A stretch of 32,104 nucleotides of DNA from an uncultured Bacilli bacterium. Its GTDB lineage: Bacteria; Bacillota_I; Bacilli_A; RFN20; CAG-826. Shown in pieces: positions 1 through 32,104 of the stretch. Each line of letters starts with the position of its first letter. Position 1 is the first letter of the stretch. The stretch is from contig CALVSI010000012.1 in NCBI GenBank assembly GCA_944358985.1, positions 1 to 32,104 of the forward strand. The letters are read 5' to 3'. Both the position numbers and the translations under genes were made by a program. The notes beneath the pieces are model-generated. The model did no database searches, was not told the DNA's origin, and worked only from the letters and a program-made list of their open reading frames with translations.

Positions 1-29
1 ACAACGTAGTTGTTAGTCATAAAATTAGA

Positions 30-70
30 AAAAATAAAAAGGCTATTAAGTTTTTAATTTCTTAACAGCC
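30..70 (-). terminator. Terminator downstream of mscL
   Basis: A 10-bp stem with one G-T wobble (GGCTATTAAG at 41-50 against CTTAACAGCC at 61-70) encloses a 10-nt AT loop. Read on the minus strand it is followed by a U-rich run (30-40). It lies 23 nt past the mscL stop. T-rich sequence on the other side too means it could work in both directions. Confidence 0.75.
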
Positions 71-92
71 CCTTTTTAACATCTAATTTTCG

Positions 93-773
93 TTATTTAG
101 TATCAGTCGGTTTTTGCTGTTTAGCCAACAATTCTTTAATTTGTAATAATACTTCTAATTCAGTTGGTTTAACTTCAGCAGGAACAACCACAGGTCTTTC
201 TTCTGGATGCTTTTGATAATATTCTTCTTTTAATTTTGCTTTATATTCTTTTTGTTTGTTCATGATTGATGTAACAACTTTAACAATAATGAATAAAACA
301 ACAGCAATAATTAAGAATGAAATAACTGCATTAATAATTGCACCCCAGTTAATAACAGCAGCACTGTTGGACACATAAACCGATCCATAAAGAGTGTATT
401 TTGATAAAATTTCTGTTTTTAATGATTGCACGAGTGTATCTGAAACATCGGCACCATACAAACTTTCTGCATAAGATTGTGCAAGGCTTTGCAAATTACT
501 ACTTGCAAATGTTTGACCAATTCCATCCATGCCTTTTTGTAAACCGTTTGCAGCAGGCAAAACAGTAATCAAACCATTTAAGCCACCAGGAACACCCCAT
601 GTACATATAGCCATTAAAACATTTGTTAAAGCAGTGACGATTGCAGTAAACGCACCGCCTATGACAACACCAACAGCTAAATTTAAGGCATTGCCACGAT
701 TGATGAATTGTTTGAACTCTGTCCAAACTTCTTTAAAAGATCTTTTCATCTTTTTTGTCTTTTCTTTTTCCAT
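93..773 (-). CDS. mscL: Large-conductance mechanosensitive channel MscL, long-loop form
   Basis: Inner-membrane channel that opens under membrane tension to release solutes on hypo-osmotic shock. The N-terminal amphipathic helix is followed by the family signature FINRGNALNLAVGVVIGGAF, which is the first transmembrane helix. The second helix (about residues 140-168, VINWGAIINAVISFLIIAVV) is followed by a charged linker and a C-terminal helix (TELEVLLQIKELLAKQ) that forms the cytoplasmic bundle. At 226 aa it is much longer than the usual 130-150 aa. The extra length is mostly in the extracellular loop between the helices (about residues 60-138, Ser/Gln/Leu rich). The start is 2 nt after the tldE stop, and its ribosome site (GGGAGA) lies inside the last tldE codons, so translation is probably coupled to tldDE. 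Confidence 0.93.
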   Translation of the reverse strand: MEKEKTKKMKRSFKEVWTEFKQFINRGNALNLAVGVVIGGAFTAIVTALTNVLMAICTWGVPGGLNGLITVLPAANGLQKGMDGIGQTFASSNLQSLAQSYAESLYGADVSDTLVQSLKTEILSKYTLYGSVYVSNSAAVINWGAIINAVISFLIIAVVLFIIVKVVTSIMNKQKEYKAKLKEEYYQKHPEERPVVVPAEVKPTELEVLLQIKELLAKQQKPTDTK

Positions 774-775
774 TT

Positions 776-2101
776 CTATCTCCCACTTATTGACAAAGAC
801 TTAATATATATTGATGGAGTTGATATTCCTCCAGGCAATATTTCCGAATCGTTAGCCAACATTTTAACATCCGCGAACAATTTTAAAATGTTACCGCTTA
901 ATGTAATTAAAGAAACAGGCCTTGAAAGTTTTCCATTCTCAATTAAAAAGCCTTCAGCTTGTAAAGAAAAATCTCCGCTGACAGAATTAATCCCTGCATG
1001 GGCGCCTTCTAGATTTGTAATATAAATGCCATCTTTAATTGCTTGAAATAATTCATCTAGCGATTTTTTACCCGGTTTAACATAGGTAAAGAAACTACCA
1101 GCAGCAATTTTAGAGTTTAAATTTATACCATTGCCAGTAGATTCAACATTGTCTTTTTTAGCGGTTTCTCGATTATACAAATAAGTTTTTAAAACGCCAT
1201 TTTTAATAATGTCTTTGTTATATGTTGCAACACCTTCATCATCAAACCAGCGAGCATATACAGTCCTTTTTTGTGGCATGTCGGCAATGTTTAATTTACT
1301 ACTAGCTATTTTTGTATTTAACTTACCTTCAAATAAAGAAGTGTGTTTTTGAACGCTTTCTGCATTTGCCCAATCAAGATATGTTGATAATAATGTGCTG
1401 ACACAATTTTTGTCTAAAACGGTTTTCATTTTTTTGCTATCACAAGGAGATGCATTTAACTTTCTAATAGCATTATCAACAATTTTTTTAGCAAAATTTT
1501 CTATATTAAAATTGTTATAGTTGTTATCAATTATAACTTCAAAATTAGTTTGTTCATCTTCATCTTTTTTAACCACTACACCACCAGAAATGTAAAAATA
1601 ATTGGACTTTTGCTTTAAATTTAATCCGTGCGAGTTAATTATAAGATATTCATTAGTGGTATCAGAAAACGAAACTCCAACAACATCTTTAATTAATTGA
1701 CTTTGAGATTCAATAGTTTTTTCTAACAAAAACATATCATCAATTTTTTTCTGTGAAGAGACCGATTCATATGTTTTATTATAGGTGGAAATCTTATGAT
1801 ATTTTTTGCTGCCCTCAAATAATGACGCCACTTCGACTTTTTCAATTGATTTAGCATTAGCGATTAAATCTCTTATTAATTTTAATGTGTTATCTTTATT
1901 TAATGCTGTGCATGTTGCGGTTCCAAATTTATCGTTATAAACGCCTCTAATTGTTGTTGTTATATCGGTGTTCACACCATAATTTTCTATTTCGTGGTGA
2001 TAGATATCAACATTAAAACTTGAAGATTTATTTACTGAAATTTCAACTTCACTAAGACCAGCTTCTAACGCTAGTTTAATAAATTTTTGATAAATATTCA
2101 T
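776..2101 (-). CDS. tldE: TldE/PmbA-like subunit of the TldD/TldE protease
   Basis: The 441-aa protein has the PmbA/TldE fold. Landmarks are an N-terminal domain with SEVEISVNKSSSFNVDIYHHEIENYG, a middle VDIAR-like segment, and the C-terminal GINSVSGDFSLQAEGFLIENGK block typical of the U62 family. In the known complex, TldE is the metal-free partner of TldD in a heterodimer that degrades unfolded peptides or trims RiPP precursors. No HExxxH metal site is visible here, as expected for TldE. It starts 1 nt after tldD, so the two are co-translated, and mscL follows. No RiPP precursor or cyclase is seen nearby, so the role here is probably general peptide turnover. Confidence 0.92.
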   Translation of the reverse strand: MNIYQKFIKLALEAGLSEVEISVNKSSSFNVDIYHHEIENYGVNTDITTTIRGVYNDKFGTATCTALNKDNTLKLIRDLIANAKSIEKVEVASLFEGSKKYHKISTYNKTYESVSSQKKIDDMFLLEKTIESQSQLIKDVVGVSFSDTTNEYLIINSHGLNLKQKSNYFYISGGVVVKKDEDEQTNFEVIIDNNYNNFNIENFAKKIVDNAIRKLNASPCDSKKMKTVLDKNCVSTLLSTYLDWANAESVQKHTSLFEGKLNTKIASSKLNIADMPQKRTVYARWFDDEGVATYNKDIIKNGVLKTYLYNRETAKKDNVESTGNGINLNSKIAAGSFFTYVKPGKKSLDELFQAIKDGIYITNLEGAHAGINSVSGDFSLQAEGFLIENGKLSRPVSLITLSGNILKLFADVKMLANDSEILPGGISTPSIYIKSLSISGR

Positions 2102-2102
2102 A

Positions 2103-3500
2103 TTATTTTAATTCGCCTCCTCTTCCACCAACGGTAATTGAAGATATTCTTAAAGTCGGTTGACCTACATTGACCCGAATGCTTCCACTTGATGCTCCAC
2201 ACATTCCTTGTCCCAACGCCAAATCGTTACCGACCATATCTATTTTTTGTAATATCTCGTTTCCTTTTCCAATTAATGTTGCACCTTTAACCGGTTCACA
2301 AATTTTTCCATCTCTTATGATATAAGCTTCCGAACAAGAAAAATTAAATTCACCGGTGATTGGATTAACGCTTCCACCAGTAAAACCAACAGCGTACAAA
2401 CCTAATTTTGTTGCTTGTATTATTTCTTGAGGTGTTGATTTTCCATTTTCTATATAGGTGTTTGACATACGAGATGTAGGGGTGTACCTAAATGATTGAC
2501 GGCGGCACGCACCATTTGCTTTGCTATTCATTCTTCTTCCGTTGAATTCATCAATCATATATTCGGTTAAAATGCCATTTTTTATTAACTGGCGTTTTTC
2601 GCCTTTAATTCCTTCGTCATCATAATCTATTGAACCCCAAGCATTAGGAATTGTTGAGTCATCAACAGCACTTACAACATCAGAAGCAATTTTTGTTCCT
2701 AATTTATTAGAAAAGCAAGACAAACCTTTACTGACAGAAGAAGCTTCAAGAGGGTGTCCACATGATTCGTGGAATAATACGCCACCCCAACCATTTCCTA
2801 AAACAACTGGCATAACACCAGATGGGCATTCTTTGGCTTCTAAATTTTGAATAGCCACTCTCGCTGCATTCAATGCTATTTTTTTAACATCGATTTTTTC
2901 TTTGAAATAATTTATATCATCTTGACAACCAGGACCTTCAAAACCATATTCTAATGATTTTCCATCGCTGGCTAAAATCATAAATAGCAATCGACCATAT
3001 TGTGTGGATGTTTTAATTATTTCACCTTTTGAATTATAAATTACAACATTTCTATGATTGTTAGCAAAGCTACCTTGTCGACGAATTATTCTTGGATCAT
3101 AATCTTTTGTTGCGTCTAATCCCAAACGTATTAGAGCAATTTTTTCTTCACGAGAAACACTATCATAGTCAATTTTAATTGGGTTAATAGTTTTATATTT
3201 TTTGACTTTTAAATCTTTAACAAATACAGTTTGATTATCTTTAAAAGAACTTGATAAATCTTTTGCTAATTTTAAAAGTCCTTTTTTTGATAAATCACAA
3301 GTATATCCATATACGCATTGCAATTTTTTTAATAATCTAATTCCAACCCCTTCATTTAATGAATCATGAGATTGTTCAACTACATCATTTTCTATCATTA
3401 AAGAATAATTGGAACTATTTTCATAAAAAATTTCTGTAAAATCAGCACCAGTTGACAACGCTAAGTTTAATATTTCAATAGCCAATTTCTTATTTAACAT
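2103..3500 (-). CDS. tldD: TldD metalloprotease subunit
   Basis: The 465-aa protein is the zinc-bearing partner of TldE. The HExxxH metal motif is at residues 244-249 (HESCGH, followed by PLEASSV). The conserved C-terminal block GFTGGSVNPITGEFNFSCSEAYIIRDGKI supplies the rest of the active site. With TldE it forms the small-pored barrel protease known from archaea and Enterobacteria. The ATG is preceded by AAAGGGA. It is the first gene of a tldD-tldE-mscL minus-strand unit, whose promoter must lie in the 135 nt shared with the divergent metal-efflux operon. Confidence 0.95.
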   Translation of the reverse strand: MLNKKLAIEILNLALSTGADFTEIFYENSSNYSLMIENDVVEQSHDSLNEGVGIRLLKKLQCVYGYTCDLSKKGLLKLAKDLSSSFKDNQTVFVKDLKVKKYKTINPIKIDYDSVSREEKIALIRLGLDATKDYDPRIIRRQGSFANNHRNVVIYNSKGEIIKTSTQYGRLLFMILASDGKSLEYGFEGPGCQDDINYFKEKIDVKKIALNAARVAIQNLEAKECPSGVMPVVLGNGWGGVLFHESCGHPLEASSVSKGLSCFSNKLGTKIASDVVSAVDDSTIPNAWGSIDYDDEGIKGEKRQLIKNGILTEYMIDEFNGRRMNSKANGACRRQSFRYTPTSRMSNTYIENGKSTPQEIIQATKLGLYAVGFTGGSVNPITGEFNFSCSEAYIIRDGKICEPVKGATLIGKGNEILQKIDMVGNDLALGQGMCGASSGSIRVNVGQPTLRISSITVGGRGGELK

Positions 3501-3546
3501 AATTTTTCCCTTTCTAAATGTTTTTTGCAGTGAATATTATACGTTT

Positions 3547-3566
3547 ACTTGAACATTAGTTCAAGT
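3547..3566. promoter_or_regulatory. Perfect inverted repeat in the tldD/arsR intergenic region
   Basis: Eight-bp perfect arms (ACTTGAAC / GTTCAAGT) are separated by ATTA. The site lies 47 nt upstream of the tldD start and about 25 nt upstream of the -35 of the divergent metal operon. The arm sequence differs from the two ATATGAA operators, so it may bind another regulator or control tldD. The inverted symmetry is plain; the function is inferred. Confidence 0.45.
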
Positions 3567-3589
3567 TAAAAAAACAATTATAAAAATAT

Positions 3590-3649
3590 TTGACAATATG
3601 AACAACTATTCATATAATTTATGTGAAGAATATGAATGGAGGTTCATAT
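3590..3649 (+). promoter_or_regulatory. Sigma-A promoter with two ArsR-type operators
   Basis: TTGACA at 3590-3595 and TATAAT at 3613-3618 are separated by 17 nt, a consensus promoter. Two copies of ATATGAA-N6-TTCATAT are present. One (3596-3615) fills the -35/-10 spacer and overlaps the -10. The second (3630-3649) lies just downstream of the predicted start of transcription and covers the GGAGG ribosome site. The arms are identical and the copies start 34 bp apart. This matches the 12-2-12-like dyads bound by SmtB/CzrA/CadC repressors. Metal-free repressor would block both polymerase binding and clearance. Confidence 0.88.
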
Positions 3650-3653
3650 ATTT

Positions 3654-3974
3654 ATGAAAAAATTACGCTTGACTGATGAAATTATAACAAATATGTCACA
3701 ATTGTTGTTTATTGCCGCAGATGAAACTAGATTAAAAATTTTGCTCGCTCTTTTAGCGAATAAAAATATGTGTGTAGGGGATTTGCAAAATGAAATTAAT
3801 GCATCTCAATCGCTTGTATCTCATCAACTTCAAGTGTTAAAGAAAAATAAACTTGTTGCTTTTAAAAGAACAGGAAATAAAATTTTTTATTCCTTAGATG
3901 ATAATCACATCCATGAACTAATCAAAGTTGCTTATGATCACGTAAACGAGGAAAGAGAAAATGAAAACGATTAA
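3654..3974 (+). CDS. ArsR/SmtB-family metal-responsive repressor
   Basis: A winged-helix repressor of 106 aa from the ATG at 3654. An in-frame ATG at 3636 would add six residues, but it lies inside the second operator and before the GGAGG at 3638-3642, so 3654 is preferred. The recognition helix is in SQSLVSHQLQVLKKNKLV. The C-terminal helix holds the alpha-5 metal site in the order D-x-H then H-x2-E (DDNHIH...YDHVNE), the same ligand set as SmtB (D104, H106, H117, E120). The alpha-3 region has a single Cys (NMCVGDL), not the CxC of CadC. Zn(II) is therefore the likely inducer. It overlaps the downstream ATPase gene by 14 nt. Confidence 0.93.
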   Translation: MKKLRLTDEIITNMSQLLFIAADETRLKILLALLANKNMCVGDLQNEINASQSLVSHQLQVLKKNKLVAFKRTGNKIFYSLDDNHIHELIKVAYDHVNEERENEND

Positions 3975-6123
3975 TTATGAAATTGATGGTCTAGATTGCG
4001 CTAATTGTGCCAAATCGTTAGAAAGTTATTTAAATAAATGTCAAAAAGAAGGAATTGATTCAGTTAATTTAAACTTTTTAACCAAAACATTAAAAGTTAA
4101 TTATCAAAATAAAGAATTATCAATTGATGAATTGCTAAAAATAATAAAAAAAGGAACAGACGACCCTGTTAATTTAACTTACAAAAAAGATAATATGGAT
4201 TATCATGTTAAAGTGTTCGATAAAGAAGTAATAACATTGATTATTCGAATACTTATTTCCGCTTTGATGTTAATTATTGGTTTTGCCGTTTTTAATTTGC
4301 TTTCTAAAGAAACATTTGACGTGTTTTGGTGGTGCATGCTTAGTTTTTATATCATTTCATATTTGATTATTTCTTATGATTATTTATTTAAATTTATTAA
4401 ATCATTCACTCATCCAAAAACTATGATTAACGAAATAACTTTAATGACAATAGCAAGTATAGGTGCCTTTGCCATTCAAGAATTTCCAGAAGCTGTTCTT
4501 GTTATGGTTTTGGCTCAAGTAGGGGAAGTTTTTGAACATATTTCTGTTAATAAATCTAGAAATATAATTGTTAACACTATTGATATGAGACCAAAAGTTG
4601 TTTCAAAAATAAATAACGGAAAAATTGAAGTGGTGGGTGTTGAAACTTTAAATATCAATGATGAAATTGTTTTAAAAGTAGGAGAAGTATTACCTGTTGA
4701 TGGGGTGGTTGTAAGCGGAAACGCATTGATTGATACTTCATCTGTTACTGGAGAATTTGAACCTGTTTTGGTCACAAAAAATAATAATGTTATGTCTGGT
4801 ACTACAATTGTTGATGGCACTATAAATATTAGTGTAAAAAAAGAATTTAAAGATTCTACAACTGCTCAAATTTTAAAAATGGTAATTGATAGTGGAGAGC
4901 ATAAGTCAAGAGCCGAAAACTTTATATCAAAATTTGCAAAAATTTATACACCAATTGTTTTTGCATTAGCGTTAATTATTGGCGTTTTTGTACCTTTAAT
5001 TGTTTCGTTAGTTAATGGAAATTGGTCGTGGGATAATACCTGGTACCATTATATTTACATCGGATTAACATTTTTGGTTATATCATGTCCTTGCGCAATT
5101 GTTATTTCAGTGCCACTTGCATATTTTATTGGTGTCGCACTTGCTAGCAAGCGGGGCATTATGATTAAAGGAAGTAATTATTTAGATCGACTAAATGATG
5201 TTAAAGAATTAGTAACTGATAAAACCGGAACTTTGACGACTGGCAAATTTTCTATTCAAGAAAAAAAATTTGATATTGATGAAAAAACTTTTGATGAATA
5301 TGTAAGTGTCTTAGAATCACATTCCACACATCCTATCGCAAAAGCAATTGTAAGTGGGTTAAATTACAAAGATAATTATGAAACATTAGATAATTATCAT
5401 GACTTATCTGGTTATGGTGTTAGCGGTATTTATAAAGGACACGAATTGTTATTTGGAAATTATAAATTGCTTGCAAAACATTCTATAAACTTTGCAAAAA
5501 TTGAAGATTATCGTAATATTTTATATCTAGTGGTCGATAAAACTTGTGTTGGTTACATCATTGTAGATGACACAATTAAAGAAAATTCAAAAGCACTTAT
5601 AAATTATTTAAATATACATAAAATTAAAACATTAATGCTTACTGGCGGTAACAATAAAAGTGCTGATGCGATATCTAAAAAATTAGGAATCAATAACTAT
5701 TATTCTAATCTGCTACCTGAAGATAAAATTAATCATTTAAAAGAAGAACTTAAACAATCCTCATCACACTATGCAGTCGCGTATGTTGGTGATGGGATAA
5801 ATGACGCCCCCAGTATTATATTAAGTGATGTTGGCATTGCAATGGGTGGTTTAGGAAGCGATGCAAGTGTGACTAACGCTGATGTGGTTTTAATGAATGA
5901 CGACCCTTTAAAAATTGCAGAAGCTATAAGTATTGCAAAAGCGACTAGAATGCAAGCAATATTTAATATTGTATTTGCATTAGTAGTTAAAATCACAATC
6001 ATGGTATTATCACTATTGTCTCTTGTACCAATGTGGGTTGCTGTCATTGCAGACACTGGATTATCTTTATTTTTAATATTGTGTTCAATTTTATTATTGA
6101 AAAAGAAAATTAAAGTAAAATAA
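3961..6123 (+). CDS. cadA: P1B-type Zn/Cd-exporting ATPase (CadA/ZntA type)
   Basis: The 720-aa protein pumps divalent metal out of the cell using ATP. The N-terminal heavy-metal domain has GLDCANC, a CxxC metal site. Transmembrane helix 6 carries CPC (SCPCAIVISVPLAYF). The phosphorylated aspartate is in DKTGTLT, the SHSTHPIA segment gives the HP motif, and GDGINDAP is the hinge motif. The last membrane pair has AVIADTGLSL, the Asp-Gly signature of the P1B-2 Zn/Cd/Pb group rather than the copper group. The start codon lies inside the 3' end of the repressor gene, so the two are translationally coupled and share metal-controlled expression. Confidence 0.95.
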   Translation: MKTINYEIDGLDCANCAKSLESYLNKCQKEGIDSVNLNFLTKTLKVNYQNKELSIDELLKIIKKGTDDPVNLTYKKDNMDYHVKVFDKEVITLIIRILISALMLIIGFAVFNLLSKETFDVFWWCMLSFYIISYLIISYDYLFKFIKSFTHPKTMINEITLMTIASIGAFAIQEFPEAVLVMVLAQVGEVFEHISVNKSRNIIVNTIDMRPKVVSKINNGKIEVVGVETLNINDEIVLKVGEVLPVDGVVVSGNALIDTSSVTGEFEPVLVTKNNNVMSGTTIVDGTINISVKKEFKDSTTAQILKMVIDSGEHKSRAENFISKFAKIYTPIVFALALIIGVFVPLIVSLVNGNWSWDNTWYHYIYIGLTFLVISCPCAIVISVPLAYFIGVALASKRGIMIKGSNYLDRLNDVKELVTDKTGTLTTGKFSIQEKKFDIDEKTFDEYVSVLESHSTHPIAKAIVSGLNYKDNYETLDNYHDLSGYGVSGIYKGHELLFGNYKLLAKHSINFAKIEDYRNILYLVVDKTCVGYIIVDDTIKENSKALINYLNIHKIKTLMLTGGNNKSADAISKKLGINNYYSNLLPEDKINHLKEELKQSSSHYAVAYVGDGINDAPSIILSDVGIAMGGLGSDASVTNADVVLMNDDPLKIAEAISIAKATRMQAIFNIVFALVVKITIMVLSLLSLVPMWVAVIADTGLSLFLILCSILLLKKKIKVK

Positions 6124-6796
6124 TAATGCCCACTAATTGTATAATAGTGCCTACCAAAACGAATAAGTGGAATATGCTATGCATCCACTTTTTCTTTTTT
6201 CCTGCTGCATAAAATATAACGCCAATAGTGTAAGCGATACCACCTAATAAAATGTATAACATCGCTGATGTATCAAGCAAAGTTATAGCAGGATAGGCGA
6301 AAGCTACTAGCCATCCCATTATTACATATAAAACGACAGTAAAAACTTTAATAAATTTATTGTTAATATTTATTAGATTCAAAACTGAACCAATAATCAA
6401 ACACACTGCTTCAACAATAATCATAGATAATCCTATTTCTGGATTATTTGGAAAACCTATCGCACATACAGGAGCGTATGTACCCGCTATTAAGACATAG
6501 ATAGTATTATGATCTAAGATTCTAAACAATCTTTTCCATGGAGAAGATTCATTAATCATGTGATAAATGGTTGATATGCCATATAAAAACATAATTGAAA
6601 AACTATATATAATTAAAGAACAAGCTTTTAAAGGGCTATAATCATTAATAATACTTAAAGAAATAAATATTATCATTAATCCAAATCCTAGAATTGCACC
6701 TATTAAATGAGTTATCCAATTAAATGTTTCTTCACCTTTACTATACTTTGGAATTGGTTGAGAGATTAATTTAGCTTTTAATTGATTGATAGACAT
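6110..6796 (-). CDS. Hemolysin III / PAQR-family membrane protein
   Basis: A seven-helix integral membrane protein of 228 aa. Family landmarks are ETFNWITHLIGAILGFG, the first conserved Ser/His block STIYHMI, ILDHNTIYVLIAGTYAP, and the C-terminal HSIFHLFVLVG. The conserved His and Asp residues match the PAQR metal-binding site. These proteins are related to the CREST hydrolase group; bacterial members (YqfA/HlyIII) affect membrane state, and haemolysis is a historic label. The start has AGAGGT at 8-nt spacing. The gene converges on the metal ATPase and overlaps its last 14 nt, so the two 3' ends share sequence and no terminator separates them. Confidence 0.93.
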   Translation of the reverse strand: MSINQLKAKLISQPIPKYSKGEETFNWITHLIGAILGFGLMIIFISLSIINDYSPLKACSLIIYSFSIMFLYGISTIYHMINESSPWKRLFRILDHNTIYVLIAGTYAPVCAIGFPNNPEIGLSMIIVEAVCLIIGSVLNLININNKFIKVFTVVLYVIMGWLVAFAYPAITLLDTSAMLYILLGGIAYTIGVIFYAAGKKKKWMHSIFHLFVLVGTIIQLVGIIILL

Positions 6797-6907
6797 ATTC
6801 GATTACCTCTTTTCGAAGCAATTTTAAAATAATGTACACAAAAAACTTACCTACTTTTTAATTATTTTTTCGAACTGTTGATTTTAATTTGGTAGATAGA
6901 AAAATAC

Positions 6908-6963
6908 ATCTCTACTTTTAGTGGAGATACCTTTTATTTTTATTATGTTACCTTACAGGTAAC
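6908..6963. promoter_or_regulatory. Two hairpins in the divergent intergenic region
   Basis: The 230-nt gap between the PAQR gene and the glycosyltransferase holds two inverted repeats. ATCTCTAC-TTTTA-GTGGAGAT (near 6908-6928, one G-T pair) is followed by a T-rich run and looks terminator-like on the plus strand. GTTACCT-TAC-AGGTAAC is a perfect 7-bp dyad at 6947-6963. No plus-strand gene ends just upstream, so these could be operators or a leader structure for the glycosyltransferase. Confidence 0.4.
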
Positions 6964-7026
6964 AATCAGTAGAGTTATATTATTTTGATGATTTTTTCTT
7001 TATAAAATAATAAACTTATTTATGTT

Positions 7027-8043
7027 ATGAAAGTTTTATTATATTTTGAAAAAGAAGATAAAATTAAAAGATCTGGTATTGGTAGAGCACTTAAACACCA
7101 AATCATTGCACTTGAAAGTGCTGGTATTGAATATACACTTTCACAAAAAGACAATTTTGATTTAGCTCATATCAATACTTATTGGCCGGCTTCAAAACGA
7201 TTATTGAAAAAATTAAAAAAGAGACATGTCCCCATCATAGTTCACGGCCATTCAACAATTGAAGATTTTAAATACTCTTTTGCTTTTTGGAAATTGATGG
7301 CGGTTTGGTTTAATCCTAATTTAATGTGGTTTTATAGGAATGCTGATTTTATTATTACCCCAACAAACTATTCTAAAAAATTAATCGATTCGTATAATAC
7401 TGGTACACAAGTTATACATGTTTCTAATGGTATTGATATTGATGAGTATGTCTATGATAGAGGAAAAGTTGAATCATTTAAAAAATATTTTAACTTAAAT
7501 GACGATGATAAAGTGGTTATTGGGGTTGGCTTTCCATTTCAAAGAAAAGGAATAATTGATTTTTTTGAAGTAGCAAGAAAACGTCCTGATATTAAATTTA
7601 TTTGGTTTGGGTATTTGCAAAGAATCTTAACTTCACATATTGTTAAAAAAGCTATCAAAAATAAACCTGATAATGTTATTATGCCTGGCTATATTGATAA
7701 CAGCATAATCAAGGGAGCGTATCATTTTGCGAAATGTTTATTTTTTCCTTCTTATGAAGAAACCGAAGGCATTGTTGTTTTAGAAGCTCTTGCATCTAAT
7801 TGCCCTGTTTTGATTAGAGATATTGGTGTATATAGTGATTGGTTAACAGATGGTGTCAATTGTTATAAAGCAAGCGATAATGAAGGATTTATTTCTAAAA
7901 TAGATAAAATATTAAAGAGCGATAATTCTTCAATCACATCAGCGGGTTATCAAATTGCAAAAGATAAAAATCTTAAAAATATAGGTGAGGAATTAAAAAA
8001 AGCTTACGAATTTGTTTATAAAAATTATTCAAAAAAAGATTAA
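7027..8043 (+). CDS. GT4-type glycosyltransferase
   Basis: A GT-B fold retaining glycosyltransferase of 338 aa. The N-terminal acceptor half has HGHSTIEDF and the linker VSNGIDIDEY. The C-terminal donor half has the GVGFPFQRKGIIDF phosphate-loop region and the E-x7-E signature (EETEGIVVLEALASNCPVLI) that binds the nucleotide sugar. The single-domain soluble form and its size fit enzymes that glycosylate diacylglycerol or cell-surface polymers, but the donor and acceptor cannot be read from the sequence. No Shine-Dalgarno is visible before the ATG; an AT-rich TATAAAAT lies at 7001-7008. The next gene, rpmE, has its own promoter, so this is probably a single-gene unit. Confidence 0.88.
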   Translation: MKVLLYFEKEDKIKRSGIGRALKHQIIALESAGIEYTLSQKDNFDLAHINTYWPASKRLLKKLKKRHVPIIVHGHSTIEDFKYSFAFWKLMAVWFNPNLMWFYRNADFIITPTNYSKKLIDSYNTGTQVIHVSNGIDIDEYVYDRGKVESFKKYFNLNDDDKVVIGVGFPFQRKGIIDFFEVARKRPDIKFIWFGYLQRILTSHIVKKAIKNKPDNVIMPGYIDNSIIKGAYHFAKCLFFPSYEETEGIVVLEALASNCPVLIRDIGVYSDWLTDGVNCYKASDNEGFISKIDKILKSDNSSITSAGYQIAKDKNLKNIGEELKKAYEFVYKNYSKKD

Positions 8044-8047
8044 ATCG

Positions 8048-8077
8048 TTGATTTAATAAAATGATTTGTGATATTAT
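8048..8077 (+). promoter_or_regulatory. rpmE promoter
   Basis: TTGATT at 8048-8053 and TATTAT at 8072-8077 with 18-nt spacing. The roughly 55-nt leader that follows contains a short stem (CTTTGG / CCAAGG) just before the GGAAGGAG ribosome site, which could serve ribosomal-protein feedback. Confidence 0.5.
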
Positions 8078-8137
8078 CTATAAGCACGACTTACTTTGGT
8101 AAATCAAATCCAAGGCGGAAGGAGTTAAAAAAAGATT

Positions 8138-8356
8138 ATGAAAAAAGGTATTCATCCTAACTATCAACATTGCACAGTGACATGTGTATCATGCGGTTCT
8201 ACTTTTGAAACAGGCTCTGTTTTAAAAGAAATTAGAGTTGATACATGCTCAAATTGTCACCCATTCTATACTGGCAAAAAACGTTTTGTTCAAGCCGAAG
8301 GTAAAGTTGATAAGTTCAATAAAAAATACGGTCTTAAAACTAACGAAGACAAATAA
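8138..8356 (+). CDS. rpmE: 50S ribosomal protein L31, zinc-binding form
   Basis: The 72-aa L31 begins [10 protein letters not shown], the diagnostic start of the family. It has the four-cysteine zinc ribbon: Cys in TCVSCG and in [14 protein letters not shown]. It is therefore the C+ (zinc) paralogue used under metal-replete conditions, not the Cys-free YtjA type. The C-terminal tail ([16 protein letters not shown]) is typical. The ribosome site is strong (GGAAGGAG). A perfect-stem terminator overlaps the stop codon, so it is monocistronic. Confidence 0.97.
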
Positions 8357-8380
8357 GCAGATTAAATTCTGCTTTTTATT
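8356..8380 (+). terminator. Rho-independent terminator of rpmE
   Basis: AGCAGA-TTAAAT-TCTGCT forms a perfect 6-bp stem directly after the stop codon, followed by TTTTATTTT. Confidence 0.85.
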
Positions 8381-8432
8381 TTAAATTTAGTTTTTTATTT
8401 TATAATAAAAACTAGTAGTAAGGAGCAACTAT

Positions 8433-10019
8433 ATGAAAAAATCATTCTACATCACCACACCAATATATTATCCAAGTGCAAAATTGCATATCGGACATGC
8501 TTATTGTACAACTCTATGTGATGTTTTAGCACGTTACCACCGATTAAAAGGTGATGACACATATTTTTTAACTGGTAGTGACGAACATGGAATGAAAATT
8601 GAAAAAAACGCAGCTTTAAATAACAAGTCGCCACAAGAATTTGTTGATGAAATTGTTGTAGGTTTTAAAAAATTATGGAAAGCGTTGGATATTTCAAACG
8701 ATGATTACATACGCACGACTGAAAAAAGACATGTTGAAACAGTGCAAAAGATTTTTTCATATTTTTTAAAAAACAACGACATATATTTAGGTGAATATGA
8801 AGGATGGTATTGCAAGGAGTGCGAAGCATTTTGGACTGATATTCAAGTTGGTGAAGAACATTTATGTCCAGATTGTCATCGTCCAGTTAGTAAAGCAAAA
8901 GAAGAAGCATATTTTTTTAAAACATCTAAATATCTAGATGATTTATTAAAAATTTATGATTCGAATGAAAAATTTATAACACCAGAATCTCGTAAAAACG
9001 AAATGATTAATACTTTTATTAAACCTGGATTAGAAGATTTATGTGTTTCAAGAACATCTTTTAGTTGGGGTATACCAGTAAAAGAAAATCCTAAACATGT
9101 TATATATGTATGGCTAGATGCTTTAGTTAATTATATTTCTGCATTAGGATATTTGCAGAAAGACGATACTTTGTTTAAAAAATTCTGGCTAAATGATAAT
9201 TGTGAAAAAGTTCATGTTTTGGGTGCGGATATAACGAGATTCCACGCGATTTATTGGCCAATGTTTTTAAAAGCCCTGAATTTGCCATTGCCAAACAGAG
9301 AATTTGTTCATGGCTTATTGATGACAAAAGATGGCAAGATGTCTAAATCCAAAGGTAACACAATCGATCCATATCCACTTATTGAAGAATATGGTGTGGA
9401 TGCGGTTAGATATTATTTAGCACGTGAAGTTAATTTTGGTAGTGATGGCCAATTTACGCCAGAACAATTCGTTGAAAGAATTAATATGGATTTAGCAAAT
9501 AATATTGGAAACTTGTTAAATAGAACTTTGTCGATGATTAATAAATATTATGATGGTGTCATCCCACAATTTATTAGTAATATCAATAATCCTTACGATT
9601 CAGATTTAGATCAAACAATTATAAATAGTGTTAAAGAATATGAAGAATGTTTAAATGATTTAAGGGTAACCGATGCTTTAATTGCTGCGACTAAAATTGG
9701 TGCACGCGCTAACAAATATATTGATGAAACAACACCATGGGTTTTAGCAAAACAAGAAGATAAAACGCCATTGCAATCAGTAATGACACATTTAGCGTAT
9801 AGTTTATATGTAAGTGCAGTATTATTATCAATAGTGTTAACAAGAAAAAGTAAAGAAATATTATTGCAATTAGGTTTAGATGGAAATATAAATTATGAAA
9901 CTATATTAAACCAACATATTTTAGATAATGTCAAGATTAACAAAGGCTTACCACTATTTCCAAGATTGGACGAGACAATAGAAGTAGAAAAAATTAAACA
10001 AATGATGAATATTAAGTAA
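8433..10019 (+). CDS. metG: Methionyl-tRNA synthetase, short form
   Basis: Charges tRNA-Met for initiation and elongation. The HIGH motif is HIGH at about residues 20-23 and the KMSKS loop is at residues 302-306. Between them is the zinc knuckle with two CxxC pairs (WYCKECEAF and LCPDCHRP). The anticodon-binding helical domain follows (NIGNLLNRTLSMI). At 528 aa it lacks the C-terminal Trbp111-like tRNA-binding domain of the roughly 650-aa Bacillus enzyme, so it is probably monomeric. AAGGAG precedes the ATG at 7-nt spacing and TATAAT at 8401-8406 is the likely -10. A bidirectional terminator follows about 60 nt downstream. Confidence 0.97.
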   Translation: MKKSFYITTPIYYPSAKLHIGHAYCTTLCDVLARYHRLKGDDTYFLTGSDEHGMKIEKNAALNNKSPQEFVDEIVVGFKKLWKALDISNDDYIRTTEKRHVETVQKIFSYFLKNNDIYLGEYEGWYCKECEAFWTDIQVGEEHLCPDCHRPVSKAKEEAYFFKTSKYLDDLLKIYDSNEKFITPESRKNEMINTFIKPGLEDLCVSRTSFSWGIPVKENPKHVIYVWLDALVNYISALGYLQKDDTLFKKFWLNDNCEKVHVLGADITRFHAIYWPMFLKALNLPLPNREFVHGLLMTKDGKMSKSKGNTIDPYPLIEEYGVDAVRYYLAREVNFGSDGQFTPEQFVERINMDLANNIGNLLNRTLSMINKYYDGVIPQFISNINNPYDSDLDQTIINSVKEYEECLNDLRVTDALIAATKIGARANKYIDETTPWVLAKQEDKTPLQSVMTHLAYSLYVSAVLLSIVLTRKSKEILLQLGLDGNINYETILNQHILDNVKINKGLPLFPRLDETIEVEKIKQMMNIK

Positions 10020-10071
10020 AAAACTTTCGTTTTGCTTGATATTTTATATTTTTGCAAACTTATTGAATAAA

Positions 10072-10106
10072 ATAAAAAGGTGATTCGCATCACCTATTTT
10101 ATTTAA
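10072..10106. terminator. Bidirectional terminator between metG and the DUF2188 gene
   Basis: AGGTGAT (10078-10084) and ATCACCT (10089-10095) form a perfect stem around a TCGC tetraloop, with A-rich sequence on one side and T-rich on the other. It can end both convergent transcripts, and it overlaps the last bases of the minus-strand gene's 3' side. Confidence 0.85.
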
Positions 10107-10366
10107 AATTTTTGAATTTTACCTTTGTTTTTACCTTTGCTAGGTCTAGTCACAACATTAATTCCTTGATTTTCCGCCATCTTCTTAACGTATTCGCTGG
10201 CTTCATCTTTTGTCTTAAATAATTTTATGGCTTTATCAGCACCTCGACGTTTGACTTGCCACATGTTGTCGGAACTTCTTTTTTCAAGGACATAAAGGTT
10301 TTGTGACTTTTTAGTTTTTTCCTCTTTAACTGGTTCGTTAACCGTTTTAACCTTTTTATCCGCCAT
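10103..10366 (-). CDS. Small basic DUF2188 protein
   Basis: An 87-aa protein of unknown function. The core (LYVLEKRSSDNMWQVKRRGADKAIKLFKT) followed by a helix (KDEASEYVKKMAENQG) and VVTRPSKGKNKGKIQKF matches the DUF2188 pattern: a strand, W-x-V-K, a helix, N-Q-G, and a charged tail ending in a GKIQ-like motif. The first 25 residues are Lys/Glu-rich and look disordered. The protein is basic enough to touch nucleic acid, but this is not known for the family. Its ribosome site is odd: an uninterrupted run of seven G at 10373-10379 (minus strand), 6 nt before the ATG, so slippage there could vary it. Confidence 0.8.
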   Translation of the reverse strand: MADKKVKTVNEPVKEEKTKKSQNLYVLEKRSSDNMWQVKRRGADKAIKLFKTKDEASEYVKKMAENQGINVVTRPSKGKNKGKIQKF

Positions 10367-10417
10367 AATTTGCCCCCCCTATATATAAATTATCTAATAT
10401 TTTTGAAAATAAACAAA

Positions 10418-11368
10418 TTAAGAATTTAAAAAATCAACAATTTGTTTCATTGTGTTATCATCTAATTCACATAATTTATGGAAATCAATTGAATTTGCCA
10501 TTTCATTTTTAGTTTCAATAGATTTAATTTTATTTAATTTTTTTAAATAGCTTGTTAATAAGTTAACGCTTTCAATTGTATATTGCGGGTTATGGTTTTT
10601 GTTATTGACCGATAAGAATAAAACATTATTATTTTTAATTTCTTTTTCCATTTTTAAAAAATTATTTTTATACGAAACAATTTTGTCATCTTTTGATTGA
10701 ATAATTAATGCTTTTACATCTAATCTATTATTTAAATTTGTTATAGCGTTAACTAAAAAATATTGCGGATATTTATCGTATTCTATTTTTAACATTGGTT
10801 TTTTTAAAAATGATACAAAAAATGGTACATATTGATTAAATGCACTTTGAACTGATATTAATCCTGATATCATGACTAATTTCTTTATGTCATTATGATT
10901 ACTTAATACACTAGAGGCACCAAAACCACCCCAAGAATGTCCAACAATATATTTTGTTGTTTTTTCATATTTTTCTAATGAATTTAAATAATTTATGCAA
11001 TCATCTATATCTGAAACATTTTGCAAAAAACAATTAATTGAATTTCCCTCAGATAAAATAGTGCCTTGATAATCAAAAGAAACAACTTCAAATCCATTTT
11101 GACAAAGACAATTAATTTCCATCATATAGGCTTGATGACCTCCGCCCATTCCATGACAAAATATAATTAATTTATCATCATATGTTTTCGTTTTGGCAGG
11201 AGAATAAAAATATCCTCTTAAGATATAGTTATTTTTATTTTTAAATTCAAAAGGTTTTGCTTTTAAATTATCAAAGTCTTTATAAGAAAAATATTTTATA
11301 CCAAATGGTATTTCAAAACGGCGATTAAAGAAACTATCATGAGCTTTTTTAGCAATTTTATTAAACAT
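10418..11368 (-). CDS. Alpha/beta hydrolase (serine hydrolase)
   Basis: A soluble 316-aa hydrolase. The oxyanion strand-turn is IIFCHGMGGGHQAY. The nucleophile elbow is VGHSWGGFGAS (Ser of GHSWGG). The likely acid is the Asp of QSKDDKIV, and the His is in NNKNHNPQY, in the order expected for lysophospholipase/peptidase-like members. The substrate is unknown. No signal peptide is present. No Shine-Dalgarno precedes the ATG, and the -10 TAGAAT sits only 6 nt upstream, so the message is probably leaderless. It follows fba on the same strand but is separated by a terminator. Confidence 0.88.
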   Translation of the reverse strand: MFNKIAKKAHDSFFNRRFEIPFGIKYFSYKDFDNLKAKPFEFKNKNNYILRGYFYSPAKTKTYDDKLIIFCHGMGGGHQAYMMEINCLCQNGFEVVSFDYQGTILSEGNSINCFLQNVSDIDDCINYLNSLEKYEKTTKYIVGHSWGGFGASSVLSNHNDIKKLVMISGLISVQSAFNQYVPFFVSFLKKPMLKIEYDKYPQYFLVNAITNLNNRLDVKALIIQSKDDKIVSYKNNFLKMEKEIKNNNVLFLSVNNKNHNPQYTIESVNLLTSYLKKLNKIKSIETKNEMANSIDFHKLCELDDNTMKQIVDFLNS

Positions 11369-11374
11369 GTTTAC

Positions 11375-11403
11375 ATTCTATTTTTAATAATAATTTATTG
11401 CAA
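11375..11403 (-). promoter_or_regulatory. Hydrolase promoter giving a leaderless transcript
   Basis: On the minus strand TTGCAA (11403-11398) and TAGAAT (11380-11375) are 17 nt apart. The start codon begins at 11368, 6 nt after the -10, where transcription would start. Confidence 0.65.
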
Positions 11404-11404
11404 T

Positions 11405-11429
11405 AAAAAAAGCGGATTATTCCGCTTTT
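11405..11429 (-). terminator. Terminator of fba
   Basis: A 9-bp perfect stem (AAAAGCGGA / TCCGCTTTT) with a 4-nt loop is followed by a U run on the minus strand. It sits about 20 nt past the fba stop and directly abuts the -35 of the next gene. Confidence 0.9.
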
Positions 11430-11446
11430 ATTTTGATTATTTGTTA

Positions 11447-12388
11447 TTATAATTTGTCAGCACTTCCTAATACGTCTCTAATTTTGTGTTCGACTAAATT
11501 TCTGACGTTGTCTCTTCCATCTCCAACATATTGACGTGGGTCAAAATGTTCCGGATGTTCAATAAAGTGTTTACGGATGCCTGCTGTCATAGCCAAACGT
11601 AAATCTGAGTCGATATTGATTTTACAAACCGCCATCGAAGCAGCTTTTCTTAACATTTCTTCTGGAACCCCAATAGCGTCATCAAGCTTACCGCCATTTT
11701 CGTTAATAATTTTAACATATTCTTGATTAACTGAACTGGCACCATGCAAAACAATTGGGAAACCAGGAAGACGTTTGCTAACTTCTTCTAAAATATCAAA
11801 TCTAAGTTGTGGTTTTGTTCCAGGTTTGAATTTATAAGCACCATGACTTGTGCCAATAGCGATTGCTAATGAATCAACACCTGTTCTTCTAACAAATTCT
11901 TCAACTTGATTTGGATCTGTATACATTGCTTTATCATGATCAACACTGACATCATCTTCAACACCAGATAAAGTTCCTAATTCTGCTTCGACAGTGACAT
12001 ATGGTTGATGAGCGTGAGCGTATTCAACAACCTTTTTAGTAATAGCGATGTTTTCTTCAAATGATTTGCTAGAAGCATCAATCATAACTGATGTAAAACC
12101 ACTATCGATACAGTCTTTACAAATTTCAAAATCTGCACCATGGTCTAAATGTAAAACGATTGGTAAATTTGTATCTTCAACAGCAGCTTCTACTAATTTT
12201 TTTAAGTAGACAGGTTTTGCATATTTTCTTGCACCTGCACTGACTTGAAGAATAACTGGTGAGTTGCATTTTTTAGCAGCTTCTGTGATTGCTTGAACAA
12301 TTTCCATATTGTTGCAATTAAAAGCACCGATTGCATAACCGCCTTCATAGGCTTTTTTAAACATTTCTTTTGTGTTAACTAATGGCAT
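11447..12388 (-). CDS. fba: Class II fructose-bisphosphate aldolase
   Basis: Glycolytic enzyme that splits fructose 1,6-bisphosphate into DHAP and glyceraldehyde 3-phosphate, zinc dependent. Zinc and catalytic landmarks are the DH pair in VLHLDHGADF, the Glu of VEAELGTLSG, the His of GTSHGAYKF, and the His of VLHGASSV; substrate phosphate is held by the GASSV and NIDSDLR loops. The 313-aa length and the MPLVNTKEMFKKAYEGGYAIGAFN start are typical of the Firmicute FbaA type. AAGAGGT precedes the ATG. It is divergent from rlmD, with about 100 nt between them, and ends at a strong hairpin. Confidence 0.97.
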   Translation of the reverse strand: MPLVNTKEMFKKAYEGGYAIGAFNCNNMEIVQAITEAAKKCNSPVILQVSAGARKYAKPVYLKKLVEAAVEDTNLPIVLHLDHGADFEICKDCIDSGFTSVMIDASSKSFEENIAITKKVVEYAHAHQPYVTVEAELGTLSGVEDDVSVDHDKAMYTDPNQVEEFVRRTGVDSLAIAIGTSHGAYKFKPGTKPQLRFDILEEVSKRLPGFPIVLHGASSVNQEYVKIINENGGKLDDAIGVPEEMLRKAASMAVCKINIDSDLRLAMTAGIRKHFIEHPEHFDPRQYVGDGRDNVRNLVEHKIRDVLGSADKL

Positions 12389-12418
12389 TTATATTTACCT
12401 CTTCTTTCTTCAATAGAT

Positions 12419-12490
12419 ATTTTATCAATTTTTTTCTTTTGTTAAAGAAAAATATTATTTCTATGTAAGTAATTGATATAATCTAATTGT
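12419..12490. promoter_or_regulatory. Divergent fba / rlmD promoters
   Basis: For rlmD (plus strand) an extended -10, TGaTATAAT, ends at 12482, only 8 nt before the ATG, with no Shine-Dalgarno between. The -35 is poor, as is common for extended -10 promoters. For fba (minus strand) TGaTAAAAT (-10 at 12424-12419) lies upstream of a normal leader with AAGAGGT. Confidence 0.6.
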
Positions 12491-13840
12491 ATGTTATCAA
12501 TTAAATCAATAGTTCATGGCACATGTCTAGATTTATCAAGCGAAGGTAAAGGTATTGTAAAAATAAATAACGACGTGATATTTTGTGATGGTTTATTTAT
12601 TGGTGAAGAAGCTGATATAGAAATAGAATATATTAGAAGCAAAGTCTATTATGGGAAAATAAAAAAGTTATATAAATTATCAAAAGATAGAATACAACCT
12701 TTATGTAAGATATGTACAGCTTGTGGTGGCTGTCAGTTTCAACAATTAGCGTATCCTGCTCAACTAGAATTTAAAAGAAATAGGGTATATCAAGCTTTTA
12801 AAAAAATAGCACATCTTGATAATATTATCGTTGATAACACAGTTGGAATGGATAGCCCATATTATTATCGCAATAAAGTTCAAATGCCCCTTGGATTAGA
12901 TAAAAATAACAAAGTCATTTATGGGATGTATAGAAACAAAACCCATAAACTAATACAAGTCGATAATTGCAATATTGCAAATAATAAAACTGAAAAAATA
13001 TTTAAAACCATTGCCATTTTAATGGATTCATTTCATATTCTTCCTTATGATGAAGACAAAAGAAGCGGTATAATACGCCATGTTCTTATCAAAACATCCA
13101 ATTGTTATGATGAAATAATGGTGGTATTTGTAGTTAATGTTGAAAATTTTAAAAGTCAAAGAAACTTCATTAATGAGTTATTAAAACAATGCCCTGAAAT
13201 TACCACTATTGTGGAAAATATTAATTCAAGAGATACAAATGTTATACTTGGTGAAAAAGAAAAAATATTATACGGAAAAGGATATATTAAAGATGAAATA
13301 TGCGATTTAAAATTTAAAATATCTGCTTCTAGTTTTTTCCAAGTCAATCCTTTGCAAACAGAAAAACTATATAATATTGCAATAAATAAATTAAATTTAA
13401 ATAAAGAAGAAACGCTGCTTGATGCGTATTCTGGAGTAGGGACGATTGGCTTAATAGCGAGTAAATATTGCAAAAATGTAATATCTGTTGAACTTAATAA
13501 ATCCGCACATATAGATGGAATCAAAAACGCAAAAGAAAATAATATAAATAATGTTTATTTTGTTAATAATGATGCAAGTGAATATTTATACAAAGATTCT
13601 AATCAAATAGATGCATTGATTATGGATCCTCCTAGAAAAGGTAGTAATGAAAAATTCTTACAAGCAATAATAGATAAAAAAATCAAAAAAATAGTATATA
13701 TTTCATGCAATCCAGAAACGCTAGCAAGAGATGTTAACTATTTAAAAACATATTATGATATATTATCAATAACACCCGTTGATATGTTTCCGATGACATC
13801 ACACGTGGAAACAATCGTTGGCTTGATTTTAAAGAACTAA
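12491..13840 (+). CDS. rlmD: 23S rRNA (uracil-5)-methyltransferase RlmD/RlmCD
   Basis: SAM-dependent enzyme that makes 5-methyluridine in 23S rRNA (U1939; in Firmicutes often also U747). An N-terminal TRAM-like domain is followed by an iron-sulfur cluster site (CKICTACGGCQF, with a further Cys in VDNCNI). The SAM site is DAYSGVGTIGL, followed by MDPPRKGS. The catalytic Cys is in YISCNPETLARDV and the general-base Glu is in HVETIVGL near the C-terminus. The 449-aa length is normal, so the gene is intact. Its last 39 nt are the integration site of the downstream island, so the final dozen residues may have been supplied by the element. The start appears leaderless. Confidence 0.95.
   Translation: MLSIKSIVHGTCLDLSSEGKGIVKINNDVIFCDGLFIGEEADIEIEYIRSKVYYGKIKKLYKLSKDRIQPLCKICTACGGCQFQQLAYPAQLEFKRNRVYQAFKKIAHLDNIIVDNTVGMDSPYYYRNKVQMPLGLDKNNKVIYGMYRNKTHKLIQVDNCNIANNKTEKIFKTIAILMDSFHILPYDEDKRSGIIRHVLIKTSNCYDEIMVVFVVNVENFKSQRNFINELLKQCPEITTIVENINSRDTNVILGEKEKILYGKGYIKDEICDLKFKISASSFFQVNPLQTEKLYNIAINKLNLNKEETLLDAYSGVGTIGLIASKYCKNVISVELNKSAHIDGIKNAKENNINNVYFVNNDASEYLYKDSNQIDALIMDPPRKGSNEKFLQAIIDKKIKKIVYISCNPETLARDVNYLKTYYDILSITPVDMFPMTSHVETIVGLILKN
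13802..13813 (+). repeat. Left attachment repeat (attL) inside rlmD
   Basis: CACGTGGAAACA, coding HVET of RlmD. The identical 12 bp recur at 30278-30289, in the same orientation and the same reading frame of an RlmD C-terminus. Confidence 0.8.
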
Positions 13841-13904
13841 AACTTGTTTATTTTTAATAAAAAACCATATTTTTGAATAAAGACATGACCCATGAATAGC
13901 ACTT

Positions 13905-13932
13905 TTACTTAATACATTATTGTATTAAGTAA
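13905..13932. promoter_or_regulatory. Large perfect inverted repeat at the island's left edge
   Basis: Twelve-bp perfect arms (left arm TTACTTAATACA) separated by TTAT, 65 nt past the rlmD stop. It is either an operator, a recombinase arm site, or a hairpin. A second perfect palindrome of 14 bp, TATCTTATAAGATA, lies at 14003-14016 just before the HEPN-motif gene and overlaps its likely promoter (TAAAAT at 14016). Confidence 0.5.
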
Positions 13933-14037
13933 TTATACCAAGAGATAGCCTATATCTAGGGTTGTAAGTGATAACATGTGTTTTATTATCATTTAAGAGC
14001 CATATCTTATAAGATAAAATAATAACGGTTAATAATT

Positions 14038-15153
14038 ATGACTTACGAAAAGTACCAAGCCTATTACCAAGAAGCTTTAAAGATTAAGGAAAACCCTGAT
14101 GTTTTTGCTGCTATTAAGAAACAAACGGAATTATCTGAAGAAGCACAGAAAAAGGCAAAGATTAGATATGAGATAGAAGATAAGTTATATGAGCTTTATC
14201 ATTCAATTCCTGCCGATGGAATAGATGATGCTTTGTTTGGTGGACAAGATTTGCCTGAACACGAGCGAATGGTTCAAATAATGGAAATGTGGATGAAGAA
14301 CAACCCTAAGCTCAACATCATTAAAGAAACCATGGTGAAAAGCGGGAAAGACAAAGAAATCGGAGAACTTGAGAGAAAACTACAAGACGCTATTTTTGAA
14401 TATTTCTTGGCCCTCATTAAATTAGATACTGCTATTAATGAATCTAGGCAGAATCTTTTCTCTAAAGAATACAAAGAAAAAATGAAGGAATATGCGGATA
14501 ATGGTGTACTTCTTTACTTTTTGGAAACGCCAGATGCTCCTATCCTTTCGAAAGAATTTACAATTGATGACGTTCTAGAGTCGTTTACTTTTGGTGAATG
14601 TATATCGCTTAAAACGCTTTTCTATAGATTTGTAGCCGAAGACAATCCTTCGCCATCTATGAGAAGAAAAACTGAAGATATCGTTAGTGCAGTTAATTGC
14701 TTGGAAAACAGAGAATATCGCTCTGCAGCAAGAACGGTGTTTGCTCTACTAGAAAGCGAACATAAGAATTGCTCAACAGCAATGGATAATTACTTTACCT
14801 TAGATAAGCGAATGAGAAAAGGAGTGCAAAGAGCAGAGAAGATTCAACAGCTTCTTGATGGCCTCAAAGAACAAACTTATTTCTCAGAAGTATGGAATAT
14901 TGTTAATCCTCTATATAGAGATATATTGAATAGCAAGGCTGAGTCGTTTATTGACAGAAACTCCATCATTCATGGCGATTATTATTCGGATAAATTAGAT
15001 ATTAATGAAAAGGACGTTGTTAAGCTATTATTGCTCTTCATGAATATGAGAATGATTTCTGATCACGTTCAGTTATATTGCGAAATGTTGCGAGTGAGTA
15101 TTAATTACACCGAGATACACATCGCACAGCAATTGAAAAACAAGAAAGATTAG
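14038..15153 (+). CDS. Helical protein with a HEPN-like RxxxxH motif
   Basis: A 371-aa, mostly alpha-helical protein with no clear named match. Near the C-terminus residues 307-312 read RNSIIH followed by GDY, i.e. R-x4-H with Asn after the Arg, the RNase motif of HEPN domains. It is preceded by a helix with the pattern ARTVFALLESEHKN and followed by a long hydrophobic helix, an arrangement seen in HEPN domains that sense or cut RNA in defence and toxin systems. The first 150 residues are charged coiled-coil-like helices. No Shine-Dalgarno is visible; two palindromes lie just upstream. Its place at the island edge next to an Xre regulator suits an abortive-infection role, but this is inference. 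Confidence 0.7.
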   Translation: MTYEKYQAYYQEALKIKENPDVFAAIKKQTELSEEAQKKAKIRYEIEDKLYELYHSIPADGIDDALFGGQDLPEHERMVQIMEMWMKNNPKLNIIKETMVKSGKDKEIGELERKLQDAIFEYFLALIKLDTAINESRQNLFSKEYKEKMKEYADNGVLLYFLETPDAPILSKEFTIDDVLESFTFGECISLKTLFYRFVAEDNPSPSMRRKTEDIVSAVNCLENREYRSAARTVFALLESEHKNCSTAMDNYFTLDKRMRKGVQRAEKIQQLLDGLKEQTYFSEVWNIVNPLYRDILNSKAESFIDRNSIIHGDYYSDKLDINEKDVVKLLLLFMNMRMISDHVQLYCEMLRVSINYTEIHIAQQLKNKKD

Positions 15154-15215
15154 ATTATATTGTTAGCACAACACTCCGTCGTGTGGCAAAGGTCAGATGA
15201 CCGGAGGTTGCAACA

Positions 15216-15434
15216 GTGGATTCTAATAAAAGAAGAATCGACAAAGAACTAGGTATATTCCTTCATAATTGCTATGTTAATTCAGGCAAAACTATTGAGG
15301 AATTAGCTTGGGCGATTAATGTCGAACCAAGGACTCTTAATTACTATTTCAGTGGTGAGAGGAAGCCTAGCCAAAGAACGTTACTTAAACTTGTAAAAGT
15401 TGCTAAAGTTAACATTCAGGATATCCCTTTCTAA
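15216..15434 (+). CDS. Xre-family helix-turn-helix regulator
   Basis: A 72-aa single-domain HTH protein. The helix-turn-helix is TIEELAWAINVEPRTLNYYFSGERKPSQRTLLKLVKV, with the Xre pattern of IEELA-x-x-INV, then the recognition helix and the leucine-rich fifth helix. The start is GTG, fixed by GGAGG at 15203-15207 (8-nt spacing). A short dyad GGTCA-GA-TGACC (15191-15202) touches that ribosome site and could be its own operator. It lies 62 nt after the HEPN-motif gene and ends in a terminator, so it probably regulates the island's left genes. Confidence 0.85.
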   Translation: MDSNKRRIDKELGIFLHNCYVNSGKTIEELAWAINVEPRTLNYYFSGERKPSQRTLLKLVKVAKVNIQDIPF

Positions 15435-15450
15435 GGGGTATTTTCTTTTT
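15418..15450 (+). terminator. Terminator after the Xre gene
   Basis: ATATCCCT and AGGGGTAT form an 8-bp stem with one G-T pair around a short loop; TTTTCTTTTTT follows. The stem overlaps the stop codon of the Xre gene. Confidence 0.7.
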
Positions 15451-15518
15451 TGGAACCATGTGGCTCATTGAGTGCTCTTTTCAAAGAAAATAACATTGAA
15501 TCAAAGGAGGTACTCAAA

Positions 15519-15830
15519 ATGTCAAAGTATAGAACTATTGAAGTGTGGAATGAGCTATTTGGCAACAAAGAAACAGTTACTGATTATGCTGGAAGAGTTA
15601 TAAAAAAGTCTGCTTGTGGAAACCCAAACAACTCTTACTATCCAACGATTGATCATATCAGACCGCTTTCAAAAGGCGGGAGCGACGTCATTGATAATCT
15701 TATAATTTGCCATCGTGATACCAATGAAGAAAAAGCAGATGACTTCCCTCATTGGAAAGCTAATGGCTATGCTTTTAAAGCAATAAGGGTAAAAGGGTCG
15801 AGGGTCGCATATCGTATTGTGGAGGATTAG
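15519..15830 (+). CDS. HNH endonuclease
   Basis: A 103-aa HNH-fold nuclease. The motif runs PTIDHIRPLSKGGSDVIDNL, then IICHRDTNEEKADDFP: His of DHI, Asn of DNL and His of CHRDTN in the beta-beta-alpha-metal order. The paired CxxC zinc knuckles of many HNH enzymes are absent. The ATG at 15519 is chosen because AAAGGAGG (15503-15510) is placed correctly; the longer reading from a TTG at 15450 starts inside the preceding terminator. Two nucleotides separate the stop from a small acidic gene, which suggests the pair works together. It could be a phage-type HNH, a restriction nuclease or a toxin. Confidence 0.88.
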   Translation: MSKYRTIEVWNELFGNKETVTDYAGRVIKKSACGNPNNSYYPTIDHIRPLSKGGSDVIDNLIICHRDTNEEKADDFPHWKANGYAFKAIRVKGSRVAYRIVED

Positions 15831-15832
15831 TT

Positions 15833-15979
15833 ATGGCGGGACCAAAACGGTGCATGAATTCTGATTCCGGTGATTACGAATGGATTGATGAAAGTGGTTA
15901 TAGTTGGGACCAAGGCGAGTATGTCTACAATTATGATCGTAGCGCATTCGATGACGATGACGACGATGATGATTGGTAA
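15833..15979 (+). CDS. 48-aa strongly acidic protein with a poly-aspartate tail
   Basis: A short gene with a good ribosome site (GGAGG at 15821-15825, 7-nt spacing) that overlaps the end of the HNH gene. The protein is rich in Asp, Glu, Tyr and Trp and ends in eight consecutive Asp and a final Trp. Only Lys5, Arg6 and Arg36 are basic. I do not recognise a family. Its charge and its coupling to a nuclease make an inhibitor or DNA-mimic role plausible, but unproven. A strong bidirectional terminator follows at once, so the HNH-acidic pair is a closed unit. Confidence 0.7.
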   Translation: MAGPKRCMNSDSGDYEWIDESGYSWDQGEYVYNYDRSAFDDDDDDDDW

Positions 15980-15992
15980 TTGAAAATAAAGT

Positions 15993-16039
15993 AAAAGACC
16001 TGCAGAACTGCCTTATTTGGTAGCAAAACAGGTCTTTTT
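15993..16039. terminator. Bidirectional terminator after the HNH/acidic pair
   Basis: AAAAGACCTG (15993-16002) pairs with CAGGTCTTTT (16029-16038), a 10-bp perfect stem, with an inner helix ACTGCC / GGTAG. T-rich runs on both strands allow use by the plus-strand pair and by the minus-strand fragment to its right. Confidence 0.88.
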
Positions 16040-16044
16040 ATGTC

Positions 16045-16218
16045 TTAAACCAAGACAACTTTATAATGTAAATGCTCATCTCTAAACCTTCTTTCTAACG
16101 TCACATCTCCTTCTAAAAGTGGTGTGTGTTCAACTAAACTTGCTCTCTTCTCTTTGATGTAGTGGTAGTTGGCTTTTTCATTATTAGGAAGGACGAACAC
16201 GAGCTCATGTCTATTCAC
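16045..16218 (-). pseudogene. C-terminal fragment of an unidentified minus-strand protein
   Basis: An open frame of 57 codons from a GTG to a TAA on the minus strand, with convincing protein composition: HELVFVLPNNEKANYHYIK, then KRASLVEHTPLLEGDVTLERR and YKVVLV-stop. It ends just before the shared terminator, as a real gene would. No start codon with a ribosome site is present; the frame runs into the primase fragment on the opposite strand. It is best read as the 3' part of a gene cut by a recombination event near 16220. The family is not recognised. Confidence 0.5.
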
Positions 16219-16219
16219 G

Positions 16220-16459
16220 ACAATAATGGCTTGCTGTAAGCTCGGTGAAGATGAAAAAGTTAGCTCCGAAGAGCTTTATCTAAAGTATAGAGATTATGCT
16301 TGGCATAGAAATGAATATGTCCGTCCAAGCAATGATTTCAAAGCAGCGATGGAGCTTGCTGGATTTAAAACAACTCATCCTCATAACAAAGTTATTTATC
16401 ACGGAATTCGTTTGCTCACAGATAAAGAATTAGGTGTTGAAGACGACTTTCTAAGTTAA
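16220..16459 (+). pseudogene. C-terminal fragment of a phage/plasmid (P4/D5-type) primase
   Basis: About 78 residues from the ATG at 16226: ACCKLGEDEKVSSEELYLKY, then NEYVRPSNDFKAAMELAGF, then VIYHGIRLL. This is the pattern of the winged-helix tail that ends D5-family primase-helicases (CCELG...KV-x-x-x-ELY...F-x-x-x-L-x-x-x-GF...Y-x-GIRL). The helicase and primase domains that should precede it (hundreds of residues) are missing, and no ribosome site is seen. It is a remnant from the replication module of a former phage, satellite or integrative element, and supports the mobile origin of the island. Confidence 0.65.
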
Positions 16460-16860
16460 CTAAGGTTAGGCCGGTTTTAGGTTTATAACTACTACTCGCA
16501 TAAGGAAGATTTTAATAAGGTCTATTCATAAAGGAAGTAGTGGTAGATGAACTAACACACCTAACCTTTTACTTATTTTTGATTTCAGAAAAAGTTATGT
16601 AATGACTTTTCCGACCTCTCTAACTTGATGTCTATCCCCCCGGTCTTGAAAATCGACTATCTTTGATAGTACCGTCGGCCCCACCTCAGAAATATGCGGG
16701 GCAGTATTTTTCAAAAAATAGGATTTCCTCGAGTGTAAAAAGGGAGGGGCGGTCAATATCTCTGCAACAACATACACGGACATCGGACTGGGATTTCACA
16801 CGAAAAGATTGCGAAATCAAAAGGGTAATAGGAAGCTTTTACAAAATATATAAATATCTT
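16460..16860. other. Noncoding, highly structured region
   Basis: Four hundred bases with no credible gene (two short frames lack ribosome sites). Inverted repeats are dense. AAGGTTAGG (16462-16470) pairs with CCTAACCTT (16561-16569), and between them CTACTACT pairs with AGTAGTGGTAG. Further right are ACTATC-TTT-GATAGT (16656-16670), enclosed by CGGT/ACCG, and GCCCC/GGGGC (about 16678-16702). The base composition is notably GC-richer than the surroundings. It could be an origin of transfer, a replication origin or a noncoding RNA of the ancestral element. Confidence 0.45.
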
Positions 16861-16940
16861 TTGATAAAAGAAGGTCTTATGCTAAAATCTAATTAACATC
16901 CGTTGGGTCGAAAAATTTAAAACAAAAATTCTACCCAACG
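16861..16940 (+). promoter_or_regulatory. Promoter and 5' hairpin of the Dnd-type operon
   Basis: TTGATA (16861-16866) and an extended -10, TGcTAAAAT (-10 at 16883-16888), with 16-nt spacing. The transcript would start near 16895. The leader then holds a perfect 8-bp stem, CGTTGGGT (16901-16908) with ACCCAACG (16933-16940), around a 24-nt AT loop, ending 7 nt before the ribosome site of the first gene. The repeat could be an operator dyad or an RNA hairpin limiting translation. No DndB repressor gene is present to bind it. Confidence 0.7.
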
Positions 16941-16960
16941 ATTATTGTGAGGTATTAGCT

Positions 16961-18706
16961 TTGTTAAAATACATTTGCAAAAAATGCGACAACTTAGAAT
17001 GTGAAACTAGTACGTGTCCTGTATGTAAAGGCAGAACTGATTTAGTTGAATCAACTATTTTTTATTGCAAAAAATGTAATGTTCCTGTTTTCGATAGTGA
17101 ATGTGAATGTTGTCATTCAAAATGCGAGAGAATAGGTAGTGATATTCGTCCTGTATTTGCTCAAGAAAGATTACTCTTAGAAGTTTTGTTAGGAAAGCCT
17201 TTTGAATACGCTGATCACTCTGTCTGGTGCGCTGGTGCCAACAATTATATTGTTGATGGAAAAAGAATTAGAGTTTCTTTTAGCGAATTATCTAAGCAAC
17301 CTTCAGATGTTGTTATCAAAACACTTAAAGAATATGAGCATCAGAACAAAAAATATGTTGATCATGATTTCGACAACACATTCATTAAGAAATTTTTAGA
17401 ATGTAACAAATATAGATTAAACCAAATCACAACTGAAGCCATTGATTATATCAAAAACGTTTCTGCTAAGTTTGATGACTCTTCAATGTTTGTTTCGTTC
17501 AGTGGTGGAAAAGATTCATCTTGCACAAGTCATTTGGTTATGCGAGCGTTGAATAATCAAAGAATTATTCATATGTATGGTGATACTACTCTTGAATATC
17601 CAACCTCTGCTGATCTTATTTCTGAATTCAGAAAAACATATCCGACCACGCCAGTTTTGGTTGCAAAGAATATTGACCAAGACTTTCAAAACTTATGCGA
17701 AGTTGTTGGCCCACCAAGTAGAGTAATGAGATGGTGCTGTACGGTTTTCAAAACTGGTGCCATTACAAAGAAAATTGAAGCAACATTTAGAAACAAAACC
17801 AGATTGTTGTCTTTCCAAGGGATTAGGAGAGCAGAATCGTTGGCGAGAAGTAAATACGATAGAGATACAGATAGTCCAAAAATATCTAAACAAGTGGTGT
17901 CCGCTCCGATTATTGACTGGCTGGATTTTGATGTCTGGTTATACCTTTTAGCTAATAAAGTGCCGTTCAATAACGCTTATAGGCAAGGCTTTAGTCGTGT
18001 TGGTTGTTGGTGCTGTCCAAACAATAGTGGATGGTCAGAGTTTTTATCGTCCGTTTATATGAATGAGCAATACAACAATTTTAGAGGAATGCTCTATCGT
18101 TTTGCTAAAAATGTTGGTAAAGAAGACTGGAAAGAATATATCGATTCTGGCAATTGGAAAGCAAGACAAGGTGGAAATGGCCTTGAGCACAGCAAAAACG
18201 CCATTGTCGAATTTAAACCATGTGCCCTCGATGAAAGTAGTCTTAACTTTGAACTTTCACGTCCAATCACTGAAGATTTATATACATTCTTTAGACCATT
18301 TGGGAAAATTGACTTTACTCTCGGAAACAAACGTTTAAACGAAGTTTATGTTCTGGATAGGCATACAAACATGCCAATAATGAAATTATCTGGAAAAATA
18401 GGTGCTACTACTTTAAAAGTAACAATGATTACCTTAACTAACACATTCAAAAACATGAAAGTGGTAGGAGAGTTAGTGAGAAATCAAGTAACTAAATATC
18501 AGACATGTATTGGGTGTTCTTATTGCTCGGCTGTATGCAAATTTAATGCACTAAAAGTATTTAATTTAGAAAAAGGTCATGTCGGTAGAGAAACAATCTC
18601 TTATTCAATTGACCTAAATAAATGTGTTGGCTGCTTAGAATGTGTAAAACACTTTGATGGCGGCTGCTACATGAAAAAAGTATTACGAACAAAGAAAGGA
18701 GAATAG
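16961..18706 (+). CDS. dndC: DndC-like PAPS-reductase-fold sulfur transferase with zinc ribbons and a ferredoxin domain
   Basis: A 581-aa PP-loop enzyme that probably activates or transfers sulfur onto the DNA backbone. The start is TTG with GAGGT at 8-nt spacing. Residues 6-55 hold two zinc ribbons (C6/C9 with C19/C22; C36/C39 with C48-C55). The PP-loop SGGKDSS is at 181-187. Cys clusters WCCTVFKT and GCWCCPNN are the iron-sulfur ligands expected in this family. The C-terminus is a two-cluster ferredoxin: C516xxC519xxC522xxxC526 and C555xxC558xxC561x7C569. Classical DndC is near 500 aa without the zinc or ferredoxin parts. The fused ferredoxin suggests a built-in electron supply. One nucleotide separates it from the next gene. 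Confidence 0.85.
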   Translation: MLKYICKKCDNLECETSTCPVCKGRTDLVESTIFYCKKCNVPVFDSECECCHSKCERIGSDIRPVFAQERLLLEVLLGKPFEYADHSVWCAGANNYIVDGKRIRVSFSELSKQPSDVVIKTLKEYEHQNKKYVDHDFDNTFIKKFLECNKYRLNQITTEAIDYIKNVSAKFDDSSMFVSFSGGKDSSCTSHLVMRALNNQRIIHMYGDTTLEYPTSADLISEFRKTYPTTPVLVAKNIDQDFQNLCEVVGPPSRVMRWCCTVFKTGAITKKIEATFRNKTRLLSFQGIRRAESLARSKYDRDTDSPKISKQVVSAPIIDWLDFDVWLYLLANKVPFNNAYRQGFSRVGCWCCPNNSGWSEFLSSVYMNEQYNNFRGMLYRFAKNVGKEDWKEYIDSGNWKARQGGNGLEHSKNAIVEFKPCALDESSLNFELSRPITEDLYTFFRPFGKIDFTLGNKRLNEVYVLDRHTNMPIMKLSGKIGATTLKVTMITLTNTFKNMKVVGELVRNQVTKYQTCIGCSYCSAVCKFNALKVFNLEKGHVGRETISYSIDLNKCVGCLECVKHFDGGCYMKKVLRTKKGE

Positions 18707-18707
18707 A

Positions 18708-19547
18708 ATGTCAGACTTAAAGTTTAAAAGAAATGAAAGTTTCTACATAAGAGACGGATGGTTTCAAAAAGCCATTCATGGTATCCATAATTCTCAAGAA
18801 AACATATTCTCTGGCACTAGAGGTGTAGATGAATTAGGCATTGGTTCTAATATGGTAAAAGGCCTCAAATATTGGCTTACTGCTTCTGGTGTTCTGCAAA
18901 GAAGTTCAACCAAATCCGAACTAACAGAACTCGGTGAATTGTTACTAAAGTATGATCCATATCTAGAATCAAGTTTTTCATGGTTCTTGATTCACTATAA
19001 TCTTGTGACCAATTATAATGAAGCTCCAATCTTTAATATGTTTTTTAATTTAAAAATTAAAACAAGATTTGAAAAAGATGATATTTATAACGCTTTAATA
19101 GAACAATTAAAAGAGAACGGCGAAGACATAAAAGATTCATATGTTTTTGATGATTTTAATGTCTTTTTAAAGTCATATACTGTTGAAAATAATGAAGGAG
19201 ACCCAGAAGACAACTATATTTGTCCTCTATCTTCACTTAACCTTTTAGAAAGAAAACAAAAAGATGTTTATTTAATGAAGCATCCTCATTATTCAGAACT
19301 TTCTTATTTGGTTGTTTATTATGCTTTATCTCAAAAATACAAAAAGCAATTTAATATTGAGGATGCTTTGATTGAAAACAATTCTCCAGTTTATTTATTT
19401 AATTTGGACAAAAACATGTTCCTTCAATACCTTGATGAAATGAGAAAGAACGGTTTAATCACTATTAATAAAACAGCTGGATTAAATACAGTTTACTTAA
19501 ATAAGAAGATGACTCTCCAAAATCTATTTGAAAGGAGGTTTAAATAA
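18708..19547 (+). CDS. DUF4007 protein
   Basis: A 279-aa DUF4007 protein. The family hallmarks are all there: ESFYIRDGWFQKAIHGI, IFSGTRGVDELGIGSNMVKGLKYWL, then TELGELLLKYDPYLESSFSWFLIHYNL and FNMFFN. DUF4007 genes travel with PAPS-reductase-type genes in phosphorothioation and BREX-like islands; no biochemical role is firmly known, and the helical winged-helix look suggests DNA binding. It overlaps nothing but is separated by 1-2 nt from both neighbours, so it is made in step with the sulfur transferase and the large ATPase. Confidence 0.88.
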   Translation: MSDLKFKRNESFYIRDGWFQKAIHGIHNSQENIFSGTRGVDELGIGSNMVKGLKYWLTASGVLQRSSTKSELTELGELLLKYDPYLESSFSWFLIHYNLVTNYNEAPIFNMFFNLKIKTRFEKDDIYNALIEQLKENGEDIKDSYVFDDFNVFLKSYTVENNEGDPEDNYICPLSSLNLLERKQKDVYLMKHPHYSELSYLVVYYALSQKYKKQFNIEDALIENNSPVYLFNLDKNMFLQYLDEMRKNGLITINKTAGLNTVYLNKKMTLQNLFERRFK

Positions 19548-19549
19548 TT

Positions 19550-22500
19550 ATGTATAGCAAGCTATATGAGATTAACAAGAACTTCCAATCATCTGTGAAT
19601 TTGGAATTAGATTTAGATAATGAATCTAAGATTTACGAATATGTTCCTACCAACGATATTTGCGATGTTCTCAAAAAATACATCAAATCCGTATTGGGAA
19701 AATCAAAAGACAGAGCAACAACTCTGGTTGGTCCATATGGAAAGGGCAAATCCTTCTTGCTCTTAGTATTGTCATACATCCTTTCAAAAAGCAAAGAAAC
19801 TAAATGCTGGAATGATTTAGCTGACAAAATCAAAAAGATTGATAACGAATTATATGACTTAATGATGGAATTAAAGAATAAGGACATTTCTTTATTAACT
19901 GTCATCATTAATTCTAACTATGAAAATTTAGATCAATCATTCATGCTTGCTTTAAGCGATTCGCTTAGGAAAGATGGAATGGAATCAATTGTTCCAAAGA
20001 ACGCTTTTAGTGTTGCGCTAGAAACAATATCAGATTGGAAAAAGGATTCTGAACTTTCAAAAGACTTGAAACAAACTTGTGAAAATAAGAGTGGCAGAAC
20101 TCTTGACGAAATTGAAAGAGGTCTCAAACAATATTCTAAAGAATATTATGATAAATTTTGCGAAGTTTATTATTGTATCCATAAGGGTGTAAAATTTAAT
20201 CCATTTATTAATGGGGATATCGTTAAAATTTATTCGGATGTCGCATATCAATCTCATTCGTTTGGATACTCAGGAGTATTTGTTATTTTCGATGAATTTT
20301 CAAAATTTATTGAGAGCTCAACTTCTGATGTTTATAGAGGGTTAAAGCTCATTCAAGACTTAGCGGAAAAGTGTACTAGAACAGGTAAAACTGACCAGTT
20401 ACATTTATGCTGTGTTACACACAAAAATCTTTCATTGTACAAAGGCAATAAGAAGGATTCCTTTAAAGCTGTTGAGGGAAGATTTGTTGAAGTAAGATTC
20501 AATCGTAGTCTAGAGGAAAATTATCAAATTATATCTGCTGCCATTAATAAGAAAAACGGTGCAGAAAAAGAAGCCAAAAAACAGATTTTAAACAATAGAG
20601 AATTTTATGAAAGAGTAAATGAGTTAGGGATTTTTGATAACGGCGATACTTTGTATCAAGAATTGTTTCCACTTAATCCGTTCACGTCTTATGCGTTAAT
20701 CCAACTTTCTGAGCTTGTAGCTCAAAATGAAAGAACCCTTTACACGTTCTTATCAGATACAGATGTTAACTCTTTTAATTTCTTTATACACAATAGCGAT
20801 AGTGGTCTATTTAATGTTGATAAAATCTACGACTATTTCTCTGAACTCATGCAAAAAGAAGAGGCTAACTTCATTAGAAATCTCTGGTATAGAGCAGAAT
20901 CAATTTCATCTAAGTTAGATGGTTCGCTAGAAAAAAGAGTGATTAAAGCTTTGGCAGTCATTCTCATGATCAATGATTATGACAAGTTACCTCCAAAAGA
21001 AGAGGTTGTTTCGCTTTGTCTAAATGAATCATTGGGAAAAGTGGTGGAAGTGATTAATAAGTTAATTGAAGCACACCATCTCAGAAAGAATATTTTGAAT
21101 AATTTGCTTTCGTTCGCTTTATCAAATACAAAACATATCGATGACAAAATTGCTGTTTTGTCTAAGACAAAATTCAAATCTTTTGATGAGGCTGATGTGT
21201 CAAACAAACTAAATGAAAAGCAATATCTTATTCCAAGAAAACACAACGAAGAAAGAAAGATAACTAGATTCTTTAAGGCAATCTACGTTACTGAAAAAGA
21301 ATTTACTAGTCTCACCAACTTTGACATCTTTTTTGAAAAGAATTATTGCGACGGCGTCGTTTTAAATCTCTTAAGACACAGTATGCCTGAAAATCAAATT
21401 CAGGAAAAGACGAACGCTGTTAAAAATGAAAGAGTAGTGGTCTGCTATCCCAAATCAAAAATAGACCCAGTTCTTAGAGAAGAATTGTTAAGATACGTTT
21501 GTTTGAGGGATATTAAATCTGAATCTGCTCTAGATGATATTTCTAGAGAAGAGATTAATCTCTTAATGGAGGAAACTTCAGAAGATATTAGAGTTTTGTT
21601 CAACAAATACTTTGAACAAGAAGTTGTGTTCTTTAATGCGTTATATACTGAAGGAACGCTATCAGCTCTTCTGTCCACAATTCTTGATAATTATTTCTCT
21701 AAAAAACTTATTTTCAATAATGAATTGGTTAACAAAAGAGTTCTATCGAAGCAATATCAAAAAGCTGTCAATAATGTCATTGATATCACGTTAAACGGAG
21801 GGGAAGATAGTTTTAATCCAACGAGTCCTGAAGCCTCGGTTAAAAGATCTATCCTAGAAAAAAACAAAGATAATCCAGAATATAGGGAAGTCATCGAAAG
21901 CATTAAAGGCAGAATTTTAGGCTTGGAAGGCGGAAGAGAAAACTTCTTAAAAATGTTCGGTTATTTGGAACAAGCGCCTTATGGTATAAGAGCGGGTGTT
22001 TTACCTATATTAATAGCTAAGTCTATTTCTGAATTAAGCAATGATAAAAACAACATTCTCATTTATTATGATAAAAAAGAAATATTGTTGGGTGCAGATA
22101 ATTTGGTAAAAGCTGTTGGGAAGGATACTTATTATCTGTCCTCTTCTAAGGGCTCAACAGAGCAAAAAAGTTATCTCGATGGAATGCTCAAATTATTTAA
22201 AGTTTCATCTACTAATTCAAGTAGAGTTGATACCGTTAATTTAGCAAATTCCATTAGGAAGTTCTTCATGGGACAACCGAGTGTAGTCAGAGCATGTAAA
22301 ACAATTGACTTCCTTATGCTTGGTAAACCAATTGTAGAAATTAAAAACTTATTTTTAGAGATAAGCATTAATCCACATGAGGCCATCTTCTCTAAACCAT
22401 TAAAAATATTAGAAACTAAAAGTTACAACAAAGTTATTGGTTTTTTCAAAGACATCCCAGAGACAATTGATAATGCAGTTAAACAGTACAAAGCTAATTT

Positions 22501-22972
22501 AATTAATGCTGTAAAAGAAACTTTTGGAATCGAAAAACAATCTAGCCTAAAAACTTGGTTAACTAGATTCATTGGTAGCTTTGCTCAGGAAAGCGAAAAA
22601 CTTATTTTGAGCGACGAGGACAAGGTGGTGGAAGATGCTATTAAAAACAGGGCTAATTATGATGATTGTCAAACAATCAATGAATTGGCTAAGGCTTGCA
22701 TCGGAAGTCAAATCGAAGACTGGGAAAAAGACAACAGTGAACAATTTATAAATAGACTCATTAAGTTTAGACAGAATGTTGCTGGAGCAGATAAGTTGGA
22801 TTTGAGCGCAAAAGGCATTAACAAGATGCTCAAGGAAGATGATTTGCAACTTGATGGTATTGCCGTTCTGTTAAGTAATAATGTTGAAAGTGCAATTGAA
22901 GAATTTTCTGATAGTGTTTCAAATGCAGATAAAGTTAAGATTCTTACAAAGATTCTTAAAAAGTATCTATAG
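19550..22972 (+). CDS. Large P-loop ATPase (1140 aa) of the Dnd-type operon
   Basis: An NTPase with one N-terminal P-loop domain: Walker A GPYGKGKS at residues 61-68 and Walker B VFVIFDEFSK with D248/E249. After the ATPase core comes about 800 residues of mainly helical sequence with no named domain that I can see. Size and layout recall the large ATPases of BREX (BrxC/PglY) and of Dnd-linked restriction modules, but the Walker A surroundings (TTLVGPYGKGKSFLLL) differ from BrxC. It probably couples recognition of unmodified DNA to the interference step with the neighbouring helicase. No nuclease motif is visible, so the effect may not be cleavage by this subunit. Confidence 0.82.
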   Translation: MYSKLYEINKNFQSSVNLELDLDNESKIYEYVPTNDICDVLKKYIKSVLGKSKDRATTLVGPYGKGKSFLLLVLSYILSKSKETKCWNDLADKIKKIDNELYDLMMELKNKDISLLTVIINSNYENLDQSFMLALSDSLRKDGMESIVPKNAFSVALETISDWKKDSELSKDLKQTCENKSGRTLDEIERGLKQYSKEYYDKFCEVYYCIHKGVKFNPFINGDIVKIYSDVAYQSHSFGYSGVFVIFDEFSKFIESSTSDVYRGLKLIQDLAEKCTRTGKTDQLHLCCVTHKNLSLYKGNKKDSFKAVEGRFVEVRFNRSLEENYQIISAAINKKNGAEKEAKKQILNNREFYERVNELGIFDNGDTLYQELFPLNPFTSYALIQLSELVAQNERTLYTFLSDTDVNSFNFFIHNSDSGLFNVDKIYDYFSELMQKEEANFIRNLWYRAESISSKLDGSLEKRVIKALAVILMINDYDKLPPKEEVVSLCLNESLGKVVEVINKLIEAHHLRKNILNNLLSFALSNTKHIDDKIAVLSKTKFKSFDEADVSNKLNEKQYLIPRKHNEERKITRFFKAIYVTEKEFTSLTNFDIFFEKNYCDGVVLNLLRHSMPENQIQEKTNAVKNERVVVCYPKSKIDPVLREELLRYVCLRDIKSESALDDISREEINLLMEETSEDIRVLFNKYFEQEVVFFNALYTEGTLSALLSTILDNYFSKKLIFNNELVNKRVLSKQYQKAVNNVIDITLNGGEDSFNPTSPEASVKRSILEKNKDNPEYREVIESIKGRILGLEGGRENFLKMFGYLEQAPYGIRAGVLPILIAKSISELSNDKNNILIYYDKKEILLGADNLVKAVGKDTYYLSSSKGSTEQKSYLDGMLKLFKVSSTNSSRVDTVNLANSIRKFFMGQPSVVRACKTIDFLMLGKPIVEIKNLFLEISINPHEAIFSKPLKILETKSYNKVIGFFKDIPETIDNAVKQYKANLINAVKETFGIEKQSSLKTWLTRFIGSFAQESEKLILSDEDKVVEDAIKNRANYDDCQTINELAKACIGSQIEDWEKDNSEQFINRLIKFRQNVAGADKLDLSAKGINKMLKEDDLQLDGIAVLLSNNVESAIEEFSDSVSNADKVKILTKILKKYL

Positions 22973-22983
22973 AGGTGGCTTTT

Positions 22984-24111
22984 ATGATTTATTTAGACAA
23001 TGCAGCCACAACATATCCAAAGCCAAAAGAAGTGTACGATGCACTAGATTTTGCTCAGCGAAATTTATCATTCAATGCAGGTAGAGGGACTTATAAAAAA
23101 TCTCAAGAGTGCCTGCAAGTTTTGGATGACTTAAGAAAAGAAATTGCATCTATTTGCAGAGCTGATTATAGAGATGTTGCACTTCTTTCTTCGGCCACAG
23201 AAGCACTCAATATAATTATCAACGGTATTGATTGGAAGGATGGGATGAATGTTTATGTCACCCCATTTGAACATAATGCAATTATTAGACCTCTCTACAA
23301 TATTAAAAAGACCGTGAATTTAAATATTCACATATTGCCATTTGATAAGGAAACATGGGAACCAGAATTATCTAAAATTGAGAACATGTTTGCCTTGGAC
23401 AATCCAGATGTTGTCTTTTCATCTCAAATAAGTAATGTGACTGGTCTACTTATTGATTATTCTGCTGTTTTTGAGTTAGCAAAGAAACACAACTCCGTTA
23501 CTGTGCTTGACGCCGCTCAAGGGTATGGAATAGTTGAATTAAGTACAAAAAACGTCGACTTCATAGTTTTTGCTGGTCACAAATCACTTTATGGTCCGTT
23601 TGGAGTCGGTGGCTTTATTAATTTAAACGATTCAAAACTTAAAATTGCTAAGAGTGGTGGAACTGGTTCAGATACATTAAATCATGACATGCCCGATTTT
23701 AAACATGAGAGATATGAATCTGGATCGCCTAATGTTCCCGCCGTTTATGGGACTCTAGAAGGAATAAAATGGCTTAAAAACAATAATGTTAAAGAACATG
23801 AAATTAAATTGACTAAATATTTGATTGATTCATTAGAATCATTAGAAAAAGTTGGCGTTTATGCACCGGTTGATAAGAGCAAAATGTTCGGCATCGTCTC
23901 TATATCTGTGGATGGATATTCTGCAGATGAAATTGGACACATTTTGGCTGACGAATTCGATATATGTATTAGAACAGGATATCATTGTGCCCCATTAATA
24001 CACGAATTTATCAATTCGACAATTAATGGAGGAACTGCTAGAATTAGTATTAGTGGTTTTAGCACAAAAGAGGACATAGACTCCTTAATTGATGCGCTAA
24101 GTACGTTTTAG
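22984..24111 (+). CDS. dndA: Cysteine desulfurase (DndA role), EF2568/SufS-like type
   Basis: PLP enzyme that takes sulfur from cysteine as a persulfide and would feed the DndC-like protein. The ATG at 22984 is used because AGAGGTGG (22971-22978) is its ribosome site; a GTG at 22975 lies inside that site. The N-terminus MIYLDNAATTYPKP is typical. The PLP lysine is K200 (FAGHKSLYGPFGVGG). The catalytic Cys is C335 in RTGYHCAPLIHE. That short Cys loop is the SufS-like (class II) form, whereas classical DndA is IscS-like, so this operon uses a different desulfurase lineage. Eleven nucleotides follow the ATPase stop and 32 precede the helicase. Confidence 0.92.
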   Translation: MIYLDNAATTYPKPKEVYDALDFAQRNLSFNAGRGTYKKSQECLQVLDDLRKEIASICRADYRDVALLSSATEALNIIINGIDWKDGMNVYVTPFEHNAIIRPLYNIKKTVNLNIHILPFDKETWEPELSKIENMFALDNPDVVFSSQISNVTGLLIDYSAVFELAKKHNSVTVLDAAQGYGIVELSTKNVDFIVFAGHKSLYGPFGVGGFINLNDSKLKIAKSGGTGSDTLNHDMPDFKHERYESGSPNVPAVYGTLEGIKWLKNNNVKEHEIKLTKYLIDSLESLEKVGVYAPVDKSKMFGIVSISVDGYSADEIGHILADEFDICIRTGYHCAPLIHEFINSTINGGTARISISGFSTKEDIDSLIDALSTF

Positions 24112-24143
24112 TAGATACGGTTTAAGGGAACGGAGAGCAATAA

Positions 24144-26312
24144 ATGGCACTTACTGATGTCAATATACTTCCTGAATATCATACAGTTGAGGACAATGTC
24201 ATTGAGGATTTTTATATTCCTTGTTTGGCTAACTCTGTTTCTTACAATCGTATTACAGGATTTTTTGCAGGAATTACGTTTCAAATGCTTGCAAAAGGAC
24301 TTTCAAAGTTGATTACCAATGGTGGCCAAATGAGGATGATTATTTCTACTCGCCTATCTCAACAAGATGAAGAAGCTATTAGACAAGGTTATACCGAACG
24401 AGAGGTTGTTGAGAAAAATTTTTTAGAAAGATTTAAAGATCCGACTGACGAGTTTGAAAAAGGATATTTATCCCTTTTAACATATTTGATTTCTCACTGC
24501 ATTCTCGATATTAGAGTCGTTTCAATTGGCAGTGCAATTACCACAGCTATGGAACATGAGAAACTAGGTATTTTCTTTGATGAAGTTGGTAACATGGTCG
24601 CTTTTTCTGGTTCAGGAAATGAAACCCCGTCTGGTTTGATTCATAACTCTGAAGATTTTGATGTCTATTGTTCTTGGAAGGGAATGGATCCTTATGGTAG
24701 GTGTTTCAATAAGGCTTCGTATTTCAATAAACTTTGGAATGGTAAATTTCCTAATGCGCATACAATGACATTCCCTGAAGCTGTAAAAGAAAAAATATTC
24801 CAATACCAGAATTATTTATCTAAAGAAGAGCTTGAACAACTTGATAACAAATATGTTGAAAATGTGAAATTAAAACGGGCCACCAGTAATGCGCAAAAAT
24901 TACCAAGCCTTGGAACAATAAAATTGCATAAATACCAATCTGATGCTATTTCAGAATTGCGAAATAATAATTATCGTGGATATTTTGACATGGCAACTGG
25001 AACAGGAAAAACTTTTACTGCTTTGGGTGGATTGACTGACCTAGTAAATAATCCAGACATTAAAACAAAGTCGTTTTTTGTTCTAATTGTTGTTCCGTAT
25101 ACGCATCTAGCAACTCAGTGGGCTGATGATTGTAAAAAGTTCGGAATAAGCCCTCTATTAGCATTTGGGCAATCTAGAAAATGGAGAAATTCATTTGAGG
25201 AAAAAGCTATTTCTGTCAAATTAGCACAATCAAAATTAGAGTGCGTTATTATAACAACGGCCAGTTTATTGCATCAGTTTGTTTTAGACACTCTAAGAGA
25301 TCCGAAAGTAGCAAGAAGAACAGTTTTTATCGCTGATGAAGCCCACAATCTGGGAGCAGGAAAAATTAAAACTGTTCTTAATATAGATTTCAAATACAGA
25401 TTGGGTTTATCAGCAACAATGGATAGACATCATGACGAATCCGGAACAGATAAGTTATATGAATTTTTTGATAAATGTTGTATTCACTATGATTTAGGAA
25501 GAGCTATTGCAGAAGGATATTTGTCACATTACAGATACTATCCTGTATTAGTGTATTTGGATGATGATGAATTAGACCAATACGTCAAACTTAGCAAAGA
25601 AATTGCGAAAAGAAGCGTTTATGAGGACCCAGATGAGTCTGAAGATTTAAAGAGATTGTTATTGAAAAGAGCGTTGCTTGTTGCAGGATGCAGAATGAAA
25701 CTAGACGTTCTCCGTGATGTGATAAAACCGTTTAAAAACACATACTATAATTTGATCTATTGCGGTGCTGTTTCATACGTAGATGCCACTGATCCAACTG
25801 AAGACTCTCAACTTAAAAGCGTTATGTCTATGTTGAGAAATGATTTAAAAATGAGAATTGAACGTTTTACTGCTCTAGAAGACATGACAACAAGAGATAC
25901 AATTAAGGACCATTTTCAAACAAAACTTATTAATGGGATCGCTGCTATAAAATGTCTTGATGAAGGAGTTAATATTCCTTGTATTCAAAGAGCCTTTATC
26001 TTAGCGAGCAGTACCAATCCTAAAGAGTATGTTCAAAGAAGAGGTAGAGTATTAAGACTGTTCAATCCAGTTGAAAAACCATATGCTGAGATTTTCGATT
26101 TTATTACATTGACAAGACCTTTAGATGAATTAGGAAAAATAGATCAGGACTATGCAAGGTTTGAATCTTCACTCGCCAAGCGCGAACTTGCGAGAGTAGA
26201 AGAATTTAGCAGATTATCAGACAATTCTGCGGAAAGTTATAAAATTATATCTGACATTAAGTCAGCTTATCACCTAGATGATTTTGATTTGGAGGACAAT
26301 GATAATGAATGA
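24144..26312 (+). CDS. PLD-like / DEAH superfamily 2 helicase
   Basis: A 722-aa fusion. The N-terminal part is a phospholipase-D-like domain: HEKLGIFFD from H138 (K140, D146), followed by VAFSGSGNETPSGL, the pattern of the HxK...GSxN nuclease fold in restriction helicases. The SF2 core has motif I ATGTGKT (G286-T290), motif II DEAH (398-401), motif III GLSATMDR, and motifs V-VI in CLDEGVNIPCIQ and EYVQRRGRVLR. Only one HxK is visible, so two copies must pair to form an active nuclease. It is the best candidate for the restriction arm of the system. Its last codons overlap the start of a 49-aa gene by 8 nt. Confidence 0.92.
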   Translation: MALTDVNILPEYHTVEDNVIEDFYIPCLANSVSYNRITGFFAGITFQMLAKGLSKLITNGGQMRMIISTRLSQQDEEAIRQGYTEREVVEKNFLERFKDPTDEFEKGYLSLLTYLISHCILDIRVVSIGSAITTAMEHEKLGIFFDEVGNMVAFSGSGNETPSGLIHNSEDFDVYCSWKGMDPYGRCFNKASYFNKLWNGKFPNAHTMTFPEAVKEKIFQYQNYLSKEELEQLDNKYVENVKLKRATSNAQKLPSLGTIKLHKYQSDAISELRNNNYRGYFDMATGTGKTFTALGGLTDLVNNPDIKTKSFFVLIVVPYTHLATQWADDCKKFGISPLLAFGQSRKWRNSFEEKAISVKLAQSKLECVIITTASLLHQFVLDTLRDPKVARRTVFIADEAHNLGAGKIKTVLNIDFKYRLGLSATMDRHHDESGTDKLYEFFDKCCIHYDLGRAIAEGYLSHYRYYPVLVYLDDDELDQYVKLSKEIAKRSVYEDPDESEDLKRLLLKRALLVAGCRMKLDVLRDVIKPFKNTYYNLIYCGAVSYVDATDPTEDSQLKSVMSMLRNDLKMRIERFTALEDMTTRDTIKDHFQTKLINGIAAIKCLDEGVNIPCIQRAFILASSTNPKEYVQRRGRVLRLFNPVEKPYAEIFDFITLTRPLDELGKIDQDYARFESSLAKRELARVEEFSRLSDNSAESYKIISDIKSAYHLDDFDLEDNDNE

Positions 26313-26454
26313 ATTGGATCAAGACAAAGTTCTAGCCATCTATGATGAATCTAGAAAAATTGTTAGCAAGGGTTTACGGTCAGGACAAACTAAAAGCGAA
26401 ATCGCTAACGAAATTTATAAGAAAATTAAGGAGATTGTAGATAATGAAGATTAA
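26305..26454 (+). CDS. 49-aa protein encoded between the helicase and dndD
   Basis: A gene too short for usual cut-offs, but with GGAGG at 26291-26295 (9-nt spacing) and start and stop overlapping both neighbours (8 nt and 11 nt), which strongly supports translation. The protein (MNELDQDKVLAIYDESRKIV, then SKGLRSGQTKSEIANEIYKK and a final IKEIVDNED) is one or two charged helices, with an SKSEIA-like segment that resembles a small helix-turn-helix. Very small proteins beside dnd-type modification genes have been noted in annotation, and this may belong to them. An upstream in-frame ATG at 26299 is too near the ribosome site. Confidence 0.78.
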   Translation: MNELDQDKVLAIYDESRKIVSKGLRSGQTKSEIANEIYKKIKEIVDNED

Positions 26455-28477
26455 TTCTATTGAGCTCCAAAATTTTAGACAGTTTGTTAATGAGCGTATT
26501 GAGTTTAATAGTGACTCAGATAAAAAAGTATCTGTTATATATGGCAGAAACTACATTGGTAAAACAACACTAATTAAAGCCCTTCTTTGGTGTTTGTATC
26601 GAGATGACGATTCTTTTAAAGCTGACCCAATCCACGTAAATAAAGAAATGCAGGATTCATGTTATACAGTTGGACAACAAGTAACATCAAGTGTAACCGT
26701 AGATTTGGAACATAATGGTTTTGGTTATACAATTCGCACATATCAAACATTCCAATCTACTCGTGTTGATGGTGTCATCAAATTTGTTCCTATTTTAAAA
26801 GAACCAACTCGTCAAATATACAAAATCGACAAAGTTGGAAACCCCATCCCAATTCCAAATAATCTTGTTGATAGAGAAATTGAATCAATTTTACCTTCAA
26901 ATTTAAGGAACTATTTCTTCTATGATGGTGAAAATAACAAGATTGACTCAGTTGCTAATAAATTGAGTTTGCGTGATGCTGTTCGTAACATCATGAATCT
27001 TAATGTGAGGGAAGAATTAATCAAACTTTTCTCTCCTACCTCTTCTAGCGGAGTAAAATCAAGATTTTCTAGCCAAATTCAAAGTGCTGACAGAGAAAGA
27101 AATGATGAACTCCAAGAAGAAATTGATAGATTGAGTAACGAAGTCGATAACGACGAAAAGAACAACGAACAAGCCAAAAAAGATATTGATGAATTAAGGC
27201 GTAAGGCTGAGGAATTGGAAGCTAGAATCGAAGCTAATTCCCAAGCTGAAGAGCTTCAAAGGAAACTTAAAACTGGAAGAAATACCTTAAGGGAGCTTAG
27301 AGAAACAAGGGACAACCTTTTCGCAAGATTATGTAAAAATCTTGATTCCAATGGCGGTGAGAATCCAGGTCTTGCTGGATTATACATTGCTATGACTCTC
27401 AAAGATAGTGATCTCGCAAATCAATTCAGCAATATTCAACTTACCAAACGATCATATAGCCATCAATCGGAGTCATCAATCGATGAAATTATCGAAAAAG
27501 GACTTTGTATCTGTGGACAGCCAATAAAAGAAGGCGATGAACATTATAAACATCTTATCGAGATGAAAGAGTTTGTCTGGCCAAGTGATTATAGTGCGTT
27601 GTTAAAAACATTCTTAAAAACCTATAACGTTAAATACGAATCTGCTGATGCAGCAGGAAAAGAAATTCATAAAATTGCTTCAGCTTTAAAAAAGACAATT
27701 CAAGATATAGAACAACAAATTGAAGAAAACGTATCGCTAGAAAAGAAATTAGGTGGCTTCACTGGAGATGTTGGAAGTTGGAGAAGAGAAGCATCAGATT
27801 TATTTAGACAGGCCGACGAAAAAGAAGTTGCTGTCAATTATAGTGAGCAGAATATTATCCCGAATAGAAAAGCGAGAATCCAAAAGCTTATTAACGAGCA
27901 AAACAAACTTGCTGATGCCAGTGACAAGAATAAAAAAATCCGCGAATACTGTGCTTATGTTGATGCTGTATTTGAATTGGCCTCAAAACGTCTGGAAGAT
28001 AAGAAAAACGGAATTGTTGATGCTTTAGAAAAACAGGCAAACGAAGTGTTCCACGGCATTTTAGATAAGAAGGAAAAAGACCTTTATCTCGATCCAACAA
28101 CATTCAATGTTGAAATCAGACACAACGGTCAAAAAATAACAAATTCTACCGCTGAGGGAATTGCTAAAAACTTAGGCTTCGTAGCAGGATTAATTTATCT
28201 GGCTAAGAATAAAAATTTAATCGGAAGTGGTGATGGTGATGATGATTTACCTGATAATTATCCACTATTTATTGATGCGCCATTCTCTGACTTAGATGAA
28301 CAAAACGTCAGAAACGCAGCTAAGATTTTGCCTGAATATTGTAGTCAACTAGTTATTACTTTACTCGATAAGGACTATAACATTGCAAAAGATCCTTTGA
28401 GCGTTTATTTAGATAAGACTTATCATTTATCAACAAATGAAAGTACGACAACTTCTAATTTTAAGGAGGAAAAATAA
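26444..28477 (+). CDS. dndD: DndD-like SMC/RecN-type ATPase
   Basis: A 677-aa ATPase that nicks or opens DNA for sulfur insertion in known Dnd systems. The N-terminus NSIELQNFRQFVNERIEF is the ABC/SMC signature of DndD. Walker A is GRNYIGKTT at residues 34-42. Coiled coils run at about 215-300 and 405-550, with a hinge between them carrying KGLCICGQPI (C355, C357), a reduced zinc-hook-like site. The ABC signature region is near TNSTAEGIAKNLGF, and Walker B is PLFIDAPFSDLD (D611). The gene overlaps the 49-aa gene by 11 nt and its stop shares a base with the next start (TAATG), so four genes are tightly coupled. Confidence 0.9.
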   Translation: MKINSIELQNFRQFVNERIEFNSDSDKKVSVIYGRNYIGKTTLIKALLWCLYRDDDSFKADPIHVNKEMQDSCYTVGQQVTSSVTVDLEHNGFGYTIRTYQTFQSTRVDGVIKFVPILKEPTRQIYKIDKVGNPIPIPNNLVDREIESILPSNLRNYFFYDGENNKIDSVANKLSLRDAVRNIMNLNVREELIKLFSPTSSSGVKSRFSSQIQSADRERNDELQEEIDRLSNEVDNDEKNNEQAKKDIDELRRKAEELEARIEANSQAEELQRKLKTGRNTLRELRETRDNLFARLCKNLDSNGGENPGLAGLYIAMTLKDSDLANQFSNIQLTKRSYSHQSESSIDEIIEKGLCICGQPIKEGDEHYKHLIEMKEFVWPSDYSALLKTFLKTYNVKYESADAAGKEIHKIASALKKTIQDIEQQIEENVSLEKKLGGFTGDVGSWRREASDLFRQADEKEVAVNYSEQNIIPNRKARIQKLINEQNKLADASDKNKKIREYCAYVDAVFELASKRLEDKKNGIVDALEKQANEVFHGILDKKEKDLYLDPTTFNVEIRHNGQKITNSTAEGIAKNLGFVAGLIYLAKNKNLIGSGDGDDDLPDNYPLFIDAPFSDLDEQNVRNAAKILPEYCSQLVITLLDKDYNIAKDPLSVYLDKTYHLSTNESTTTSNFKEEK

Positions 28478-29010
28478 TGAATATCTTTAGTGGCGATAAA
28501 AGCATTTATGGTAGATATGCTGCCATAATTAAAAAATACTCCAGAAGTAGTGATACTGATGCTGATGAATGGAAATTGTCCAATGGTGAGGATGCTGCTA
28601 AACCAGCTAAAATCTTTGCAACATATGTAGATTGCCTTTATGCTGGAGCAGCTATTGGTCTAGCAAAAGGCCTCAAGATAAAAGATGCATCTTCATCAAA
28701 CGATAAAAAAATGAGAGCAAACATCCTTGCAGCAGCATGGAAAAATAGACAAGTTGATTTCATGTATCTTTATAGATTGATGATATTAACTGACAAAGAA
28801 TTGAATCTTTCTAAAGATGAAAGAGTTAAAAAGGCGTGTACCGATATACCAGAAAGCCAAGAAGAATTTGAGTTTAATTATTTCTTACAATTTGCCTATG
28901 GTGGTTTGGTTGAGCTCGATAAAATGCTTGGCGATATTAGTGATTTTACCGGTTTATCTAATTACGCTTCGTCTGTTTTTTCTGATTTGCAGGATGACGA
29001 AGAAGAGTAA
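28477..29010 (+). CDS. Unassigned 177-aa helical protein in the DndE position
   Basis: The start overlaps the dndD stop by one base. The protein is helical with an acidic tail (DLQDDEEE). A segment, IFATYVDCLYAGAAIGLAKG, recalls the F-x-TY-x-D-x-x-x-AAA-x-G pattern of short dnd-associated proteins, which is the only similarity I can point to. Classical DndE is about 110 aa, basic and binds nicked DNA; this protein is longer and acidic at its end, so it is not a standard DndE. Its place directly after dndD implies a role as a DndD partner. Confidence is high that it is a gene and low as to function. Confidence 0.7.
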   Translation: MNIFSGDKSIYGRYAAIIKKYSRSSDTDADEWKLSNGEDAAKPAKIFATYVDCLYAGAAIGLAKGLKIKDASSSNDKKMRANILAAAWKNRQVDFMYLYRLMILTDKELNLSKDERVKKACTDIPESQEEFEFNYFLQFAYGGLVELDKMLGDISDFTGLSNYASSVFSDLQDDEEE

Positions 29011-29013
29011 AAA

Positions 29014-30153
29014 ATGCCAGAACTATCAAAATTTGAAAAAAGTGTTTATATAGCTATTGATGAACTGACCAGTATAAGTCCTGATGGTGAATTAACTTAT
29101 ACAAAGATTTTAACTTGCTATTTGAATGGTTCCGCAAATAAAGAGATACCTTGGGCAGCAATACAAAAATCAAAAGTTTACGGAAAGTTTCCAAAATCAA
29201 ATCTTTTAGGTGTCATGATGGCGTGCAACAAGTTGGTTGAAGCTGGACTGTTGAAAAAGATAAAAGTAGGAAGCAACTATAAGTATTTCAAGACATCAAA
29301 AAGATTAGAACAAGATTCTCAGCCAAAAGCATTTTCCGAAAGAATAAGTAAATATAAAAACTATTTATTGCAAAACTTTATTTCTTTTATTACTGAATAT
29401 TGCCCTTCGATAAAAGCGGTAGAGCATGAGAATTATTATGGCTTTATAAATAAGAACCCAATCCACTTTAATGAATATAATTGGTTTTGGCTTACAGACG
29501 AATCTAAAGAACCAAATTCTCTTAAATTGTTTATTAGATATCGACCAAACATGAAAAGCATCGCCTCAACTCTTAATCTATCACAATTATCTTTTGATGA
29601 AGTTGTTGATGAGCTGATAGATATCCTTGACAATGAAAAAGCAAAATACAAATTAAAGTTCAATAGAAGTATTTCTTATCCTCAATTGCAAGGACCTGTT
29701 TCTAAGCCAAAAGTTTCAACAAAAATTGAAGAGAGTGAATACATTGATATTTCATTTTTTACAAACGATGGCGAATATGATTTGTTTGTGAATGACGGTG
29801 GAGATGCTTCTGTGAATGCATCGCTATCTGTTAGTGAATCATCTCCTTATAAATATGGTGGGGACACAGTCTTTTCTCCTAAAGAACTCCAAAAAATTGC
29901 ACAAGGAAAACATAATTTTGATTTTTCATTTTTGAAATGGAAAGTTGTTGCATGGACCATTTCTAGAGATGATCCTTCTTTTATTCAAAATGTATTACTT
30001 GTCAATAAAAAAACCAAGGATTCATGTGTTTTTGTATCTATACCAAAAAGGAAAGTATTGTGCGTCACTACTAAGGAGTTTTATATAGACGTTAAAGAAA
30101 AAGAACGCAATTCTGCAGAGTTAATTAAAGAAATTTTCGAAAGATTAAAATAA
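29014..30153 (+). CDS. Unassigned 379-aa protein, last gene of the operon
   Basis: Begins 3 nt after the previous stop. The first 95 residues look like a winged-helix domain (helix SKFEKSVYIAIDEL, then MMACNKLVEAGLLKKIKVGSN as a wing). The middle is Lys/Tyr rich, and the C-terminal half is beta-rich (DISFFTNDGEYDLFVNDGGD, then KWKVVAWTISRDDPSFIQ). No nuclease or NTPase motif is seen. It may recognise DNA, modified or not, for the system. It is the last gene before the right att repeat, 124 nt downstream, with no strong terminator in between. Confidence 0.7.
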   Translation: MPELSKFEKSVYIAIDELTSISPDGELTYTKILTCYLNGSANKEIPWAAIQKSKVYGKFPKSNLLGVMMACNKLVEAGLLKKIKVGSNYKYFKTSKRLEQDSQPKAFSERISKYKNYLLQNFISFITEYCPSIKAVEHENYYGFINKNPIHFNEYNWFWLTDESKEPNSLKLFIRYRPNMKSIASTLNLSQLSFDEVVDELIDILDNEKAKYKLKFNRSISYPQLQGPVSKPKVSTKIEESEYIDISFFTNDGEYDLFVNDGGDASVNASLSVSESSPYKYGGDTVFSPKELQKIAQGKHNFDFSFLKWKVVAWTISRDDPSFIQNVLLVNKKTKDSCVFVSIPKRKVLCVTTKEFYIDVKEKERNSAELIKEIFERLK

Positions 30154-30277
30154 TATGTTATTGTACCCCAACCCTTTTTAAACAAACCAGTGGTAACCAG
30201 CAAGACACCCATGGTACCGCGATAGCCTCTACGGCCCCTCATATATGCGCACACACGAGCACCTGAGCGTGTCAAGG

Positions 30278-30316
30278 CACGTGGAAACAGTGGTTGGATT
30301 GTATCTCAAGAAGTAA
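30278..30316 (+). pseudogene. Displaced 3' end of rlmD with right attachment repeat (attR)
   Basis: The first 12 nt (30278-30289) repeat the attL core CACGTGGAAACA exactly. In the same frame the sequence continues as HVETVVGLYLKK-stop, against HVETIVGLILKN-stop in the intact gene. After the core, codons differ but the protein is conserved, as expected when the element carries its own version of the gene end. Sequence left of the core does not resemble rlmD. This marks the right boundary of the island. Confidence 0.82.
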
Positions 30317-30387
30317 AAACCATTCATTTTGTAATTGTTCAGACCAACTTATCTTGAATTGCACAAATCAATTTATAAAAAAATAGA

Positions 30388-30420
30388 ATCGTTGTCTTAG
30401 ACGACAGCTTTTCTTTTTAT
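30388..30420 (+). terminator. Terminator behind the rlmD remnant
   Basis: GTTGTC (30391-30396) and GACGAC (30400-30405), a 6-bp stem with one G-T pair around TTA, are followed by a T-rich run. It is probably the original terminator of rlmD, left behind on the right of the island. Confidence 0.6.
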
Positions 30421-30485
30421 GCCCCTGCATATAGTTTTCGCCCTTCACCATATTTTCATTGCCCACACACCTACACAAAAAATAA

Positions 30486-30650
30486 AAAATATATATCTTA
30501 TAGATATATATTTAATTTCTTAGTTTTGATAGATGTGTAAGATGAAGATATTAGAATTTGAATATTGATTATAAATTGAATCTAATTCATCTTCAGATAC
30601 GATCATGTAAATTACTTTTATTGAAGATAAATTACTAATTTAAACCACAT
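30486..30650 (-). pseudogene. Possible decayed or very small minus-strand gene with its own terminator
   Basis: On the minus strand a textbook ribosome site (AAAGGAGG) lies 7 nt before an ATG at 30650, but that frame stops after 10 codons (MWFKLVIYLQ). A second frame then runs to a stop at 30520 (SSIKVIYMIVSEDELDSIYN and on to FILHIYQN), including an ATG at 30606. A perfect 11-bp hairpin (30487-30513) with a following U run serves as a terminator. One frameshift would join the two frames into a protein of about 45 aa. It is either a frameshifted relic or a leader peptide with a second small ORF. Confidence 0.35.
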
Positions 30651-31001
30651 GCGTGGACCTCCTTTAGATAAAAGTTGTTGTACTATACAGTACGCTCAGA
30701 CCTATTTTTCACATGCCAAAACTTTTATATACCGCGTATATAACTTTTTTCAAAAACTTTTCGCCGTCGCTGTTGAAAGCTGCTGCAGCAAGCTTAAGAC
30801 GACCGCTGTCAGACGAAAACTACCACGTTAAGCAAATGTGTGCCGACTCTCAACACTGCTCCCCACAGGCCACGTTTTCAAACTGCTCAAAATCGCTGAA
30901 TTAGTCCGCTTACAAATTCTTCAAAATACGACATAATATTAATGAAGCAACTTGTGCAAAACAGAATGAATGGCTTTAGATAACGACAACTAGAGTATAG
31001 C
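30651..31001. other. Noncoding stretch without a supported gene
   Basis: Patchy GC-richer sequence. Two plus-strand frames are open here but have no ribosome site, no plausible protein pattern and overlap each other. On the minus strand TTGAAA and TATATA/TATAAA boxes (about 30720-30760) and the dyad GTACT-GTAT-AGTAC (about 30682-30695) could be the promoter and operator of the small minus-strand gene. Nothing else is recognised. Confidence 0.35.
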
Positions 31002-31031
31002 TTGAAGACCATTCACATATGTGAATAAAAT
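31002..31031 (+). promoter_or_regulatory. NERD-gene promoter with a palindromic operator
   Basis: TTGAAG (31002-31007) and TAAAAT (31026-31031) with 18-nt spacing. The spacer holds a perfect 16-bp palindrome, ATTCACATATGTGAAT (31011-31026), which touches the -10. A repressor bound there would block the promoter. The regulator is not in the window, unless it is the Xre protein of the island. Confidence 0.65.
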
Positions 31032-31116
31032 ATCACAAATTCATAAGTTCTCTGAAATTTTGGCAAAATCAGTCACAACCTAGACATTGGAAAAACAACC
31101 TAAAAGAGGGCAAATA

Positions 31117-31827
31117 ATGGAATGGATATGGATTGCAATACCTATCGCAGTAATTATCGTAATTATAACTATCACTATCGCATCATCTATTAATCATGAT
31201 AAAGGTGACTATAAAGATGGTGGCGGAACTCAAATAGGCGGTTCGGAAAGAATACCATTTTTTACTCCTGCCAACGATAGAGCGGGTATGTGGGGTGAAA
31301 AGGTCGTTAACTACCATCTAAGGCCTTTATTAAGAAAAGATGAATATTTATTAGCAAACCTCCTACTTCCTCTCAAGAATGGACATAAGACAGAAATCGA
31401 CTGTGTTTTAATTACAAGAAAAGGAATCTTCTGCATTGAAACCAAGAACTGGGTTGGTCATATAAGCGGAAGCGATGATGATGAATATTGGCTTCAGGAA
31501 TATGATGACCCATGTATGTCTGATAGAAGACATAAGAACCCTGTAAAGCAAAATGAAGGACATTGCGCTGTGTTAGAAAGATTGCTTAACAATAAGTTTG
31601 ATGTAGATGGTGCTGTAATATTTGCTGACCTAGAAGATGGTTGGGGAATTAGATCTGACTATGCATATACGGTTAACGAGTTTAAAAGATGGTATAGGTC
31701 TTTAGATGATTTCTACATCTCGGACGACGAGCTAAAACAGATATCTCAACTCTTAAACAAATATGTTGCGACCCCGGAACAGCTAAGGCAGCATCGCGAT
31801 GACGTCAAAAGAAGATTCAACAACTAG
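31117..31827 (+). CDS. Membrane-anchored NERD-domain protein
   Basis: A 236-aa protein from the ATG at 31117 (AGAGGG at 6-nt spacing); a TTG 30 nt upstream has no site. Residues 2-25 form a single transmembrane anchor (WIWIAIPIAVIIVIITITIA). The NERD (nuclease-related) domain follows: GMWGEKVVNYHLRPLL, then KTEIDCVLITRKGIFCIETKNWVG, with the Asp of EIDC and the Glu/Lys of IETKNW matching the D...ExK nuclease core. The family occurs with defence and DNA-processing genes, but its substrate is not known. It lies 0.8 kb beyond the island's right att repeat and is a single-gene unit. Confidence 0.87.
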   Translation: MEWIWIAIPIAVIIVIITITIASSINHDKGDYKDGGGTQIGGSERIPFFTPANDRAGMWGEKVVNYHLRPLLRKDEYLLANLLLPLKNGHKTEIDCVLITRKGIFCIETKNWVGHISGSDDDEYWLQEYDDPCMSDRRHKNPVKQNEGHCAVLERLLNNKFDVDGAVIFADLEDGWGIRSDYAYTVNEFKRWYRSLDDFYISDDELKQISQLLNKYVATPEQLRQHRDDVKRRFNN

Positions 31828-31845
31828 AAAAGTAGATCCATTTAA

Positions 31846-31871
31846 TGAAGTGAACCCCAAATCGGACACTT
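31846..31871. repeat. Sequence like an IS3-family terminal inverted repeat
   Basis: TGAAGTGAACCCC followed by AAATCGGACACTT, starting with TG, has the look of terminal repeats of IS3/IS150-group elements. If so, the element extends to the right or only a solo end remains. No transposase is visible in the remaining 230 nt. It is 19 nt after the NERD stop codon. Confidence 0.4.
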
Positions 31872-31880
31872 CAAATAAAA

Positions 31881-31926
31881 AAGGGCTAAAAACAGGAATC
31901 AATTAAGGTTCATGTTTTTTAGTCTT
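31881..31926. terminator. Long imperfect hairpin after the NERD gene
   Basis: AAGGGCTAAAAACAGGAATC and its near-complement GTTCATGTTTTTTAGTCTT form an imperfect stem of about 18 bp around a short AT loop. It could end the NERD transcript or be part of the adjacent IS-like end. Confidence 0.45.
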
Positions 31927-31970
31927 ATTGAGCTGAAAATATTATAGTTAACGAGACTTTTATTAAAAAA

Positions 31971-32087
31971 TTAAAAAATAGTCCCATTAAACTGCCATTT
32001 ATGGTCATATTTATATGCAGGAGGATATAATTTGTAATTGTCAATTAGAAATTGCGGTTTTTCAGCGGTCGAAAATGTAGGTATCTA
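31971..32087 (-). CDS. Possible C-terminus of a minus-strand gene at the window edge
   Basis: A minus-strand frame ending at the TAA at 31971-31973 reads PQFLIDNYKLYPPAYKYDHK then WQFNGTIF-stop. The composition is protein-like, but the frame has a stop at about 32088, so it is either a 38-codon relic or a frameshifted gene end. The 17 nt beyond are too few to decide. No family is recognised. Confidence 0.25.
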
Positions 32088-32104
32088 ACGACTTCCTACA
32101 TCAC

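What the first reader, a model, noticed from the sequence alone, without database searches (positions are those of the whole stretch)
16961..30153. Nine-gene variant phosphorothioation-type defence operon
Seen: a gapless operon encoding a DndC-like sulfur transferase, DUF4007, a 1140-aa ATPase, a cysteine desulfurase, a PLD-SF2 helicase, a 49-aa protein, DndD, and two unassigned proteins. Known: DndA/C/D install sulfur in the DNA backbone; DndFGH or Pbe proteins act on unmodified DNA. Inference: this is a modification and interference system in one transcript, lacking recognisable DndB, DndE and DndFGH. The gene content is closest to the Pbe-type alternative but with several unmatched parts, so it may be a distinct subtype.
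Basis: partly seen in the sequence, partly recalled or inferred. Interest (0 to 1): 0.85.

Follow-up and report, generated by a model that had tools for sequence, protein, structure and literature searches.

The report
Hybrid DNA-sulfur defence operon, Ssp plus Pbe
This is a bacterial anti-virus operon in which one known type of enzyme set that should tag the cell's own DNA with sulfur is joined to an attack module so far reported with a different tagging set, and the same join is conserved in dozens of gut bacteria, suggesting these defence parts are swapped like plug-in modules.

Summary
The operon is real: nine co-directional, nearly gapless genes at 16961-30153. Genes 1-4 are an Ssp-type phosphorothioate writer, not Dnd: SspD of the large BREX-4/BrxP kind, SspB (DUF4007), SspC and a cysteine desulfurase. 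Genes 5-8 are a complete PbeABCD module: PLD-SF2 helicase, small PbeB, CxC-hook ATPase (PbeC, not DndD), and PbeD. PbeD folds like DndE, so DndE's counterpart is present. Only gene 9 stays unassigned. The genome shows no PglZ or BrxL and no second PbeC/DndD-type ATPase, so this is not BREX-4 or Dnd. The join is not a one-off: 35 of 68 classifiable related loci, nearly all Bacillota, carry the writer plus PbeA. Their PbeA proteins form one clade apart from Dnd- or methylase-linked PbeA. The same writer order also precedes SspFGH, GmrSD-like nucleases, or a helicase-GHKL-PLD trio, with at least 22 effector changes on the writer tree. The window looks recombinant: its writer's nearest relative carries another effector, its Pbe's nearest relative a distant writer. 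Canonical Ssp-Pbe pairs occur on two alphaproteobacterial plasmids. No paper I could read reports Ssp with PbeABCD. Novelty: new variant of a known kind. Sulfur modification and defence activity are inferred, not measured.

The parts
16861..16888 (+). Promoter-like site TTGATA-16-TAAAAT with TG before the second hexamer
   Evidence: one of the best-scoring sites in the region, 10 of 12 with TG; overall such sites are not in excess over shuffles. By eye a similar TTGATA...TGCTAAAAT stretch precedes the operon in L018.
16901..16940 (.). Inverted repeat CGTTGGGTCGAA / TTCTACCCAACG between promoter-like site and first gene; possible operator or leader hairpin
   Evidence: By eye L018 keeps TTGGG...ACCCAACG; exact pattern not found in other loci; not seen in the two further loci examined.
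16961..18706 (+). sspD of the BrxP type: zinc-ribbon-like N-terminus, PP-loop sulfurtransferase (SGGKDS 181-186), C-terminal 4Fe-4S ferredoxin motifs
   Evidence: PADLOC BrxP 1.6e-79; Pfam PAPS_reduct 4.1e-30 and Fer4_7 2.3e-7; motifs; 55-68% identical to five homologues in same gene order.
18708..19547 (+). sspB, DUF4007 (triple winged-helix DNA-binding family)
   Evidence: Pfam PF13182 7.6e-68; PADLOC SspB 1.8e-50.
19550..22972 (+). sspC, ORC/Cdc6-type AAA+ ATPase, Walker A GPYGKGKS at 61
   Evidence: PADLOC SspC 7.5e-80, BrxC 9e-29; Walker A and D248/E249 over 93% conserved.
22975..24111 (+). sspA, cysteine desulfurase with HK203 (PLP lysine) and C338 in RxGxxCxP
   Evidence: Pfam Aminotran_5 8.6e-69; PADLOC SspA 1.1e-31, DndA 7.1e-31; conserved residues. 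Start may be ATG 22984.
24144..26312 (+). pbeA, PLD (HKD) nuclease domain fused to SF2 helicase (DEAH 398)
   Evidence: PADLOC PbeA 3e-209; NCBIfam TIGR04095 dnd_restrict_1 7.4e-137, below its curated cut-off; H138, K140, D146, S157, N159 invariant in 41 of 41.
26305..26454 (+). pbeB, 49-aa charged small protein (ORF open from 26278), overlaps pbeC by 11 nt
   Evidence: Same place and size class (about 47-92 aa) in 29 of 30 hybrid loci, commonly with the same 11-nt overlap. No family hit of its own.
26444..28477 (+). pbeC, CxC-clade ABC ATPase with Zn-hook motif CICG at 355-358, Walker A GRNYIGKT at 34
   Evidence: PADLOC PbeC 9.9e-76 against DndD 2.3e-18; CxCG invariant in 11 of 11.
28477..29010 (+). 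pbeD, DndE-fold protein
   Evidence: phmmer to relatives 8e-25 to 6e-5; 7 of 31 family members hit PADLOC PbeD, best 8e-8, the window protein itself does not; model pLDDT 86.8; VIA-align Z 7.5/7.4/7.4 to DndE 4lrv/5wtu/7x4e, next entry 2.0.
29014..30153 (+). Gene 9, 379-aa protein of unknown fold; accessory that accompanies one Pbe sublineage
   Evidence: No family hit; strong homologue only in G180/L015 (=L044 contig), the genome with the nearest PbeA; structure prediction failed (pLDDT 36.5).
30391..30408 (+). Terminator-like hairpin after the last gene

Best explanation
The operon is a self-contained phosphorothioate (PT) modification-plus-interference system of hybrid make-up: an Ssp-type writer of the BrxP subclass (SspD-B-C-A) joined to a complete PbeABCD effector. 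Inferred mechanism, from established work on the families: SspA takes sulfur from cysteine; SspD uses its PP-loop and Fe-S cluster to put it on the DNA backbone; SspB and the ring ATPase SspC choose the site. PbeC (ABC ATPase with Zn hook) and PbeD (DndE fold) scan DNA for that mark; on incoming DNA that lacks it, PbeA (helicase-PLD nuclease) is unleashed, nicking DNA or blocking its replication. PbeB probably tunes this. Shown here: the parts, their intact motifs, conserved order, one PbeA clade for this writer in Bacillota, and repeated exchange of effector behind the writer. Inferred: chemistry, reading of the mark, antiphage effect, and the role of gene 9.
For: Family assignments of genes 1-5 and 7. 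Intact catalytic motifs. PbeD by homology and fold. PbeB in 29 of 30 loci, PbeD-size ORF in 27 of 30, full PbeC in 30 of 30. 35 loci with writer plus PbeA among 68 classifiable. PbeA of the BrxP-type writers plus one canonical Ssp locus form one clade (SH-aLRT 99) apart from Dnd- and methylase-linked PbeA (partners). Effector exchange: at least 22 changes on the writer tree. No second PbeC/DndD-type ATPase in this genome; only one strong PAPS reductase. Literature: PbeABCD blocks virus SNJ1 replication in a PT-dependent way and PT-modified virus escapes (PMC6459918); domain reassignment of Pbe (PMC10853773); SspBCD can support different effectors (PMC8092258).
Against: No PT has been measured in this organism and no assay exists. 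Pbe's need for PT was shown with a Dnd mark, not an Ssp mark. Whether PbeA cuts DNA is disputed: Xiong et al. saw no cleavage (PMC6459918), Rakesh et al. argue for it (PMC10853773). Pbe also occurs with methylases, so its reading of PT here is not certain. The writer tree is a FastTree tree without bootstrap.
Confidence: 0.75

Rival explanations
1. It is a BREX type 4 system, or a remnant of one: BrxP, DUF4007, BrxC and cysteine desulfurase are the BREX-4 modification core, with Pbe genes merely inserted beside it.
For: Gene 1 matches BrxP best (266 bits); BREX-4 uses the same four components (PMC12839542).
Against: PglZ, kept in all 457 BREX-4 taxa surveyed in PMC12839542, and BrxL (96%) are not found in this 96%-complete genome; both searches rang in control genomes. 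Gene 3 scores SspC 267 bits over BrxC 98. The effector slot behind the writer in the classified loci holds Pbe, SspFGH, GmrSD or helicase-GHKL-PLD; PglZ/BrxL were not sought there by profile. The 2026 survey itself says a subset of SspD share the BrxP architecture.
Confidence: 0.1
2. Two independent defence systems share an operon: the writer serves some other reader or purpose, and PbeABCD recognises another mark, such as methylation.
For: Pbe is next to methylases in some genomes, and many Pbe loci lack PT genes (PMC6459918).
Against: No methylase lies in the operon; the writer and Pbe are adjacent and near-gapless in over 30 loci; the PbeA lineage tracks the Ssp partner; Pbe alternates in the same slot with SspFGH, whose dependence on Ssp PT was shown in Vibrio (PMC8092258).
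Confidence: 0.12
3. Abortive rather than restrictive: PbeA attacks the cell's own DNA when PbeB is displaced by phage, so PT is a safety mark and infected cells die.
For: Proposed for CxC systems in PMC10853773; small PbeB is present in 29 of 30 loci.
Against: No data here bear on it; in the archaeal system PT-modified virus was not restricted (PMC6459918), which favours direct discrimination of the invader.
Confidence: 0.2
4. The window's assembly joined unrelated pieces (a metagenome artefact).
For: The genome is in 47 contigs and is drawn from a small-genome lineage whose relatives here are mostly MAGs.
Against: The same join occurs on many independent contigs, including isolates such as Butyrivibrio hungatei XBD2006 (L084) and Clostridium sp. 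CS001 (L050).
Confidence: 0.01

Closest known systems
DndCDEA-PbeABCD (Xiong 2019, PMC6459918; CxC-DndE systems of PMC10853773)
   Same: All four Pbe components, same order A-B-C-D, intact PLD/helicase and CxC motifs, DndE-fold PbeD.
   Different: Writer is SspDBCA, not DndCDEA; no DndD-type ATPase besides PbeC in the genome; an extra gene 9 follows pbeD.
SspABCD-SspE and SspABCD-SspFGH (PMC8092258 and literature cited there)
   Same: SspB, SspC, SspA; writer followed by an effector in one operon.
   Different: SspD is the 581-aa BrxP-like form rather than the about 275-aa form; gene order D-B-C-A; effector is Pbe.
BREX type 4 (brxPCZL, with DUF4007 and cysteine desulfurase; PMC12839542)
   Same: Same modification core, including PP-loop plus ferredoxin architecture of BrxP.
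   Different: No PglZ or BrxL; SspD and SspB are separate genes; PbeABCD instead.
DndABCDE-DndFGH
   Same: Sulfurtransferase and cysteine desulfurase logic; PbeD shares the DndE fold and PbeC is a sister of DndD.
   Different: No DndC-type sulfurtransferase, DndB, DndF, DndG or DndH in the operon.

Membership tests
PbeABCD effector module | PbeA: PLD/HKD domain fused to SF2 helicase | tested here: met
   PADLOC 3e-209; HxKx5D and GSxN invariant in 41 of 41
PbeABCD effector module | PbeB: small protein between pbeA and pbeC | tested here: met
   Position and size conserved in 29 of 30 loci; no sequence model hit
PbeABCD effector module | PbeC: ABC ATPase with CxC hook | tested here: met
PbeABCD effector module | PbeD: DndE cognate | tested here: met
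   Fold Z 7.5 to DndE, next entry 2.0; family hits PADLOC PbeD in 7 of 31 members
DndCDEA-PbeABCD system | DndC/DndD/DndE as PT writer | tested here: not met
   Writer is SspDBCA; no second DndD/PbeC-type ATPase in the genome; only one strong PAPS reductase, in the window
DndCDEA-PbeABCD system | PT-dependent antiviral activity | not testable with these tools
   Needs LC-MS/PT-seq and plaque assays
SspABCD writer | SspB (DUF4007), SspC, cysteine desulfurase together | tested here: met
SspABCD writer | SspD sulfurtransferase | tested here: met
   PP-loop PAPS-reductase present, but of the BrxP-like subset; PMC12839542 states that such SspD exist
SspABCD-SspE / SspFGH systems | SspE or SspFGH effector | tested here: not met
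   No such gene in the operon; the rest of the genome was not searched for them
BREX type 4 | BrxP, DUF4007, BrxC-type ATPase, cysteine desulfurase | tested here: met
   (BrxC 9e-29)
BREX type 4 | PglZ | tested here: not met
   No hit in the genome; control rang in 2 of 14 genomes; genome 96% complete
BREX type 4 | BrxL | tested here: not met
   No hit; control rang in 2 of 14 genomes
DndFGH | DndF, DndG and DndH genes | tested here: inconclusive
   None in the operon; TIGR03237 search of the genome empty but its control rang nowhere

The most novel reading that the evidence does not exclude
An undescribed, stable subtype of PT defence: a BrxP-type Ssp writer with its own dedicated PbeABCD lineage, within a plug-and-play family in which the writer order D-B-C-A exchanges whole effector modules (PbeABCD, SspFGH, GmrSD, GmrSD replacing PbeA before PbeC, and a helicase-GHKL-PLD trio not reported with PT writers in the papers read). 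It would imply that mechanistically unrelated readers, one built on a DndE-fold protein, recognise the mark of one writer family.
Probability: 0.6. Interest if true: 0.68.

Novelty: new variant of a known kind. Interest (0 to 1): 0.58.

Why it matters
PT systems are usually taught as Dnd with DndFGH or Pbe, and Ssp with SspE or SspFGH. Here the boundary is crossed, repeatedly and in one operon. If the Ssp mark is single-stranded, as shown for canonical SspABCD, Pbe must read a mark different from the double-stranded Dnd one. That makes a long-standing question directly testable: what do PbeC and PbeD actually sense? Near-identical writer neighbourhoods with different effectors (window and L018, L061 and L063, L084 and L094) offer natural swap experiments.

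Tried and rejected
Scan of genome contigs with SspC alone found no relative; an SspD alignment worked. Viral contigs gave only one short partial match, so no sign of phage carriage in that scan. Rfam and tRNA scans of the window were empty. Sequence search of PbeD against the PDB gave nothing convincing; Foldseek alone put DndE first but with E 0.65, so the fold claim rests on the VIA-align gap (7.5 against 2.0) plus family evidence. Gene 9: no family, one relative of 26% identity, model too poor to interpret. An idea that the inverted repeat upstream is a conserved operator was weakened: beyond L018 the exact pattern was not found and the two further loci examined lacked it, the script having stopped there. 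DndFGH search in the genome was uninformative. The canonical HxKx4D search missed PbeA's motif; it is HxKx5D. Krishnan 2020 (NAR 48:10045) and Yuan et al. on BREX-4 (PMC12914056) are not held, so prior mention of Ssp-CxC neighbourhoods there cannot be excluded.
Full report
CHECK OF THE OBSERVATION. Nine ORFs run on the + strand from 16961 to 30153 with gaps of at most 32 nt or short overlaps. A promoter-like site with an extended -10 (16861-16888) lies just before and a terminator-like hairpin (30391-30408) just after (consensus matches only). The 49-aa protein is real: a 47-92 aa charged ORF sits between pbeA and pbeC in 29 of 30 related loci, commonly with the same 11-nt overlap into pbeC.

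WHAT THE GENES ARE. PADLOC, Pfam and NCBIfam give: gene 1 SspD/BrxP (BrxP 1.6e-79; PAPS_reduct plus 4Fe-4S); gene 2 SspB (DUF4007, 7.6e-68); gene 3 SspC (7.5e-80, over BrxC 9e-29); gene 4 cysteine desulfurase; gene 5 PbeA (3e-209); gene 7 PbeC (9.9e-76, over DndD 2.3e-18). Key motifs are intact: SGGKDS in SspD, Walker A in SspC, K203 and C338 in SspA, HxKx5D and GSxN plus DEAH in PbeA, the first two invariant in 41 of 41, and the CxCG Zn hook in PbeC, invariant in 11 of 11. The CxC hook is what separates the PbeC clade from DndD according to PMC10853773.

GENE 8 IS PbeD. It has no library hit itself, but is homologous to the ORF at the same place in other loci (phmmer 8e-25 to 6e-5). 27 of 30 further loci have a PbeD-sized ORF directly after pbeC, and 7 of 31 family members match PADLOC's PbeD model. 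Its model (pLDDT 86.8) aligns to all three DndE entries at Z 7.4-7.5, next entry 2.0. Foldseek also ranks DndE first, though weakly. Z near 7.5 alone would be modest; the gap and the family evidence together make the case.

GENE 9 is unexplained. Its only strong relative (26% identity) is in G180 (L015, the same contig as L044), again right after pbeD. That genome also carries the PbeA nearest to the window's, so gene 9 appears to travel with this Pbe sublineage.

THE SAME HYBRID ELSEWHERE. A scan of one genome per species with an SspD alignment found 359 relatives; the best 80 were kept. The order D-B-C-A is constant wherever contigs are long enough. Of 68 loci whose effector could be classified, 30 carry Pbe, 5 a GmrSD-family gene plus PbeA, 8 a GmrSD-family gene plus PbeC without PbeA, 11 SspFGH or relatives, 8 a helicase-GHKL-PLD trio and 6 GmrSD alone (representatives identified). 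In the 8 genomes with GmrSD plus PbeC, PbeA was not found anywhere, so the nuclease slot inside the Pbe module seems exchangeable too; that search had no positive control of its own, but the same query found PbeA at 31-49% identity in the phylum.

PARTNER LINEAGES. In the phylum and on plasmids, Pbe also sits beside Dnd genes (L158, L160, L162, L164, L168, L170) or methylase-like genes (L159, L163, L165, L169, L174). On a PbeA tree, 36 BrxP-Ssp-linked proteins and one canonical-Ssp-linked protein (L016) form one clade (SH-aLRT 99), apart from the others. Two alphaproteobacterial plasmids pair canonical Ssp with Pbe: CP099618.1 in one run cysteine desulfurase-DUF4007-SspC-SspD-PbeA-B-C-D, NZ_CP140639.1 on opposite strands. 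Their PbeA proteins fall outside the clade, but on long branches, so independence is likely, not proved.

MODULE EXCHANGE. On a tree of the concatenated writer, effector type changes at least 22 times among 69 loci (shuffled mean 35, so types are clustered but far from fixed). Close pairs differ: window (Pbe) and L018 (helicase-GHKL-PLD), L061 and L063, L084 and L094. For the window, the best match is L018 for all four writer genes (83, 63, 60, 61%) but switches to L044 for PbeA (49%), whose writer is only 55, 37, 28, 52% identical. For PbeC, L044 and L045 tie at 32%. This points to recombination at the sspA-pbeA junction.

MECHANISM. From known chemistry, the desulfurase and SspD deliver sulfur, while SspB and SspC choose the site. 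PbeC-PbeD scan DNA, and PbeA acts on DNA without the mark. Published tests say that archaeal Pbe needs host PT, spares PT-modified virus, and stops replication without visible cleavage (PMC6459918); a later analysis argues that the HKD nuclease implies cutting (PMC10853773). Nothing here measures either.

MEMBERSHIP AND NOVELTY. The effector meets every tested feature of PbeABCD. The system is not DndCDEA-Pbe (writer not met), not BREX-4 (PglZ and BrxL not found) and not Ssp-SspE or SspFGH. Searches of held papers for SspBCD with PbeABCD, pbeA with sspC, and BrxP with phosphorothioate returned no report of this pairing; two likely sources are not held. It is a new variant of a known kind.

Noticed in passing
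L018:17239-21597; also L027, L033, L034, L039, L040, L085, L096; Treponema saccharophilum plasmid NZ_AP025289.1 145939-150371: A helicase + GHKL (MutL/MzaB-like) ATPase + PLD nuclease trio directly follows the Ssp writer; no held paper links such a trio to PT modification. A possible new PT effector module, also on a spirochaete plasmid.
   Followed up: partly
L054, L062, L064, L066, L068, L070, L080, L087: A GmrSD/SspE-like nuclease stands where PbeA should be, directly before PbeC; no PbeA found in these genomes.
   Followed up: partly
CP099618.1 110432-122749 (L134) and NZ_CP140639.1 254334-274454 (L171): Canonical SspABCD paired with PbeABCD on alphaproteobacterial plasmids: in one run in the first, on opposite strands in the second.
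   Followed up: partly
L101:4034-4977: A DGQHR (DndB-like) protein follows pbeD in this Ssp-Pbe locus, although DndB belongs to Dnd systems.
   Followed up: no
L114:4001-4971: A sigma-70-like, MzaA-related protein follows pbeD.
   Followed up: no
window 14038-15153: 371-aa protein with no match in Pfam, PHROGs or NCBIfam, upstream of a small HTH and an HNH endonuclease gene.
   Followed up: partly
window 31087-31827: NERD-domain (nuclease-related) protein downstream, the last gene called before the contig ends; possibly part of a defence region.
   Followed up: no
L166 (G242:C1:97228-99093): Pbe genes next to a methylase-like fragment, broken by 6 in-frame TGA under table 11: decay or TGA read as a sense codon.
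   Followed up: no
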